A DNA stretch of 64,000 bases from Klenkia brasiliensis. Its GTDB lineage: Bacteria; Actinomycetota; Actinomycetes; Mycobacteriales; Geodermatophilaceae. Positions 1-64,000 of this stretch are shown one piece after another. A model generated the notes under the pieces. That model made no database searches. It saw nothing but the letters and a program-made list of their open reading frames with translations, and had not been told where the DNA came from. A program made the translations under genes and the position numbers. The stretch is from contig NZ_FNCF01000004.1 of assembly GCF_900100695.1 (NCBI RefSeq), positions 310,001 through 374,000 on the forward strand. The letters are read 5' to 3'. The stretch's first letter is position 1; every line of letters starts with the position of its first letter.

Positions 1-195
1 CACGTCTACGCCTACGCGGCGATGCACGTGACCTCGGTGTCCACCGCCTCGCCGGCCTCGGTCACCGGCTACTGGACCTACGGCGCCCGGCAGATCAACA
101 CGCCCGACACCGTCCCGACCGCCCCGGACCTCGGCGCCCGCGCCGTCTTCCTGTGGGACCCCGACACCTGGCAGGGCGTGCGGTGCCCGTGCTGA
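1..195 (+). CDS. C-terminal end of a hypothetical protein (partial, upstream of cpaB)
   Basis: Frame 1 is open from the first base of the window and stops with TGA at 193-195, giving 64 visible residues that end in Cys-Pro-Cys. The visible part is rich in small and aromatic residues and has no recognisable domain. It lies 52 nt upstream of the cpaB start on the same strand, so it is probably the last part of another gene in the Tad pilus operon, for example a secreted or membrane pilus component. The function is not identified; the reading frame is supported only by its codon use, position and clean stop. Confidence 0.5.
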   Translation, partial: HVYAYAAMHVTSVSTASPASVTGYWTYGARQINTPDTVPTAPDLGARAVFLWDPDTWQGVRCPC

Positions 196-247
196 CCGCC
201 CCGCCCCGACCCCCCGCGAACCCCCACCACCGGAAGAGAAGGAACCC

Positions 248-991
248 ATGAACCGCCGCACCGTGGCCGCCCTGGCGGCCGTCGTCCTGGCCGCCGTCGG
301 CGCCTGGGTGATCCTCACCTACGTCAAGGGGGCCGACGCCCGCGCGCAGGCCGCCGAGTCCCTGACCTCGGTGTACGTGGTGGGTCAGGACGTCCCGTCC
401 GGCACCCCGGCCGCCGACCTCGCCGCCGCGGTGGGTGTCGCGCAGGTCCCGACCCGGCTCGTCGCCGAGGGGGCGGTCACCGACCTCGCCACCCTCGACG
501 GCCTGGTCACCACGACCGAGCTGCTGCCCGGTGACCAGCTGCAGGCCGCCCGGTTCGCCACCCCGGACGCCCGCCGGACCGACGGCTCCCTGCCGGCCCC
601 GGACGGCACCGAGGAGGTCAGCTTGGCGCTGGAGGGCCAGCGGGCCGTCGGTGGCGTGCTGACCCCCGGCGACCTGGTCGCCGTGTTCGGCAGCCACTCG
701 ACCATCAACGACGGCCCCGACGTGTCGTTCGAGCTCGACGGCGTCCTGGTCACCCGGGTCGTGGCCCCCACCGACGCCAGTGGCGTCTGGGTCGTGACCC
801 TCGCCGTCGACCCGGCCCAGGCCGGCAACGTGGCCGCGGCCCAGTCCGCCGGCACCACCTACCTGGCCCTGCAGAAGCCGGGGACCCCGGCGGCCGCCTC
901 GACCGGTCTGGGCTCCCTGGGCGGCGGCAGCGACGCCACCGACAGCACCACCCCCACCACTGGCTCGGCTTCGACCGGAGGCAACTCGTGA
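248..991 (+). CDS. cpaB: CpaB/RcpC-type Flp pilus assembly protein (SAF domain)
   Basis: The protein (247 aa) has an N-terminal membrane anchor at about residues 5-26, then a SAF-type domain at about 38-105 (pattern VYVVGQDVPSGTP ... LLPGDQL) and a second beta-rich part characteristic of the RcpC/CpaB family. The tail (about 215-247) is a Gly/Ser/Thr-rich linker. CpaB proteins sit in the envelope and help assemble Flp/Tad pili. The ATG follows a purine-rich Shine-Dalgarno stretch (GAGAAGGAA). The stop overlaps the GTG of the next gene (GTGA), so cpaB is translationally coupled to the TadZ-like ATPase. The family call rests on the SAF pattern and the context. Confidence 0.85.
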   Translation: MNRRTVAALAAVVLAAVGAWVILTYVKGADARAQAAESLTSVYVVGQDVPSGTPAADLAAAVGVAQVPTRLVAEGAVTDLATLDGLVTTTELLPGDQLQAARFATPDARRTDGSLPAPDGTEEVSLALEGQRAVGGVLTPGDLVAVFGSHSTINDGPDVSFELDGVLVTRVVAPTDASGVWVVTLAVDPAQAGNVAAAQSAGTTYLALQKPGTPAAASTGLGSLGGGSDATDSTTPTTGSASTGGNS

Positions 992-2175
992 GCACCGTCC
1001 TGACCATCGGCGTCGGCGCCGACCTCGTCCAGCGCTTCGCCACCGCCTGCGACGGCGACGTCACGGCCCTCGGCGTCGAGGCCCTGGACGCCGACGGCGG
1101 CCTGTTCGCCCGCGTGGTGGAGGCCGGCTCGCCCGGCGTCACCGTCCTCGGGCCCGACGTGCCCGAGGAGCGGGCCCTGGCCCTGGCCACCCGCGCCGAC
1201 GTCCTCGCGACCCCGACCTGCATCGTGATGGCGACCAACTCCACCGACCCCGACCTGTGGATGCGGGCCATGCACGCCGGTGTGCGCGACCTGCTCACCG
1301 CCGACGCCCACCAGGACCACGTCGACGGCGTCGTCTCCCGCGGGGCGGAGTGGGCCGCGGCCCGCCGCGACGCGCTGCGCGAGTCCTCCGGGGACCGCGG
1401 CCACCGCGTCGTGGTCGTCGGCTCGGCCAAGGGCGGGGTCGGCAAGACCACCGTCTCCACCAACCTGGCGGTCGGCCTGGCCCGCTCGGGCGTGGGCTCG
1501 ACCGTGCTGGTCGACCTCGACGTGCAGTTCGGCGACGTCGCCAGCGCGCTGGGCCTGGCCCCGGAGTACACCCTCCCCGACACCGTGCACGGCGCGGCCT
1601 CCACCGACCCGCTGGTGCTCAAGAGCTTCCTGACCCGGCACGAGAGCGGGCTCTACGTCGTCGCCGGCAGCGAGTCGCCGGCCGCCGGCGACGCCGTCAC
1701 CGCCGAGCAGGTGGCCCGGCTGGTGGACACCCTGGCGCAGGAGTTCCGCTTCGTCGTCGTGGACACCGCGCCCGGTCTGTCCGACCACACGCTCACCGTG
1801 CTGGAGCGAGCCACCGACCTGGTGCTGATGAGCAGCATGGACGTCCCCGGTGTGCGCGGGATGCGCAAGGAGCTCGACGTGCTCAACGAGCTGCACCTGG
1901 TGCCGCGCAACCGGCATCTGCTGCTCAACGGCTCCGACACCGCCGGTGGTCTGGCCCTGGCCGACATCGAGGCCACCCTGGGTGCGCCGCTGGACGTCGT
2001 GCTGCCCCGCAGCGCAGGCGTCCCGCTGTCGACCAACACGGGGGTGCCGCTGCTGTCCGGCGACGCCCGCGACCAGGTCGCCCGCGGCCTGCAGGGCCTG
2101 GTCGCCCGCTTCCTGCCCGAGCCCGAGACGACCCGTCGCGGTGTGTTCGGCCGGCTGCGGGCAGGTGCCCGGTGA
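988..2175 (+). CDS. cpaE: CpaE/TadZ-like ATPase (MinD/ParA family), Tad pilus localisation
   Basis: This 395-aa protein has an N-terminal receiver-like region (about 1-115) lacking an obvious phosphorylation site, followed by a P-loop ATPase domain. The deviant Walker A motif GSAKGGVGKTT lies at residues 145-155 and a switch segment VVVDTAPGLSD at about 253-263. That is the arrangement of CpaE/TadZ, which positions the Tad secretion machine at the membrane or pole. The GTG start overlaps the cpaB stop by 4 bp and its own stop overlaps the tadA GTG. Other MinD-like proteins would look similar in sequence; the operon makes the pilus role likely. Confidence 0.88.
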   Translation: MSTVLTIGVGADLVQRFATACDGDVTALGVEALDADGGLFARVVEAGSPGVTVLGPDVPEERALALATRADVLATPTCIVMATNSTDPDLWMRAMHAGVRDLLTADAHQDHVDGVVSRGAEWAAARRDALRESSGDRGHRVVVVGSAKGGVGKTTVSTNLAVGLARSGVGSTVLVDLDVQFGDVASALGLAPEYTLPDTVHGAASTDPLVLKSFLTRHESGLYVVAGSESPAAGDAVTAEQVARLVDTLAQEFRFVVVDTAPGLSDHTLTVLERATDLVLMSSMDVPGVRGMRKELDVLNELHLVPRNRHLLLNGSDTAGGLALADIEATLGAPLDVVLPRSAGVPLSTNTGVPLLSGDARDQVARGLQGLVARFLPEPETTRRGVFGRLRAGAR

Positions 2176-3668
2176 GGCTCGTCGACCGCGTCGCGAACGC
2201 CCGCGGCGACGAGGCCTTCGGGCCCGACCCGGTGCGGGCCGCGCGCAGCGCCCCCGAGCCGGTCGAGCCGGTCACGCTGGCCGCCCGCGCCTCCCAGGTC
2301 GTGCCCGTCGACGACGGCGTGACCCGGCTGGTCCAGCCCGAGGCCGTGGTGCACGTCGGCGACGGCCTGTCGCTGCTGCGCGCCCGCGCCACCCAGGCGT
2401 TGTTCGACCGGCTGGGCGCCAAGCTCTCCAGCGGGGACATCCCCGAGGAGCAGCTGCACCGGCTGGTCAACTCCGAGCTGCAGCGCGTGGTCGCCAACGA
2501 CCCCACGCCGCTGTCGGACGCCGACCGGCGCCGGCTGATCACCGAGGTCACCGACGAGGTCCTCGGCTACGGCCCGCTGCAGCCGCACCTGGACAACCCC
2601 GACGTCACCGAGATCATGGTCAACGGCCCGGACTCGGTGTACGTCGAGCGCAGCGGCCGGCTGGTCCGCACCGCCTCGACCTTCACCTCCGAGGAGCACC
2701 TGCGCCGGGTCATCGAGCGCATCGTGTCCCGGGTCGGCCGGCGCATCGACGACTCCTCGCCGATGGTCGACGCCCGGCTGGCCGACGGCTCGCGGGTCAA
2801 CGCGATCATCCCGCCGCTGGCCTTCGGCGGGTCCTCGCTGACCATCCGCAAGTTCGCCCGCACCCCGCTGGGCATCGGCGACCTGATCTCCTACGGCACC
2901 CTCAGCCCGGAGATGGCCGAGCTGCTGCGCGCCTGCGTGGAGGCCCGGCTCAACATCATCGTCTCCGGCGGCACCGGCACCGGGAAGACGACGCTGCTCA
3001 ACGTGCTGTCCTCCTTCATCCCGGAGAACGAGCGGATCATCACCATCGAGGACGCCGTGGAGCTGCAGCTGCAGCAGGAGCACGTCGTCCGGCTGGAGTC
3101 CCGGCCCCGCAACATCGAGGGCCGCGGCGAGATCTCCATCCGCGAGCTGGTCCGCAACTCGCTGCGCATGCGGCCCGACCGCATCGTCGTCGGCGAGGTC
3201 CGCGGCGGGGAGAGCCTGGACATGCTGCAGGCGATGAACACCGGCCACGACGGGTCGCTGTCCACCGTGCACGCCAACACCCCGCGCGACGCGATCTCCC
3301 GCCTGGAGACCCTCGTGCTGATGGCCGGCATGGACCTGCCGCTGCGTGCCGTGCGGGAGCAGGTCACCTCCGCGGTCGACCTGGTCGTGCAGATCTCCCG
3401 GCTGCGCGACGGCACCCGCCGCATCACCCACGTCACCGAGGTGCAGGGCATGGAGGGCGAGACCGTCACCCTCCAGGACGCCTTCCTCTTCGACCACTCC
3501 GCCGGCGCCGACCTCAACGGCCGGCTGCTGGGCAAGGCCGTCCCGACCGGGGTGCGCCCCCGCTTCGTCGACCGCTTCGCCGACCTCGGGGTCACCGTGT
3601 CCTCCCGGGTCTTCGCCGCGCCGCCGGCCTCGGCCGGCCGCCGTCCGCTGTCCGCTGGACGGGTCTGA
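2172..3668 (+). CDS. tadA: TadA/CpaF secretion ATPase
   Basis: A 498-aa type II/IV secretion ATPase. Residues about 110-230 form the N-terminal domain, followed by Walker A GGTGTGKTT (266-274), an Asp/Walker B region RPDRIVVGEVRG (334-345) and the His box GHDGSLSTVHAN (358-369), all intact. TadA hexamers power assembly and retraction of Flp pili at the cytoplasmic membrane face. The frame is open far upstream, but the GTG at 2172 overlaps the previous stop (GTGA) and gives the usual length, so it is preferred. The TGA shares its last base with the tadB ATG. Confidence 0.93.
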   Translation: MRLVDRVANARGDEAFGPDPVRAARSAPEPVEPVTLAARASQVVPVDDGVTRLVQPEAVVHVGDGLSLLRARATQALFDRLGAKLSSGDIPEEQLHRLVNSELQRVVANDPTPLSDADRRRLITEVTDEVLGYGPLQPHLDNPDVTEIMVNGPDSVYVERSGRLVRTASTFTSEEHLRRVIERIVSRVGRRIDDSSPMVDARLADGSRVNAIIPPLAFGGSSLTIRKFARTPLGIGDLISYGTLSPEMAELLRACVEARLNIIVSGGTGTGKTTLLNVLSSFIPENERIITIEDAVELQLQQEHVVRLESRPRNIEGRGEISIRELVRNSLRMRPDRIVVGEVRGGESLDMLQAMNTGHDGSLSTVHANTPRDAISRLETLVLMAGMDLPLRAVREQVTSAVDLVVQISRLRDGTRRITHVTEVQGMEGETVTLQDAFLFDHSAGADLNGRLLGKAVPTGVRPRFVDRFADLGVTVSSRVFAAPPASAGRRPLSAGRV

Positions 3669-4603
3669 TGCCCGCGCTGGTGTGGGCGGCCGTGGCCGCG
3701 CTCGTCCTCGGCGTCGCCGGGTGCGTGGCGCTGCTGGTCGCGCGGCCGGTCAAGGTCGACGCGGCCCGGCTGCGGCCGGAGCTGGCCGGCGGTCCCGCCC
3801 GCCGCGCGAGCACCGCCGACGAGACGGTGGCGGTGGCCCAGCGGCTGCTGCACCGCTTCGACGCCCGCGGGCGGCTGGCGACCTCGCTGGACCTGGCCGG
3901 CGTCGGCACCGCGGCCCCCGACGTGGTCGTGGTCGTCGGCATCGGCACGCTCACCGCGCTGCTGCTCGGCGCCGTCCTGGGTGGTCCGCTGCTCGCCCTG
4001 CTGCTGGCCGCCGCCGTCCCCGCGGGGACGTGGGCCTGGCTGGCCCGCCGGGTCGCCGGTCGCAGGCGCGCGTTCGCCGAGCAGCTCGACGACGCCCTGC
4101 AGCTGATGGCCAGCAGCCTGCGCGCCGGCCACAGCCTGCTGCGCGCGGTGGACGCCGTCTCCCGCGACACCGTGGCCCCGATGGCCGACGAGTTCGCCCG
4201 GGTGGTCAACGAGGCCCGGGTCGGCCGCGACCTGACCGCCGCCCTGGGCGAGGTCGCCGACCGCACCGGCAGCGAGGACTTCCGCTGGGTCGTGCAGGCC
4301 ATCGGCGTGCACCGCGAGGTCGGCGGCAACCTGGCCGAGGTGCTCGACCGGGTCGGCGAGACCCTGCGCGACCGCGCCCAGCTGTTCCGGCAGGCCCGCG
4401 CCCTGTCCGCCGAGGGCCGCACCTCCGGCGTCGTCCTGCTCGCCATGCCCTTCGGCGTCGCCCTCGTCATGAGCCTGACGTCGCCGGGCTACCTCGCCCC
4501 CCTCGTCGACAGCGGCACCGGCTGGGTCCTGCTGCTCATCGCGGCCGGTCTCATGACCGGCGGCGCGCTCTGGCTCCGCTCCATCGTGAAGGTCAGGTTC
4601 TGA
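3668..4603 (+). CDS. tadB: TadB, inner-membrane Tad platform protein (T2SSF domain)
   Basis: The protein (311 aa) has a membrane segment near residues 3-24, a hydrophobic pair at about 84-122, a cytoplasmic T2SSF/GspF domain at about 136-265 (beginning FAEQLDDALQLMASSLRAGH) and two C-terminal membrane spans. TadB and TadC form the inner-membrane platform contacted by the TadA ATPase. The ATG overlaps the tadA stop (TGATG) and its stop overlaps the tadC ATG in the same way, so stoichiometric coupled translation is expected. Confidence 0.88.
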   Translation: MPALVWAAVAALVLGVAGCVALLVARPVKVDAARLRPELAGGPARRASTADETVAVAQRLLHRFDARGRLATSLDLAGVGTAAPDVVVVVGIGTLTALLLGAVLGGPLLALLLAAAVPAGTWAWLARRVAGRRRAFAEQLDDALQLMASSLRAGHSLLRAVDAVSRDTVAPMADEFARVVNEARVGRDLTAALGEVADRTGSEDFRWVVQAIGVHREVGGNLAEVLDRVGETLRDRAQLFRQARALSAEGRTSGVVLLAMPFGVALVMSLTSPGYLAPLVDSGTGWVLLLIAAGLMTGGALWLRSIVKVRF

Positions 4604-5490
4604 TGTCCCCGATGCTGCTCGCCGCCTCGGCCGCCCTCGCGCTGCCGCTGGGCCTGGCGGTCTACGCGCTCACCGCCACCTCGCGGCGGCCGCTGGCCGT
4701 CGCGGCCCGCAACCTCAGCCGCGGCCTGGGCTCCAGCACCCCGCAGTTCGGGTCGCTGGAGTCCCGCGGCAACGGCCGCACCGCCTTCCTGCGCACCGTC
4801 ACCCCCGAGCGGGAGGCCCGGCGGGTCCGCCGGCTGCTGCAGGGCGCCGGCCACCCGGCCGGCTGGACCATGACCCGGGTGCTGACCGCCAAGCCGCTGC
4901 TGGCCATCGGTGTCGGCCTGGTCGCGCTGCTGGTGGTCGAGACGCGCCCCGGGTTCCTCACCGCCCTGGTCGCCGCCGCCGTCACGGCCGGGTCCTACTG
5001 GGTGCCCGACGCGATCCTGAAGGGCCGCGGCGACGAGCGGCAGGCCCAGCTGACCCGCGAGCTGCCCGACGTGCTCGACCAGATGACCATCGCCGTCGAG
5101 GCCGGCCTCGGCTTCGAGGCCGCGATGACCTGGGTCGCCACCAACGGGAACGGGGTCCTCGCCGAGGAGTTCCGCCGCACGCTGGCTGACGTCAACGTCG
5201 GCCGCCCGCGCCGGGAGGCCTACGACGCCCTGGTGGTCCGGGCGAAGTCCGACGACCTGCGCCGGTTCGTGGCCGCCATCAACCAGGCCGACAGCTACGG
5301 CATCGCGATGGCCGACGTGCTGCGCGTGCAGGCCTCGGAGATGCGGATCAAGCGCCGGCAGCGGGCCGAGGAGAAGGCGATGAAGGTGCCCGTGAAGGTC
5401 TCCTTCCCGCTGATGCTGTGCATCCTGCCCGCGCTGCTCATCGTCGTCCTGGGTCCGGCGTTCATGAACCTCGGCGACGTGCTGGGCTGA
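4603..5490 (+). CDS. tadC: TadC, inner-membrane Tad platform protein (T2SSF domain)
   Basis: The product (295 aa) is the second GspF-type platform protein. It has a membrane segment at about 4-25, two central spans near 96-132, a T2SSF domain at about 150-270 (LTRELPDVLDQMTIAVEAGL) and a last span near 265-287. It overlaps tadB by one base and ends the visible pilus operon. No prepilin (Flp) or prepilin peptidase gene follows; those genes, if present, lie to the left of the window or elsewhere. Confidence 0.88.
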   Translation: MSPMLLAASAALALPLGLAVYALTATSRRPLAVAARNLSRGLGSSTPQFGSLESRGNGRTAFLRTVTPEREARRVRRLLQGAGHPAGWTMTRVLTAKPLLAIGVGLVALLVVETRPGFLTALVAAAVTAGSYWVPDAILKGRGDERQAQLTRELPDVLDQMTIAVEAGLGFEAAMTWVATNGNGVLAEEFRRTLADVNVGRPRREAYDALVVRAKSDDLRRFVAAINQADSYGIAMADVLRVQASEMRIKRRQRAEEKAMKVPVKVSFPLMLCILPALLIVVLGPAFMNLGDVLG

Positions 5491-5501
5491 GCTGCCCGGC
5501 C

Positions 5502-5507
5502 TAGGGT
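5502..5507 (+). promoter_or_regulatory. -10 element TAGGGT of a leaderless gene
   Basis: TAGGGT is followed after 7 nt by the ATG at 5515, so the predicted transcription start coincides with the start codon. No Shine-Dalgarno sequence lies between them. The same spacing recurs at many genes in this window. Confidence 0.5.
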
Positions 5508-5514
5508 CGGCGGC

Positions 5515-5730
5515 ATGACCACCAGCCAGCCGCCCACCCCCGAGGCCCGCGCGAACGTCACCGAGCACAACGTGGACACCCGGGCGGAGCTGTTGCCGGA
5601 GGAGGAGAGCGCCGGCGGCAGCGAGGACGCCCGGGGGCAGGCCGAGGCGATCCTGGCCGAGTCCGAGGAGCGCACCCTGCACCCCGACGCCGACGAGGGC
5701 GGGCACCGGACGTCGGCCGAGACCGTCTGA
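5515..5730 (+). CDS. Small acidic hypothetical protein
   Basis: A 71-aa hydrophilic protein rich in Glu, Asp, Ala and Thr, without membrane segment, Cys or recognisable domain; it looks intrinsically disordered. The support is the TAGGGT -10 element exactly 7 nt before the ATG, typical leaderless geometry, and high-GC codon use. It starts 25 nt after tadC and is followed 4 nt later by a thioesterase gene on the same strand. Function unknown. Confidence 0.55.
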   Translation: MTTSQPPTPEARANVTEHNVDTRAELLPEEESAGGSEDARGQAEAILAESEERTLHPDADEGGHRTSAETV

Positions 5731-5734
5731 GGCG

Positions 5735-6130
5735 GTGCGCCACCGGCACGCGGTCCAGCTGCGCTGGTCCGACCCCGACGTCTACGGCCACGTCAACCAC
5801 GCCCGCGCGCTGAGCCTGCTCGAGGACGCCCGGCTGGCGATGGGCGCCGGCCACGAGGGGGGCGTCGCCCCGCCGATCATCCTGGCCCGGCTCGAGGTCG
5901 ACTACCGGCGGCAGCTGCTCTACCGGGCGGGGGAGTCCGTCGACGTGGACAGCTGGGTGACCCGGCTGGGCGGCAGCTCGGTCACCGTCCGGCAGGACCT
6001 GCACCAGGACGGCGAGGTGGCGATCAGCGTCGTCGCCGTCCTGGTCCACGTCGCCGACGACGCCTCCCGGCCGATGACCGCGGCCGAGCGTGCGCACTGG
6101 ACGACGTTCTCCGAGGACGCAGCCGGGTAG
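5735..6130 (+). CDS. Acyl-CoA thioesterase, hot-dog fold (4HBT family)
   Basis: The product (131 aa) has the length and pattern of a 4-hydroxybenzoyl-CoA thioesterase-like hot-dog protein. The N-terminal motif RWSDPDVYGHVNHA (about 9-22) contains the catalytic Asp and the helix-start GHVN typical of YbgC/FadM-like enzymes. It should hydrolyse acyl-CoA thioesters in the cytoplasm; the substrate cannot be read from sequence. GTG at 5735 is chosen because it is the first start after the previous stop (4 nt earlier), suggesting coupling to the small acidic protein. Confidence 0.8.
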   Translation: MRHRHAVQLRWSDPDVYGHVNHARALSLLEDARLAMGAGHEGGVAPPIILARLEVDYRRQLLYRAGESVDVDSWVTRLGGSSVTVRQDLHQDGEVAISVVAVLVHVADDASRPMTAAERAHWTTFSEDAAG

Positions 6131-6140
6131 GAGCGCCGGC

Positions 6141-6566
6141 ATGCCGAAGACGGACAAGAGCGGGAAGGTCATCGAGGACGAGCTGCCCAGCACGCTGCAG
6201 CGCTCCGACGACAAGGCCCAGGACACCTACGCGCAGGCCCACGACAGCGCCCTGGACACCTACGACGGCGACGAGCAGGCCGCGAACCGGGTGGCGTGGA
6301 GCGCGGTCAAGCACACCCACGAGAAGGTCGGCGACCACTGGGAGCCCAAGGACCACAAGGGCCCGTCCGACGAGCAGTCGGCCCACGGCAACCGGGACAC
6401 CGACCTGGGCACCGCCGGCGGCGTGGACGAGAACGCCACCAAGGAGCACCTCTACGAGCGCGCCCAGGAGCTCGACGTCGAGGGCCGGTCGACGATGACC
6501 AAGGACGAGCTGGTCGAGGCCCTGGAGAAGGCCAACGACAAGGCCACCCGGGAGGCTAGAGGGTGA
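6141..6566 (+). CDS. ChaB-like protein with C-terminal Rho N-terminal-like domain
   Basis: The product (141 aa) begins MPKTDKSGKVIEDELPSTLQ. Residues about 9-72 match the ChaB family (ELPSTLQRSDDKAQDTYAQAHDSAL ... W), and the last 40 residues (KEHLYERAQELDVEGRSTMTKDELVEAL in outline) resemble the small SAP/Rho-N helical module that binds nucleic acid. The start at 6141 follows GGAG 8 nt upstream; an in-frame upstream ATG at 6090 lies inside the thioesterase gene and is not preferred. Its 3' end overlaps the convergent peptidase gene by 11 bp. The exact role is unknown. Confidence 0.8.
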   Translation: MPKTDKSGKVIEDELPSTLQRSDDKAQDTYAQAHDSALDTYDGDEQAANRVAWSAVKHTHEKVGDHWEPKDHKGPSDEQSAHGNRDTDLGTAGGVDENATKEHLYERAQELDVEGRSTMTKDELVEALEKANDKATREARG

Positions 6567-7818
6567 TGAGCCGGGTCTGCCGGTCGTCGAGGTAGTCGAC
6601 GCCGGCACCGGTCAGGGCGATGCCCTGCTCCAGCGCCATCCGCACCACCTGGCCGCCCCACTCGGGGACCGGCACCCGCACGCACAGCTCCAGCGCCCAG
6701 GTGGTGTCGGTGCGGACGACGGCCCGCCCGGTGCCGGGCACCCCGCCCTGGGCGTCCCACATGCCGATCGCGGGGCCCGCCCCGTGGCCGTGGTGGCCGA
6801 CCGGGTGGGAGTACACGTCGCCGTCGATGCCCTCGGCCGCGGCGCCGGCCCGTGCCGCGGCGAGCACCTCGTCGCCGGTGCGGCCGGGCACCAGCGCACC
6901 GGTGACCAGGTCCTGCATGCGGTTGCCCACCGCGTGCGCCGCGACCAGCCCGGCCGGGGGCGCGGTCTCGCCCGGGCGCAGCACGTAGGCGTTGCGCTGG
7001 GTGTCGGTGGTCAGCCCGAGCGTGCGCAGGCCGACGTCGCAGTGCACCAGGTCGCCCGGCTCGACCACCAGGTCCTCGTGCACCCCCGGCAGCCCGGCGC
7101 GCTGCACGTCGACGGTCGGCTGGAACCACGGGTCGACGCCCAGGTCGTGGAAGCGCTGCCGGATCCACCACGCGACGTCCAGCGCCGTCGTCGTCCCCGG
7201 CGTGATGACCGCCCGGGAGAAGGCCTCGTCGATCGTGGTGTGCACCAGCGCGTTCATCGCGTGCTGCGCGGCGACCTCCTCGGGCAGCCGGGTCTCCAGC
7301 CAGCGCACGGCCAGCTCCTCGGCCGGCACCACGCGGTCCGCCCACGGCCCGAGCGCGGCCAGCAGCTGCTCGTGGTCGGTGTGGCTGAGGCCGTCGGCGT
7401 GGGCGAAGACCGCCGACACGTCGATGCCGATGCGCCGCGGGGCCGCGTCGTCCACCGCGCGCCGGACCGCGGCCCACTGCGCGGCCTCTTGGGTGGCCGA
7501 CGGGTCGTCGTCCCCGGGCCGCCACACCGAGCGGAAGACCCCGACGGGGTAGCGCGCCACGGCGAGGGCGTCGACGCCCGCGGCCGTGCGGTGCAGCAGC
7601 AGCACCGTCCGCCGGCGGGCCGACAGCCAGGTGGCCGGCAGCATCGTGGAGAGGACCGGGTCCTCGTGGTGCTCGCGGCCGACCAGCACCCACAGGTCGA
7701 TCCCGGCGTCGTCCATCCAGCCCGGCAGCAGCGCGGCGAGCCGGTGGGCCAGCCACCCGTCGCGGACCTCGGCCTGCTCGCGGAGGGGCAGGGGCACCTG
7801 CTGCAGGGTCGCCGTCAT
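6556..7818 (-). CDS. M24-family metallopeptidase (Xaa-Pro aminopeptidase-like)
   Basis: The 420-aa product has an N-terminal creatinase-like domain (about 1-180) and a C-terminal pita-bread M24 domain. Candidate metal ligands in order are Asp of VHCDVGL, Asp of TTDTQR, His of GHHGHGAG, Glu of WALELC and Glu of ALEQGIALT, so the dinuclear site looks intact. Such enzymes cleave X-Pro peptides or hydrolyse creatine-like substrates; the substrate is not determined. ATG at 7818 is preferred to the GTG at 7842. The gene is single, convergent with the ChaB-like gene and 27 bp downstream of the diguanylate cyclase gene on the same strand. Confidence 0.82.
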   Translation of the reverse strand: MTATLQQVPLPLREQAEVRDGWLAHRLAALLPGWMDDAGIDLWVLVGREHHEDPVLSTMLPATWLSARRRTVLLLHRTAAGVDALAVARYPVGVFRSVWRPGDDDPSATQEAAQWAAVRRAVDDAAPRRIGIDVSAVFAHADGLSHTDHEQLLAALGPWADRVVPAEELAVRWLETRLPEEVAAQHAMNALVHTTIDEAFSRAVITPGTTTALDVAWWIRQRFHDLGVDPWFQPTVDVQRAGLPGVHEDLVVEPGDLVHCDVGLRTLGLTTDTQRNAYVLRPGETAPPAGLVAAHAVGNRMQDLVTGALVPGRTGDEVLAAARAGAAAEGIDGDVYSHPVGHHGHGAGPAIGMWDAQGGVPGTGRAVVRTDTTWALELCVRVPVPEWGGQVVRMALEQGIALTGAGVDYLDDRQTRLITL

Positions 7819-7845
7819 GGTCCGATCAGACCAGACGGGCACCGC

Positions 7846-8949
7846 TCAGGCGCCGCCCACCCGCGGCCGGGGGACGACCGGCTCGGCGAGCTCGACGCGG
7901 TCGCGGCCGGCCTGCTTGGCGGTGTACATCGCCAGGTCGGCACGGTCGATGAGCTTGCGGACGGCGTCCTGCGGGTCGTCGCCGGGGCGGGGCCCGGCCA
8001 GGGCCACCCCGACCGAGGCGGTCACCGGGTGCAGCCGGTGACCGGCCCGCTGCACCGCCGCGCGCAGCCGCTCGCCCAGCTGCTCGGCGTCCGCGGCGCC
8101 GTGCACGAGACCGAGCACCACCATCTCCTCACCACCCGTGCGGGCCAGCACGTCGGCCGGGCGCACCGCCCCGGTGAGGGAGGTGGCGACGGCCTGCAGC
8201 ACGGCGTCGCCGGCGGCGTGCCCGTGCTCGTCGTTGAGCTCCTTGAACCTGTCGAGGTCGAGGACGAAGGCGGCCACCGCGGCGCCGTCGCGCAGCGCCT
8301 GCCGCCACAGCCGGTCGCCGCCGGCGACGAGCGAGCGCCGGTTGGCCAGCCCGGTCAGCGGGTCGGTGGAGGACAGCCGCTCGGTGTCGGCGACCAGCCG
8401 TTGCACCTGCCGGCGCAGCCAGACCACCCCGAGGGTGGTGACGTCGAGGACGATCGACTGCACCACGACCTGGACGGCGAGGGCCGCGCGGTCGTCGAAG
8501 CTGCCCTGCAGGGCCAGCCAGCAGGCGACCGGGACGACGCCCAAGTGCACGCCGAGCCGCCAGCCGTCGAGGAACCAGGCCGCGGAGAATGCGCAGAACA
8601 GCAGCATCAGCGGCGGCGCGTAGCGCATCGGGTCGGTGATCGACAGCGCGACGACCACGTAGACCAGGTCGCCCACCAGCACCAGGACGGCGACCAGCGA
8701 GGTGCCGACCCGGTCGCGGACCCGCACCACCACGGCCAGCACGACCAGCAGCGCCATGGCGCCGGCGTAGACCCAGCGGGTGCCGCCGGGGCGCAGCACG
8801 GACTCCACGAGCAGGTTCAGCGACCCGAGGGCGGCGCCGACCAGCAGCAGCGCGGCGATCAGCCGGGCGGCGGTGCGGCTGTCGGTGCGCCCGGCGCCGG
8901 GCAGCAGCCACCGGCGGCTCTCGGTGGCGGGGTGCGGCGCTGCGGGCAC
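7846..8949 (-). CDS. Membrane-bound diguanylate cyclase (GGDEF)
   Basis: The protein (about 367 aa) has five to six hydrophobic segments in its first 190 residues, then a GGDEF domain (about 195-355) with DPLTGLANRRSL, FVLDLDRFKELND, the active-site variant GGEEM near residue 273 and an RPAD inhibitory I-site five residues before it. It should make cyclic di-GMP from GTP, with allosteric feedback. The frame stays open far upstream, but upstream starts overlap the divergent gene at 9080; GTG at 8949 just before the first hydrophobic segment is chosen. The exact start is uncertain (GTG 8967 is possible). Confidence 0.85.
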   Translation of the reverse strand: MPAAPHPATESRRWLLPGAGRTDSRTAARLIAALLLVGAALGSLNLLVESVLRPGGTRWVYAGAMALLVVLAVVVRVRDRVGTSLVAVLVLVGDLVYVVVALSITDPMRYAPPLMLLFCAFSAAWFLDGWRLGVHLGVVPVACWLALQGSFDDRAALAVQVVVQSIVLDVTTLGVVWLRRQVQRLVADTERLSSTDPLTGLANRRSLVAGGDRLWRQALRDGAAVAAFVLDLDRFKELNDEHGHAAGDAVLQAVATSLTGAVRPADVLARTGGEEMVVLGLVHGAADAEQLGERLRAAVQRAGHRLHPVTASVGVALAGPRPGDDPQDAVRKLIDRADLAMYTAKQAGRDRVELAEPVVPRPRVGGA

Positions 8950-9079
8950 GGGCGCAGTGTGCCGCACCGCACGGGTGCCGCCCCAGCACCGGCCGCCGGG
9001 CAGGACCGTGGCCCGGGTGCCACGCTGACCTGGCCCCGCGCACCCGCGGGAGCGGACCGCCCGAGGGAGGAGTGCCGAC

Positions 9080-9274
9080 ATGGCCGACGGACCGTGGTTC
9101 TGGTGCCTGAAGGACAACGCGGTGGAGGGGCCCGACGGCTGCGCCGAGCGGCACCGGCTCGGGCCCTTCGCCACCCGCGAGGAGGCCGAGCACGCGCTGG
9201 AGAAGGTCGCCGAGCGCAACGAGAAGGCCGACGCCGAGGACCGTGCGTGGGACCGGGGCGAGCGCAGCAGCTGA
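9080..9274 (+). CDS. Small conserved actinobacterial protein (function unknown)
   Basis: A 64-aa soluble protein with a compact aromatic N-terminus (WFWCLKDNAVEG), a Gly-Cys-Ala pair, the segment RLGPFATREEAEHALE and a charged tail. The LGPFAT-EEA segment resembles the SPOR-like small proteins common in actinobacteria. It has a good Shine-Dalgarno (AGGAG, 8 nt before the ATG). It is divergent from the diguanylate cyclase gene. No enzymatic motif is visible. Confidence 0.7.
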   Translation: MADGPWFWCLKDNAVEGPDGCAERHRLGPFATREEAEHALEKVAERNEKADAEDRAWDRGERSS

Positions 9275-9322
9275 CCCGGGCATGATCACAGCCGGGGTCC
9301 GCTTCGAGGTGGGGGAGACGAC

Positions 9323-10030
9323 GTGACGGAGAGCAGCGCGGTCGGCCGGCCGGTCGGCGAGCTGGTCGTGGGCGTGCTGGGCGGCACCGGGCCGCAGGGC
9401 CGGGGGCTGGGGGTCCGCTGGGCCGCTGCGGGGCAGCGCGTGCTGCTGGGCTCCCGCGACGCCGACCGGGCCCAGGAGGTCGCCGCGCAGGTGGCCGACC
9501 GGGCGACGGCGGCCTCGGGCGGGGCCGAGGTCTCGGTGCGCGGCGGGTCCAACCACGACGTGGCCGGTGCCGCCGACGTGGTCGTGGTGGCGGTGCCCTA
9601 CGACGGCCACGCCGAGCTGCTGGCCGAGCTGGCGCCGGTGCTGGCCGGCAAGGTCGTCGTGGACTGCGTGGTGCCGATGGGCTGGGACGAGCTGGGCGCC
9701 TACGTGCTCGACGTCCCCGAGGGCAGCGTCACCCAGCAGGCCGCCGCGCTGCTGCCCGACAGCCTCGTCGTCGGGGCCTTCCACCACCTGTCGGCGGTCT
9801 CGCTGGAGGACCTCTCCCACCCGACCCTGGAGGGCGACGTGATGGTGGTCGGGGACGACCGCGGCGCGATGGACCTGGTGCAGGCACTGGCCGGGCAGCT
9901 GCCGGGCCTGCGCGGGGTCTACGCCGGCCGGCTGCGCAACGCCCGCCAGGTGGAGGCGCTGACCATCAACCTGGTGTCGGTGAACCGCCGGTACAGGACG
10001 CACGCCGGCATCCGGGTCACCGGCGTCTGA
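9323..10030 (+). CDS. npdG: F420H2:NADP oxidoreductase (NADPH-dependent F420 reductase)
   Basis: This 235-aa protein has an N-terminal Rossmann motif VLGGTGPQGRGLG (about 18-30), then the SRDADRAQEVA segment that recognises the NADP phosphate, a central ADVVVVAVPYDGH strand and a C-terminal part ending in the usual NINRRY-like motif (here SVNRRY). This is the TIGR01915 type, which transfers hydride between NADPH and deazaflavin F420. It would supply F420H2 to the F420-dependent enzymes encoded at 29461 and 33511. GTG start after GGGGAG. The stop overlaps the next ATG by one base. Confidence 0.88.
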   Translation: MTESSAVGRPVGELVVGVLGGTGPQGRGLGVRWAAAGQRVLLGSRDADRAQEVAAQVADRATAASGGAEVSVRGGSNHDVAGAADVVVVAVPYDGHAELLAELAPVLAGKVVVDCVVPMGWDELGAYVLDVPEGSVTQQAAALLPDSLVVGAFHHLSAVSLEDLSHPTLEGDVMVVGDDRGAMDLVQALAGQLPGLRGVYAGRLRNARQVEALTINLVSVNRRYRTHAGIRVTGV

Positions 10031-10341
10031 TGACCGGGGACGACGTCCGGTCGGCCACCTTCGCCCGGCCCGGCTTCGGCAAGCGCGGCTACGCCCCGGA
10101 CGAGGTCGACGACTTCCTGGACCGCGCGGCGGCCGAGCTCGACGCGCGGGCCGCCGGCCGGCCCCCGTCGATGGGGCCGGCCGACGTGGCGCAGGTCGTG
10201 TTCCGCAAGCCCCCGGTGGGCAAGCGCGGCTACGCCGAGGCCGACGTCGACGACTTCCTCGACCGGCTCGCCGCCGCGCTGGGCGGCGGCGGGGCGGGCG
10301 GCCGGGGCATCGAGCTGAACGGTCAGCCCCTGCAGCCCTGA
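10030..10341 (+). CDS. Small protein with two DivIVA-type domain motifs
   Basis: The product (103 aa) consists of two near-repeats: FARPGFGKRGYAPDEVDDFL and FRKPPVGKRGYAEADVDDFL, each the start of a DivIVA domain (a TIGR03544-like repeat), joined by a short linker and ending in a Gly-rich tail. It lacks the long coiled coil of Wag31/DivIVA, so it may bind membrane or partner proteins without forming the polar scaffold. ATG overlaps the npdG stop (TGATG), indicating translational coupling to an F420 reductase, a pairing whose meaning is unclear. Confidence 0.75.
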   Translation: MTGDDVRSATFARPGFGKRGYAPDEVDDFLDRAAAELDARAAGRPPSMGPADVAQVVFRKPPVGKRGYAEADVDDFLDRLAAALGGGGAGGRGIELNGQPLQP

Positions 10342-10345
10342 CCGG

Positions 10346-10951
10346 TCAGAGGCCGACCCGGACGCAGACGTTGGGCAGGGTGAGGCTCACGGTGTAGCCC
10401 GACGGGCACGTGCCGCCGGCGGTCAGCGCGATGTCGGCCACCCCCGCGGTGGGGGCCGCGACGCCGACGGTGCCGGTGACGCCCACGGTGCCGGTGGGGG
10501 CGGCCACGCCGACGGTGCCGGTGACGCCCACGGTGCCGGTGGGGGCGGCCACGCCGACGCTGCCGGTGACCCCGACGCCGGCGGTGGGGGCCGTGACACC
10601 CACGCCGGCCGTCGTGCCGACACCCGCGGTGGTGCCGACGCCGGCGGTCACCCCGACCCCTGCCGTGCTGCCCTGCGACGCGGTGGGCGCGGTGGGCGCG
10701 GTGCCGGCGACCGGCGCGGTGTCGGCGGTCGGCGCGGCCGAACCGGTGGCGGCCGGCGTGCCGGTGGCGGCGGTGCTGCCGACCGGCGCGGTGTCGGCGG
10801 TCGGGGCGGCGGCCGCGGTGGGGGCGGTCGCCGCGGTCGGGGCCGTGCCGGGGTCGCCGGGGGCCGCGTTCGCGGCCACCCCGCCGACGACGGCGGCGAG
10901 GAAGACGACGCCCGAGGCGACGCCGATGACTGCGGTGCGGTCGATCTTCAC
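10346..10951 (-). CDS. Exported low-complexity protein with Val-Gly-Val / Ala-Pro-Thr repeats
   Basis: A 201-aa secreted protein. Residues 1-30 form a signal peptide ending ANA-APGD. Residues about 34-85 are Ala/Pro/Thr-rich; residues about 90-180 are tandem units of VGVT, GTVGVAAPT and TAGVG type, including a 45-bp DNA repeat near 10456-10590. The C-terminus is a non-repetitive module with two Cys (CPSGYTVSLTLPNVC) that could form a disulfide. The GTG at 10951 has GGAGGAG about 8 nt upstream. No family is recognised; the composition suggests an extracellular or cell-wall structural protein. Confidence 0.72.
   Translation of the reverse strand: MKIDRTAVIGVASGVVFLAAVVGGVAANAAPGDPGTAPTAATAPTAAAAPTADTAPVGSTAATGTPAATGSAAPTADTAPVAGTAPTAPTASQGSTAGVGVTAGVGTTAGVGTTAGVGVTAPTAGVGVTGSVGVAAPTGTVGVTGTVGVAAPTGTVGVTGTVGVAAPTAGVADIALTAGGTCPSGYTVSLTLPNVCVRVGL
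10456..10590. repeat. 45-bp tandem repeat inside the exported protein gene
   Basis: Three units of 45 bp follow each other. The first two are nearly identical and the third is diverged. Each encodes about 15 residues of the GTVGVTGTVGVAAPT type on the minus strand. The repeat keeps the reading frame. Confidence 0.7.
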
Positions 10952-11034
10952 GGTCGTGCTCCTCCGGGGTGGGGCGTGTGCTCCGGAGTGTCGGCAATGC
11001 GGACGGTCCTGTTCAGCTGAACCGCCCGATCGGG

Positions 11035-11904
11035 TCAGAAGCTGTGCTCCGGCCCGGGGAACGCGCCGCTGCGCACCTCCGCGGCGTACTCCTGCGCGGC
11101 CCGCAGCAGCTCGCCCCGCAGGTCGGCGTACTTCTTCACGAACCGCGGCACCCGCCCGCCGTTGAGCCCGGCCATGTCCGGCCAGACCAGCACCTGGGCG
11201 TCGCACCCCACCCCGGCGCCGATGCCCACGGTGGGCACCGCCAGCTCCGCGGTCACCCGGGCGGCGACGTCGGCCGGCACCATCTCCAGGACGACGGCGA
11301 AGGCCCCGGCGTCGGCGACCGCGCGGGCGTCGGCGAGCACCTGGTCGGCGGCGTCGCCGCGGCCCTGCACCCGGAACCCGCCGAGGGCGTGCTCGGACTG
11401 CGGGGTGAACCCGACGTGGCCCATCACCGGGATGCCGTTCTCGGCCAGCAGCTTGACCTGCGGGGCCACCCGGGCACCGCCCTCGAGCTTCACCGCCTGC
11501 GCGCCGCCCTCCTTCATCATCCGCACCGCGGTGCCGAAGGCCTGCTCGGGCGAGGCCTCGTAGGACCCGAACGGCAGGTCGGCCACGATCAGCGCCCGCG
11601 ACGTGGACCGGGTGACCGCCTTGGTGAACACCAGCAGGTCCTCCACCGTCACCGGCACGGTGGAGGAGTGGCCCAGCACCACGTTGCCGGCCGAGTCCCC
11701 GACCAGCAGGACCGGGATGCCGGCCTCCTCGAACACCCGCGCGGTGTAGGTGTCGTAGGCGGTCAGCATCGCCCACCTGTCGCCGTCGGCCTTGGCCTGC
11801 TGCAGGTGGTGGATCCGCACCCGGGCGGTGGGGGAGCCCCCGCCGTAGAGCACGGGCTCGGAGCTGGGGGAGGGGGACGACGACGGCGTGGTCACGGCGC
11901 CCAT
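11035..11904 (-). CDS. panB: 3-methyl-2-oxobutanoate hydroxymethyltransferase (PanB)
   Basis: This 289-aa TIM-barrel enzyme transfers a hydroxymethyl group from 5,10-methylenetetrahydrofolate to 2-oxoisovalerate, giving ketopantoate for pantothenate and CoA. Diagnostic stretches are [32 protein letters not shown] (Mg2+ Asp), VKLEGG, the GHVGFTPQ loop and catalytic Glu in [10 protein letters not shown]. The upstream open frame overlaps the divergent transpeptidase gene, so ATG at 11904 is chosen; the first 25 or so residues are a Ser/Pro-rich extension as in other actinobacterial PanB. Divergent from the 12044 gene. Confidence 0.95.
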
Positions 11905-11928
11905 CCTGCACCGGCGCCGGATGGGGAA

Positions 11929-11960
11929 CACCTGACAGGTGCAGAACGGAACACTGTCGT
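11929..11960. promoter_or_regulatory. Palindromes in the panB / transpeptidase divergent region
   Basis: The 139-bp region between the two starts contains the perfect palindrome CACCTG-A-CAGGTG at 11929-11941, followed at once by GGAAC-N6-GTTCC (about 11947-11962). They could be operators for one or both genes. No regulator is assigned; the GAAC/GTTC spacing (6) is not that of a LexA box (4). Confidence 0.35.
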
Positions 11961-12043
11961 TCCTGCACGCGGCGGACCCGCCTGTGCGCCCGTCGCGCTG
12001 GTTGGATCCGCTGCACCACCGCCTGCCCCGAGCCGAGGTCACG

Positions 12044-13249
12044 ATGCCCGTCCGCCGCCGCGCACCGCTCGCCTTGCTGCTGGTCGCGCTCGCCGTCCTG
12101 GCCGGTTGCCGGTCGGAGGTCGACGACGGGGTGGCCGCCGCGCCGACCACCACCGCGGCGGGCCCGACCGCAGCTCCGGTGCCCGCCGCGGTCATCAGCG
12201 TCGACCCGCCGCTCGGCTCCACCGACGTCGACCCGGTCACCCCGCTGCGGGTGCTGGCCGGGCACGGCACCCTCACCGGCGTCACGGTCACCGCCGCCGA
12301 CGGCACCCCGCTGCCGGGGACGCTCGACGCCGCCGCCGGCACCTGGACAGCCTCGGCGGACCTGGGCTACGGCACGACCTACGCCGTGGACGCCACCGCC
12401 ACCGACGCCACCGGCCGGACCAGCACGGCGTCCGGCACGGTCGGCACCGTCACCCCGCGCACGCTCACCCTGCCGACGGTCTTCCCGGGCGCCGACACCC
12501 CCGTCGTGGGCGTCGGCCAGCCCATCTCGATCACCTTCGACGAGGACGTCACCGACCGGGCCGCCGTCGAGCGCCGGCTGTCGGTCGTCACCACCCCGCA
12601 CGTCGACGGGTCCTGGTCGTGGCTCTCGGACCGCACCGTGCACTACCGGCCGGCCGCCTACTGGCCGGCGCACACCCACGTCGTGGTCGACGCCGACCTC
12701 TACGGCGTCGACGTCGGGGACGGCATCCACGGCCAGGCGAGCCGGCACGTGGAGTTCGACACCGGCCCGAAGAAGGTCGGCGTCGTCGACGCCACCGAGC
12801 ACGTGCTGCGGCTCTACGTCGACGACCAGCTGGTGCAGACGATGCCGACGTCCCTGGGCAAGCCGTCCAGCCCCACGCCGTCGGGCACCTACGTGGTCAT
12901 GCAGCAGTCGCGGCACTACACGATGGACTCCTCCACCTACGGTGTGCCGATCGACGCCCCCGGCGGCTACCGGACCGACGTGGAGTACGCCTCCCGGCTG
13001 TCGAACTCCGGGATCTTCGTGCACGCCGCCCCGTGGTCGGTCGGCCAGCAGGGGTACCGCAACGTCTCCCACGGCTGCCTGAACGTCTCCACCGCCGACG
13101 CGGGCTGGTTCTACGCGAACTTCGGCCGCGGGGACGTCGTCGAGGTGAGCAACGCCGGGCCGCGGCTCACCGAGACCGACGGGTTCGGCGACTGGAACGT
13201 CGGCTGGGACGAATGGGTCGCGGGGTCGGCGCTGCACCCCGGCGTCTGA
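12044..13249 (+). CDS. L,D-transpeptidase lipoprotein (YkuD domain, Ig-like domains)
   Basis: The 401-aa product starts with a lipoprotein signal (LAVLAGC, lipidated Cys at about 22), a Thr/Ala-rich linker, an Ig-like/Big_10 region (about 55-245) and a C-terminal YkuD domain (about 246-370) with the catalytic SHGCLNVS motif near residues 341-348 and HAAPWSVG upstream. Such Ldt enzymes make 3-3 peptidoglycan cross-links at the outer membrane face. ATG 12044 is chosen because the lipobox then lies at the normal distance; an in-frame start at 11939 would bury the signal. Single gene, divergent from panB. Confidence 0.92.
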
Positions 13250-13282
13250 CCTGCCACCCCGACGGGGCAGGCTCCGGGTGTC

Positions 13283-13309
13283 GTAACCGAGCCGACACGA
13301 CCGGGAGAC
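13283..13309 (+). promoter_or_regulatory. Possible GlnR half-sites before glnA2
   Basis: GTAAC (13283), GACAC (13294) and GAGAC (13305) are each separated by exactly 6 nt, matching the actinobacterial GlnR pattern gTnAC-n6-GaAAC in spacing. The last half-site overlaps the translation start region, and the fourth is missing, so this is weaker than the site at glnA1. Confidence 0.35.
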
Positions 13310-13312
13310 AGG

Positions 13313-14662
13313 ATGCCGAGCATGGACCGCCAGCAGGAGTTCGTCCTGCGCACCCTGGAAGAGCGCGACCTCCGGTTCGTCCGGCTGTGGTTCACCGACG
13401 TGTCCGGTTACCTCAAGGCCGTGGCCGTGGCGCCGGCCGAGATCGAGGCGGCGTTCGCCGAGGGCATCGGGTTCGACGGGTCGGCCATCGAGGGCTTCGC
13501 CCGGGTCTACGAGTCCGACATGCTGCTCAAGCCCGACCCCGGCACCTTCCAGGTGATGCCCTCGGCCAAGGGCGGCACCAGCGAGACCGCGCGGATGTTC
13601 TGCGACATCACGCTGCCCGACGGCAGCCCCGCCTGGGCCGACCCGCGGCACGTGCTGCGCCGCGCGCTGGGCAAGGCCGCCGACATGGGGTTCACCTTCT
13701 ACACCCACCCCGAGATCGAGTTCTTCCTGCTCAAGGACCTCCCCGACGACGGCACCCCGCCCACCCCGGCCGACACCGGCGGGTACTTCGACCTGTCCAC
13801 GCACAACGTCGCGCACGACTTCCGCCGCGAGGCGGTCTTCGCGCTCGAGGCGATGGGCATCTCGGTGGAGTTCAGCCACCACGAGGTCGCGCCGGGCCAG
13901 CAGGAGATCGACCTGCGCTACGCCGACGCGCTGTCGATGGCCGACAACATCATGACGCTGCGGCACGTGGTCCGGGAGGTCGCGCTGGCCCAGGGCGTGC
14001 ACGCCACGTTCATGCCCAAGCCCTTCACCGACCTGGCCGGCTCGGCCATGCACACCCACCTGTCGCTGTTCGAGGGCGACCGCAACGCCTTCCACGACGC
14101 GGCCGACCCGATGCGGCTGTCGACCACCGGCAAGCAGTTCATCGCCGGGCTGCTCAAGCACGCCCGCGAGGTCACCGCCGTCACCAACCAGACGGTGAAC
14201 TCCTACCGCCGCCTGCTGGCCGGCACCGAGGCGCCCACGGCCGCCACCTGGGGCAAGGCCAACCGGTCGGCGCTGGTGCGGCTGCCCTCCTACAAGCCGT
14301 CCAAGGCCAACTCCGCCCGCGTCGAGGTGCGCTCGCCCGACAGCGCCTGCAACCCCTACCTGACCTTCGCGGTGCTGCTGGCCGCCGGGCTCAAGGGCAT
14401 CGAGGAGGGCTACGAGCTCCCGCCCGAGGCCGAGGACGACGTCTGGTCGCTCACCGACACCGAGCGGCGGGCCGCCGGCTACGAGGACCTGCCGGTGAGC
14501 CTGGGCGAGGCGCTGACCGCGATGGAGGGCAGCGAGCTGGTCGCCGAGACCCTCGGCGAGCACGTCTTCGAGTTCTTCCTGCGGAACAAGTGGGAGGAGT
14601 TCAACTCCTACCGCCGCAACGTCACCCCCTTCGAGCTCCAGCGCTACCTGCCCGGGCTGTAG
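13313..14662 (+). CDS. glnA2: Glutamine synthetase family protein, GlnA2 type
   Basis: A 449-aa class I glutamine synthetase-like enzyme: N-terminal beta-grasp (about 18-105; RLWFTDVSGYLKAVAVAPAE), GFDGSAIEGF, catalytic domain with HPEIEFFL, HHEVAPGQQEIDLRY, MPKPF, SAMHTHLSL, NQTVNSYRRL and RVEVRSPDSACNPYL. It would form glutamine or a gamma-glutamyl amide from glutamate, ATP and an amine; GlnA2-type paralogues in actinobacteria are not always true ammonia enzymes. No Tyr adenylylation context (NLYELP) is present. It lies upstream of the amidotransferase and glnE on the same strand, the usual actinobacterial glnA2-glnE neighbourhood. Confidence 0.9.
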   Translation: MPSMDRQQEFVLRTLEERDLRFVRLWFTDVSGYLKAVAVAPAEIEAAFAEGIGFDGSAIEGFARVYESDMLLKPDPGTFQVMPSAKGGTSETARMFCDITLPDGSPAWADPRHVLRRALGKAADMGFTFYTHPEIEFFLLKDLPDDGTPPTPADTGGYFDLSTHNVAHDFRREAVFALEAMGISVEFSHHEVAPGQQEIDLRYADALSMADNIMTLRHVVREVALAQGVHATFMPKPFTDLAGSAMHTHLSLFEGDRNAFHDAADPMRLSTTGKQFIAGLLKHAREVTAVTNQTVNSYRRLLAGTEAPTAATWGKANRSALVRLPSYKPSKANSARVEVRSPDSACNPYLTFAVLLAAGLKGIEEGYELPPEAEDDVWSLTDTERRAAGYEDLPVSLGEALTAMEGSELVAETLGEHVFEFFLRNKWEEFNSYRRNVTPFELQRYLPGL

Positions 14663-14670
14663 CCGCTCCG

Positions 14671-14676
14671 TAAGCT
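14671..14676 (+). promoter_or_regulatory. -10 element TAAGCT of a leaderless gene
   Basis: TAAGCT lies 6 nt before the GTG at 14683, with no Shine-Dalgarno between. This would start an amidotransferase-glnE transcript independent of glnA2. Confidence 0.45.
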
Positions 14677-14682
14677 CTCGGC

Positions 14683-15402
14683 GTGACCCGTCTGCTCGTC
14701 GTCGTCCCGTCCGACACCGACCCGCCGGCCCGGCTGGGGGAGTGGCTCACCGGGGCCGGCCTCGAGCTCGACGAGCGGCACCTGGACGCCGGCGACGAGG
14801 TCCCCGCCGACCTCTCCGGGCACGACGGCCTGCTGGTGCTCGGCGGCCCGCAGTCCTCACTGGACGAGGGCGCCACCGAGCTCGCCCCGGTGCGCGACCT
14901 GCTGGCGCAGGCCGCCGCCGACGACGTGCCGACCCTGGCCATCTGCCTGGGCGCGCAGCTGCTGGCCCAGGCCACCGGCGGCTCGACCCGGGTGCGACCG
15001 GACGGCCCGGAGGTCGGCGCCACCTTGGTCGCCCGCCGCGACGCCGCCGAGACCGACCCGGTGTTCGCCGGCGTCCCGCTCTCGCCCGACGTCATCGCCT
15101 GGCACCACGACGAGGTCGAGCGGCTGCCCGGCGGCGCGGTGGTCCTGGCCGCCAACCCGGTGTGCGACGTGCAGGCCTACCGCCTGGGGACGGCGGTCTA
15201 CGGGCTGCAGTTCCACATCGAGACCACCCCGGAGATCGCCGCGTCCTGGGCCGCGCACGACCCGGTCGGCGTCGCCTCCAGCGGGCTGGACGTCGCGGAG
15301 ATCAGCGCGCGCGCCGCGGCCGCGCACCCCGACCTGGCCGAGGTGTGGGCGCCCTTCGCCGGCCGGTTCGCCGACGTCGTGCACGCCCGCGCCCGCACGT
15401 GA
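14683..15402 (+). CDS. Class I glutamine amidotransferase
   Basis: A 239-aa GATase1 protein resembling the GMP-synthase-like stand-alone amidotransferases. The nucleophile elbow AICLGAQLLA puts Cys at residue 88, and the rest of the triad is His178 and Glu180 in LQFHIET. It should hydrolyse glutamine (or a gamma-glutamyl compound) to glutamate and ammonia. Placed between glnA2 and glnE and overlapping the glnE GTG by 4 bp, it probably belongs to nitrogen metabolism; a partner acceptor domain is not encoded here. GTG start appears leaderless (TAAGCT 6 nt upstream). Confidence 0.85.
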   Translation: MTRLLVVVPSDTDPPARLGEWLTGAGLELDERHLDAGDEVPADLSGHDGLLVLGGPQSSLDEGATELAPVRDLLAQAAADDVPTLAICLGAQLLAQATGGSTRVRPDGPEVGATLVARRDAAETDPVFAGVPLSPDVIAWHHDEVERLPGGAVVLAANPVCDVQAYRLGTAVYGLQFHIETTPEIAASWAAHDPVGVASSGLDVAEISARAAAAHPDLAEVWAPFAGRFADVVHARART

Positions 15403-18400
15403 CCGACCCGGTCGAGGTCCCGCGCCGGGCCGTCGTCCGGCTGGTCCGGCTCGGCTTCGAGGACGGCGAGCGGGTCGCCCGCCTGCTGGCCTCGCCGGAG
15501 CTCGGGCTGTGGGACCTCGACCGCAACGAGCCGGCCGACCCCGAGGCCGCGCCGGTGGTCTCCGCGCTCGCCCGGGCCGGTGACCCCGACCTGGCCGTGC
15601 TGACCCTCGCCCGGCTGGTGGAGGCCCTGGACCGCGAGGACCCCGGCGGCGAGCTGGCCGCCCACCTGCTGTCCCGGCTGCGCGGCTCGGCGAACCTGCG
15701 CGGCCAGCTGCTCGCCGTCCTCGGCGCCAGCGCGGGGCTGGACGACCACCTGGTCGCCCACCCCGAGGACTGGACCGTGCTGGACACCGACGACGGCCCG
15801 GTCCGGCCCACCCCGCTGTCGCTGGAGCAGCAGATGCTGCGCGCGGTGGGCGCCGACCCCGACGACCCGCCGTGGGGCGTGGGCCTGGGCACCCCGGCGC
15901 CGGACGCCGACGTCTCGCGGGTCCGCGACCTGCGCCGGGCCTACCTGCGGGCGGTGCTGTCGGTGGCCGGCCGCGACCTCGGCGGCGGGCTCGGCGCCGA
16001 CGAGGTGGCCGGCGAGCTCGCCGACCTGGCCGGCGCGGTCCTGGTGGCCGGGCTCGCCCTGGCCGTCGCCGACCAGCCGCCGGGTGCCCCGCACTGCCGG
16101 ATCGCGGTCATCGGGCTGGGCAAGTGCGGGGGTCGCGAGCTCAACTACGTCAGCGACGTCGACGTCGTGTTCGTCGCCGAGCCCCTGGACGGCGCCGACG
16201 ACGCCGAGGCCACCGCCACCGCGGCCAAGGTGTGCGCGACCCTGATGCGGGTCTGCCGTGAGGCGGCCTGGGAGGTCGACGCCGCGCTGCGCCCGGAGGG
16301 CAAGGCCGGCCAGCTGGTGCGCACCCTGGCCGGCCACGTCGCCTACTACGAGCAGTGGGCGGGCACCTGGGAGTTCCAGGCGCTGCTGAAGATGCGCGGC
16401 GTCGCCGGTGACCCGTCGCTGTGCCGGGAGTACGTCGACGCGCTGTGGCCGCTGGTCTGGAAGGCCGGTGACCGGCCCGGCTTCGTCGCCGAGGTGCAGG
16501 CGATGCGCCGCCGGGTCGAGTCGCTGATCCCGCCGGCCCAGGCCGGCCGGGAGCTCAAGCTGGGCCGGGGCGGGCTGCGCGACGTCGAGTTCAGCGTGCA
16601 GCTGCTGCAGCTGGTGCACGGCCGGGTCGACATCACGCTGCGCACCGGCGGCACGCTGCCCGGGCTGCTGGCGCTGTCGGTGGGCGGCTACGTCGGCCGG
16701 GAGGACGCCGCCACCCTCGCGGCCTCCTACCGGTTCCTGCGCACCGTCGAGCACCGGCTGCAGCTGCTGCGGCTGCGCCGCACCCACCTGCTGCCCACCG
16801 ACGAGGTGCAGCTGCGCTGGCTGGCCCGCTCCCTGGGCTACAAGCCCGACCACCGGGGGGACGCCGTCGCGGTGCTGCGCGCCGAGCTGGCGCTGCACAC
16901 CCGCGAGGTGCGGCGGATCCACGAAAAGCTGTTCTACCGGCCGCTGCTGTCCGCGGTGGCCCGGGTCCCCGGCGAGCAGCTGGCCCTGGGGTCGGAGGCG
17001 GCCGGGGTGTGGCTGCGGGCGCTGGGGTTCGCCGACCCCGACGGCGCGCTGCGGCACCTCGCCGCCCTGACCGGCGGGGTGTCGCGGTCGGCGTCCATGC
17101 AGCGCTACCTGCTGCCGGTGGTGCTGCAGACCCTGGCCTCGGCGGCCGACCCCGACGCCGGGCTGCTGGCCTACCGGCAGGTGTCGGAGGCCCTGGGCGG
17201 CAACCAGTGGTTCCTGCGGCTGCTGCGCGACGAGGGCCAGGTCGCCGAGCGGCTGGCGCTGCTGCTCGGTTCCTCGCAGTACGTCGCCGGGCTGCTCACC
17301 CGCACGCCCGAGGCGCTGCGGCTGCTGGCCCGCGACGAGGAGCTGGTGCCCCGTCCGGCGGCGGCGCTCACCTCGGCGTGGCGGCAGTCGGTGGCCCGGG
17401 CCGGCGACGCCGCCGAGGGGGTCCGGGTGCTGCGCGGGCTGCGCCGCACCGAGCTGCTGCGGGTCGCCTGCGCCGACCTGCTCGGCCTGCTGGACGTCGT
17501 CGGCGTCGGGGTGGCGCTGCGCGACGTCGCCGTCGCCACCCTCGAGGCCGGGCTGGACGCCGCCGTGCGCACCTGGGCGGCCGACGCCAAGGTGCCGGTC
17601 GACCAGGTGCCGGTCGACCTCGCCGTCATCGGCATGGGCCGGCTCGGGGGCCGGGAGATGAGCTACGGCTCAGACGCCGACGTGCTCTTCGTGCACCGGG
17701 TGCGCGAGGGGGCCGACGAGTCGCGGGCGGCCGGGGCGGCCAACCAGATCGCGCACGCGCTGCGGCGGCTGCTGGCCGAGCCCGCCCCCGACCCGGCCTT
17801 CGAGGTCGACGCCAACCTGCGCCCCGAGGGCCGGCAGGGGTCGTTGTCGCGCAGCCTCTCGGCGTTCGCGGAGTACTACCAGCGGTGGGTGTCGGTCTGG
17901 GAGGTGCAGGCCCTGCTGCGCGCCGAGCCGGTGGCCGGCGACGCTGCGCTCGGTCGCGACTTCTGCGCGCTGGTGGACCCCCTGCGCTGGCCGGCCGAGG
18001 GGCTCACCGACGCCCAGGTCGCCGAGATCCGCCGGATCAAGGCACGGGTGGAGAGCGAACGGCTGCCGCGCGGTGCCGACCCGGCCACGCACACCAAGCT
18101 CGGCCGGGGCGGCCTGGCCGACGTGGAGTGGACCGTGCAGCTGCTGCAGCTGCAGCACGCGCACGACCACCCGGCGCTGCGGGTCACCCCGACCGTCGAC
18201 GCGCTCGTCGCCCTCGGGGAGGCCGGGCTGCTGCCCACCGAGGACGTCGACGCGCTCCGGGACGCGTGGGAGCGGGCCAGCCGCGCGCGCAACGCCGTCT
18301 TCCTGGTCCGCGGCCGTCCCGGTGACCAGCTGCCCCGGCCGGGGCTGGAGCTGTCGGGGGTGGCCCGCGCCAGCGGCTACCCGGCCGACGCCGACCCGGG

Positions 18401-18485
18401 CGGGTTCGTCGACGACTACCGCCGCGCCGCCCGGCACGCCCGCTCGGTCGTCGAGCGCGTCTTCTACGGCCGCGCCGACGACTGA
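15399..18485 (+). CDS. glnE: Bifunctional glutamine synthetase adenylyltransferase/deadenylylase
   Basis: The protein is 1028 aa, the usual length for actinobacterial GlnE. It has two nucleotidyltransferase halves: the deadenylylase half with GGRELNYVSDVDVVF at 244-258 and the adenylyltransferase half with GGREMSYGSDADVLF at about 750-764, plus the helical regulatory part between. Both metal-binding Asp pairs are present. It would attach or remove AMP on GlnA1, whose target Tyr406 is encoded at 23002-24438. The frame is open far upstream; GTG 15399 overlaps the amidotransferase stop (GTGA) and is preferred. Confidence 0.95.
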   Translation: MTDPVEVPRRAVVRLVRLGFEDGERVARLLASPELGLWDLDRNEPADPEAAPVVSALARAGDPDLAVLTLARLVEALDREDPGGELAAHLLSRLRGSANLRGQLLAVLGASAGLDDHLVAHPEDWTVLDTDDGPVRPTPLSLEQQMLRAVGADPDDPPWGVGLGTPAPDADVSRVRDLRRAYLRAVLSVAGRDLGGGLGADEVAGELADLAGAVLVAGLALAVADQPPGAPHCRIAVIGLGKCGGRELNYVSDVDVVFVAEPLDGADDAEATATAAKVCATLMRVCREAAWEVDAALRPEGKAGQLVRTLAGHVAYYEQWAGTWEFQALLKMRGVAGDPSLCREYVDALWPLVWKAGDRPGFVAEVQAMRRRVESLIPPAQAGRELKLGRGGLRDVEFSVQLLQLVHGRVDITLRTGGTLPGLLALSVGGYVGREDAATLAASYRFLRTVEHRLQLLRLRRTHLLPTDEVQLRWLARSLGYKPDHRGDAVAVLRAELALHTREVRRIHEKLFYRPLLSAVARVPGEQLALGSEAAGVWLRALGFADPDGALRHLAALTGGVSRSASMQRYLLPVVLQTLASAADPDAGLLAYRQVSEALGGNQWFLRLLRDEGQVAERLALLLGSSQYVAGLLTRTPEALRLLARDEELVPRPAAALTSAWRQSVARAGDAAEGVRVLRGLRRTELLRVACADLLGLLDVVGVGVALRDVAVATLEAGLDAAVRTWAADAKVPVDQVPVDLAVIGMGRLGGREMSYGSDADVLFVHRVREGADESRAAGAANQIAHALRRLLAEPAPDPAFEVDANLRPEGRQGSLSRSLSAFAEYYQRWVSVWEVQALLRAEPVAGDAALGRDFCALVDPLRWPAEGLTDAQVAEIRRIKARVESERLPRGADPATHTKLGRGGLADVEWTVQLLQLQHAHDHPALRVTPTVDALVALGEAGLLPTEDVDALRDAWERASRARNAVFLVRGRPGDQLPRPGLELSGVARASGYPADADPGGFVDDYRRAARHARSVVERVFYGRADD

Positions 18486-18556
18486 CGCCGGGAACAGACC
18501 CCACGCGGCGGGGGGTTGACGGCTGCAGGACCCACCGCCGACCGAAGGGTGCCACC

Positions 18557-19684
18557 GTGCCGATCGAGTTCCTGGGCATCGCCGCCACCAACGACGGGTC
18601 GGAGACCACGCCCCGCTCCGGGGGCAGCTTCGACAAGGAGTACACGGTCCGGCTCGGCCGGGCGCACGAGGACTTCGGCTGGGACCGGGTGCTGTTCGCC
18701 TACGGCTCCGGCGCGCCCGAGCCCTCGGCCGCCGCCGCGTGGCTGCTGGCGCACACCGACACCCTGCAGGTGCTGCTGGCCCACCGGCCCAACGTCAGCT
18801 ACCCGACCTTCGCGGCCAAGACCTTCGCCACCCTGGACCAGATCGGCGACGGCCGGCTCACCGTGCACGTCATCACCGGCGGCACCGACCACGAGCAGCA
18901 GCGCGAGGGCGACTACCTGACCAAGGACGCCCGGTACTCCCGCACCCGGGAGTACATGCAGATCGTCAAGAAGGCCTGGACGTCGCACGAGCCCTTCGAC
19001 TGGGACGGCGAGCACTACCGGTTCGCCGACTTCGTCTCCGACACCTTCCCGGTGCAGCAGCCCCGCCCCGACCTGTCCTTCGGGGGCTCGTCGGAGGCGG
19101 CCTACGCCGTGGGCGGGGCCGAGGCCGACGTCTACGCGCTGTGGGGCGAGCCGCTGGCGGAGACGGCCGCGCAGATCGAGCGGGTGCACGCCGCCGCCCG
19201 GGCCGCGGGCCGCACGACGATGCCGCGCATCCAGGTGGCCTTCCGGCCGATCATCGCCCCCACCGAGGAGCTGGCCTGGGAGAAGGCGCACCGCACGGTG
19301 GCCCGCATCGAGGCCATGCGCAACGGCAACGGCCGCTCGCCGCTGTCGATCAGCCGGCCGCCGGCGGCTGGGCCGGAGAACGCCGGGTCCCAGCGCCTGC
19401 TGGAGATCGCCGCGCGCGGGGAGCGCTTCGACCGGGCGCTGTGGACGCCGACCGCTGCGGCCAGCGGGGGAGCCGGCAACTCCAACGCCCTGGTCGGCAC
19501 GCCGGAGACGGTGGCCGCCGCGCTGCTGGACTACGTCGACCTGGGCGTGGACATCATCTCGATGCGCGGCTACGACCTGCTCGGCGACGCGGTCGACGTG
19601 GGCCGCTACGTCATCCCGCTGGTGCGCGAGGAGGTCGCCAAGCGCGACGCGGGGTTGAGCCCCACCGCGCAGGGGCAGGGCTGA
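18557..19684 (+). CDS. LLM-class flavin monooxygenase, SsuD-like
   Basis: The 375-aa product is a bacterial-luciferase-like TIM barrel of the alkanesulfonate monooxygenase (SsuD) subgroup: start IEFLGIAATNDGSE, AKTFATLDQIGDGRLTVHVITGG, the GDYLTKDARYSRTREYM helix, and the C-terminal LVGTPETVAAALLDYVDLGVD motif. FMNH2-dependent desulfonation of organosulfonates is the family activity, but transporter or reductase genes (ssuEABC) are absent here, so the substrate is open. GTG at 18557, 71 nt after glnE. Followed after 3 nt by the CDGSH gene. Confidence 0.85.
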   Translation: MPIEFLGIAATNDGSETTPRSGGSFDKEYTVRLGRAHEDFGWDRVLFAYGSGAPEPSAAAAWLLAHTDTLQVLLAHRPNVSYPTFAAKTFATLDQIGDGRLTVHVITGGTDHEQQREGDYLTKDARYSRTREYMQIVKKAWTSHEPFDWDGEHYRFADFVSDTFPVQQPRPDLSFGGSSEAAYAVGGAEADVYALWGEPLAETAAQIERVHAAARAAGRTTMPRIQVAFRPIIAPTEELAWEKAHRTVARIEAMRNGNGRSPLSISRPPAAGPENAGSQRLLEIAARGERFDRALWTPTAAASGGAGNSNALVGTPETVAAALLDYVDLGVDIISMRGYDLLGDAVDVGRYVIPLVREEVAKRDAGLSPTAQGQG

Positions 19685-19687
19685 GCG

Positions 19688-19972
19688 GTGCCCGACGAGC
19701 GTGAGCCCGCGACCATCACCCCCTACCGCGACGGCCCGCTGGTCGTGCGCGGTGACTTCCGGCTCGTGGACGCCGACGGCGTGGAGTTCGACCCGGGTCG
19801 CGACGTCGTGGCCCTGTGCCGGTGCGGCAAGTCCGGGCTGAAGCCCTTCTGCGACGGCAGCCACAAGCGGACGGGCTTCTCCGCGCCCAGCGCGCCGCGC
19901 AGCGACCGGCCCAGCCAGCGGCTGGCCGCCCTCGAGCAGGCCTCAGACGGCGACGGCGGCGCGGGGGCGTAG
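19688..19972 (+). CDS. CDGSH iron-sulfur domain protein
   Basis: A 94-aa protein with one CDGSH motif: Cys44, Cys46, Cys55 and His59 (CRCGKSGLKPFCDGSHK), the 3Cys-1His set that binds a redox-active, labile 2Fe-2S cluster. No membrane segment, so it is cytoplasmic. It starts 3 nt after the flavin monooxygenase gene and its 3' end overlaps the convergent haem-oxygenase-like gene by 30 bp. CDGSH proteins often accompany that enzyme in actinobacteria (recalled, not searched); an electron-transfer or cluster-supply role to it is inference. Confidence 0.9.
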   Translation: MPDEREPATITPYRDGPLVVRGDFRLVDADGVEFDPGRDVVALCRCGKSGLKPFCDGSHKRTGFSAPSAPRSDRPSQRLAALEQASDGDGGAGA

Positions 19973-20965
19973 CGCCGAGCGGCCCGCGCCCCACTCCTGG
20001 AGCACCCGGGCGCCGGCCCGGGACTCCAGCTCCAGCGCGATGGCCGCGCCGAGCAGGACGTCGTCGTGCAGCGCCGGCTCGGCAGCGACCAGCGAGCCGC
20101 ACATGTCGACCGAGGCCACCTGCTCGTGCACCGCGTCGGCCTCCACGTGCTCGTCGTAGAACAGCGTGGCGTCGTCGCCCTTGCCCAGCCGGCGCAGGCC
20201 GGAGGCGTAGCGGCGGCTGGGCGCGGTCGAGGTCATCTCCACCAGCGCCAGGTGGCCGACGACGGCACCGCGCAGCCGGCGGTGCAGGCCGAGGAAGCTC
20301 ATCGCGTTGAGCGTGGCCAGCACCTCGGCGGGTGCGGCGTCGACGTGCGCGCCGTGGGTGTCGTCGAGCTCGAAGGTGCGCATCAGCCGGCCGAAGAGAG
20401 CCGAGTGCATCCGCACCGGTGACCCGCCGCCGTACTCGTCGGCCTGGATCTCCACGAGGGCGGCCTTGGCCCGGCCCGAGATCCGCGGGATGGCCCAGGT
20501 GTGCGGGTCGGCCTCCTTGAGGTGGTAGACCGACCGCAGGGTGAGGAACTCCGCCCACTGGGTCTCGTCGGCCCGCTTGGCCATGTGCTCGGACAGCGAC
20601 GGGCCGTCGTCGGCGGCCACCATCGCGGCGAGCTGCCGGTCGACGGTGCCCTCGGGGCACGCCCGCACCCACGGTGCCGCGGCCTCGCGCAGGGCGGTCT
20701 CGAACGCGCGCTCGAGCACGGCGCGCAGGGCCAGCAGCTGCGGGTCCCACTCCCAGCGGTCGTCGACCTCGTCGAACCCGCGGTAGTGCAGCTCGTAGCA
20801 GGTGTAGAGCGCGACCTGCAGGTCGTCGTCGGCCAGCGGCACCGGTGTGGTGGCGACCTGGTCGGCCAGCGCCAGCGTGCTCGGGCGCAGCGCGCCGGGG
20901 GTGTCGGAGGTCAGGTCGGCGTGCAGGGCCTGCGACAGCGGGCCGCGCGGGGTGGGGAGGGGCAC
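19943..20965 (-). CDS. Haem-oxygenase-like iron-containing redox enzyme (HDO-type)
   Basis: The 340-aa protein is predicted to be helical and fits the iron-containing redox enzyme family (haem-oxygenase-like diiron oxidase fold). Candidate ligands are Glu58/His60 (YELHYRG), Glu172 (LVEIQADEYGG), His187, and the FYDEHVEADAVHEQ motif (Glu272, Asp277, His280), the spacing seen in the third core helix of this superfamily. The substrate is unknown. GTG at 20965 is chosen from the start of plausible sequence; no strong Shine-Dalgarno is seen. The stop overlaps the convergent CDGSH gene by 30 bp, and a small Cys-rich gene lies just upstream on the same strand. Confidence 0.78.
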   Translation of the reverse strand: MPLPTPRGPLSQALHADLTSDTPGALRPSTLALADQVATTPVPLADDDLQVALYTCYELHYRGFDEVDDRWEWDPQLLALRAVLERAFETALREAAAPWVRACPEGTVDRQLAAMVAADDGPSLSEHMAKRADETQWAEFLTLRSVYHLKEADPHTWAIPRISGRAKAALVEIQADEYGGGSPVRMHSALFGRLMRTFELDDTHGAHVDAAPAEVLATLNAMSFLGLHRRLRGAVVGHLALVEMTSTAPSRRYASGLRRLGKGDDATLFYDEHVEADAVHEQVASVDMCGSLVAAEPALHDDVLLGAAIALELESRAGARVLQEWGAGRSALRPRAAVAV

Positions 20966-21018
20966 CGTCGTCCCATGCCCGGGGGCAGGGGATCCGGAAC
21001 CTCCCCGGACGCCGCGGA

Positions 21019-21192
21019 TCAGGAGGCGAGCCGCAGGTCCTGCCGGCGGCGGGCGGGGGTGAGGCCGAAGCGCTCGTCGGCCAGGGCGGCCTCCAGGCAG
21101 GGGCCGGTGAGCGAGCAGCGGGCGGGACCGCACGCGCACTCGTCCAGGGCCAGCAGCTCGGGGCGGCTCGTGCGCGTGGCGGTGCGGGTCAT
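21019..21192 (-). CDS. Small Cys-rich protein upstream of the HDO-type enzyme
   Basis: The product (57 aa) has a basic N-terminus followed by DECACGPARCSLTGPCLEAAL, four Cys in a C-x-C-x4-C-x5-C arrangement, and an Arg-rich tail. The ATG at 21192 has a good Shine-Dalgarno (GAGGAG) about 7 nt upstream. It precedes the diiron enzyme gene by about 53 nt on the same strand. It could bind a metal or Fe-S cluster, or be a substrate or partner of the enzyme; no named family is recognised. Confidence 0.6.
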   Translation of the reverse strand: MTRTATRTSRPELLALDECACGPARCSLTGPCLEAALADERFGLTPARRRQDLRLAS

Positions 21193-21335
21193 TCCTGGCT
21201 CCTCGTGGTTGGGTGTGCACTCGAAGTTACCGTCTGGGCACATGTCGACTCATCGGCGAACTGTGCCCAGCCGGGACCGCAGGTCGGTGCAGTCGTGCCG
21301 TCGGCCTGGACGCGTCCCCGGGGTGCCGTCCAGCC

Positions 21336-22876
21336 TCACCAGCTGTCGAACGCGGCGGCCATCCGGGCCTGCTCCTCGAGCACCTCGTCCATCCGGGCCT
21401 GCACCGCGCCCAGCCGGCCGATCTCGGTGCTGGTGGCGAGGATGCCCTCGGCCACCGACCGGGTGGTCTCCTGCATGCCGGTGATCTGGTCGGCGACCCG
21501 CTTGGTCGCCCCGGCGGTCTCCCGGGCCAGCTCCTTGACCTCGTTGGCCACCACGGCGAACCCGCGGCCCAGCTCGCCGGCGCGGGCGGCCTCGATCGTG
21601 GCGTTGAGCGCGAGCAGGTTGGTCTGGTCGGCGATCCGGCTGATGATCGCGATGACCTCGCCCACCGCGGCCGACGCCTGGGCCAGGGTGTCCACCTCGG
21701 CGGTCATGGACGACGCCTGCGTGATCGCCGCGGCGGCCACGCGCCCTGCGTCGTGCCCGGCCTCCCGGAGCCGGGAGATGGTCTCCGACAGCGCCCGGGC
21801 GTTGGCCGCGTCGTCCTCGACCCGGCGCAGCACCTCCAGCCGCTGGGAGACCAGCTGGGCGACGTTGCGCAGCGCCGAGCCGCGCGACTCCGACAGCGCG
21901 ATGGTCTCGGTGGTGAAGAAGTCCATCGTGCCGATGACCTCCCCGCCGACCAGGACGGGGAAGCACACGCCCGACCGGACGCCGGCGCGCTGCGCGGCGG
22001 GGGCCCGCACGCAGTCGGTGAGCTCGGCGAGGTTGGCCACGAAGACCAGGTCGCGGGCCCGCCACGCCCGCCCGGAGAGCCCGACCCCCTCGGCGAAGCT
22101 CGCCGCCAGGGTCACCTCGCGGAACTCCGGGCCGGCGGAGCCGGACTCGAACTCGAACCGCAGCACCCGCTCGACGGGGTCCATCGCCCAGTAGGAGCCG
22201 TAGGCCCAGCCGAAGGCGGTGCGCACCGTCTCCAGCGCCACGCGCAGGGCGCTGGACCGGTCGGTGGCGGCGGCGACGCTGGTGACCACCTCGGTCACCG
22301 CGCCGCGGTCGTCGACGGTCTCCTGCAGCATGGCTGCGGCCAGGGCGCCCCGGCGCGCGTGCGTGGCCAGCCGGCTCAGCGTCTGCCACTTCTCGGTGCG
22401 CCCGCCGAAGAAGGGCAGCTCGGCGTCGCTGTAGTACTCGTGCAGGGCCACCACCCGGTCGTGCTCGACGAGCGGGATGACCGCGCCGTGCCGGGCGCCG
22501 GCCCGGGCCGCGGCGGCCCACCGCAGGCACACCGCGCGGTCGCTGCCGGCGTCGACCAGGACCGGACGGCGGGTGCGGATCGCCTGGCCGGTGTAGCCCA
22601 GGTCGGCGCGCACGCGCTCCCCGACGGTGCCGGGGGCGGTGGCCATCGCCGGGCCATCGGTCCCGCCTCGCTGACCAGCACCACGTCCTCGCCGTCGACC
22701 ATCCAGGCCGCGCCGTAGGACAGCTGCAGCGAGCCGACCAGCGAGGTGACGATCTTGACGTGGCCGTCGGTCTCGCTGGTGATCCCGCCGTCGAGCACCT
22801 CGATGACCTTCTCGATCGCCTCGACGTCCTGCGGCACCGGGGTGGCCGCGGGTGCGGGGGTGGGGCTGCGGAACAC
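21336..22876 (-). pseudogene. GAF-domain methyl-accepting chemotaxis protein, frameshifted
   Basis: Starting at GTG 22876 (AGGAGG 5 nt upstream) the frame encodes an N-terminal GAF-type domain ([15 protein letters not shown] ... [17 protein letters not shown]) but leaves the family pattern after about 22660. The continuation ([20 protein letters not shown]) is in the frame shifted by one base, then a second GAF domain and the MCP signalling hairpin ([32 protein letters not shown]) to the TGA at 21336. The gene length, 1541 bp, is one base short of a 514-codon gene. There is no membrane segment, so it would be a soluble receptor. Real mutation or sequencing error cannot be told apart here. Confidence 0.8.
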
Positions 22877-22954
22877 GGTGTCCTCCTGCGGACGGCGGGC
22901 GTTGCCGCTTGTATCGGCAGGAGAGGTTCCGTTTCGGCACGGTCCGGAACGACG

Positions 22955-22987
22955 ACGGCCCCCGACCTCGGCGAGGTCGGGGGCCGT
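22955..22987 (-). terminator. GC-rich hairpin after glnA1
   Basis: An inverted repeat with arms of about 14 bp (ACGGCCCCCGACCT / its complement) and a short loop lies 15 nt after the glnA1 stop. No T-run follows, as is common in high-GC actinobacteria. Confidence 0.65.
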
Positions 22988-23001
22988 TGGGGCGACGTGG
23001 A

Positions 23002-24438
<1,437 letters not shown>

Positions 24439-24472
24439 CGATCCTCCGGGAGTGGGCGGACGGCCGAGCCGG

Positions 24473-24478
24473 AACCTA
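24473..24478 (-). promoter_or_regulatory. -10 element of glnA1 (TAGGTT)
   Basis: Reading the minus strand, TAGGTT lies just downstream of the GlnR box and predicts a start near 24466 with a 5' leader of about 28 nt carrying the Shine-Dalgarno GGAGG. Confidence 0.5.
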
Positions 24479-24488
24479 CGAGCGGGCG

Positions 24489-24526
24489 GTTGCCCGCCGG
24501 TGTCCCGTGTGTTTCCGATCCGTTAC
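24489..24526 (-). promoter_or_regulatory. GlnR box of glnA1
   Basis: On the minus strand the half-sites GTAAC (24526-24522), GAAAC (24515-24511), GACAC (24504-24500) and GCAAC (24493-24489) follow one another with exactly 6 nt between each. This matches the actinobacterial GlnR a-site/b-site consensus gTnAC-n6-GaAAC-n6-GTnAC-n6-GAAAC. The position, immediately upstream of the -10 element, fits an activator. Confidence 0.8.
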
Positions 24527-24550
24527 AGCGGCCCCGGCGTGTCGCGCGCC

Positions 24551-24556
24551 TACGCT
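24551..24556 (+). promoter_or_regulatory. -10 element TACGCT of the leaderless RDD gene
   Basis: TACGCT is followed after 6 nt by the ATG at 24563, predicting a transcript that begins at the start codon. It is divergent from glnA1, with the GlnR box between the two promoters. Confidence 0.5.
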
Positions 24557-24562
24557 GGCGGC

Positions 24563-24982
24563 ATGGCCGGGGACGAGAGCACACCCTCCCAGAGCCGCGC
24601 CCGGGGCGCGGCGCTGGGGCTGCCGGCCGACGGCCCGGGCTCGGTCGCCCCCTTCGGCACCCGCGCGGTCGCGTTCGCCGTCGACGTCCTGGTGGCGGCC
24701 GTGGTGGCGGGGCTGGTCCTGCAGCGGCTGCCGCAGAACTGGAGCCTGCTGGCCTTCGGGCTGATCACCGTGGGCTCGCTGGTGCTGGTCGGCCGCACGC
24801 CCGGCCACGCCCTGCTGGGCCTGCAGCTGGCGCACCCCCGGCAGGGTGAGCGGGTGGCGCCGTGGCGGGCCGTCGTCCGCACCGCGCTGCTGATGGTGCT
24901 GGTGCCGGCCCTGGTCGTGGACGGCGACGGCCGCGGTCTGCACGACCGGCTCACGCAGACCGCGGTCATCCGTCGCGTCTGA
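24563..24982 (+). CDS. RDD-family membrane protein
   Basis: A 139-aa integral membrane protein with three hydrophobic segments (about 33-55, 58-78 and 105-122). The RDD signature residues are present: Arg in GTRAVAFAVD, the Asp that follows, and Asp of GLHDRLTQT near the end. The family role is not firmly known (transport in some members). In mycobacteria a similar small RDD gene also lies beside glnA1. ATG 24563 fits a leaderless transcript; the longer open frame upstream overlaps glnA1. Confidence 0.82.
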   Translation: MAGDESTPSQSRARGAALGLPADGPGSVAPFGTRAVAFAVDVLVAAVVAGLVLQRLPQNWSLLAFGLITVGSLVLVGRTPGHALLGLQLAHPRQGERVAPWRAVVRTALLMVLVPALVVDGDGRGLHDRLTQTAVIRRV

Positions 24983-24985
24983 GGG

Positions 24986-26104
24986 TCACCCCCGGGCGGC
25001 GTGCACCGCCTCGGCCAGCCGCCGGACGCCGTCCTCGACGTCCTCGACCTGCACCGCGGAGTAGGCCAGCCGGAAGGAGTTCTCGCCGCCCCCGAGCAGG
25101 AAGTCGGTGCCGGCCACGATCGCCACGCCCCGGTCGGCCGCCTCGGTGACGATGCGGGCGACGTCGTGCCCGGCGTCGGCCGGCAGCGACACCCACAGGA
25201 AGTAGCCGCCCTCGGGACGGCGGAAGGTGGCCTCGGGCAGGTGGGCGCGCAGCGCGGCGTCCAGCGCGCCGACCCGTTCGGCCAGCGCGGACTTCACCCG
25301 CTCCAGCGCGGCCGGGAACCGCTCGCCGGTCAGGTAGGCGTGCACGATCCCCTGCGCCACCATGTTCGGGGCGATGTAGGTGTTGGTGGCGCGCACCCGG
25401 ACCTTCGCGATGAGTGCGGGCGGCCCGACCAGGTAGCCCACCCGGATCCCCGGGCAGATGGTCTTGGAGAACGAGCAGGCGTAGACCACGTGCTCGCTGG
25501 CCGCGCCGCCGTCGAGCTCCAGCATCCGGGGGAGCGGCTCCCCGCTGAACCGGACGTCGACGTAGGGGTCGTCCTCGAACACCAGGAACCCGTGCTCGCG
25601 GGCCAGCTCCAGCAGCCGCTCCCGCTTGGCCAGCGACAGGGTGTACCCGGCGGGGTTCTGGAAGGTGGGGATGACGTGGGCCAGCGCCGGCCGCAGGCCA
25701 CCGGCCAGCAGCTCCGCCACCTCGTCGACGGCGATCCCGTCCTCCTCGAGCGTCACCAGCCGGACGTCGGCACCGCGCTGCCGCAGGCCCAGCAGCGTGC
25801 GGTCGTAGGTCGGCCGCTCGGCCAGCACCGCGGTGCCCGGGGTGACCAGCTCGTCGAAGAGGAAGGCGTCGGCCTGCATGGAGCCGTTGGTGACCAGCAC
25901 GTGGTCGACCGGGACGCCGTGCTTGTCGGCGATCCACTGCCGCAGCGGCGGGTAGCCCACCGCGGTGCCGTAGCCGGTCATCCCGGCCGGGTCGGCGGTG
26001 AAGGCGTCGACGGCTGCCTGCTTCAGGCCCTCGACGTCGACGATGTCGGTGGACGGCGCGCCACGCGCGAAGGAGACCGGACGGACGGCGGGGGAGCTGG
26101 TCAC
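24986..26104 (-). CDS. PLP-dependent aminotransferase (class I/II)
   Basis: The product (372 aa) is a fold-type I aminotransferase of the MocR-like/2-aminoadipate subgroup without an N-terminal DNA-binding domain. Seen: GTAVGYPPLRQWIA, VTNGSMQADAF, the cofactor-contacting PTYDRTLL, IPTFQNPAGYTLS, FEDDPYVDVRF and the Schiff-base Lys in CSFSKTICPGIRVG. The substrate is unknown; aromatic or 2-aminoadipate-type amino acids are typical. The start at 26104 is a GTG. Tail-to-tail with the RDD gene (3 nt gap); downstream of DUF4191 on the same strand. Confidence 0.87.
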   Translation of the reverse strand: MTSSPAVRPVSFARGAPSTDIVDVEGLKQAAVDAFTADPAGMTGYGTAVGYPPLRQWIADKHGVPVDHVLVTNGSMQADAFLFDELVTPGTAVLAERPTYDRTLLGLRQRGADVRLVTLEEDGIAVDEVAELLAGGLRPALAHVIPTFQNPAGYTLSLAKRERLLELAREHGFLVFEDDPYVDVRFSGEPLPRMLELDGGAASEHVVYACSFSKTICPGIRVGYLVGPPALIAKVRVRATNTYIAPNMVAQGIVHAYLTGERFPAALERVKSALAERVGALDAALRAHLPEATFRRPEGGYFLWVSLPADAGHDVARIVTEAADRGVAIVAGTDFLLGGGENSFRLAYSAVQVEDVEDGVRRLAEAVHAARG

Positions 26105-26156
26105 GGCGGACAGTCTCCCCGACGGCCCGCCCCGGTGCTCCCGGTGGTGCCCGCCG

Positions 26157-26939
26157 TCAGCGGCGGCGCATCTGCCGCTGGCTGACCGTCATCTGGCGAC
26201 CGCCGGGCATCGGCCCGCCGGGGATGGGCATCCGGGCGCCGCCGAGGGCGTTCATCCGCTTGCCCAGGCTGTTGACCTCGGCGCCGTCGAGGTTGCGCGG
26301 CAGCTTCATGACGTGGGAGGACAGCTTCTTCAGCGGCACCTGGCCCTCGTCGTCCCCGACGGTGATGTCGTAGATGGGGGTGTCGCCGACGACCTTGGCG
26401 ATGCGGCGCTTCTCCTGCGCGATGAGCCCGCGCACCCGCTGCGGGTTGCCCTCGGCGACCAGGATGATGCCGGGCCGGCCCAGCACCCGGTGCACGGCGT
26501 CCATCTGCGGGGTGCCGGCGACGCCGGAGGAGACCCGCCAGTCACCGCGCATGCCCTCGAGCACCCAGGCGGCGGCGCCGGGCTGGCCCTCGACCTGGCG
26601 GTAGGCCGAGCCCTGCGCCCGGCGGCTGAACACGATCAGCGCCGCGAGGGCACCCATCAGCACCGCGATCGGGATGAACAGCAGCGGTGCGTCGAACAGG
26701 ACGGCGATCAGCTCGACCACCGCGGCGACCACCACGAAGGCGATGAGCATGAACCACGGCAGCTTGGGGTCGTTCTTGTAGGTCAGCTTGTAGGCCTGAC
26801 CGACCTGACGCAGCGTGGTCTTGATCTTCGTCAGCCGGCCGACCTTGGGCTTGCCGTCCTTGCCGAGCTTGGCCGCCGTCGCGCCCTTCCCCTGCTTGGT
26901 CGCGGGGGTGGGGGCGTCTGTGGACTTGCTGCGGGCCAT
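26157..26939 (-). CDS. DUF4191 membrane protein
   Basis: The 260-aa protein has a basic N-terminus, two membrane segments at about 63-83 and 85-106 and a cytoplasmic C-terminal domain (GSAYRQVEGQPGAAAWVLEG ... RPGIILVAEGNPQRV ... VPLKKLSSHVMKLPRNL). This is the conserved actinobacterial DUF4191 family, always next to lipA in mycobacteria as here. Its role is unknown; the location suggests a link to lipoate or envelope metabolism. TATCCT lies 7 nt before the ATG, so the mRNA may be leaderless. Confidence 0.88.
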   Translation of the reverse strand: MARSKSTDAPTPATKQGKGATAAKLGKDGKPKVGRLTKIKTTLRQVGQAYKLTYKNDPKLPWFMLIAFVVVAAVVELIAVLFDAPLLFIPIAVLMGALAALIVFSRRAQGSAYRQVEGQPGAAAWVLEGMRGDWRVSSGVAGTPQMDAVHRVLGRPGIILVAEGNPQRVRGLIAQEKRRIAKVVGDTPIYDITVGDDEGQVPLKKLSSHVMKLPRNLDGAEVNSLGKRMNALGGARMPIPGGPMPGGRQMTVSQRQMRRR

Positions 26940-26946
26940 GCCGCCC

Positions 26947-26952
26947 AGGATA
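26947..26952 (-). promoter_or_regulatory. -10 element TATCCT of the DUF4191 gene
   Basis: TATCCT on the minus strand, 7 nt before the ATG at 26939; leaderless geometry. It lies in the 36-bp gap after lipA. Confidence 0.45.
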
Positions 26953-26975
26953 GGCCCGGGGTCGGCCGGGGTGGA

Positions 26976-27920
26976 TCAGCTGGTCGGGGTGAGCCCGCGG
27001 GCGGCGATGGCCTGCTGGTAGAGCCGGCCGGCGCGGTAGGAGCTGCGGACCAGCGGGCCGCCGAGCACCCCGGCGAACCCGATCTCCTCGGCCTGGGCCG
27101 AGAAGTCGACGAACTCCTGCGGCTTGACCCACCGGACGACGGGGTGGTGGCGGGGGCTGGGGCGCAGGTACTGGGTGATGGTGAGCAGGTCGCAGCCGGC
27201 CTCGTGCAGGGCCTGCATCGTCTCGGTGACCTCGTGCGGCTCCTCGCCCATGCCCAGGATCAGGTTGGACTTGGTGACCAGGCCGGCCTCGCGGGCGGCG
27301 GTGATGACGGCCAGCGACCGCTCGAACCGGAACCCGGGGCGGATCCGCTTGAAGATGCGCGGCACGGTCTCGACGTTGTGCGCGAGCACCTCGGGCCGGG
27401 AGGAGAAGACCTCGGCGAGCTGGTCGGGGTCGGCGTTGAAGTCGGGGATGAGCAGCTCGACGCCGCAACCCTCGATCTGGGCGTGGATCTGCCGGACGGT
27501 CTCGGCGTAGAGCCAGGCGCCGCCGTCGGGGAGGTCGTCGCGGGCCACGCCGGTGACGGTGGCGTACTTCAGCTGCATCGTGGCGACGCTCTCGGCGACC
27601 CGGCGGGGCTCGTCGCGGTCGAACTCAGCGGGCTTGCCGGTGTCGATCTGGCAGAAGTCGCAGCGCCGGGTGCACTGGTCGCCACCGATGAGGAAGGTGG
27701 CCTCGCGGTCCTCCCAGCACTCGTAGATGTTGGGGCAGCCGGCCTCCTCGCACACGGTGTGCAGGCCCTCGCGCTTCACCAGCGACTTGAGCTCGGTGTA
27801 CTCCGGGCCGGTGCGCAGCCGGGTCTTGATCCAGTCGGGCTTGCGCTCGATCGGGGTCTGGGAGTTCCGCACCTCCAGGCGCAGCAGCTTGCGCCCGGCA
27901 GGCTCGATCGTCGCGCTCAT
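26976..27920 (-). CDS. lipA: Lipoyl synthase
   Basis: A radical-SAM enzyme of 314 aa that inserts two sulfurs into octanoyl groups on lipoyl domains. The auxiliary cluster Cys are at 57, 62 and 68 ([13 protein letters not shown]) and the radical-SAM Cys at 83, 87 and 90 (CTRRCDFCQ). GMGEE and the C-terminal RSSYRAG serine motif are present. An in-frame GTG at 27929 would add three residues, but TACCGT lies 7 nt before the ATG at 27920, which fits a leaderless start. It works with lipB (34 kb) to modify the sucB E2 protein. Confidence 0.96.
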
Positions 27921-27927
27921 GATCCCC

Positions 27928-27933
27928 ACGGTA
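27928..27933 (-). promoter_or_regulatory. -10 element TACCGT of lipA
   Basis: TACCGT on the minus strand, 7 nt upstream of ATG 27920. If used, it excludes the GTG at 27929 as start codon, because that codon overlaps the promoter element. Confidence 0.5.
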
Positions 27934-27938
27934 CGCGC

Positions 27939-27977
27939 CGAGGGGGCGCCCCGGCGGTCGGCCGGGACGCCCCCTCG
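27939..27977 (-). terminator. Hairpin after the coiled-coil protein gene
   Basis: Two 17-nt arms with one mismatch and a 5-nt loop (GGTCG on the plus strand) lie 21 nt after the stop at 27998 and just before the lipA promoter. It insulates lipA from the upstream gene. Confidence 0.65.
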
Positions 27978-27997
27978 GGTCGTCGTGCGGGTGCTGC

Positions 27998-29344
27998 TCA
28001 GCCTTCGCGGCCCAGCGGCGGCTTGTTCAGCGTCTCCTCGGTCGGGACCGGGTTGACCTGGGGCGCGGCGTCGGGGGAGGTGGACTGGGCATCGTGGTGC
28101 TTGCCGTCGCGCCAGCCGAGGTCGGTGCTCTCGGGGGTGGCGTCGCCGGGGGCGTCCTCGGCGGTGGAGACGGCCTGGCCGCCCTCGGTCGGCTCGACCG
28201 ACTCGTCGGCGGGGGTGCTGGGGCTGCTGGGCACGGGGTCCTCACGGTAGGCGGGCACCGGTCCGTCGCCGGTGGGGGCGGGGGTCCACGGGTCGTCGGC
28301 CGCGGTCGCGCGGCGGACGGCGGCGAAGGCCACCCCGCCGACGCCGAGGGCGACCAGCAGCCACGGCCAGCGGCGGGGCTTCTTCTCGATGCCGACGCGC
28401 TGGGCGAGCTCGTGGGTGGTGACGAGGGTCTGCTTGCGGGCGTCCTTGGTCGTCTTGGCCGCCGTCTTGGCCAGCTTCTTCCGGCGCTTCTCCGCCTTCT
28501 TGGACAGCTTGTCGGCCTTCTTGGTCACCGCCTTGCGGTTGGACTCGGCGGCGGCGCGCAGCTCGGCGACCCGGGCGGCGGCGACGTCGCGGGCGGCCTC
28601 GGCGGCGGCCACGGCGTCGGAGCGGCCGGCCTTGACCTGCTTCTTGGCGGCCTTGGCCCGCGCGGCGGCGTCCTTCTGCAGCTGCTCGGCGCGCTCGGCG
28701 GCCTCCTTGCGGGCCTTGCGGGTGCGCTCGCCGCCCTGCTCGGCGGCGGTGGCCACGGTTCCGCCGACGGCGGCTGCGGCGGTGCCGAGCTCGCCGCGCG
28801 CGGACTCCAGGGTGGCGACGACGGACTCGCGGGCCTGGGTCAGCGCCGGCACCACGGTGCTCTGCACGCGCGGGACGACGTCCTTCTCCAGCGTCTTCTG
28901 CGCGTTCTTGACCGCGGCCTCCACCTTGGGGGCGGCGGCGTCGCGGGCGTCGGCGAGCTTCGGCCCGGCGGCGGCGACCGCGGTGGCCACGCCGGCGGCG
29001 GCTGCCTCGCGGGCGGCCTCCAGGCGCGGGACGACGTCCTTCTCGTACACCTTCTGGGCGTTCTTCAGCTGGGGGGCCAGCGACTTCTGGGCGTTCTTGA
29101 GCTGCGGCTCGATCGCGTCGCGGGCGGCCTCCAGCTTCGGGGCGACAGCGGCGACGGCGGCCTCCACGCGGGGGGCGACGTCCTTCTCGAGGGTCTTCTG
29201 GGCGGACTTCGCCGCGGCCTCGTAACGCGGACCGAGGTGCTCGGCGGTGGCCCGGCCGGCCTCGCTGACCGCCGTGCCGATGTGTGCGAGGCCCTCCTGC
29301 AGCTCGTCGCCGATGACCTGGGCATGGCTCTTCTTGCGGAACAC
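27998..29344 (-). CDS. Ala/Lys-rich amphipathic repeat protein with a membrane anchor
   Basis: A 448-aa protein. Residues about 1-320 are a long Ala/Lys/Glu helical region with repeated blocks of the type [40 protein letters not shown] and [15 protein letters not shown], resembling apolipoprotein or LEA-like amphipathic helices. A single membrane segment lies at about 326-344, followed by a Pro/Asp/Ser-rich tail of about 100 residues. The orientation is not clear. No catalytic motif is visible. A structural or membrane-curvature role is inference. Divergent from the 29461 gene; a strong hairpin follows. Confidence 0.75.
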
Positions 29345-29460
29345 CTACGCACCTCCGGGTTGATCGTTGCGGCCATCCTGCCCGCATCGGTCCCGGGCCA
29401 CACCCCGAGACCGGTACCTGTGACCTGCGGCTCGACGGTGGGCCTGCCAGCCTGGGCCGC

Positions 29461-30390
29461 ATGCAGCTGCGCGTGTTCACCGAGCCCCAGCAGGGCGCCA
29501 CCTACGACGACCTGCTGGCCGTCGCCCGGCGGGCCGAGGAGACCGGCTTCGACGCCTTCTTCCGCTCCGACCACTACCTGGCCATGGGCGGGGACGGCCT
29601 GCCCGGCCCCACCGACGCCTGGCTGACCCTCGCCGGGCTGGCCCGGGAGACCAGCCGCATCCGGCTGGGCACGCTCATGACCGCGGGCACCTTCCGGCTG
29701 CCCGGGCCGCTGGCGATCGCGGTGGCCCAGGTCGACCAGATGAGCGGCGGCCGGGTGGAGCTCGGCCTGGGGTCGGGGTGGTTCGAGGCCGAGCACACCG
29801 CCTACGGCATCCCGTTCCCCCCGCTGGGGGAGCGCTTCGACCGCTACGCCGAGCAGCTGGAGGTCATCACCGGGCTGTGGTCGACGCCGGCGGGGGAGAC
29901 CTTCTCCTTCACCGGCGAGCACTACACGCTCACCGATTCCCCGGCGTTGCCCAAGCCGGTGCAGGACGGCGGCATCCCGGTGCTGGTCGGTGGCCGCGGC
30001 GCGAAGCGCACGCCGGCGCTGGCCGCCCGCCACGCCACCGAGTTCAACACGCCGTTCGCCTCGGCCGAGGACGCCGCGGGCCTGTTCGACCGGGTCCGGG
30101 CCGCCTGCGCCGACGTCGGCCGCGACCCGGCCACGATGACCTTCAGCTCCGCGCTGGTGCTGTGCGTCGGGGGCACCGACGCGGAGCTGGCCCGCCGGGC
30201 GGCGGCGATCGGGCGGGACGTCGAGGAGCTGGTGACCAACGGGGTGGCCGGGTCACCCGCGCAGGCGGTGGACACCCTGGGCCGGTTCGCCGAGGCGGGC
30301 GCGACCCGGGTGTACCTGCAGGTGCTCGACCTGGCCGACCTGGACCACCTGGACCTGGTCGCGTCCCAGGTGGCTCCGCAGCTGGGGTGA
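29461..30390 (+). CDS. LLM-class F420-dependent oxidoreductase
   Basis: The 309-aa TIM barrel belongs to the luciferase-like superfamily in its F420-using branch (start MQLRVFTEPQQGATYDDLL, then GFDAFFRSDHYL, RLGTLMTAGTFRLPGPLAIAV, GRVELGLGSGWFEAEHTAYG, and VLVGGRGAKRTPALAARHA near the cofactor phosphate site). It would use F420H2, which npdG (9323-10030) can supply. The substrate is unknown. CAGCCT lies 7 nt before the ATG, a weak leaderless promoter. It is followed by the leuS leader. Confidence 0.87.
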   Translation: MQLRVFTEPQQGATYDDLLAVARRAEETGFDAFFRSDHYLAMGGDGLPGPTDAWLTLAGLARETSRIRLGTLMTAGTFRLPGPLAIAVAQVDQMSGGRVELGLGSGWFEAEHTAYGIPFPPLGERFDRYAEQLEVITGLWSTPAGETFSFTGEHYTLTDSPALPKPVQDGGIPVLVGGRGAKRTPALAARHATEFNTPFASAEDAAGLFDRVRAACADVGRDPATMTFSSALVLCVGGTDAELARRAAAIGRDVEELVTNGVAGSPAQAVDTLGRFAEAGATRVYLQVLDLADLDHLDLVASQVAPQLG

Positions 30391-30470
30391 CCGACGGCGC
30401 CGGGCGGGCACGCGGGCCCGCCCGGCCGACGAGGTGCGTTCCCGGTACGGATCCGGCCGGGGGTGCGGGG

Positions 30471-30476
30471 TAACCT
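30471..30476 (+). promoter_or_regulatory. -10 element TAACCT of the leuS leader transcript
   Basis: TAACCT ends 6 nt before the GTG of the leader peptide at 30483, so transcription would start at the leader start codon. No good -35 hexamer is visible. Confidence 0.5.
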
Positions 30477-30482
30477 CGCCCC

Positions 30483-30518
30483 GTGACCGGTGGCCTGCTC
30501 CTTCCGAGGCCGTGCTGA
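30483..30518 (+). CDS. leuS leader peptide ([11 protein letters not shown])
   Basis: A GTG-initiated 11-codon ORF ending TGA at 30516-30518 contains three consecutive leucine codons CTG-CTC-CTT at 30495-30503; CTT is rare in this genome. It appears leaderless (TAACCT 6 nt upstream). The first arm of the downstream hairpin begins 6 nt after the last Leu codon and overlaps the stop codon. This is the classical layout of an attenuation leader peptide: slow decoding of Leu codons when charged tRNA-Leu is scarce would change folding of the following RNA and raise leuS expression. Confidence 0.72.
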
Positions 30519-30569
30519 CCAGCTCCCCGCACGTCAGCACGGCGACCCCTCCTGCGTGAGGGGTTTTTT
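30509..30569 (+). promoter_or_regulatory. Leucine attenuator of leuS (protector, antiterminator, terminator)
   Basis: Three competing helices are visible. Protector: 30509-30519 with 30533-30543, a perfect 11-bp stem. Terminator: 30545-30551 with 30558-30564, a perfect 7-bp stem, loop of 6, then six T (30564-30569). Antiterminator: CCCCGCACG (30525-30533) with CGTGAGGGG (30555-30563), 8 pairs and one mismatch, using the protector loop and the terminator 3' arm. A ribosome stalled on the Leu codons would block the protector and free the antiterminator. Coordinates are exact from sequence; the mechanism is inferred from the layout. Confidence 0.75.
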
Positions 30570-30609
30570 CATGCCCACCCACCGGCAGCGACACCCAGGA
30601 GCCACGACG

Positions 30610-33462
30610 ATGAGCGAGACCGTCCCCCCGCACCGGTACACCCCGGAGCTGGCCCAGCAGATCGAGCTGGCCTGGCAGGACCGGTGGGAGGCCGAGGGCA
30701 CCTTCGCCACGCCCAACCCCACCGGCACGCTCAGCGAGGGCTTCGACCGCGTCGCCGACCGGCCCAAGGCCTTCCTGATGGACATGTTCCCCTACCCCTC
30801 GGGGGCCGGGCTGCACGTCGGGCACCCGCTGGGCTACCTGGGCACCGACGTGACCAGCCGGTTCCTGCGCATGGACGGCCACAACGTGCTGCACCCGATG
30901 GGCTACGACGCCTTCGGCCTGCCCGCCGAGCAGTACGCCGTGCAGACCGGCCAGCACCCGCGGGTGACCACCGAGGCCAACATCGCCGCCATCTCCGCGC
31001 AGCTGCGCCGGCTGGGTGTCGACCACGACCGCCGCCGCACCTTCGCCACCATCGACCCGGGCTACTACCGGTGGACCCAGTGGATCTTCACCCAGATCTT
31101 CGGGGCCTGGTTCGACGACGTCGCCGGCAGGGCCCGCCCGGTCGAGGAGCTGGTGGCCGAGCTGGACGCCGGTACCCGGCAGCCCGCGCCCGGCACGCTG
31201 CCCGAGGGCCGCGACTGGGCGTCCCTGGACGCGGTCGAGCGGCGCCGCGTCGTGGACGCGCACCGGCTGGCCTACCTGAACCAGGCGCCGGTGAACTGGT
31301 GCCCCGGCCTGGGCACCGTGCTGAGCAACGAGGAGGTCACCGCCGACGGCCGCTCCGAGCGCGGCAACTTCCCCGTCTTCCGGCGTCCGCTGACCCAGTG
31401 GATGATGCGGATCACCGCCTACTCCGAGCGGCTGCTGGCCGACCTGGACCGGCTGGACTGGTCGGACTCGCTGAAGCAGATGCAGCGCAACTGGATCGGC
31501 CGCTCGACCGGCGCGCGGATCCGGTTCGGTGACATCGAGGTGTTCACCACCCGGCCCGACACCCTGTTCGGCGCCACCTACCTGGTGCTGGCCCCCGAGC
31601 ACCCCCTGGTCTCCTCGCTGACGGCCGCCGCGTGGCCCGACGGCACCGACCCGCGGTGGACCGGCGGGGCAGCCACCCCGGCGGAGGCGGTCGCGGCCTA
31701 CCAGCTGCAGGCCTCCCGCCGCAGCGAGCTGGACCGTCAGGCCGAGGGCCGGGAGAAGACCGGTGTGTGGACCGGGGCGCACGCCACCAACCCCCTGACC
31801 GGCCGCGAGCTGCCCGTGTTCGTCGCCGACTACGTGCTGACCGGCTACGGCACCGGCGCGATCATGGCCGTGCCGGGTGAGGACACCCGCGACTTCGAGT
31901 TCGCCGACGTGTTCGGCCTGCCCGTCGTGCGCACCGTGCAGCCGCCGGAGGGCTTCGAGGGCGGCGCGTACACCGGTGCCGGCCCGATGATCAACAGCTC
32001 CAACGAGCACGTGCAGCTGGACGGGCTGGACAAGGCCGCGGCGATCGCGACCGTCACCGAGTGGCTGGTCGCCCACGGGCACGGCGAGTCGACCACCACC
32101 TACAAGCTGCGCGACTGGCTGTTCAGCCGGCAGCGCTACTGGGGCGAGCCGTTCCCGGTCGTCTACGCCGTCGACGGCCCGGACGCCGACCTGCCGGTCG
32201 CCGTCCCCGCCGACCAGCTGCCGGTGCTGCTGCCCGACGTCGACGACTACTCGCCGAAGACCTTCGCCGACGACGACGCGACGTCCTCCCCGGAGCCGCC
32301 GCTGTCGCGGGCCACCGAGTGGACGACGGTCGAGCTGGACCTGGGCGACGGGCCGCGCCGCTACCGCCGGGAGACCAACACGATGCCCAACTGGGCCGGG
32401 TCGTGCTGGTACTACCTGCGCTACCTGGACCCGGGCAACGACGAGCGGTTCGTCGACCCGGAGCTGGAGGCCTACTGGATGGGCCCGCGCGCGGAGGGCG
32501 ACGTCGGCGGCGTCGACCTGTACGTGGGCGGCGTGGAGCACGCGGTGCTGCACCTGCTGTACGCCCGCTTCTGGCACAAGGTGCTGTTCGACCTGGGCCA
32601 CGTCTCCTCCGAGGAGCCCTTCCGCCGGCTGGTCAACCAGGGCTACATCTCCGCCTACGCCTACACCGACGCGCGGGGCTTCTACGTGCCCGCCGCCGAG
32701 GTGGTGGAGAAGGACGGCGCGTTCTTCTTCGAGGGGCAGCCGGTCAACCGCGAGTACGGCAAGATCGGCAAGAGCCTGAAGAACATGGTGACCCCCGACG
32801 AGATGATCGGGGCCTACGGCGCGGACACCTTCCGGGTGTACGAGATGTCCACCGGGCCGCTGGAGCAGTCCCGGCCGTGGGAGACCAAGGCGGTCGTGGG
32901 GTCGCAGCGGCTGCTGCAGCGGATCTGGCGCGTGGTGGTCGACGAGGAGACCGGTGAGGTGCGCGCCGCCGACACCGAGCCCTCCGCCGACACGCTGAAG
33001 GTGCTGCACCGGGCGGTCGACGGCGTGCGCGACGGCATGACCACGCTGCGGTTCAACATCGCCATCGCGCGCACCACCGAGCTGACCAACCACCTGACCC
33101 AGGTGTACGGGCAGTCCGGGCCGGTGCCGCGGCAGGTGGCCGAGTGGCTGACCCTGCTGGTCGCGCCGCTGGCCCCGCACCTGGCCGAGGAGCTGTGGTC
33201 GCGGCTGGGGCACGAGGGTTCCGTGGCGTGGGCGCCGTTCCCGGTGGCCGACCCGGCCCACCTGGTCGACGACACCGTGCAGATCGCGGTGCAGGTCAAC
33301 GGCAAGGTGCGGGCCCAGCTGGACGTGCCGGCCGACGCCGACGCCGCCGCGCTGGAGGCCGCCGCGCTGGCCGACGCCCGGATCGCCGAGCTGCTGACCG
33401 GGAAGACCGTGCGCAAGGTGGTCGCGGTGCCCGGCCGCCTGGTCAACGTCGTCGCGACCTGA
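30610..33462 (+). CDS. leuS: Leucyl-tRNA synthetase
   Basis: A 950-aa class I synthetase that charges tRNA-Leu. The HIGH motif is HVGH at residues 69-72 ([17 protein letters not shown]) and the KMSKS motif is KIGKS at 718-722; the CP1 editing domain ([20 protein letters not shown]) and a C-terminal tRNA-binding domain ([16 protein letters not shown]) are intact. The frame is open to 30490, but that part contains the attenuator; ATG 30610 has CAGGAG about 8 nt upstream. Expression is probably controlled by the leader at 30483-30569. Confidence 0.96.
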
Positions 33463-33471
33463 CCGGTGCGC

Positions 33472-33500
33472 GGCGTGGACCAGCTCAGCTGGTCCACGCC
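33472..33500. terminator. Bidirectional hairpin between leuS and the PPOX gene
   Basis: A perfect 13-bp inverted repeat with a 3-nt loop (TCA, 33485-33487) lies 9 nt after leuS and 10 nt after the convergent gene. It can terminate both transcripts. Confidence 0.75.
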
Positions 33501-33510
33501 GCGGCGGGTC

Positions 33511-33888
33511 TCAGGCGGGGGAGATGCGGATGACCGCGCGGCGCTCGCGGCGACGCAGGATGCCGACCAGCCGGCCGGCGCCGTAGGTGATGCGCCACTG
33601 CCAGCCGTAGCGGCGGGCCAGCGCCCGCAGCGCGGTGGGCCACTCCTCGGGCGGCAGCAGCCGGGCCTGTGCCTCGACGGCGTCCCCCTGCAGGGTGCCG
33701 CGCACGTCGCACGGGGCGACGGTCACCCGGCTGGTGTGCCGCAGCCGCTTGACCTTGCCGGAGTCGGCGCGGGTCCAGACCACCAGGTCCTCGCCGTCGG
33801 GGGCCGCCCAGACCGGCGTGGGGACGGCGACGCCGGACCTGCGGAAGGTGGTCAGGCTGACGTAGCGGCTGCCGGGGAGGGCGCTCAC
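33511..33888 (-). CDS. PPOX-class F420-dependent oxidoreductase
   Basis: The 125-aa protein has the split-barrel fold pattern of F420/FMN-binding PPOX proteins ([64 protein letters not shown]). The SGKVKRLR segment is the cofactor-binding basic turn. It may use F420 as cofactor, consistent with npdG and the 29461 enzyme. GTG 33888 overlaps the lipB stop by 3 bases (GTGA), so the two are co-translated. The frame is open far upstream, but that overlaps lipB. Confidence 0.85.
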
Positions 33889-34544
33889 CGGGCCGGTACG
33901 GCGGTGAGCACCGCCCGCATCTCCTCCTCGACGGCGTCGACCACCTCGGTGACCGGGACGTCGCGGCCCAGCTCGGCCGACAGCGAGGTCACCCCGGCGT
34001 CGGTGATGCCGCACGGGATGATGCCGCCGAACCCGGCGGTGAGGTCGGGGTCGCAGTTGAGCGCGAAGCCGTGCATGGTGACGCCGCGGGACACCCGGAC
34101 GCCGATCGCGGCGATCTTGCGGTCGGGCTGCGGGCCCACCCCGGGCTGGTACCCGGCGCGCACCCAGGCCCCGCTGCGGCCCTCGACCTGCTCGGCCGCG
34201 ACCCCGAACCGGGCGCAGACGGCGATGAGCGCGACCTCCATGCGGCGGACGTGGGCGACCACGTCGACCGGGTCGGGCAGCCGCACGATCGGGTACCCGA
34301 CCAGCTGCCCCGGGCCGTGCCAGGTGATCTTGCCGCCGCGGTCGACGTCGACGACGGGCGTGCCGTCCTGCGGGCGCTCGTGCGGCTCGGTGCGCTTGCC
34401 CGCGGTGTAGACCGGCGGGTGCTCCAGCAGCAGCATCGTGTCGGGAGCGGTGCCGGCGACGACCTCGGCGTGGACCGCCCGCTGGCGGTCCCACGCCTCC
34501 TGGTACTCGACGAGACCGGCCCGGACCACCTGCAGTTCGCTCAC
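33885..34544 (-). CDS. lipB: Octanoyl-[acyl-carrier-protein]:protein N-octanoyltransferase
   Basis: The 219-aa enzyme moves an octanoyl group from acyl-carrier protein to lipoyl-domain lysines, the step before lipA. The catalytic pair is Lys143 ([17 protein letters not shown]) and Cys178 ([13 protein letters not shown]); [17 protein letters not shown] is intact. GTG start with TAGGCT 6 nt upstream (34551-34556), leaderless geometry. Coupled to the PPOX gene downstream. Confidence 0.95.
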
Positions 34545-34550
34545 CGCCCC

Positions 34551-34556
34551 AGCCTA
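34551..34556 (-). promoter_or_regulatory. -10 element TAGGCT of lipB
   Basis: TAGGCT on the minus strand, 6 nt before the lipB GTG at 34544; no Shine-Dalgarno between them. It overlaps the 3' end of nearly adjacent FAD-enzyme coding sequence. Confidence 0.45.
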
Positions 34557-35798
34557 TGCCTGCACCGGGACGGGGCGGAGGCGTCGCAGCACGGCCCGGG
34601 CGGTGCGCGCGCCGCTGGCCATGGCGCCCTGGATGGACGGGGTGTCGCGGTGGTCGCCGCACACGAACAGCCCGTCGCCGAGGTCGACCGGCCGGCGGTG
34701 CCGCAGCGGGGGTACGGCGGCCGGTTGGGCGCCGGTCACGGTGACGCTGGTCAGGTGCTCCAGGTCGGTCGTGACCACCCCCTGGGTGCGGGCGACCTCC
34801 TCGCGCACGTCGGCCTCGCGCGTGGGGGCCAACGTCGAGCTGGCCACCAGCGCCCGGCCGTCGGGGCTGTAGGCGGGCTGGGCGTCGCTGACCACCACCG
34901 AGTTGACCAGCTGCCCACCGGGCTCGCCGAGGACCACGAGCGGGACCCCGCGGGGGGAGGCGGCGAGCACGTGCAGGTGGGTGGTGACCCGACGCGGCGC
35001 GGACGCCTCGACCGACGGCAGGAGCCGTGACGCGGTGCCGGGGTCGGTGGCCACCACCACGGCGTCGGCGCGGGTGGTGCCGGCCGCCGTGCGCACCTCG
35101 CTGCCGGTCACCCCGGTGACCTCCGTGCCCCAGTGCCGGGCAGCGGCCGGCAGCCGGTCGGCCAGCTGCTCGCCCACGGCCTGCATGCCGCGCGCGGGCA
35201 ACCCGATCCGGCCGCGCACGAAGCTGCGCCACACCAGGTCCAGGTAGCGGCTGGAGGTGTCCAGCCCGGACTCCAGCAGCACCCCCGACAGGAACGGCCG
35301 GAAGAAGCGCTCCATCGCCGCGTCCCCGACCCGCGCGGCCCGCAGCGCCTGCTCGGCGGTGCGCTCCGGTGCGGCCAGCAGCCGCTCGACCGGCGCGTAG
35401 CCGGCGCGCGCCGAGAACAGCCCGATGGCGGCCTCGTGCAGCAGCCCGCCCAGCGGCGCGCGCACCGTGTCGACGACGGCGCCGGGGTGCCGGCGGGGGT
35501 CCACCACCCGGTGCTCCCGGCCCTCGTGCCGCACCACGGCACCGGTCCAGAACCAGCCGAGGTCCAGCGCCGCCAGGTCGAGGTCGGCGGCGGCGCGGGG
35601 GTAGCCGGTGTTGAGCACCTGGAAGCCGCGGTCGACGGTGAACCCGTCGACGACCTCCGTGCTGAGCCGACCGCCGGGGTGGTGGGCGGCGTCGACGACG
35701 TGCACGTCGGCACCCGCGGCGGCGAGCCGGACGGCTGCGGACAGCCCGGCCAGCCCCGCCCCGACGACGACGACCTCGGCACGCGGTGGGAGTGGCAT
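34554..35798 (-). CDS. FAD-dependent amine oxidase/desaturase-like oxidoreductase
   Basis: A 414-aa flavoprotein of the amine oxidase/phytoene desaturase superfamily. The dinucleotide-binding motif VVVVGAGLAGLSAAVRLAAAG is at about 9-29 and GGRLSTEVVDGFTVDRGFQVL at about 42-62; the C-terminal FAD motif FVCGDHRDTPSIQGAMASG is at about 380-398. The substrate is unknown; related actinobacterial proteins are annotated as NAD(P)/FAD-dependent oxidoreductases. ATG 35798 with TAGGTT 7 nt upstream. It ends 9 nt before the lipB start. Confidence 0.85.
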   Translation of the reverse strand: MPLPPRAEVVVVGAGLAGLSAAVRLAAAGADVHVVDAAHHPGGRLSTEVVDGFTVDRGFQVLNTGYPRAAADLDLAALDLGWFWTGAVVRHEGREHRVVDPRRHPGAVVDTVRAPLGGLLHEAAIGLFSARAGYAPVERLLAAPERTAEQALRAARVGDAAMERFFRPFLSGVLLESGLDTSSRYLDLVWRSFVRGRIGLPARGMQAVGEQLADRLPAAARHWGTEVTGVTGSEVRTAAGTTRADAVVVATDPGTASRLLPSVEASAPRRVTTHLHVLAASPRGVPLVVLGEPGGQLVNSVVVSDAQPAYSPDGRALVASSTLAPTREADVREEVARTQGVVTTDLEHLTSVTVTGAQPAAVPPLRHRRPVDLGDGLFVCGDHRDTPSIQGAMASGARTARAVLRRLRPVPVQA

Positions 35799-35805
35799 GC
35801 CGCTG

Positions 35806-35811
35806 AACCTA
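35806..35811 (-). promoter_or_regulatory. -10 element TAGGTT of the FAD oxidoreductase gene
   Basis: TAGGTT on the minus strand, 7 nt before ATG 35798; leaderless geometry. The opposing kinase promoter lies about 100 bp away. Confidence 0.5.
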
Positions 35812-35906
35812 GGCGGGTGCACCGACGGCGACCTCCCGGACGGCCGGTCGGCTGTGGACGACCGCCGCACCTGTGGACAACCCCGGTCGGCGTCGCCGCG
35901 GCGCCC

Positions 35907-35912
35907 TACCGT
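35907..35912 (+). promoter_or_regulatory. -10 element TACCGT of the kinase gene
   Basis: TACCGT is 7 nt before the GTG at 35920, favouring that codon over the in-frame GTG at 35911. Confidence 0.45.
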
Positions 35913-35919
35913 GCCGACC

Positions 35920-37572
35920 GTGCCCGACGCAGACCGCCCCGCCACCCCGGACCGCTGCCCGGTGGTGCCCGGCTACGTGCTGGAGGAGCGGCTCGGGCGC
36001 GGCGGCAGCGGGGAGGTGTGGCGGGCCCGGCCGCGCCGCGGCGGCCCCGCGGTCGCGGTCAAGGTGCTGCACCGGGGAGACCCCGAGCAGCAGGTCCGCG
36101 AGGCCGAGGTCCTGGCCGGTCTCGAGCACCCGCACCTGGTGGCGCTGCACGAGGTCGTGCGCCGGCGCACCCGGGACGGCGAGCAGGTCGCGCTGGTGCT
36201 CGACCTGCTCGCCGGTGGCAGCCTGGCCGACCTCCTGGCCCGGCGCGGGCGGCTGCGCCCCGGGGAGGTGGTCACCGCGGTCGCCCCCGTCGCGGCCGCC
36301 CTGGCCCACCTGCACGACCGCGGCATCGTGCACGGCGACCTCTCCCCGGGCAACGTCGTGCTCACCGCGGAGGGCCGCCCAATGCTCACCGACCTCGGTG
36401 TCGCGCGCGCGGTGGGGGAGCCGGGCAGCGGCCAGGTCACCCCGCCCTACGTCGACCCGGTGGTCGCGCGGGGCGGTGCGCCGGGTCCGGCGTCCGACGT
36501 GTTCGGGGTGGCGGCCGCGGCGTTCCACGCCCTCACCGGCATCCCGCCCTGGAACGCCGCGGGCCCCGGGCAGACGGTGGTGGTCGCGGCGTCCGGCGAG
36601 CTCCCCGACCTGGCACTGCTCGCGCCCGAGGCGCCGGGCGAGCTCGTCGCCGTCGTGCAGCGGGGGCTCTCCCCGCACCCGCACCTGCGCGGCACCGCGG
36701 CCGCCTTCGCCCTGGACCTGCGGCACGCCTGCCGGCCGGAGCGGATCGCGCTGCCGGCGCCCGGGGTGGACCGCGCGGCGCTCGCCCGCACCGGGTACGT
36801 GCCGCGCACCGAGCTGACCCACCAGGTCCGGCGTCCCCCCGGGGCGCACGCCGCCCCCGCGCCGTCCCGGGGGCGGTCCGGCTGGCCGGGGCGGGTGGCG
36901 GCCCGGCTTCCGGTGCGCGGGGGTGGCCCGGCCCGTGCGGTCCGACGTGTCCTGGTGGTCACCGCGGTGCTCGCGGCGCTGGCCGGGTCCGGGTGGCTCG
37001 GTGTGCAGTGGGGCCGCGGCGTCGGCGACGGCACGGTCCCCGCCGCCCGCACGGGCACGGCGACGGCGTCGGGGTCGGGGTCGGCGACCGCACCGTCCCC
37101 GTCGGCGCCTCCCGGCACGGTCAGCTCGGGGCCGTCCACCGCGACCAGCGGGCCGCCGGGGGTCGACGTCGACAGCACCGAACCGCCCGCCGGCGCAGCG
37201 GGCTGGGCGCAGCTGGTCGGGCAGCTGTACGGCCGTCGCGCGGCCGCGCTGTCCGCCGGGGACCCCGGGGCGCTGTCGGGCGTCTACCCGTCGGGCAGCG
37301 CGCTGCTCGACGCGGACGCCGCCTGGGCGAGGGAGCTCGCCGCCGCGGGCCAGCAGCTCCAGGGGTTCGCGCCGCTGGTGGTGGCCGTGCAGGACGTCGT
37401 GCCCCTACCCGGCGGGGTGCGGGTCCGGCTGGTCGACCGGGTGCCCCCGTACGTGCTGGGCTCGGCGACGGGTGGGCAGGACGTGCCGGGCCGGGGCGAC
37501 CGGCCGGTGGTGCTCACCCTGCTCGCCACCACCGCCGGGTGGCGCATCGACGCCGCGGAGCTGACCGGGTGA
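35920..37572 (+). CDS. Membrane Ser/Thr protein kinase with divergent catalytic motifs
   Basis: The protein (550 aa) has a kinase domain at about 16-270: Gly-rich loop LGRGGSGEVW, Lys48 (VAVKVLHRGD), catalytic HGDLSPGN (138-145) and metal-binding DLG (158-160) instead of HRDxKxxN and DFG. The activation loop is short. Then a basic Pro/Gly-rich segment, one membrane span near 345-365, a Ser/Thr/Pro-rich stalk and an extracellular domain of about 130 residues that resembles a small Ntf2-like module (WAQLVGQLYGRRAAALSAGD). Catalytic Asp is kept, so activity is possible; HGD kinases may be regulated unusually. GTG start, leaderless geometry. Confidence 0.82.
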   Translation: MPDADRPATPDRCPVVPGYVLEERLGRGGSGEVWRARPRRGGPAVAVKVLHRGDPEQQVREAEVLAGLEHPHLVALHEVVRRRTRDGEQVALVLDLLAGGSLADLLARRGRLRPGEVVTAVAPVAAALAHLHDRGIVHGDLSPGNVVLTAEGRPMLTDLGVARAVGEPGSGQVTPPYVDPVVARGGAPGPASDVFGVAAAAFHALTGIPPWNAAGPGQTVVVAASGELPDLALLAPEAPGELVAVVQRGLSPHPHLRGTAAAFALDLRHACRPERIALPAPGVDRAALARTGYVPRTELTHQVRRPPGAHAAPAPSRGRSGWPGRVAARLPVRGGGPARAVRRVLVVTAVLAALAGSGWLGVQWGRGVGDGTVPAARTGTATASGSGSATAPSPSAPPGTVSSGPSTATSGPPGVDVDSTEPPAGAAGWAQLVGQLYGRRAAALSAGDPGALSGVYPSGSALLDADAAWARELAAAGQQLQGFAPLVVAVQDVVPLPGGVRVRLVDRVPPYVLGSATGGQDVPGRGDRPVVLTLLATTAGWRIDAAELTG

Positions 37573-37580
37573 GCGTGCCG

Positions 37581-38486
37581 TCAGTGCTGGTCGAGCGCCC
37601 AGCGCAGGGCGGACTCCACGTCGCCGTGGGTGAACGTGAAGCCGGCCTCCATGAGCACCCGCGGCAGGGCGCGCTGGCCGGCCAGCACCCCGAGCTGGGC
37701 GAACTCACCGAGCACCGCCGACAGGGCGAACCCGGGCACCGGGAGCACGGTCGGCCGGTGCAGCACGCGGCCGAGGGCCTCGGTGAAGGCGGCGTTGGTG
37801 ACCGGCTCGGGTCCGGTCAGGTTGACCGGCCCCGCGACGTCGGCGGTGAGCAGGTGACGGATGGCGTCGACCTCGTCACGCAGGCTGATCCAGGGCCACC
37901 ACTGCTTCCCCGACCCGAGCTTCCCGCCGACGCCGAGCTGGAACAGCGGCCGGATCTTGGCCATCATCCCGCCGCGGGCGAGCACCAGGCCGGTGCGCAG
38001 GTGGGCCACCCGGATGCCGGCGGCCTCGGCGGGTGCGGTGGCCGCCTCCCACTGCACGCAGACGTCGGCGAGGAAGTCGCGGCCGGCGGGGCTGCTCTCG
38101 TCGAGCACCTGGTCCCCGCCGTCGCCGTAGTAGCCGACGGCGGAGGCCGACAGCAGCACCCGGGGCCGGTCGGGGTCGGCGGCCGCGGCCTGGGCGAGCG
38201 CGGCCGCGACCGTGGCGGTGCTGTCGACGCGGCTGTCGACCACCTCGCGCTTGTACGCGTCGGTCCAGCGCTTGTCGCCGATGCCGACACCCGCCAGGTT
38301 GACCACGGCGTCGACGTCGGCCAGCACGCCGTCGTCGAGCTGGCGGTGGGCCGGGTCCCAGCGGTGCTCGTCGGCGGTGCGGGGCGTGCGGCGCACCAGC
38401 CGGCGGACCTCGTGGCCGTCGGCCTGCAGGGTGGCGACGAGTTCGGTGCCGACCAGACCGGAGGAACCGGTCACCGCGATGCGCAT
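37581..38486 (-). CDS. NAD-dependent epimerase family protein (TIGR01777)
   Basis: The 301-aa Rossmann protein belongs to the TIGR01777/YfcH (DUF1731) family: ITGSSGLVG-type motif at the start (AVTGSSGLVGTELV), DAVVNLAGVGIGDKRW at about 57-72, LSASAVGYYGDGG with the Tyr of the active site, and the C-terminal DUF1731 segment (ALPRVLMEAGFTFTHGDVESALRW). Function not established; it is found between lipB and the E2 gene in mycobacteria too. The ATG has GGAGG about 13 nt upstream. Confidence 0.88.
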   Translation of the reverse strand: MRIAVTGSSGLVGTELVATLQADGHEVRRLVRRTPRTADEHRWDPAHRQLDDGVLADVDAVVNLAGVGIGDKRWTDAYKREVVDSRVDSTATVAAALAQAAAADPDRPRVLLSASAVGYYGDGGDQVLDESSPAGRDFLADVCVQWEAATAPAEAAGIRVAHLRTGLVLARGGMMAKIRPLFQLGVGGKLGSGKQWWPWISLRDEVDAIRHLLTADVAGPVNLTGPEPVTNAAFTEALGRVLHRPTVLPVPGFALSAVLGEFAQLGVLAGQRALPRVLMEAGFTFTHGDVESALRWALDQH

Positions 38487-38558
38487 GGTCTGGGGAGTCC
38501 TCCGGGTCGGGGGTGGATCAACGGCACCAGCGTGCCCGCAACGGGGCCCGACGGCACG

Positions 38559-38589
38559 TCGGGCCCCGGCGGAGTCCGCCGGGGCCCGA
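38559..38589 (-). terminator. Hairpin after sucB
   Basis: A 14-bp perfect stem with an AGT loop (38573-38575) lies 20 nt after the sucB stop. Its 27-nt core is identical to the terminator at 54801-54837. Confidence 0.7.
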
Positions 38590-38609
38590 GGTGGTGGTGC
38601 CGGGTGGGG

Positions 38610-40463
38610 TCAGCTCAGCCCGAGCTCACCGTGGAACGCGCCGGCCTCCAGCCGCTCCTTCACCGTGGTGAGGAAGCGGGCGGCGTCGGCGCCGTCGACG
38701 ATCCGGTGGTCGTAGGACAGGGCCAGGTAGACCATCGACCGCACGGCCACGACCTCGCCGAGGTCCGGGTCCTGCACGACGACGGCGCGCTTGACGACCG
38801 ATCCGGTGCCGAGGATCGCGACCTGCGGCTGGTTGATGATCGGGGTGTCGAACAGCGCCCCGCGGCTGCCGGTGTTGGTCAGCGTGAAGGTCCCGCCGCC
38901 CAGCTCGTCCGGGGTGACCTTGTTGGTGCGGGTCCGCTCGGCCAGGTCGGCGATCTTGCGGGCGATCCCGGCGATGCTGAGGTCGCCGGCGTCCTTGATC
39001 ACCGGCACGAGCAGCCCGCGCTCGGTGTCCACCGCGATGCCGAGGTTCTCGGCGTCGTGGTAGCTGACCGTGCCGGCCTCCATGTCGAGCGAGGAGTTCA
39101 CCGTCGGGTGGGCCTTCAGCGCCTCGACCGCGGCCTTGGCGAAGAACGGCAGGAACGACAGCTTGACGCCCTCGCGGGCGGCGAAGTCGGCCTTGGCCTG
39201 GTCGCGCAGCTTGGCGATCCGGGTGACGTCGACCTCGACGACCGTGGTCAGCTGCGCACTGATCTGCAGCGACTCGACCATCCGCTTGGCGATGACCGAG
39301 CGCAGCCGGGACAGCTTCTCGGTGCGGCCGCGCAGCTTGGTGTCCGGCGCGGGCACCGCGGGGGTCGGCCGGGACGCGGCGGGGGCCTGCGGGGCCGGGG
39401 CCGAGGCGGGTGCCGACTCGGCCGCGGCGGCGGGCGCAGCGGCCTCGGCGGCGGCCAGGACGTCCTGCTTGCGGATGCGGCCACCGACGCCGGTGCCCGA
39501 CACCGACGCCAGGTCCACGCCGTGCTCGGCGGCCAGGCGGCGCACCAGCGGGGTGACGTAGGCGCCACCGCCGTCGCCGGAGGGCGCCGGCGACGAGGAG
39601 GCGGACGCCTGCGGGGCCGGTGCCTGCGGGGCCGAGGCCTGCGGGGCGACCTGCGGTGCCGGCTGCGACGTCGGCGACTGCGCGGGGAGCGCGCCGCTGG
39701 AGCCGTAGTCGGCACCCGGGGTCTCGGAGGAGACCTCGGCCTTGTCGGGCGTGGGCTGGGCCTGGGCGCCGTCCTCCTGCTGGGCCGGCTCTTCCTGCTG
39801 CGCGGGCTCGGCGGCCGGGGCGGACCCGCCACCGGCGCCGCCGATGACGGCCAGCTGCGCGCCGACGTCGACGGTCTCGTCCTCGCCGACCAGGATCTTG
39901 GTCAGCGTGCCGGCCGCGGGCGACGGGATCTCGGTGTCGACCTTGTCGGTGGAGACCTCCAGGAGAGGCTCGTCGACCTCGACGGTGTCGCCCTCCTGCT
40001 TGAGCCAGCGGGTGACGGTGCCCTCGGTGACGCTCTCGCCGAGCGCCGGCATGGTCACCGGGGTGCCCTCGCCGGACCCGCCGCCGGACACGCCGTCGGA
40101 GCCGCCGGTGGACGCGGGGGCCGGCTCCGGCTCCGGGTCGGCCTGCGGCTCGGGGGCGCTCTGCGGCTCGGGGGCCTGCTCCTCGGCGGGCGCGGACGCG
40201 CCACCGCTGTCGCCGCCGCCCTCGCCCTCCCCACCGATGACGGCGAGCTCCGCGCCGACCTCCACCGTCTCGTCCTCGGCGACCACGATCTTGGTCAGGA
40301 CACCTGCCGCCGGCGAGGGGATCTCCGTGTCGACCTTGTCGGTGGAGACCTCCAGGAGGGGCTCGTCGACCTCGACGGTGTCCCCCTCCTGCTTGAGCCA
40401 GCGGGTGACGGTGCCCTCGGTGACGCTCTCGCCCAGGGCGGGCATCGTGACGGACGTCGGCAT
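38610..40463 (-). CDS. sucB: 2-oxoacid dehydrogenase E2, dihydrolipoamide acyltransferase (two lipoyl domains)
   Basis: A 617-aa E2 protein: lipoyl domain 1 (about 1-78, lipoylated Lys43 in STDKVDT), an acidic Pro/Ala linker, lipoyl domain 2 (about 135-213, Lys174), a second linker, a peripheral subunit-binding domain (about 300-335; [19 protein letters not shown]) and the catalytic domain ending with His586-x3-Asp590-Gly (HRIVDG). In actinobacteria this E2 (DlaT/SucB) serves pyruvate or 2-oxoglutarate complexes. ATG follows AGGAG. lpdA is 48 nt upstream on the same strand, and lipA and lipB nearby lipoylate it. Lipoyl domains are almost identical in DNA. Confidence 0.94.
39925..40433. repeat. 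116-bp direct duplication encoding the two lipoyl domains
   Basis: Copies at 39925-40040 and 40318-40433 differ at only three positions. They encode the core of each lipoyl domain including the lysine. Confidence 0.8.
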
Positions 40464-40511
40464 CGAGTGCAGTTCTCCTCAGGTCAGGGGTGGTTCAGGG
40501 GGACGGTCGGG

Positions 40512-41891
40512 TCAGCTGTGCGAGTGCAGGGGCTTGCCGGCGAGCGCGAGGTGGGCCTCGCCGACGGCCTCGCTCTGCGTCGGGTGCGGGTGGATCAGGG
40601 AGGCCACCTCGTCGGGCAGCGCCTCCCAGTTGTAGATCAGCTGCGCCTCGGCCACGAGCTCGCCGACCCGGCTGCCGACCATGTGCACGCCGACGACCGG
40701 CCCGTCCTTGGCCCGCACCAGCTTGACCGCGCCGGAGGTCTTGAGGATCTGGCTCTTGCCGTTGCCGCCCAGGTCGTAGTTCACGACCTCGACCTCGCCG
40801 AACTTCTCCTTGGCCTGCGCCTCGGTGAGGCCCACGGAGGCGACCTCGGGCTCGGAGTAGGTGACCCGCGGGACACCGGCGTAGTCGATCGGCACGACCG
40901 GCAGACCGGCCAGCCGCTCGGCGACCAGGATGCCCTCGCCGAAGCCGACGTGGGCCAGCTGCAGGGTGGGCACCAGGTCCCCGACCGCGGAGATGGTCGG
41001 CACGTTGGTCTGCATGTACTCGTCGACCAGGACGAAGCCGCGGTCCATGGCGACGCCGGCCTCCTCGTAGCCCAGGCCCTGGCTGACCGGGCCGCGGCCG
41101 ACGGCGACGAGCACGATCTCGGCCTCGTAGGACTTGCCGTTCTCCAGCTCGACGGTCACGCCGTCCGAGCCCGGGGTGACCTTGGAGACCCGGCTGCCGA
41201 GGGAGAAGTCGATCTTGCGACGGCGGTAGGCGCGCTCCAGCAGCTTCGAGGACGCCTCGTCCTCCAGCGGGACCAGGTGCGGCAGGCCCTCGATGATGGT
41301 CACGTCGGCGCCGAAGGACTTCCAGACGCTGGCGAACTCGCAGCCGATGACGCCGCCGCCGAGGATGATCACCGAGCTCGGTACGCGCTCGAGCTCGAGC
41401 GCCTGGTCGCTGGTGATGACGGTCGTGCCGTTGATGTCGATGCCGGGCAGGCTGCGCGCGTAGGAGCCGGTGGCCAGCAGGACGTGCTTGCCCTCGTAGG
41501 TGGTGTCGCCGACGGCCACGGCGGTCGGGGAGACCAGCCGGCCCTCGCCCTCCACGTAGTTGATCTTGCGGCTCTTGATCAGGCCCTGCAGGCCCTTGTA
41601 GAGCTTGGCGGTGACGCCGCCCTTGTAGTCGTTGACCCCGGCCATGTCGATGCCGGCCAGGGAGGTCTTGACCCCGAACTGCTCGCCCTCGCGGGCGGAG
41701 TCGGCGACCTCGGCGGCGTGCAGCAGGGCCTTGGTCGGGATGCACCCGCGGTGGAGGCAGGTGCCGCCGACCTTGTCCTTCTCGACCAGCACGACCGACA
41801 GGCCGAGCTCGGCGCCCCGCAGCGCGGCGGCGTAGCCCCCCGACCCACCACCCAGGATGACGAGGTCGGCGGTCTGGGTGGGTGCGCTCAC
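40512..41891 (-). CDS. lpdA: Dihydrolipoamide dehydrogenase (E3)
   Basis: A 459-aa flavoprotein disulfide reductase that re-oxidises dihydrolipoamide with NAD+. FAD motif VILGGGSGGYAAALRGAELG (about 11-30), redox disulfide Cys45/Cys50 (GGTCLHRGCIPTK), NAD motif VIILGGGVIGCEFASVW, ISAVGDLVPTLQLAHVG, and the catalytic His-Glu pair (HPHPTQSEAVGEA). GTG 41891 has GAGGAG just upstream; a longer open frame overlaps the divergent gene. Coexpressed with sucB. Confidence 0.95.
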   Translation of the reverse strand: MSAPTQTADLVILGGGSGGYAAALRGAELGLSVVLVEKDKVGGTCLHRGCIPTKALLHAAEVADSAREGEQFGVKTSLAGIDMAGVNDYKGGVTAKLYKGLQGLIKSRKINYVEGEGRLVSPTAVAVGDTTYEGKHVLLATGSYARSLPGIDINGTTVITSDQALELERVPSSVIILGGGVIGCEFASVWKSFGADVTIIEGLPHLVPLEDEASSKLLERAYRRRKIDFSLGSRVSKVTPGSDGVTVELENGKSYEAEIVLVAVGRGPVSQGLGYEEAGVAMDRGFVLVDEYMQTNVPTISAVGDLVPTLQLAHVGFGEGILVAERLAGLPVVPIDYAGVPRVTYSEPEVASVGLTEAQAKEKFGEVEVVNYDLGGNGKSQILKTSGAVKLVRAKDGPVVGVHMVGSRVGELVAEAQLIYNWEALPDEVASLIHPHPTQSEAVGEAHLALAGKPLHSHS

Positions 41892-42091
41892 GGGTTCTCC
41901 TCGGTGCAGGGCGGCGCGGTCGGCGGCGGGCAGGTCGTGCCCGCGCGACCAGGTGCGGGGGAGTGCGGGCCCCATCCTGCCACCTGTCGGGAACGCGTAC
42001 CCGACCTGCTCCGTTGGCCCGCTGGGCGCCGTCGTGCGCGCCCCGCGCGGTCGGTGCGCCGACCGGTGGCGGTGCACGGGAGGAGCGGGTC

Positions 42092-42448
42092 GTGGGGTTC
42101 ATGGATCGACTGCGGGGCCGTCGGCCGGCGAGCGGGCAGGGCGCCCGGGGCGACCGGCACGGCACCCTGGACCGGGCCTCGGGCAAGGCCGACCTCAGCC
42201 ACATCGAGCAGTTCGTGGCCAGCCGCCGGGGTGTGGAGGGGTACGTCGAGCCGCGCACCGCGGTCACCGAGACCACCATCCTGCTGGTGGCCGCCGACGG
42301 TGAGTGGACGCGGCGGCGCATCGCCGGCCCCGAGGTGGGGCGCACGCTCTCCCGTGACCTGGGCATCCCCGTCTACGACGCCCAGGTCACCGGCTACCCG
42401 CAGCGGATGCGGGACTGGTCGGCCCGGCAGAAGCACAAGCTCGACTGA
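42092..42448 (+). CDS. Conserved small protein (function unknown)
   Basis: The 118-aa product starts VGFMDRLRGRR and has a conserved C-terminal domain: LSHIEQFVASRRGVEGYVEP, TAVTETTILLVAADGEWTRR, GRTLSRDLGIPVYDAQVTGY, PQRMRDWSARQKH. Homologues are common in actinobacteria next to the E2/E3/pepA genes and are sometimes labelled oxidoreductase without evidence. Start: GGGAGGAG 6 nt before GTG 42092; ATG 42101 is 15 nt away and less likely. Divergent from lpdA, convergent with pepA. Confidence 0.75.
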   Translation: MGFMDRLRGRRPASGQGARGDRHGTLDRASGKADLSHIEQFVASRRGVEGYVEPRTAVTETTILLVAADGEWTRRRIAGPEVGRTLSRDLGIPVYDAQVTGYPQRMRDWSARQKHKLD

Positions 42449-42470
42449 GCCGGCCACCGCCCCGCGCCGG

Positions 42471-43982
42471 TCAGTCCGCGATGAGGCCCTCGATGGTGGC
42501 CAGCAGGGTGCGCACCGGCACGCCGGTCCCGCCGCCGGGGGTGAAGCCCCAGGCCCGGCCCGTGTTGTAGGCCGGACCGGCCACGTCGACGTGGGCCCAC
42601 GGCAGCCCGGCGGGCACGAACTCGGCCAGGAAGTGGCCACCCACCAGCATCCCGCCGAGCCGGTCGGGGTTGGCGTTGACGAAGTCGGCCGTGGTCGACT
42701 CGAGGCCGCGGCGCAGCTCCGGCGGCAGCGGCATCGCCCACATCGGCTCGCCCACCCGGTTGCCCGCGGCGACGACCGCGTCGCGCAGGTCGTCGCTGCC
42801 CATGACGCCGGCCGTGCGGCCGCCGAGGGCGACCGTCTGCGCGCCGGTCAGCGTGGAGGTCTCCAGCAGGTAGTCGGGGGAGTCCTCGGCCGCCCGGGCG
42901 ATCGCGTCGGCCAGCACGATGCGGCCCTCGGCGTCGGTGTTGGTGATCTCGGCCTTCTTGCCGTTGCGGAAGGTGACGACGTCGGCCGGGCGGTAGGCGC
43001 TGCCCGAGGGCAGGTTCTCCGCGATCGGCACCGTGGCGGTGACGTCGACGGGCAGGCCGAGCTCGGCGACCAGGCAGACGGTGGCGATCACGGCGGCGGC
43101 GCCGGCCATGTCGCTCTTCATGTCCTCCATCTTCAGCGCGGGCTTGATCGACAGGCCGCCGCTGTCGAAGGTGATGCCCTTGCCCACCAGGGCCACCGAG
43201 CGGCGCGCCCGTCGGCCGCGGTAGGACAGCCGCAGCAGGCGGGGCCCACGGGTGGACCCGCTGCCGACCGCGAGGATGCCGCCGTAGCCGCCGGCGGCCA
43301 GCTGCTCCTCGTCGAGGACCTCCACCGACAGCCCCGCCCGGCGGCCGGCGGCGGCACCGCGGGACGCCAGCTCGGCCGGGAAGAGGTCGTTGGGCGGGGT
43401 GTTGACCAGGTCGCGGGTGAGGGCGACGGCGTCGGCGACCGCGCGGACCCGGGCGAGCGCACCCTTGGCCGCGCCGGCGTCGGGGACGACGAGCTCGAAC
43501 GACGTCGGGGGCGCGGGCCGGTCGGCGGGCAGCTCGGACTTGTAGGCGGTGAACTCGTACGCCCCCAGCAGCGCGCCCTCGCCGACCGCGTGCAGCCGCT
43601 CGTCGTCGGGGGCGCCGCCGACGGCGGCGAGCAGGGAGACCACCGCGGGCCGGCCGGTCAGGGCCCGGCTGGCCGCACCGGCGGCGCGGCGCACCGCGTC
43701 GGGGGAGTAGCCGCCGTCGGCGCGGGGCGTGCCCAGCCCGGCGACCGCGACCACGGGGAACGGGCCCTGGCCGAAGGTGGCCAGCCGGGTCACCTCGTCC
43801 TCCCCGCCCCGGGCGCCCAGGTCGGCCAGTGCCCCCATGAGCCGCCCGCCGAGCAGCCGGTCCACCGCTTCGGCACCCGGGGTGGGCAGGGGCCCGTCGG
43901 GGCCCTTCCCGACACCGACGACGACGGCGTCGCCGGTCAGCTTCTCGAGCGGGCGGTCGGTGGCGGAGATCGTCGGCGGCAC
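42471..43982 (-). CDS. pepA: Leucyl aminopeptidase (M17)
   Basis: A 503-aa cytosolic aminopeptidase with two zinc ions. The M17 signature is complete: VGKGITFDSGGLSIKP at 267-282, MKSDMAGAAAV at about 288-298 and NTDAEGRI at 348-355 with the metal ligands; LLETSTLTGAQ and WGFTPGGGTGVPVRTLL follow. It removes N-terminal residues, mainly Leu, from peptides. GTG start with TAGGGT 6 nt upstream, overlapping divergent gcvT promoter geometry only 37 bp away. Confidence 0.95.
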   Translation of the reverse strand: MPPTISATDRPLEKLTGDAVVVGVGKGPDGPLPTPGAEAVDRLLGGRLMGALADLGARGGEDEVTRLATFGQGPFPVVAVAGLGTPRADGGYSPDAVRRAAGAASRALTGRPAVVSLLAAVGGAPDDERLHAVGEGALLGAYEFTAYKSELPADRPAPPTSFELVVPDAGAAKGALARVRAVADAVALTRDLVNTPPNDLFPAELASRGAAAGRRAGLSVEVLDEEQLAAGGYGGILAVGSGSTRGPRLLRLSYRGRRARRSVALVGKGITFDSGGLSIKPALKMEDMKSDMAGAAAVIATVCLVAELGLPVDVTATVPIAENLPSGSAYRPADVVTFRNGKKAEITNTDAEGRIVLADAIARAAEDSPDYLLETSTLTGAQTVALGGRTAGVMGSDDLRDAVVAAGNRVGEPMWAMPLPPELRRGLESTTADFVNANPDRLGGMLVGGHFLAEFVPAGLPWAHVDVAGPAYNTGRAWGFTPGGGTGVPVRTLLATIEGLIAD

Positions 43983-43988
43983 CCCGAC

Positions 43989-43994
43989 ACCCTA
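43989..43994 (-). promoter_or_regulatory. -10 element TAGGGT of pepA
   Basis: TAGGGT on the minus strand, 6 nt before the pepA GTG. The gcvT -10 element (44007-44012) is 12 bp away on the other strand. Confidence 0.5.
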
Positions 43995-44006
43995 GAAGGG
44001 TCCCGC

Positions 44007-44012
44007 TACGGT
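44007..44012 (+). promoter_or_regulatory. -10 element TACGGT of gcvT
   Basis: TACGGT, 7 nt before the gcvT GTG at 44020; leaderless geometry within a 37-bp divergent intergenic region. Confidence 0.45.
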
Positions 44013-44019
44013 CGCCTCC

Positions 44020-45144
44020 GTGACCGCGCAGACCCCGTCGCTGACCTCGCCCCTGCACGAGCGCCACCTCGCCCTCGGCGCGAAGCTGGCCGACTTCGGG
44101 GGCTGGTCGATGCCGCTGGAGTACGCCGGCGGCGGCGTGATCGCCGAGCACACGGCGGTGCGCCAGGGCGTGGGGCTCTTCGACGTCTCCCACCTGGGCA
44201 CCGGCACCGTCCGCGGGCCCGGCGCCGCCGCGTTCGTCGACCGCTGCCTCACCAACGACCTCGCGCGGATCGCCCCGGGGCAGGCGCAGTACACGCTGTG
44301 CTGCCTGCCCGACGGCGAGGACCGGGCGGGTGGCGTGGTCGACGACCTCATCGCCTACCTGTACGGCGACGACGACGTGCTGCTGGTGCCCAACGCCGCC
44401 AATGCCGCCGACGTCCTGGGCCGGCTGGCCGCAGCCGCGCCCGAGGGCGTGACCGTGACCGACCGGCACACCGAGGTCGCGGTGCTCGCCCTGCAGGGAC
44501 CGCAGTCGGCCGAGGTGCTCGCGGCGGTCGGGCTGCCCGGGTCCCTGGACTACATGGCTTTCGACCGGACCCAGGGCACCGGCGACGTCACCGTGTGCCG
44601 CACCGGGTACACCGGTGAGCACGGCTACGAGCTGCTGGTGGAGGCCGACCGCGCGGGCGAGCTGTGGGACGCGCTGCTCGCGGCGGGCGGGACCGAGCAG
44701 ATCCGCCCGTGCGGCCTCGGCGCCCGCGACACCCTGCGCACCGAGATGGGTTACCCGTTGCACGGCCACGAGCTGTCGCCGGACATCACGCCCGTGCAGG
44801 CCCGGGCCGGCTGGGCGGTCGGTTGGCGCAAGCCGGAGTTCTGGGGCCGGGAGGCGCTGCTGGCCGAGCGCGAGGCCGGGCCGGTCCGTCAGCTGTGGGG
44901 CCTGCGCGCACCCGGCCGGGGCATCCCCCGGCCGGGCATGCAGGTCCTGGACGGCACCGGCGCGCGGGTCGGCGAGGTCACCAGCGGGACCTTCTCGCCG
45001 ACCCTGCGCGCCGGGATCGCGCTCGCGCTGCTGGACACCGCCGCCCGGCCTGCGCCCGGTCTGGAGCTGGCGGTCGACGTCCGGGGCCGCACCTCACCGG
45101 TCGAGGTCGTCAAGCCGCCGTTCGTCGAGCCGCACGTGCGCTGA
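44020..45144 (+). CDS. gcvT: Aminomethyltransferase, glycine cleavage T protein
   Basis: A 374-aa T protein that transfers the methylene group of glycine from lipoylated H protein to tetrahydrofolate. Typical stretches: [67 protein letters not shown], and [18 protein letters not shown] near the folate site. gcvH and gcvP are not in the window and no glycine riboswitch precedes it. GTG start, leaderless geometry. Confidence 0.95.
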
Positions 45145-45159
45145 GGCGGCAGCCGGTCC

Positions 45160-46305
45160 TCAGCCGGTCTTCGCGGTCTCCTTCTTCTCCTTCGCCGGGG
45201 TGGGCGGCTCGGGCAGCTCGTCGGCGACCTTGGCCCGCCGGTCGCCCATCGGCACCGGCTCGCCCTCCGTGGTGTCCTGCGCGGTCTGGTGCTCGGTCTC
45301 GGCGTTGATCTCGGCGCCGAGCAGCACGAGGAAGACCGTCAGCTGCAGCCACAGCATCAGCACCACGACGCCGGCGACGGCGCCGTAGGTGGCCGAGTAG
45401 GAGCCGAAGTTGCTGACGTAGAAGCTGAACGCCACCGAGACCACGACCCAGGCCAGCGTGGCCACGACCGAGCCGAGGGTGACCCAGCGGAACTTGGGTG
45501 CGTCCCGGTCGGGGGCCACGCGGTACAGGATGGCCAGGGCCCCGGCCATCAGGCCGAGCAGCAGCACCCAGCGCAGCACCTGGGCCAGGATCGTGCCCAC
45601 GATGCCCAACGGCAGGGAGTCCAGGACGACGGGGGCCACGGCCACCAGCGAGATGGTCACCAGCACGAAGACGATCGCCCCGAGGGTCAGCAGCAGCGAC
45701 AGTCCGCGGAGCTTGACGAAGCCCCGGGTCTCCACCTCGTCGTAGGCCAGGTTCACCGCGGTGATCAGGTTGTTCACCCCGCCGGACGCCGACCACAGCG
45801 CCGCGAGGATGGAGACCACCAGGCTCACCGACAGTGCCCCGCTGTTCGCGTTCGCCACCGACGACAGCTGGTCGTCGATGATCTGCAGCACCTCCTGGGG
45901 CACGGCGCCGCGCAGGCTGTTCACCTGCTCCTGCACCGTCGCGGGGGAGGCGACCAGGCCGTAGAGCGAGATGGCGGCGATCAGCGTGGGGAAGATGGCG
46001 AGGAAGCCGAAGAAGGCCACGCCGCCGCCGATGATCGGCATGTTGTCCGCGCTGTTCTCGGCCCACGCCCGCTTGAGGATCTGCTGCCACCCGCGCCGCG
46101 GGATCTCCGTCGGGCTCGTCGCGTCCACCCCGGGCAGCCGGGCCTGCTGCCCCTTCGCCTGCGGCGGGTCGGTCGCCGTCCGCCCCGGTCCCCGGTCCTC
46201 GGCGTGGGCCGCCGCCTCGCGGGCGGCGGCCCGGCGGGCGGCCTTCTCCTCGACGCGCTGGCGGATGCGGTCCACCGCGCTGTCCGGTCGTTCGATGCCG
46301 TCCAT
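45160..46305 (-). CDS. YihY/BrkB-family membrane protein
   Basis: The 381-aa protein has a charged Ala/Arg/Glu cytoplasmic N-terminus (about 1-80), a BrkB core with six membrane spans (about 95-335; including the KRAWAENSADNMPIIGGGVAF start) and a basic, Lys/Glu-rich tail. This matches YihY/virulence factor BrkB proteins, proposed transporters with unclear substrates. GGAGG precedes the ATG by 7 nt. Convergent with gcvT (15-nt gap), downstream of the DUF4235 gene. Confidence 0.87.
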   Translation of the reverse strand: MDGIERPDSAVDRIRQRVEEKAARRAAAREAAAHAEDRGPGRTATDPPQAKGQQARLPGVDATSPTEIPRRGWQQILKRAWAENSADNMPIIGGGVAFFGFLAIFPTLIAAISLYGLVASPATVQEQVNSLRGAVPQEVLQIIDDQLSSVANANSGALSVSLVVSILAALWSASGGVNNLITAVNLAYDEVETRGFVKLRGLSLLLTLGAIVFVLVTISLVAVAPVVLDSLPLGIVGTILAQVLRWVLLLGLMAGALAILYRVAPDRDAPKFRWVTLGSVVATLAWVVVSVAFSFYVSNFGSYSATYGAVAGVVVLMLWLQLTVFLVLLGAEINAETEHQTAQDTTEGEPVPMGDRRAKVADELPEPPTPAKEKKETAKTG

Positions 46306-46318
46306 GGTCAGACCTCCG

Positions 46319-46591
46319 TCAGTCGCCGGGCCAGGACCCGGTCAGCTTGGTGAACGCCTGCGCGCCGAACCGGTCGACGGCGGCCTTGGTGACGGCGAAG
46401 ATGGCGCCCTGGATGGCCGCGGCGAGCAGCACGTGCGAGGTCTTGTACTCGCTCTGCATTGCGCCGGGCGCGTCCTCCTCACCCGCGATGCGCTTCCACA
46501 CGACCTTGAACACCCGCCCGGAGATCGCACCGGCGGCGATGCCGGCGACGAGGCCGACGGGGCGGTAGGCGGCCTTGGCGCCGGCGCTCAC
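46319..46591 (-). CDS. DUF4235 membrane protein
   Basis: The 90-aa product has a membrane segment at about 11-28 and a second hydrophobic helix at about 49-70, with GRVFKVVWKRIAGEEDAP between, the hallmark of DUF4235. GTG 46591 overlaps the DUF3618 stop by 4 bp. It is the third gene of a small coupled membrane-protein operon (holin-like, DUF3618, DUF4235). Function unknown. Confidence 0.85.
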   Translation of the reverse strand: MSAGAKAAYRPVGLVAGIAAGAISGRVFKVVWKRIAGEEDAPGAMQSEYKTSHVLLAAAIQGAIFAVTKAAVDRFGAQAFTKLTGSWPGD

Positions 46592-46878
46592 CGGCGGGCC
46601 CGGCGCACGACCACGGCCACCACGACCGCGACCAGCGCGACGCCGACGCCGATGACCACTGGCGGGTTCTCCCGGTAGGTCTCCACCGCGGTGTCCTTGG
46701 TGCGGGCAGCGGTCTCCTTGGCGCGGGAGCCGACGTCCAGCCGGTGGCTGAGCTCGTCGACGGTGGCGGCCAGCTGCTCGCGGGTGGCCTCGATGTCGGC
46801 CTTGATCTCGTCGGGCTCGGTGGGGCCGGACACGTCCGGTGCGCCCGGGCCGTGCGCCCCCTCGGGTCGGCTGGTCAT
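46588..46878 (-). CDS. DUF3618 protein
   Basis: The 96-aa product contains TEPDEIKADIEATREQLAATVDELSHRLD (outline), the DUF3618 signature of a charged heptad helix, then one C-terminal membrane segment (about 73-93) and a basic end. It overlaps both neighbours by 4 bp (ATGA and GTGA), so the three products are probably made together. Open frame upstream is ignored because it overlaps the holin-like gene. Role unknown. Confidence 0.85.
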   Translation of the reverse strand: MTSRPEGAHGPGAPDVSGPTEPDEIKADIEATREQLAATVDELSHRLDVGSRAKETAARTKDTAVETYRENPPVVIGVGVALVAVVVAVVVRRARR

Positions 46879-47306
46879 CGCGTGGCGCTCCCCTTCACGG
46901 CGGCGACGTCGGCCTTCACGCTGTCGAGCGTGTCGGTCGGCAGCGGCGGCTTGGCGTCCTGCACGTCCTTCTTGCCCAGCAGGGCGAGCACCCCGGCGAC
47001 GGCGAAGAGCACGACGGCGATGATGATCGCGGCGAGGTAGCCGGGCAGCACGTTGGCCAGGCCCAGGATCGCCGCGGTGATGAGCGCGTTCAGGCCCAGC
47101 AGGGCGACCAGTCCGGCGCCGCCGAACAGGCCGGCGCCGACGCCGAGCTTCTTGGCCTTGCCCTTGATCTCGGCCTGGGCCAGGCGGACCTCGTCGCGGA
47201 CGAGCCGGGTGACCAGGTCGGGCAGCTCGCCGATCAGCTGGCCGGTCGAGGCACGGGACGGGTCGGTGGACGGGGACGCGCTGTGGGCCCCGGTGGAGCC
47301 GGTCAT
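46875..47306 (-). CDS. Holin-superfamily III-like membrane protein (DUF1469-type)
   Basis: This 143-aa protein has an amphipathic N-terminal helix (LIGELPDLVTRLVRDEVRLAQ) and two adjacent membrane spans (about 55-80 and 85-108), the pattern of actinobacterial Phage_holin_3_6/DUF1469 proteins. Despite the name these are normal chromosomal membrane proteins. AGGAGG lies 4 nt before the ATG. First gene of the coupled three-gene operon. Confidence 0.85.
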   Translation of the reverse strand: MTGSTGAHSASPSTDPSRASTGQLIGELPDLVTRLVRDEVRLAQAEIKGKAKKLGVGAGLFGGAGLVALLGLNALITAAILGLANVLPGYLAAIIIAVVLFAVAGVLALLGKKDVQDAKPPLPTDTLDSVKADVAAVKGSATR

Positions 47307-47415
47307 CGGACCTCCTGTGCGCGGACGGGTGCAGTTCGCACAGGCCCATGCCCGCGGTGATCGACCATCAACCCTGGGTATCCGGAACCGGCCGGTGCCA
47401 GATGGACGCCGTCAC

Positions 47416-47421
47416 TAGGGT
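47416..47421 (+). promoter_or_regulatory. -10 element TAGGGT of a leaderless gene
   Basis: TAGGGT, 6 nt before the ATG at 47428, with no ribosome binding site between. Confidence 0.5.
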
Positions 47422-47427
47422 GGCCGC

Positions 47428-47652
47428 ATGACCTCGCCCACCGGATGGACCTGGCGGCTGCTCGACCCGGCGGGGGCGGAGCTGGACCCCGCCGACCTGG
47501 GCGTCGAGGTGCCGGTCGAGGACGCGCAGGGCGAGGCGGAGTCCTGGCTCGGGGAGCACTGGCGCACGCTGCTGGAGCGCGGCGCGGCCAGTGCCACCCT
47601 GCTGCGCGGGGACACCGTGGTCTACGGCCCGATGGGCCTGTCGGCGTCCTGA
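47428..47652 (+). CDS. Small hypothetical protein
   Basis: The product (74 aa) begins MTSPTGWTWRLLDPAGAELD, continues with an acidic middle (EDAQGEAESWLGEHWRTLLE) and ends TLLRGDTVVYGPMGL. No domain, Cys or membrane segment is visible; the length and the leaderless promoter support it as a real gene. Convergent with the aldo/keto reductase gene (4-nt gap). Confidence 0.65.
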   Translation: MTSPTGWTWRLLDPAGAELDPADLGVEVPVEDAQGEAESWLGEHWRTLLERGAASATLLRGDTVVYGPMGLSAS

Positions 47653-47656
47653 GGGA

Positions 47657-48640
47657 TCAGCCCCGGCTGGTCTTGGCCGGGTCCCGCTCCACGACGTCGC
47701 CGAGCGCCTCGTCGATGCGCGCCAGCACGTCGGCGGACAGCTCGACGCCGGCCGCCTCGACGTTGTCGTGCACCTGCTCGGGCCGGGTGGCCCCGATGAT
47801 CGCCGCGGCCACGTTGCCGTTCTGCAGCACCCAGGCCAGGGCGAGCTGGGCCATGGACAGGCCGAGGTCGTCGGCGATCGGCTTGAGCTGCTGCACGCGG
47901 GTGAGGACCTCGTCGGTCAGGTAGCCCTTCATGGAGCCGCCGGCACTGGCGTGCCCGCCGCGGCTGTCGGCCGGCGGGGCCTGGCCGGGCAGGTACTTGC
48001 CGGTGAGCACGCCCTGGGCGAGGGGGGACCAGACGATCTGCGAGACGCCCTCGGCCTCGGACGTCGGGACGACCTCGGCCTCGATGACCCGCCACAGCAT
48101 CGAGTACTGCGGCTGGTTGCTGATCAGCTGGATGCCGAGGTCCCGGGCCAGCGCGGCGCCGGCCGCGATCTCCTCGGCCCGCCACTCCGAGACCCCGATG
48201 TAGAGCACCTTGCCCGACCGGACCAGGTCGGCGAAGGCGGTCATCGTCTCCTCGAGGGGGACGGTGGAGTCGTAGCGGTGGGCCTGGTACAGGTCGACGT
48301 AGTCGGTCTGCAGCCGGCGCAGCGAGGCGTGGCAGCTCTCGATGACGTGCTTGCGGCCGAGTCCGCGGTCGTTGGCGCCCTCGCCGGTGGGCCAGTAGAC
48401 CTTGGTGGCGATCTCGAGGGACTCCCGGCGCTGGCCGGCGAGTGCCCGGCCGAGCACGGACTCGGCCACGGTGGCGGCGTAGACGTCGGCGGTGTCGAAG
48501 GTGGTGATGCCGGCGTCGAGGGCGGCGTGCACGCAGGCGTGCGCGGCGTCCTCCTCGACCTGGCTGCCGTGGGTGAGCCAGTTGCCGTAGGCGAGTTCGG
48601 TGATGTTCAGGCCGGAGCGGCCCAGTCGGCGTGTCTGCAC
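47657..48640 (-). CDS. Aldo/keto reductase (Kv-beta/YghZ type)
   Basis: A 327-aa TIM barrel using NADPH. Catalytic tetrad: Asp and Tyr in FDTADVYAATVAE, Lys in EIATKVYWPTGEG and His in YQAHRYDSTVPLEE; the NADP-binding part is WSPLAQGVLTGKYLPG and the C-terminal IIGATRPEQVHDNV. The YWPTGEG-ANDRGLGRKHV insertion is typical of the voltage-channel beta-subunit-like subgroup. Substrate unknown. GTG start, TAGGTT 7 nt upstream. Confidence 0.9.
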   Translation of the reverse strand: MQTRRLGRSGLNITELAYGNWLTHGSQVEEDAAHACVHAALDAGITTFDTADVYAATVAESVLGRALAGQRRESLEIATKVYWPTGEGANDRGLGRKHVIESCHASLRRLQTDYVDLYQAHRYDSTVPLEETMTAFADLVRSGKVLYIGVSEWRAEEIAAGAALARDLGIQLISNQPQYSMLWRVIEAEVVPTSEAEGVSQIVWSPLAQGVLTGKYLPGQAPPADSRGGHASAGGSMKGYLTDEVLTRVQQLKPIADDLGLSMAQLALAWVLQNGNVAAAIIGATRPEQVHDNVEAAGVELSADVLARIDEALGDVVERDPAKTSRG

Positions 48641-48647
48641 ACGTCCG

Positions 48648-48653
48648 AACCTA
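48648..48653 (-). promoter_or_regulatory. -10 element TAGGTT of the aldo/keto reductase gene
   Basis: TAGGTT on the minus strand, 7 nt before the GTG at 48640; leaderless geometry. Confidence 0.45.
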
Positions 48654-48670
48654 GGCCGGGCCCCGGCGGG

Positions 48671-49270
48671 CTACACCTCGGCGCCGAGACCGACCTGGGG
48701 CTTGGGGAACCGCCAGCGGCGGACCATGGTGGCGCGGCTGATGCCGTACCAGACCAGACCCTTGGTCCGGGCGTCCGGGAACCGCTCGCCCACCACCTTC
48801 TTGATCCGCCGGCCGAGCACGATCGAGTCGCCGATGATGACCAGGAAGAAGGCGAACCACAGGTACACCGTGTAGCTCTGCACCGCGGTGTTGGGGATGA
48901 AGTAGCCGACCAGCACGAGCGCGGCCACCACCAGGAACAGGCTGCCGGCGTTGCGCCGGGAGTCCACGACATCACGGACCAGCCGCTTCTCCGGGCCGCG
49001 GTCGCGCGCCGGGAGGGCGCTGTCGTCACCGCGGGCCGCCGCCTCGCGGGCGCTGCCGCGGTTGGCCGCCTGCTGCTCCCGCATCCGCTTGTAGGCCTCC
49101 TTGCGCGTGGTGGGCGGAGGCGGCGGGGGACCCTGCCGGCGTCCCTGCGCCTCGCTGCGCTTGGGGGTGGGGCGGCCCTTGCCGACGGCGGTCAGCTGCT
49201 GGGCGGTCAGGTCGGTGGCCGGGTCCGGGGTGGTCTCGGCGGGCCGGCGGCCGGGCAGGCGGAGCTTCAC
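48671..49270 (-). CDS. DUF3043 membrane protein
   Basis: The 199-aa product has KGRPTPKRSEAQGRR near the N-terminus, a basic helical region, the segment LPARDRGPEKRLVRDVVDSR, two membrane spans (about 116-135 and 141-158) and the conserved RRWRFPKPQV near the end, which together define DUF3043. Function unknown; the gene is beside the Fe-S and asnB genes in mycobacteria as well. GTG 49270 is preceded by TAGACT 8 nt upstream; the long open frame upstream overlaps asnB and is not used. Confidence 0.85.
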   Translation of the reverse strand: MKLRLPGRRPAETTPDPATDLTAQQLTAVGKGRPTPKRSEAQGRRQGPPPPPPTTRKEAYKRMREQQAANRGSAREAAARGDDSALPARDRGPEKRLVRDVVDSRRNAGSLFLVVAALVLVGYFIPNTAVQSYTVYLWFAFFLVIIGDSIVLGRRIKKVVGERFPDARTKGLVWYGISRATMVRRWRFPKPQVGLGAEV

Positions 49271-49429
49271 AGCTGCGCAGTCTACGTGGCCGGCGGGTGC
49301 GCCCGACCCCGTCGAGTGACGTGCGCGGCACCCGGTCCGGGCACTCCGCGCCGTACAGTGGGAAGCAGCTCCGCCACGGCGGTGTTGGTCCCAGCAGATG
49401 CACCGGACCTCGATGTGGGAGGACAGAAC

Positions 49430-49780
49430 ATGACCGTGCAGGACACGACCGCCGCCACCGGCGTCATCCTCAGCGACCCGGCCGCGGCCAAGGTCAAGGC
49501 GCTGCTGGACCAGGAGGGTCGCGACGACCTGCGCCTGCGCATCGCCGTGCAGCCGGGTGGCTGCTCCGGCCTGCGGTACCAGCTCTTCTTCGACGAGCGC
49601 TTCCTCGACGGCGACCAGACCCACGAGTTCGGTGGCGTCGAGGTCATCGTCGACCGGATGAGCTCGCCCTACCTCGGCGGCGCCACCATCGACTTCGTCG
49701 ACACCATCGAGAAGCAGGGCTTCACGATCGACAACCCGAACGCGGGCAGCTCCTGCGCCTGCGGCGACAGCTTCAGCTGA
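49430..49780 (+). CDS. A-type Fe-S carrier (IscA/HesB/ErpA family)
   Basis: The 116-aa protein has the three conserved Cys of A-type carriers: Cys45 (GGCSGLRY), Cys109 and Cys111 (SSCACGDSF). These proteins carry Fe or Fe-S clusters to client enzymes such as lipA and aconitase; SUF genes are not in the window. GGAGG lies just before the ATG. Divergent from DUF3043, convergent with asnB. Confidence 0.93.
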   Translation: MTVQDTTAATGVILSDPAAAKVKALLDQEGRDDLRLRIAVQPGGCSGLRYQLFFDERFLDGDQTHEFGGVEVIVDRMSSPYLGGATIDFVDTIEKQGFTIDNPNAGSSCACGDSFS

Positions 49781-49787
49781 CGCAGCC

Positions 49788-49831
49788 GTGACGAAGGCCC
49801 GGTCCCCTCGCGGGGGCCGGGCCTTCGTCAC
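49788..49831. terminator. Bidirectional terminator between the Fe-S carrier and asnB
   Basis: Arms of about 20 nt (beginning GTGACGAAGGCCCGG) pair almost perfectly around a short CG-rich loop, ending 2 nt before the asnB stop. It serves both convergent genes. Confidence 0.75.
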
Positions 49832-49833
49832 GT

Positions 49834-51795
49834 CTAGAGCGTGACCGGGTAGACCGTCTCGGGGACGTCGACGACGATCCGCTCCTCGACGAAGATCCCG
49901 TGCCAGACCATGAAGACCAGCACCTCCCACAGCTGACGGGCGGTCCGCTTGTTCGGGGCGGCGCCCTGGGCCGCCGCGGCCCGCAGCCGCTCCAGCAGGC
50001 CCAGGACGACCTCGCGGTCGAGCCACTGCTGCGTCTGGCTGGACAGGATGATGTCCCGCGCCCAGTCGTGCAGCGGGCCGGCGAGGAAGTCCGCCGTGGG
50101 CACCGGGAAGCCCAGCTTGCGGCGGTCCATGATCCGCGGCGGCACGATCTGCCGCATCGCCTGCCGGAGGGCGTACTTCGTCGTCCCCGCCTGGGCGTGG
50201 GCCCGGCCGCGGGGCGTGCGCATCTCCAGGGGGAGGGTCGCGGCGAGTGCGAACACCTCGGGGTCCAGGAACGGCACCCGCAGCTCGAGGGAGTTGGCCA
50301 TGGTCATCTTGTCGGCCTTGACCAGGATGTCGCCGCGCAGCCAGGTGAACAGGTCGACGTACTGCATGGCCGTGACGTCGTCGTAGCCCGCGGTCCGGGC
50401 CTGGTCGTAGAGCGCCTCGGTGACCTGCACGTGGGACAGGTCCCGGTCGCGGCCGGGCATGAGCGCGGCCAGCTCGTCGTCGCGCAGGTTGCGGGCGTTG
50501 CCGTAGTACCGATGCTCCAGCGGGGTGGCGGCGCGGCGCAGCAGGTCCTGGCCGCGCACGCCCTCGGGCAGCAGACCGGCGATGCGGGTCAGCGCGCGGC
50601 GCCCCGGGGCGGGCAGGTTCTTGGCCCAGGCCAGGCTGAGCGGCTCGCGGTAGATCGTGTACCCGCCGAACAGCTCGTCGGCGCCCTCGCCGGAGAGCAC
50701 CACCTTCACGTGCTTGCGGGCCTCGCGGGCCACGAAGTACAGCGGCACGAGCGCGGGGTCGGCGACCGGGTCGTCGAGGTACCAGACCACCTCGGGGATG
50801 GCGTCGGCGAACTGCTGCGCGGTGATCTCGACCGGGATGTGCCGCACGCCCAGGATCGACGCGGACTCCGCGGCGATCTCGACCTCCGAGGTCGACTCGC
50901 GGGCGAACCCGACGGTGAAGGTGAGCAGGTCCGGGTTGTACCGGTGGGCCAGGGCGGCGATCGCGGTGGAGTCGATGCCGCTGGAGAGGAAGGACCCGAC
51001 GGTGACGTCGGCGCGCATGTGCTTGGCGACCGAGTCGTCGAGCACCTCGGCGATCCGGTCGTAGAGCTCCTGCTCGCCCCCGGCCGGGACCGGCCGCGGC
51101 GTGAACCGGGGGTGGAACCACCGGTCGGTGGTCAGCTCGCCGCCGGACACGGTGAACCGGGTCCCGCTCTCGACCTTGCGGATGCCGCGGTGCAGGGTCG
51201 CCGGCTCGGGCACGTACTGCAGGGTCAGGTAGTGCTGCAGCGACGCCGGGTCGACCCCGCCTGCGGCCTCGGACCCGCCGAGCAGCTCCAGCAGGGCCTT
51301 CTTCTCGCTGCTGAAGACCAGCCCGCCGTCGGCCAGCCGCGCGGTGAACAGCGGCTTGATGCCGAACGGGTCGCGGGCGCCGAAGGCGGTGCCGGTCCGG
51401 GTGTCCCAGATGACGAAGGCGAACATGCCCCGCAGCCGGGTGACGACGTCGGGTCCCCAGTGGTGGAAGCCGGCGACGATGGCCTCGGTGTCGCCCTCGG
51501 TGGCGAACTCCGCACCCAGCCCGCGCAGCTCCTCGCGCAGCTCGACGTAGTTGTAGATCTCGCCGTTGAACAGGATCCGGTAGCGGTCACCGGCGTAGGG
51601 GAGCGGCTGCGGGCTGCCCTCGACGTCGATGATCGACAGCCGGTTGAACCCCAGGACGACGTGGCCGTCGGACCACACCGCCGTGTCGTCGGGGCCGCGG
51701 TGGTGCAGGCAGTGCAGCGCGTGGCGGACGCCGTCGACCCGGGTCTGGTCGACCCGCTCGGCATCGGTGGACAGGTACGCGAGCAGGCCGCACAT
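49834..51795 (-). CDS. asnB: Asparagine synthase (glutamine-hydrolysing)
   Basis: The 653-aa enzyme has an N-terminal class II glutaminase domain with Cys2 (MCGLLAYL), FNGEIYNYVELREELR and GMFAFVIWD, then an ATP-pyrophosphatase synthetase domain with SFLSSGIDSTAIAALA near residue 270 and LSGEGADELFGGYTIYREP. It converts aspartate to asparagine with glutamine-derived ammonia; actinobacterial paralogues also amidate peptidoglycan (e.g. LtsA/AsnB of corynebacteria), a possibility here. The ATG starts so that Cys is residue 2. Neighbour of DUF3817 and ctaC. Confidence 0.94.
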   Translation of the reverse strand: MCGLLAYLSTDAERVDQTRVDGVRHALHCLHHRGPDDTAVWSDGHVVLGFNRLSIIDVEGSPQPLPYAGDRYRILFNGEIYNYVELREELRGLGAEFATEGDTEAIVAGFHHWGPDVVTRLRGMFAFVIWDTRTGTAFGARDPFGIKPLFTARLADGGLVFSSEKKALLELLGGSEAAGGVDPASLQHYLTLQYVPEPATLHRGIRKVESGTRFTVSGGELTTDRWFHPRFTPRPVPAGGEQELYDRIAEVLDDSVAKHMRADVTVGSFLSSGIDSTAIAALAHRYNPDLLTFTVGFARESTSEVEIAAESASILGVRHIPVEITAQQFADAIPEVVWYLDDPVADPALVPLYFVAREARKHVKVVLSGEGADELFGGYTIYREPLSLAWAKNLPAPGRRALTRIAGLLPEGVRGQDLLRRAATPLEHRYYGNARNLRDDELAALMPGRDRDLSHVQVTEALYDQARTAGYDDVTAMQYVDLFTWLRGDILVKADKMTMANSLELRVPFLDPEVFALAATLPLEMRTPRGRAHAQAGTTKYALRQAMRQIVPPRIMDRRKLGFPVPTADFLAGPLHDWARDIILSSQTQQWLDREVVLGLLERLRAAAAQGAAPNKRTARQLWEVLVFMVWHGIFVEERIVVDVPETVYPVTL

Positions 51796-51834
51796 CGGGG
51801 GGAGGTCTCCGTGGGGTCCGGGGGAAGGGGTGGG

Positions 51835-52170
51835 TCAGAGCGGCTGGCCGGCCAGGACCCGGCGGCTGACGCGCCGCTCGGCCCAGAACGACACGAACGG
51901 GACGACGCCGGCGAGCAGCACCAGCAGCGTGCCCTTGGCGGTGAACTTGGCCTTGAGCGCGAGGTCGAAGGCGGTGACCAGGTAGACGATGTAGAGGAAG
52001 CCGTGGATCGGCGAGACGACCTTGGAGACCTGGGGGACGTCGAACCCGTAGCGCAGCGGGATGGCCACGAAGACCAGCACGAGCAGCATCACGCCGACGA
52101 CGTAGGCCATCACCTGGTAGCGCTTGAGCGCCGCCGCGGTGCGCGGGGGGACGGTGGTGTCAGTGGCCAT
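51835..52170 (-). CDS. DUF3817 membrane protein
   Basis: The 111-aa protein has three hydrophobic segments (about 20-40, 52-71, 79-97) and the DUF3817 pattern KVVSPIHGFLYIVYLVTAFDLA, with FWAERRVSRRV after the last span. Role unknown. Its start overlaps the 3' end of the next gene upstream by 11 bp, and the pair is divergent from ctaC. Confidence 0.87.
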   Translation of the reverse strand: MATDTTVPPRTAAALKRYQVMAYVVGVMLLVLVFVAIPLRYGFDVPQVSKVVSPIHGFLYIVYLVTAFDLALKAKFTAKGTLLVLLAGVVPFVSFWAERRVSRRVLAGQPL

Positions 52171-52519
52171 CTCGACCTCGCAGCGCCTTCTCGTTGAGCT
52201 CGGCCAGGTACCGGTTGTAGGCGGCGAGCTCGGGGTCGCCGGTGGTGTCGATGCGCGGCCGCTGGTAGAGCACGACCTCCTGGCCGGGCTCGTCCTCGTC
52301 GGGGTCGCGGTTGAGCTCGACCTTGACCATCTTCCCGTAGAAGAACAGGCCCATGAAGCCGTACAGCGGCCACTGCAGCGCGTAGCTCCAGTTGACCGCG
52401 CCGCCGCCGTTCTCCGCCTTGGTGAGCTGCCAGTAGCCCAGGAAGAAGGTGGCCACGAACAGCACGGCCACCAGCAGGTGCAGGAGCACCCAGCGCGGGG
52501 TCAACAACCGGGGGAGCAC
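52160..52519 (-). CDS. Conserved membrane protein beside ctaC
   Basis: The 119-aa protein has two N-terminal hydrophobic segments (about 9-30 and 45-63) with GYWQLTKAENGG between, and a charged C-terminal domain ending LAAYNRYLAELNEKALRG. Homologues beside ctaC in actinobacteria are sometimes labelled transcriptional regulators without evidence; no DNA-binding motif is visible here. Part of a small operon with DUF3817. Confidence 0.75.
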   Translation of the reverse strand: MLPRLLTPRWVLLHLLVAVLFVATFFLGYWQLTKAENGGGAVNWSYALQWPLYGFMGLFFYGKMVKVELNRDPDEDEPGQEVVLYQRPRIDTTGDPELAAYNRYLAELNEKALRGRDGH

Positions 52520-52637
52520 GCCCCCGACTGTAACCGCCCCCGCTGCGCCGACCGGCCCACCCGAGCCAGGTCACAGCCCGCCCGACACCCCCGTCCCGGC
52601 GCCCCTGGCCAGGGGTCGCCGTCCCGGTGCAGTCGGC

Positions 52638-52643
52638 TACGCT
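52638..52643 (+). promoter_or_regulatory. Probable ctaC -10 element (TACGCT)
   Basis: TACGCT in the 233-bp divergent region predicts a start near 52650 and a leader of about 100 nt before the ctaC GTG. Confidence 0.4.
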
Positions 52644-52708
52644 CGCCCTGACTGTGGTCGTAGTGGGCAGGACCTGTCGGGACACCGTGCAGGCCACCAT
52701 CAGCCGGA

Positions 52709-52730
52709 CCGCGCGGGGCGTCCCGCGCGG
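52709..52730 (+). promoter_or_regulatory. Hairpin in the ctaC 5' leader, next to the Shine-Dalgarno
   Basis: A perfect 9-bp GC stem (CCGCGCGGG with its complement) and a GCGT loop ends 8 nt before GGAGG (52739-52743). Such a hairpin could affect ctaC translation or mRNA stability; no ligand is known. Confidence 0.4.
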
Positions 52731-52752
52731 AGGAACAAGGAGGCACCGAGCA

Positions 52753-53634
52753 GTGGCTCGACGGAGCAAGCTCGCGCGGACCGCCGCGCTCGGCGCCCTG
52801 GCCGTGCTCACCCTCGCCGGGTGCGACCTGAACAACGAGTTCTGGCGGTTCGGCTGGCCCGAGGGCGTCACCGACCAGGCCGTGCAGATGCGCCACCTGT
52901 GGACCGGGTCGGTCATCGCCGCGCTCGTCGTCGGCTTCGCCGTGTGGGGCCTGATCTTCTGGTCGATGGTCCGCCACCGGAAGCGCGGGGACGAGCTGCC
53001 CAAGCAGACGGCCTACAACCTGCCGCTGGAGATCGTCTACACGATCATCCCGTTCGTCATGATCGCGGTGCTGTTCTTCTACACCGTCGTCGTGCAGAAC
53101 CGGGTGCAGGAGCGCAGCAACAACCCGGACGTGACCATCGCGGTCAACGCGTTCAAGTGGAACTGGCAGTTCGTCTACCCGCAGACCACCGAGTCCAACG
53201 GCGGCACCCCGGTGAGCACCACGGGGTCGAGCACCGAGATCCCGATCCTGGTGGTCCCGGTCGACCAGACCATCCGCTTCGAGGTCGCCTCCGCCGACGT
53301 CATCCACTCGTTCTGGGTGCCGGAGTTCCTCTTCAAGCTCGACGTCATCCCGGGCAACGAGAACGGCCGCGACAACGTGTTCGAGGTGACCGTCCGCGAG
53401 GAGGGCGCCTTCGTCGGCCGCTGCGCCGAGCTGTGCGGCACCTACCACGCGAACATGAACTTCGAGGTCCGTGCGGTGTCCGGCGACGACTACGAGCGCT
53501 ACCTGGCCGCCCGCGAGGAGGGCCTGTCGACCTTCGACGCCCTGGAGCGGATCGGTCAGCCGGGTGCGGCCACCACGACGCAGCCCTTCGACCAGCTCAC
53601 CGAGAACCAGCAGCTCGACGCGGCCGGCAACTGA
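52753..53634 (+). CDS. ctaC: Cytochrome c oxidase subunit II
   Basis: The 293-aa protein starts with a lipobox (TLAGC, Cys24), then two membrane spans (about 51-74 and 93-115) and a CuA domain with ADVIHSFWVPEF and the binuclear site CAELCGTYHANM (Cys224, Cys228, His232, Met235). It receives electrons from cytochrome cc in the actinobacterial bcc-aa3 supercomplex. GTG 52753 has AAGGAGG about 9 nt upstream and puts the lipobox at the right place; an upstream open frame is not used. ctaF follows after 39 nt. Confidence 0.96.
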   Translation: MARRSKLARTAALGALAVLTLAGCDLNNEFWRFGWPEGVTDQAVQMRHLWTGSVIAALVVGFAVWGLIFWSMVRHRKRGDELPKQTAYNLPLEIVYTIIPFVMIAVLFFYTVVVQNRVQERSNNPDVTIAVNAFKWNWQFVYPQTTESNGGTPVSTTGSSTEIPILVVPVDQTIRFEVASADVIHSFWVPEFLFKLDVIPGNENGRDNVFEVTVREEGAFVGRCAELCGTYHANMNFEVRAVSGDDYERYLAAREEGLSTFDALERIGQPGAATTTQPFDQLTENQQLDAAGN

Positions 53635-53673
53635 CGTGACCCGTACCCGGACCCACCAGCGGGAGGACCGACC

Positions 53674-54075
53674 GTGAAGGTCGAAGCGCTCATCTTCAAC
53701 CTGATCGCCCTGTTCGCGATCGTCGCGGCCGTGGTCTACGGCCTGTGGTCGCTGGAACCGATCGGCACGACGGCCCTGGCGCTGTCCGGCGGCCTGCTGG
53801 GCCTGATCGGCGGGTTCTTCTGGTTCGTCTCCCGCCGCATCGACTCGCGTCCCGAGGACCTGAAGGACGCCGAGATCGCCGACGGCGCGGGCGAGCTGGG
53901 CTTCTTCTCGCCCGGCAGCTACTGGCCCTTCGGGCTGGCGCTGTCCGCCGCGCTCATGGGCCTGGCGCTGGCGTTCTTCTACCCCTGGCTGATCATCATG
54001 GCCGGCGCCGCGCTGATCATCACCATCGGTGGCCTGCTGTTCGAGTACTACACCGGGCAGAACGCGCACAGCTGA
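53674..54075 (+). CDS. ctaF: Cytochrome c oxidase subunit IV (actinobacterial CtaF)
   Basis: The 133-aa protein has four hydrophobic segments (about 6-26, 33-51, 83-101, 103-124) and the actinobacterial subunit IV pattern (KVEALIFNLIALFAIVAAVVY, GFFWFVSRRIDSRPEDL, GELGFFSPGSYWPF). It is part of the aa3 oxidase. GTG start follows GGGAGG. A strong terminator (54092-54129) ends the ctaCF transcript. Confidence 0.93.
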   Translation: MKVEALIFNLIALFAIVAAVVYGLWSLEPIGTTALALSGGLLGLIGGFFWFVSRRIDSRPEDLKDAEIADGAGELGFFSPGSYWPFGLALSAALMGLALAFFYPWLIIMAGAALIITIGGLLFEYYTGQNAHS

Positions 54076-54091
54076 CCCGCACCGCACCCCC

Positions 54092-54129
54092 GCAGGGCCC
54101 CGTCCACCACCTGGTGGGCGGGGCCCTGC
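54092..54129 (+). terminator. Terminator after ctaF
   Basis: A 17-bp stem (outer arms GCAGGGCCCCG and complement, one G-T pair) with an ACCT loop, 17 nt after the ctaF stop. Confidence 0.75.
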
Positions 54130-54800
54130 GTCGTCGTGGGGCCCTGCGGCCGTCGGGTGACCCGAACCGCCCACCGAGTGCCCGGGGGAGGACCGCCATG
54201 GGTGGCCGGACAGCGCCCACGGTGGCCGGCCGGTGCCTCGTGCGCAGACCGTGCAGGACATCGGGCGACCTCCGGGGCTTCCTAGGGGCAGGGCGGTGTG
54301 AGCCGGACGCCGCGGCCCCTGCGCTGGGCGGCCCACAGCCACGCCGGCGGGCCGATCCCGTCCAGCGGCTCAGGGACGGCGTCCGCGTCGACCGTGCAGA
54401 ACCGGGCCGGTGGCACGCGGTCGCAGGGCGCGTCCCCGTTGTCGATCTGCATGGTCGACGGTGGTCAACGGCTCGTCGCCGCCCGGTGGGCCGCCGCGGC
54501 TCGCTGCGCCGCGGCATGCAAGACGAGGTGGGCGGAGTCGCCGCCGGCGCCGCAGGAGGAACCCGCCGGCCTGGGTCGCCGACGGCCCGCACCGTCCCGG
54601 TCGCCCAGGAGGCCTCCGAGCGGGCGGCGGGCTGGCCACGGACCCCGCCAGAATCCGAGCGCGCACGTGGTACGGCAACGGCCGTGCGGACGGCTGCCGG
54701 GTGAGCCGCATCCGCACGGGGGCGCGGCACTCCGCGAGCACAGCGGACGGGACGGCACGCCGCGGGGGCCCGGACGGTGGGGGAGCGGGGCCTGAGAACG
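54130..54800. other. Gene-poor stretch between ctaF and qcrB
   Basis: About 670 bp flanked by two terminators. Open frames exist on both strands but none has a credible protein pattern, promoter or ribosome binding site apart from the small ORF at 54282-54452. In mycobacteria two membrane-protein genes lie at this position (recalled), so this could be a degraded remnant. No repeats or structured RNA were recognised. Confidence 0.5.
54282..54452 (-). CDS. Possible small ORF or gene remnant
   Basis: ATG 54452 to TAG 54282 gives 56 aa with unusual but protein-like composition (MQIDNGDAPCDRVPP ... PPAWLWAAQRRGRGVRLTPP). The end resembles the strand after the helix in STAS-type domains, but only loosely. 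No Shine-Dalgarno is seen, and an in-frame stop lies just upstream. It may be a remnant of a longer gene or noise. Confidence 0.2.
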   Translation of the reverse strand: MQIDNGDAPCDRVPPARFCTVDADAVPEPLDGIGPPAWLWAAQRRGRGVRLTPPCP

Positions 54801-54837
54801 CACCAGGGCCCCGGCGGAGTCCGCCGGGGCCCTGGTG
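54801..54837 (-). terminator. Terminator after qcrB
   Basis: A perfect 17-bp stem with an AGT loop (54818-54820), 16 nt after the qcrB stop. The central 27 nt are identical to the terminator after sucB at 38559-38589. Confidence 0.75.
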
Positions 54838-54852
54838 GGACGTACTACCGCG

Positions 54853-56547
54853 TCAGTCGCGCGGGTCCTGCGGACGGCCACCCTCGGAGGGACGACCACC
54901 CTCGGAGGGACGACCACCCTCGGACGGACGACCCGAGGTGACCTCGCGGTCGGCCTCCGCCGCCGCCAGGCCGCGCCGCTCGCGCTGCGCCTCGAGCTCG
55001 ACGTCGCTGGGCTGCTCGATCGGCTTGAAGAAGCCCTTCACCGCCCGGCGGGCACCGCCGACCTGGTTCATCCGCTTGGGCACCGGGGCACCCGCGTAGG
55101 TCAGCTGGCCGTGGCCGTGCTCGTCGACCGGGCCCAGCGGCTGGTGCACCTCGATGAACTCGCCGCTGGGCAGCCGGCGGATGACACCGGTCTCGATGCC
55201 GTGCTCGAGCACCTCGCGGTCGTGCTTCTGCAGGCCGAGGCAGATCCGGTAGGTGATCATGTAGGCGATCGGCGGCAGGACGACGCAGCCGATGCGACCG
55301 AACCAGGTCATCGCGTTGAGGCTGATGTCGAACTTGTCGGCGATCAGGTCGTTGCCGCCTGAGAGCCACAGCACCCCGTAGAACATCAGCGCCATGGCGC
55401 CGATCGAGGTGCGGACCGGGACGTCGCGGGGACGCTGCAGCAGGTGGTGCGACGCGTCGTCACCGGTGAGCTTGCGCTCGATCTGCGGGTAGAGCGCAAG
55501 CAGCGTGAACATCGCACCGGCGATCACGACGGTCGGCCAGAACAGCGCCGGGATCGTGTAGTCGCCGGGGAGGTTGATGTCCCACGCCGGGAACAGACGC
55601 GTCGACCCGTCGAGGAAGCCGATGTACCAGTCGGGCTGGGAGCCCGCCGACACCTGGGCCGGGTTGTACGGACCCCACAGCCAGAACGGGTTGATCTGGA
55701 CCAGCCCGGCCAGGCCGGCGCAGAGGCCGAACACGATGAAGAACAGCGCCGTGGCCTTGCCCGCGAAGGCGGGGAAGAGCCGGTTGCCGACCACGTTGTG
55801 CTCGGTGCGGCCCGGACCGGGGAACTGGGTGTGCTTCTGCTTGATGAGCAGCAGCAGGTGCAGCGCGATCAGCGCCAGGATGATCGCCGGCAGGATCAGC
55901 ACGTGGACGATGTAGAGCCGGCCGAGGATGACCTCGCCGACGTAGTCGCCGTCGAACAGTGCCCAGTGCACCCAGGTGCCCACGACCGGGATGCTCAGGA
56001 TGATCGCCGAGACGATGCGCAGGCCGGTGCCCGACAGCAGGTCGTCGGGGAGGGTGTAGCCGGTGAAGCCCATGGCCAGGGCGAGCACCAGCAGCACCAC
56101 GCCGATGCCCCAGTTGGTCTCACGGGGCTTGCGGAACGCGCCGGTGAAGAAGATGCGCAGCAGGTGCACCACGATCGCGGCGACGAACAGCAGCGCCGCC
56201 CAGTGGTGGATCTGCCGGATGAGCAGACCGCCGCGGACGTCGAAGCTGATCCCCAGCGAGCTCTCGTAGGCCCGCGACATCTCGACACCGCGCAGCGGGG
56301 CGTAGATGCCCTCGTACTCGGTCTCCGACAGCGAGGGGTCGTAGTAGAACGTGAGGAACGTGCCCGACAGCAGCAGGATCACGAACGAGTAGAGGGCGAT
56401 CTCCCCGAGCAGGAACGACCAGTGGTCGGGGAAGACCTTGTTCAGGGTGCGCCGCAGGGGACCGGCCACGATCAGCCGCTCGTCGACCTCCGACGCGGCC
56501 TTGCTGATCCTGGGCGCCGGCTGGTTCGGCGTGATCGTTGTAGCCAT
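54853..56547 (-). CDS. qcrB: Cytochrome bc1 complex cytochrome b subunit
   Basis: The protein (564 aa) is the long actinobacterial cytochrome b. The haem-ligand His pairs are in [17 protein letters not shown] and, in the fourth helix, [19 protein letters not shown]. It has about nine membrane spans and a C-terminal cytoplasmic extension. The extension ends with three copies of a GRPSEG hexapeptide. qcrA is directly upstream with a one-base overlap (ATG of qcrB at the qcrA TGA). It forms the quinol-oxidising core with qcrA and qcrC. Confidence 0.96.
54875..54934. repeat. 18-bp tandem repeat at the qcrB 3' end
   Basis: About three units of CCCTCGGAGGGACGACCA (with changes in the last) encode GRPSEG repeats at the C-terminus of cytochrome b. 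Confidence 0.7.
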
Positions 56548-57653
56548 CAGATCCGCTCTCGGTTCCAGTAGGTGGGTCCGACTGCCTCAATGTAGTCGCT
56601 GCGCGCGACGAAGTATCCCTCGTCATCCAGCGTAATCGGCAGTTCCGGCAGGGGCCGGGTGGCCGGCCCGAAGACCGGCTTCGCACCCTGGATCACGTCG
56701 AACTGCGACTGGTGGCACGGGCACAGGATGCGGCTGGTCTCCTGCTCGTACAGCGACACCGGGCAGCCGGCGTGCGTGCAGATCTTGGAGTAGGCGACGT
56801 AGTCGCCGTAGCCGAAGTCGGCCTGGCCCTGACGCGGCTGCAGCAGCGACATCTGCTCGGGCCGCAGCCGGATGAGCATGGTGGCGGCGTCGGCGGCCAG
56901 GTTGCCACCCGGGACGGCCGGGAAGACCGTCTCCAGCGAGCCGGGCTCCTGGTCGCCGGGGCGCACCGGGGAGCCGTCCTGGCGGACCAGGCGCACGCCT
57001 TGGGCCCACTCCGTGGTGCCCAGCGGGTTGCCCTTGTTCGGGTTCTTGATCAGACCACCGATCGGGGCGATGAGCACGAGGCCCAGCGCGCCCCCGGCGA
57101 AGCCGAGGCTGCGGCCGATCATCTTGCGCCGCGGGAAGCCGACCCGGTCGACCCCGCCCATCAGGGTGGCGGCGGTGGTGGTCCGGTCGAAGTGCGAGCC
57201 GTCGTGCTTGTCCTGCACGGCGGTCTCGTGCGGCAGCAGCTTCTTGACGAACAGCACCATGCCGACGCCGAGGAAGATCAGCGCGCCGCCCATGCCCACC
57301 CCGAGCAGCGGGGTGTAGAGGGCGCTCCAGCCGTTGTCGTCCGAGGCCCACTGCCAGTCCGGCAGGAACCAGCCGGAGCCGAAGTACACGACGGCGAAGG
57401 CCAGGGCGAACAGCCCGGCGATGCCGAAGGCCATCGACACCTGGCGCTCGGCCTGCTTCTCCAGCGCCGAGCCCGGGGCCGGCGGCGGGTCGACGTGCAG
57501 CACCTCGACGCCGTCGTAGCGCGCACCCAGCCGGTTGAGCTCCTCGCGGTCCATCGTCGCGAGCTGCTCGGGGGTGTAGTCGTCGTCCGGCCCGCCGTGG
57601 GTCGGTCCGGCCTCGTCGTCGGGCCGGGAGCCGGCCCGCTCGTCCTTGCTCAC
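56547..57653 (-). CDS. qcrA: Rieske iron-sulfur subunit of cytochrome bc1
   Basis: The 368-aa protein has three N-terminal membrane spans (about 74-93, 117-137 and 180-200), as in actinobacteria, and a Rieske domain whose 2Fe-2S ligands are Cys292/His294 (CTHAGC) and Cys311/His314 (CPCH), with Cys297/Cys313 for the disulfide. It passes electrons from quinol to qcrC cytochrome. GTG start overlaps the qcrC stop by 4 bp. Confidence 0.96.
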
Positions 57654-58537
57654 GCCTTGGTCCCCATCCAGAAGATCCCGAACAGCAGGGCGCCGATGCC
57701 GACGACCCAGATCACCAGGCCCTCGGAGACCGGGCCGGCGCGACCGATGCCGGCGCCGCCGGGGTCGGCCTGCTCCTTGAGGGTCTGCACGTAGTCGATG
57801 ATCGAGCGCTTCTCCTCGGGGGTCAGCTGGTTGTCCCCGAACACCGGCATGTTCTCCGGGCCGCTGAGCATCGCGGCGTAGATCTCCATGTCGTTGGCGT
57901 CCTCGAGGCTGGGCGCGGCCTTGCCCGAGGAGAGCGCGCCGCCCTCGCCGACGAAGTTGTGGCAGCTGGCGCAGTTGAGCCGGAACAGCTCACCGCCCTC
58001 GGCCAGGTCGCCGTCGCGCAGGTCGCCCGACGGGAGGGTCGGGCCGCCGCCGTTGGCCTGGATGTAGGCCATCAGCTGCTCGATCTCGGCGTCGCTGAAC
58101 ACCGGGGGCTTGCGGGCCGCGTCGGCCTCCTGGCGGACCAGCGGCATGCGGCCGGTGTGCACCTGGAAGTAGACCGACGCCTCGCCGACCCCGATCAGCG
58201 AGGGGCCGCGGTCCTGCACGCCCTGCAGGTTGGAGCCGTGGCAGCTGATGCAGCTGCGCTCGTACAGGGCCTGGCCGGCGGCCTCGGCGCTGGACTGGCC
58301 GCTCACGGCCTCGTCGGCGGCGTTGGCCGGGGCGATCGCGGAGTAGCCGACGCCGGTGAGCACCAGGGCGGCCATCAGGCCGGCCACGTTGGTCATCCGG
58401 CGGCGCTGCTTGGAGCGGCGCCGGGCCCGGGCGGCGGAGGCGGGCGACCCGGTGGACCGGCCGCCGAAGCGGGCGCGCAGGCCGGCGAAGCGGCCCTCGG
58501 TCGTCGGGACGTCGGAGGAGGGGTTCGTGGTGGACAC
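57650..58537 (-). CDS. qcrC: Dihaem cytochrome c subunit of bc1 (QcrC)
   Basis: The 295-aa protein carries two c-type haem motifs, CISCH (96-100) and CASCH (189-193), after an N-terminal membrane anchor (about 50-70), and a C-terminal membrane span near 270-290. Fused dihaem cytochrome cc replaces soluble cytochrome c and carries electrons to the CuA site of ctaC. The GTG is 7 nt after the ctaE stop. Confidence 0.95.
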
Positions 58538-58544
58538 CGGTTCC

Positions 58545-59159
58545 CTAGCGGATCAGGTAGATCGTGGCGAAGAGCCCGATCCACACGACGTCGACGAAGT
58601 GCCAGTAGTAGGAGACCACGATCGCGGAGGTCGCCTGAGCCGGCGTGAAGCGGCCCATGGTGGACCGCATGAGCACGAAGACGAAGGCGATGAGGCCACC
58701 GATGACGTGCAGACCGTGGAAGCCGGTCGTCAGGAAGAAGACCGACCCGTAGGTGGAGGAGGAGATCGTGGTTGCGTGCTCAGTCACCAGGACGCGGTAC
58801 TCGTTCGCCTGGCCCAGGACGAAGACCAGGCCCATGACGAAGGTGATGGTGAACCAGCGGCGCAGGCCGTAGACGTTGCCCTGCTCCGCGGCGAACACAC
58901 CGAGCTGGCAGGTGATCGACGAGGCCACCAGGATCGTGGTGAAGACGACCGCGTAGGGCAGGTCGAGCTCGGTGGGCGGCGGGGGCCACGGTTCGCCGGC
59001 CCGGGCGCGGGCGGTGAAGTACATGGCGAAGAGCCCGGCGAAGAACATCAGCTCGCTGGCGAGCCAGATGATCGTGCCGACGCTGACCATGTTCGGTCGG
59101 GTCAGGGAGTGCACCCGCGAGGTGTCGAAGGTGCTGCTCGCCACGGGGGCCGTTGTCAC
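58545..59159 (-). CDS. ctaE: Cytochrome c oxidase subunit III
   Basis: The 204-aa protein has five membrane spans and the subunit III pattern: [58 protein letters not shown] and [19 protein letters not shown]. It is the first gene of the ctaE-qcrCAB operon. GTG 59159 gives the usual length; CATGAT lies 6 nt upstream as a possible -10 element. The longer upstream frame overlaps the divergent gene's promoter and is not used. Confidence 0.95.
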
Positions 59160-59403
59160 AGCGCCATCATGGCATCGGTGCAGGCGTCGGACGAGCGCGG
59201 GTGCAAGGGCGTGGCGAACCCGGGAGGCCGCTGTGCAGCGGGCCCACGGCATCGGCCCGGGTTGGCGCGGGGATGGCGCCCGGCGGGCCCGCCGTCGAGG
59301 CCCCGGCGGGTGCTCCGGGCAACCATGTCCGGTGGCCCGTCGTGACCTGACCGTGACCTCCTGTGGTCGCTGCACAGCCGCCCCGCGTCGGCGCCAGGGG
59401 CAC

Positions 59404-59409
59404 TAGGGT
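59404..59409 (+). promoter_or_regulatory. -10 element TAGGGT of the receiver-trpD operon
   Basis: TAGGGT, 7 nt before GTG 59417; leaderless geometry in the 257-bp divergent region opposite ctaE. Confidence 0.5.
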
Positions 59410-59416
59410 CGCTGCC

Positions 59417-59860
59417 GTGAGCGACGCTGCTGCACCGGCCGGGACGGGACCGCGGACCGTGGTGGTCTTCAGCCACCGACCCGAGGTCCGCGACGCGGTC
59501 CGCACGGCGGTCGGCACCCACCCCGCCCAGGACGTGGGGCCGGTGCGCTGGCTGGACTGCGCCACCGGCGCCGAGGTGGTCGCCGCCGTCGACCGCGGCG
59601 GGGTCGACCTGTGCATCCTCGACGGCGAGGCGCAGCCCACCGGCGGCATGGGCATCAGCCGCCAGCTCAAGCACGAGGTGGACGACTGCCCGCCGGTGCT
59701 GGTGCTCATCGCCCGCCAGGCCGACCGCTGGCTGGCGCACTGGTCGATGGCCGAGGCCACGCTGACCCACCCGGTCGACCCTCTCGTGGCCCCGCGGACG
59801 GTGGCCGAGCTGCTGCGTGACCGGGCCGGGCGCCCCGTCGTGCGCGGCCGCGCCGGATGA
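59417..59860 (+). CDS. Stand-alone response-regulator receiver-like protein
   Basis: The 147-aa protein has one receiver-like domain: [15 protein letters not shown] at about 14-28, phosphoacceptor candidate Asp69 ([14 protein letters not shown]), and [12 protein letters not shown] with the position of the conserved Thr/Ser replaced. The acidic pocket lacks the usual Asp-Asp pair near the start, so phosphorylation is uncertain. No output domain. GTG 59417; its stop overlaps the trpD ATG by 4 bp (ATGA). Confidence 0.75.
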
Positions 59861-60912
59861 GCGCGCCGACCTCCAGTGCGGTGCCCACCTGGCGGGACCT
59901 GCTGTCGCGGTTGATCGCCCGGCAGGACCTCTCCGAGGCCGAGACGGCGTGGGCGATGCGCGAGATCATGACCGGGGAGGCGACGCCGGCGCAGGTGGCG
60001 GGGTTCGCCGTCGCGCTGCGGGCGAAGGGGGAGGCCCCGGCCGAGGTCGCCGGCCTCGCGGCCACGATGCTCGAGCAGGCCACCCCGGTGCAGCTGCCGC
60101 ACGACTGCGTGGACATCGTGGGCACCGGGGGCGACGGTGCGCACACCGTCAACATCTCGACGATGGCCGCCGTGGTGGTGGCCGCGGCCGGGGTGCCGGT
60201 GGCCAAGCACGGGAACCGGGCCGCGTCGTCGTCCTCGGGGTCGGCCGACGTGCTCGAGGCCCTCGGGGTCGTCATCGACCTGCCGGCCGCCGGCGTCGTG
60301 CGCTGCGTCGCCGAGGCCGGCATCGGCTTCTTCTTCGCCCCGGTCTTCCACCCCGGCTACCGGCACACCGCCGCGCCACGGCGCGAGATGGGGATCGGCA
60401 CGGTCTTCAACTTCCTCGGTCCGCTGGTCAACCCGGCTCGCCCCGTCGCGGTGGCGATCGGGTGCGCCGACGCGCGGATGGCCCCGGTGCTGGCCGCCGT
60501 GCTGGCCCGCCGCGGCAGCAGGGGGCTGGTCTTCCGCGGCGACGACGGCCTGGACGAGCTGACCACCGCGACCACCTCGGCGGTCTGGGTGGTCCGTGAC
60601 GGCGAGGTCGTGCCCGACCGGGTCGACCCGGCGGCGCTGGGCCTGGCGACCCCGGGGCCGGACGCGCTGCGCGGTGGGGACGCCGCGGCCAACGCGGAGG
60701 TGGTGCGCCGCCTGGTGGCGGGGGAGACCGGGCCGGTGCGCGACGCCGTGCTGCTCAACGCCGCCGCCGCGCTGACCGCCTTCGACGAGCACGGGGGCCG
60801 CCTGCACGACCAGCTCGCCGGCGGGCTGCAGCGCGCGGCCGCGGCGGTCGACGACGGGCGGGCCGCCGCGCTGCTCGACCGGTGGGCGCAGGTGAGCCAG
60901 CAGGCCCGCTGA
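59857..60912 (+). CDS. trpD: Anthranilate phosphoribosyltransferase
   Basis: A 351-aa enzyme of tryptophan synthesis that joins anthranilate and PRPP. PRPP motif GTGGDG at 89-94, [18 protein letters not shown] at 117-120 with [17 protein letters not shown], and [11 protein letters not shown]. It is coupled to the receiver-like protein by a 4-bp overlap. No trp leader is visible. Confidence 0.96.
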
Positions 60913-60922
60913 GCGGGGCGCC

Positions 60923-61207
60923 CTACTCCTCGAGGCCGATGGAGAAGGCCGACTCCAGGTCGTGCTTGGAGTAGGCGCGGAAGGCGATGTGGGTGCGGGT
61001 GTCGAGGACGCCGGGCACCTTGTTGATGCGCCCGGCGATGACGTCGGCGACGTCGTGGAACTCACGGACGCGCACCAGGGCGATGAGGTCGGTGCCGCCG
61101 CCGGCGACGGAGTAGACCTCGCTGACGCCGTCGAGGTCGGCCAGGGCGGTGGCGACCTCGCCGATCGAGTCGGTCGAGGCGTCGATGAGGACGATGGCGG
61201 TGATCAC
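60923..61207 (-). CDS. Stand-alone Lrp/AsnC RAM (ligand-binding) domain protein
   Basis: The 94-aa protein is only the alpha-beta ligand-binding (RAM) part of Lrp/AsnC regulators: VITAIVLIDASTDSIGEVATA, GVSEVYSVAGGGTDLIALVRVR, GVLDTRTHIAFRAYS. No helix-turn-helix is present. Such small proteins form rings and may bind amino acids. GTG 61207 overlaps the nuclease stop (GTGA), so it is translated with that gene. Convergent with trpD (10 nt). Confidence 0.88.
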   Translation of the reverse strand: MITAIVLIDASTDSIGEVATALADLDGVSEVYSVAGGGTDLIALVRVREFHDVADVIAGRINKVPGVLDTRTHIAFRAYSKHDLESAFSIGLEE

Positions 61208-63048
61208 ACCGGCGAGGCTAGCGCCGCGCGGCGGGGCTGACCCACCGCGCCGCGCACCCGGTCCGGCCGCGCGCGGGTGGCGCCGCCGCCATCGCGCTCG
61301 CCGAAGGGGTCGCGGGCGGACCGGCCGGCGTCGACCCGCTCCAGGAACCCCCGCAGACCGCCGGTGCCCGGCACCGGGCAGGCCAGCGTGCCGGTGACCT
61401 CGACCAGCCGCGTGCCCGGCTTCTCCATCCAGCGCAGCACCAGCTCGGTCTCCTCGACCGAGGCGGCCAGCTCGCCGGCGGGCGTGGTCACCGTCTCGGC
61501 GGTGGCCTTCAGCAGCTGCAGGTGCGCACGCACCGGGGTGCCGCGGACCGCCACGCCGGCGGCCACCAGCCGGCCGCGGCGCACCACCGACAGCGCCCAG
61601 CCGCCGGCGCCGTCGGGCCGGGCCAGGGTGAGCTCGGGGACCTCGGCGAGCAGCGCCAGCCGCTGCCGCCGGCGCAGCGCCCGCACCAGGACCGCGACCC
61701 GGTCGCGCACCACCGCCGCCTCCTCGAACCGACCCTGGCCGGCCAGCCGGTCGACGCGGGCCAGCAGCGGCGCGCACAGCCGGCCCGGGTCGGCCGAGAC
61801 GGCGGTGGAGAACACCTCGGCGGTGGCGGCGTAGTCCTCCCGGCTCTGCGCGCCCGTGCAGGGCGCGCCGCAGCGGCCCATGCCGGCCAGCGCGCAGCCG
61901 GGGTGGTCGGGGTGCGGGGACAGCCTGCCCCCGCACTGGCGCAGCGGCAGCGCGTTGTGCACGGCCGCGACCGCGGAGTCGGCGGCGCGGCGGTCGGCGA
62001 ACGGGCCCAGGAACGTGCCGGTGCCGGGCACCACCCGCCGCACCACCGACAGCCGGGGGAAGGGCTCGTCGGTGAGCCGCACCCACAGCACCCGCTCGGG
62101 GAACCGGGAGCGGCGGTTGTACCGGGGCTTGTGCTGGGAGATCAGCCGCAGCTCCCGGACCGCGGCCTCCAGGTCGTGCGCGCAGGGCAGGGACTCCACC
62201 CGCTGCGACAGGCCGACCATCTCGGTCATCCGGCTGCGCTGCTCGCCGGCGGTGAAGTAGCTGCGCACCCGGGAGCGGAGGTCGGTGGAGGTGCCGACGT
62301 AGAGGGGCTCGTCGCCGGGGCCGCGGAAGACGTAGACGCCGGGGCCGTGCGGCACGTGCTCGGCGAGGTGGCGCTTGCGGCGGCGCTCGGGGTCGACCTG
62401 GCGGGTCAGCCCGGTCAGCTCCTCCAGCGACGTCACCCCGAGCGGGCCCAGTCGTTCCAGCAGGCCGTGGAGCACGTCGACGGTGGCGCGCGCGTCGTCG
62501 AGCGCGCGGTGGGTGGGCGTGGTGCCCGCGTTGAAGAACGGCGCCAGGGTGCCCAGCTTGCAGTTGGGCACCTCGTCGCGGGTGAGCAGCCGGCGGGCCA
62601 GCACCGCGGTGTCCACGACGGCGGCCGGGGGCCAGCCGGTGCCGACGGCGGCGCAGGCGGCCTTGAGGAACCCGACGTCGAAGGGGGCGTTGTGGGCGAC
62701 CAGCACGGCACCGCGGGCGAACTCCAGGAAGTGCGGCAGCACGGCGTCGATGCGGGGCGCGGCGGCCACCATCGTGGTGGTGATGCCGGTCAGCACGCTG
62801 ATGAACGGGGGGATCGCCCGGCCCGGGTCGACCAGCGTGCCGAACTCGCCGAGGACCTCGCCGCCGCGGACCTTGACCGCCCCGATCTCGGTGATGGCGT
62901 CGCTCTGCGCGGAGCCGCCGGTGGTCTCCAGGTCGACCACGACGAAGGTGACGCCGGTCAGCGGCGTGCCCAGGTCGTCGATGGTGGCCTGCGCGGGCCC
63001 GGCACCGTGCTGCCGACGGAGCAGGGGACCGAAGGGGGAGCCGATCAC
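61204..63048 (-). CDS. DEDDh exonuclease fused to a GIY-YIG (UvrC-like) nuclease domain
   Basis: A 614-aa fusion. Residues about 30-200 are a DEDDh exonuclease (DLE at 39-41; HNAPFDVGFL; HRALDDARATVDVL), as in DnaQ epsilon; about 230-310 form a GIY-YIG domain (GPGVYVFRGPGDEPLYVGTS) followed by a UvrC-like Cys-containing region (CGGRLSPHPDHPGCALAGMGRC) and a UvrB-binding-like helix pair. It resembles mycobacterial Rv2191 and Cho-like proteins, probably in DNA repair. GTG 63048 with TAGCGT 7 nt upstream. Overlaps the RAM-domain gene. Confidence 0.87.
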   Translation of the reverse strand: MIGSPFGPLLRRQHGAGPAQATIDDLGTPLTGVTFVVVDLETTGGSAQSDAITEIGAVKVRGGEVLGEFGTLVDPGRAIPPFISVLTGITTTMVAAAPRIDAVLPHFLEFARGAVLVAHNAPFDVGFLKAACAAVGTGWPPAAVVDTAVLARRLLTRDEVPNCKLGTLAPFFNAGTTPTHRALDDARATVDVLHGLLERLGPLGVTSLEELTGLTRQVDPERRRKRHLAEHVPHGPGVYVFRGPGDEPLYVGTSTDLRSRVRSYFTAGEQRSRMTEMVGLSQRVESLPCAHDLEAAVRELRLISQHKPRYNRRSRFPERVLWVRLTDEPFPRLSVVRRVVPGTGTFLGPFADRRAADSAVAAVHNALPLRQCGGRLSPHPDHPGCALAGMGRCGAPCTGAQSREDYAATAEVFSTAVSADPGRLCAPLLARVDRLAGQGRFEEAAVVRDRVAVLVRALRRRQRLALLAEVPELTLARPDGAGGWALSVVRRGRLVAAGVAVRGTPVRAHLQLLKATAETVTTPAGELAASVEETELVLRWMEKPGTRLVEVTGTLACPVPGTGGLRGFLERVDAGRSARDPFGERDGGGATRARPDRVRGAVGQPRRAALASPV

Positions 63049-63055
63049 GGCGCGG

Positions 63056-63061
63056 ACGCTA
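63056..63061 (-). promoter_or_regulatory. -10 element TAGCGT of the nuclease gene
   Basis: TAGCGT on the minus strand, 7 nt before GTG 63048; leaderless geometry. It lies in the 159-bp divergent region. Confidence 0.45.
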
Positions 63062-63207
63062 GGTGGGGGGTCCGACACTTCCGGTCCCGCCGCGCTACCC
63101 GGCCGGGTGACCGGGTGGCCACCGACGTGCACCGCCGCGTGCGGCCGGGGATCATCGCGTCGCGGCACGACGACGGGGTCGGGCGCGCGGTGTCGGGGAG
63201 GTCGGCG

Positions 63208-64000
63208 GTGCGGTCGCGGTCGTCGTCCTCGCTGGTCGCGCTGCTGGCCGCCGTCCTGGTGGGCGCGGTCGCGGGTCCCGCGGCGGCCGCCCCGAGCGAG
63301 CAGCCCGGGGGCACCACCGGCGTGCTGGACAGCGCCGAGCTGACCGCGCTGCAGGACCAGGCGGCCTCGGTCCAGGGTGACCTGCAGGAACGGCAGTCCG
63401 CCGTCACCGCCGCCCAGGACCAGCTGGCCCAGGCCCAGCAGGCCGCCGACGCCGCCGCGGCCGAGGTCGCCGACGCGCAGGCCGTGCTGGACCAGGCCCG
63501 GGTCGGGGTCTCCCGCTACGCGGCCGCGGTCTACCGCGACGGCGGCGCACCCACGGCGCTGTCCCTGCTGCTGGAGGGCGGCGACCCCGGGGACGTGGTC
63601 TCCGCGATGGGCTACCTGGAGGCCGTCGACGCGGAGAACGACGCGGTGCTGCAGGCCGCCGAGGACCGGCGGCGGCAGGCCCAGGCGCAGCAGGACGCCG
63701 CGTCGGCCGCGGTCGCCGACCGGCAGGCGCAGGCCGACGCCGTCGCCGCGCAGGTCGGGGACCTCGAGGCCGCGGCGACCGCCGTCACCGACCAGCTCGA
63801 GGGCGCGCTCGGCGCGGTCGACCGGCAGCTGGCCCAGCTGCAGGCCGAGCAGGTGCAGGTCAACCAGCAGACCGCCGCCGCCTGGCAGTCCTACGTCGAC
63901 CAGCTGACCGCCGCCGGGGTCGGCCCGCCGGCGGCCGCGGCGCTGCGCGACCCGGCGGCGGGGCTGCCCGCGGGACTGGTCCCGGTGGGCGGGTCCACCG
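63208..64000 (+). CDS. Coiled-coil secreted cell-wall protein, probably NlpC/P60 hydrolase (partial)
   Basis: Starting at GTG 63208 (GGGGAGG 6 nt upstream), the protein begins with a signal peptide (SSLVALLAAVLVGAVAGPAAA) and then a long Gln/Ala/Asp coiled coil (about 45-245; LTALQDQAASVQGDLQERQS, QAEQVQVNQQTAAAW). The window ends at about residue 264, before any catalytic domain. In mycobacteria the gene at this position (Rv2190c) is a RipC-like NlpC/P60 endopeptidase with the same architecture, so a peptidoglycan hydrolase is expected, not seen. Earlier in-frame GTGs exist at 63115, but the signal peptide and RBS favour 63208. Confidence 0.8.
   Translation, partial: MRSRSSSSLVALLAAVLVGAVAGPAAAAPSEQPGGTTGVLDSAELTALQDQAASVQGDLQERQSAVTAAQDQLAQAQQAADAAAAEVADAQAVLDQARVGVSRYAAAVYRDGGAPTALSLLLEGGDPGDVVSAMGYLEAVDAENDAVLQAAEDRRRQAQAQQDAASAAVADRQAQADAVAAQVGDLEAAATAVTDQLEGALGAVDRQLAQLQAEQVQVNQQTAAAWQSYVDQLTAAGVGPPAAAALRDPAAGLPAGLVPVGGST

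Follow-up and report, generated by a model that had tools for sequence, protein, structure and literature searches.

Attenuators in front of leuS, the gene for leucyl-tRNA synthetase, were predicted as classical ones in Streptomyces avermitilis and Streptomyces coelicolor in 2005, in a paper whose accessible text also draws an antiterminator for Streptomyces leuS and itself sets these attenuators against the T-boxes of Firmicutes (PMC1262725). In 2021, RNA-seq of Streptomyces lividans TK24 brought to light leuL2 (MRAVRLLLSEPR), which the available part of the report describes as a leaderless reading frame of 12 codons, three of them for Leu, followed by a hairpin and a uridine stretch before leuS (PMC8079986). 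In the leader of the enterobacterial leu operon, the control codons are rare Leu codons (CUA), and placing CUG there lowered sensitivity; it is presented as an accepted idea that a leader can be sharpened by rare control codons, with the caution that codon rarity alone is not the rule (PMC1183508, accessible text).

The element described here lies in a stretch of 64 kb, the whole of which we call the window. Like the predicted Streptomyces leuS attenuators, at least as outlined in the accessible text (PMC1262725), it has a Leu-codon leader ORF and a terminator before leuS, and it has in common with leuL2 the Leu leader, here putatively leaderless, the hairpin and the T/U run (PMC8079986, available part). 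It differs from the Streptomyces leaders of the MRAVRLLLSEPR type in its peptide and in belonging to another bacterial family; moreover, leuL2 was established from RNA-seq together with sequence, whereas the element of the window is known from sequence. The accessible text on the predicted attenuators names the two Streptomyces species and gives no wider distribution, codon constraint or register, and the available part on leuL2 describes no Leu response. The enterobacterial leu leader, likened by description, is alike in principle, but it governs biosynthesis rather than leuS, and its codon and structures differ. T-box riboswitches likewise control aminoacyl-tRNA synthetase genes by tRNA charging, but the window has a leader ORF in place of a T-box. 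Judging by these features, we take the element to be a real leuS attenuator of an already known kind, found in another family than Streptomyces. The first-pass annotation of this DNA had remarked that T-boxes are more usual for an aminoacyl-tRNA synthetase; the kind is nevertheless not new, given the predictions of 2005 (PMC1262725, accessible text). A T-box or other known RNA family was considered and rejected: across the whole window nothing scored at or above the gathering threshold of any Rfam family, and T-box was absent among the five chance-level matches at E<=5.

Leader, hairpins and leuS in the window

The coordinates that had been assigned to the leader, its Leu codons, the hairpin and the terminator agree with a base-by-base re-reading. 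The features are as follows.

30471..30476, + strand: -10 box TAACCT, ending 6 nt before the leader GTG and pointing to a leaderless transcript
30483..30518, + strand: leader ORF, with GTG start, 11 codons and TGA stop
30495..30503, + strand: adjacent Leu triplet CTG CTC CTT, from the re-read sequence
30501..30503, + strand: probable control codon CTT, read by tRNA-Leu(GAG), ending 5 nt before the hairpin
30509..30519, + strand: hairpin 1 arm 1, GCCGTGCTGAC, overlapping the stop codon (fold and compensatory changes)
30525..30533, + strand: 5' side of the antiterminator proposed in the first-pass annotation, partner 30555-30563, in near relatives only
30533..30543, + strand: hairpin 1 arm 2, GTCAGCACGGC (fold and compensatory changes)
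30538..30541, + strand: CACG of arm 2, which could pair with CGTG of the terminator loop (30555-30558) as a weak alternative antiterminator
30545..30551, + strand: terminator 5' arm ACCCCTC (terminator scan and compensatory changes)
30555..30563, + strand: 3' side of the antiterminator proposed in the first-pass annotation, partner 30525-30533
30558..30564, + strand: terminator 3' arm GAGGGGT (terminator scan and compensatory changes)
30564..30569, + strand: terminator T6 tail TTTTTT, the first T belonging to the stem too
30597..30601, + strand: leuS Shine-Dalgarno sequence AGGAG, by inspection
30610..33462, + strand: leuS, leucyl-tRNA synthetase, ATG start at 30610 (TIGR00396)

The leader reads GTG ACC GGT GGC CTG CTC CTT CCG AGG CCG TGC TGA (30483-30518). 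Hairpin 1 consists of 11 perfect pairs between 30509-30519 and 30533-30543, and 1 nt separates it from the terminator. The minimum-energy fold of 30483-30575 comprises exactly both hairpins, at -43 kcal/mol (z -2.86; none of 200 shuffles equally low). An intrinsic terminator is present between the leader and leuS: a scan of 29900-30800 recovered it with two overlapping matches, against 0.1 expected. The gene downstream scores 852.6 bits with TIGR00396 (cut-off 548.4), and leader, hairpin and terminator are conserved together, which bears out the earlier placement of an attenuator unit in front of leuS. An alternative leuS start at the in-frame ATG 30571 was discarded, as many relatives, judged by eye, have CTG or other letters at that position.

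The first-pass annotation had also called the leader leaderless, and the -10 spacing agrees with this. TAACCT ends 6 nt before the GTG; among 75 leaders from across the class, 71 have a -10 box of the form TANNNT at 4-9 nt ahead of the start codon, where the background rate is 0.0017 (0.17%). From this spacing we infer that the transcript is leaderless and starts at or beside the GTG. A promoter search of 29900-30800 under a strict rule gave 0 matches to a sigma-70-like -35 element upstream.

To gauge chance, we scanned for TANNNT followed by an RTG-started ORF that has three or more Leu codons in a row and is closely followed by a terminator. This pattern of leader and terminator occurs a single time in the 64 kb, counting both strands. 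In a set of 60 first-order Markov sequences, the mean count was 0.067 for the ORF alone and 0 for the ORF with terminator. The combination of ORF and terminator is thus not expected by chance in 64 kb.

Conservation and the position of the probable control codon

We compared the regions upstream of leuS from the best 80 of 578 loci and from 31 of the 111 genomes of the family in which leuS was matched; the family we take, from named relatives, to be Geodermatophilaceae. With L001, L002 and L044 left out as window duplicates or for lack of an N-terminus, 110 loci were usable. Within this set (best 80 of 578 plus 31 family genomes), an automatic rule asking for a leaderless ORF in which two or more Leu codons stand side by side retrieved a leader at 99 of the 110 loci (93 distinct leaders), and one further leader-bearing locus, L068, has a slightly longer gap, so that a Leu-run leader precedes leuS in 100 of these 110 actinobacterial loci. 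Where LeuS is more than 80% identical, leader and peptide pattern are found in 50 of 50 loci of the same set, which amount to 44 distinct leaders, some genomes being counted in both collections. The element is absent from 10 of the 110 loci of this set (three Actinomycetospora, two Pseudonocardia, two Aeromicrobium, Mobilicoccus, Quadrisphaera and a Microthrix MAG). Being common to close relatives and to many actinobacteria, the conserved Leu leader with its hairpin and terminator is very probably a real leucine sensor.

Both hairpins covary. In a class alignment of 94 leaders, which was fitted to a covariance model and therefore leans towards structure, 99.1% of cells are paired, and two-sided compensatory changes occur at 11 of 16 base pairs. 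Two-sided cells number 109, versus 28.1 +- 4.3 in shuffled alignments (0 of 500 as high); sliding the partners gives no more than 10. MAFFT alignments agree, with 99.6% of cells paired over the 44 close leaders and 97.4% over 45 leaders. The terminator stem is nearly constant in the 44 close leaders, so support there comes mainly from hairpin 1. The conservation among relatives that the first-pass annotation had named as a check is seen for the Leu runs and as compensatory changes in both hairpins, but not for the antiterminator stem.

As a separate observation, six of the seven pairs of the terminator stem CCCCTC/GAGGGG (30545-30564) never vary in the 44 close leaders, a near-invariance that exceeds the needs of a plain terminator.

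For codon usage and register we assembled 166 leaders, namely 73 from class matches and the 93 distinct rule-found ones; left out were L184 (contig-end offset), L237-L240, which precede other genes, and L214 and L227, in which no terminator could be parsed. The third Leu codon is CTT in 152, CTC in 13, TTC in one and CTG in none, versus CTG in 45 of 166 at position 1 and in 72 of 166 at position 2. The Leu codons of 72 LeuS genes are CTG in 90.9%, CTC in 6.8% and CTT in 0.9% of cases, and the window's own leuS has 81 CTG, one CTC and 0 CTT. By the established decoding rules, tRNA-Leu(GAG) reads CTT and CTC; the tRNA-Leu genes of the window's genome carry anticodons CAG, GAG, TAG and TAA. The register is also fixed: the spacer from the third Leu codon to arm 1 is 5 nt in 162 of 166 leaders, while the length of loop 1 varies between 6 and 49 nt. 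Where a TAG stop comes early (e.g., L026 and L036), the distance of the hairpin is fixed to CTT and not to the stop.

A ribosome covers about 12 nt downstream of the codon it holds, according to the accessible text of PMC4833913. With the 5-nt spacing and this footprint, the placement of the probable control codon would let a stalled ribosome mask arm 1: on CTT it reaches 30515 and masks 7 of the 11 arm-1 bases, and on the first Leu codon it reaches only 30509. The constraint on the third Leu codon alone would follow, because only a CTT-held ribosome reaches well into arm 1. The earlier proposal that stalling on the Leu codons covers the first arm thus holds for CTT (30501-30503) but not for any Leu codon. 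These data suggest that CTT is the sensing codon, acting via tRNA-Leu(GAG), and the fixed CTT/CTC codon offers a sharp and cheap test of selective tRNA charging outside enterobacteria. In the literature searched, from which subscription papers were mostly outside reach, we found no report of the codon constraint or the class-wide distribution. Work by Lopatovskaya et al. in 2010 on attenuation of aminoacyl-tRNA operons may already cover more leuS leaders.

The Leu run, the codon bias and the register are left unexplained if the leader ORF boosts leuS translation by reinitiation, a hypothesis put forward in PMC4833913, or if the terminator simply serves the upstream gene. Leader genes are common in Actinobacteria, as the accessible text of the same paper has it, and a gene for an F420-dependent oxidoreductase does end at 30390 on the same strand. 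Reinitiation, however, wants a short distance, and the leader stop lies 91 nt before the leuS ATG with the terminator between them; a plain upstream terminator would trail one particular gene, yet the matches precede leuS. We consider both of these readings very improbable.

Possible routes from stalling to read-through

We put the probability at roughly 0.8 that the element is a ribosome-mediated transcription attenuator through which leuS expression tracks the charging of tRNA-Leu. At the level of sequence, the leader, the -10 spacing, the register, the compensatory changes in both hairpins, the codon constraint and the link to leuS all speak for it. RNA polymerase would start at or near the GTG, and a ribosome would load immediately on the leaderless transcript. 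With ample Leu-tRNA, the ribosome would complete the 11 codons and depart, hairpin 1 and then the abutting terminator would form, and transcription would end before leuS. With charged Leu-tRNA scarce, it would pause at CTT, covering some seven arm-1 bases; hairpin 1 would then fail to form properly and arm 2 would be left free beside the terminator. Such stalling would raise read-through. Three things might prevent the terminator: freed arm 2 could pair with its loop, a pairing particular to the lineage could form, like the one in the first-pass annotation, or the support of hairpin 1 could be lost.

A classical attenuator requires a structure that excludes the terminator once hairpin 1 is blocked. 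With arm 1 masked, the terminator still stands in the minimum-energy fold of 89 of 93 leaders; folds that exclude its 5' arm are less stable by a mean of 6.4 kcal/mol, and by 3.0 in the window. The antiterminator proposed in the first-pass annotation joins 30525-30533, in loop 1, to 30555-30563, in the loop and 3' arm of the terminator. This pairing is present in the window, with eight pairs and one G.A mismatch. When arm 1 is masked, the fold that uses it, extended by CAG/CTG, is nearly competitive, lying just 3.0 kcal/mol above the terminator fold. Its conservation falls short, however: the full match CCCCGCACG/CGTGAGGGG occurs in four of eight same-genus leaders, and 62.4% of cells are paired over the 44 close leaders, against 99.6% for hairpin and terminator. 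Class-wide, 9 of 100 shuffles are as good for loop 1 with the terminator 3' arm, and the mean z is positive (worse than shuffled) in many families. We regard this version as improbable.

A competing hairpin between the freed arm 2 and the terminator loop (CACG 30538-30541 with CGTG 30555-30558) is a possible route that we put forward tentatively. Just as tentatively, this pairing may form before the 3' arm exits the polymerase, holding the 5' arm in its loop. Over the 44 close leaders, 96.8% of its cells are paired, with three two-sided changes; over 39 leaders the figure is 96.2%, with 0 of 500 shuffles as high, and native loops beat shuffled ones (1 of 300 as good). Across the 94 class leaders, however, the 88.9% of paired cells hardly differs from 88.6% after shuffling (199 of 500 as high), and there is no covariation. 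Native pairs did no better than those obtained by exchanging loops between leaders (-5.92 versus -6.06 +- 0.14), some second-hairpin loops being misassigned in that run. Where the loops have diverged, 20 of 300 shuffles do equally well, a second register anti-covaries, and the window itself offers only 4 bp.

Hairpin 1 lies 0-1 nt from the terminator in 155 of 162 leaders (119 with 0 and 36 with 1; four rows with fewer than eight paired arm positions were left out), despite a freely varying loop 1. This adjacency, and the lack of any alternative pairing conserved class-wide, would suit a composite terminator without antiterminator, in which the abutting hairpin 1 helps by stacking or by blocking other RNA pairing and a CTT-stalled ribosome weakens termination by removing it. 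The adjacency is also expected, however, if arm 2 must reach the terminator loop quickly, and the terminator, which has a good T run, is already stable by itself, at -11.5 kcal/mol in the window; we hold the composite terminator to be a doubtful explanation. Because no alternative pairing extends class-wide and hairpin 1 generally abuts the terminator, we retain ribosome-mediated attenuation as the class of mechanism without one assigned antiterminator. To call the attenuator complete, as was done at first, is too strong, since no antiterminator passes the class-wide test. The lack of a conserved antiterminator makes a textbook assumption about attenuators directly testable. In S. coelicolor, according to the accessible text of PMC1262725, mutations of regulatory codons in the ilvB leader changed nothing, and the behaviour of leuA was not that of a classical attenuator, from which it follows that an attenuator-like look is not proof.

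Distribution across the class and a leader with Ile codons

A covariance model was built from 39 leaders that included both Geodermatophilaceae and Streptomyces; it fits the leaders of both groups, a fit that is not independent there as training rows came from each. At E<=0.01 it matched 165 of 394 sampled class genomes, in 77 of 138 genera; the regulator that the 2005 paper foresaw for two Streptomyces species is thus widespread in the class. At E<=1e-7, 138 genomes were matched (table count), the other 27 of the 165 being weaker. We retrieved 80 class matches, mainly non-Streptomyces, and 30 loci (L131-L160) stayed outside the later analysis. LeuS is encoded downstream of 75 of the 80; of the remaining five, one contig is too short and four matches precede other genes, all weaker than 1e-7. 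Two of these weak matches (L238 and L240) are leaders before acetolactate synthase that resemble known ilvB leaders, and two (L237 and L239) precede citramalate synthase-like genes.

The downstream LeuS is less than 58% identical in 49 of the 75 cases, and mostly near 35%. The bacterial leuS model, for which per-member scores were seen, matches every one of the 49, with a best E of 3.4e-100 versus 7.8e-38 for the best valS model. One type of leader therefore serves two widely divergent kinds of LeuS. A single genome (G320; L165 and L166) apparently has a pair of divergent leuS genes, each preceded by a copy of the attenuator; over the matched pieces they are 46% and 73% identical to that of the window.

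A broader reading would have a class-wide leuS sensor without conserved antiterminator, in which a ribosome awaiting scarce tRNA-Leu(GAG) at the fixed CTT/CTC dissolves the hairpin that supports the terminator, with the same leader serving two divergent LeuS and the layout reused with Ile codons before citramalate synthase. Taken as a whole, we find this unlikely.

A leader with Ile codons was observed in the window's own genome. On contig C8 (L304:1362-1394), a short ORF, MHTTGTIIIT, has three Ile codons (ATC ATC ATC) and is followed by an abutting hairpin and terminator and then by a citramalate synthase gene (TIGR00977, 549 bits). A literature search on this leader returned only an unrelated paper. 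In 10 of 10 readable close genomes of family f19 (loci L284-L293), the homologue follows a similar leader of the (V)PSQxIIIxRRAG type, 10 further loci lying outside the motif used. The spacer between the last Ile codon and the hairpin again appears to be 5 nt.
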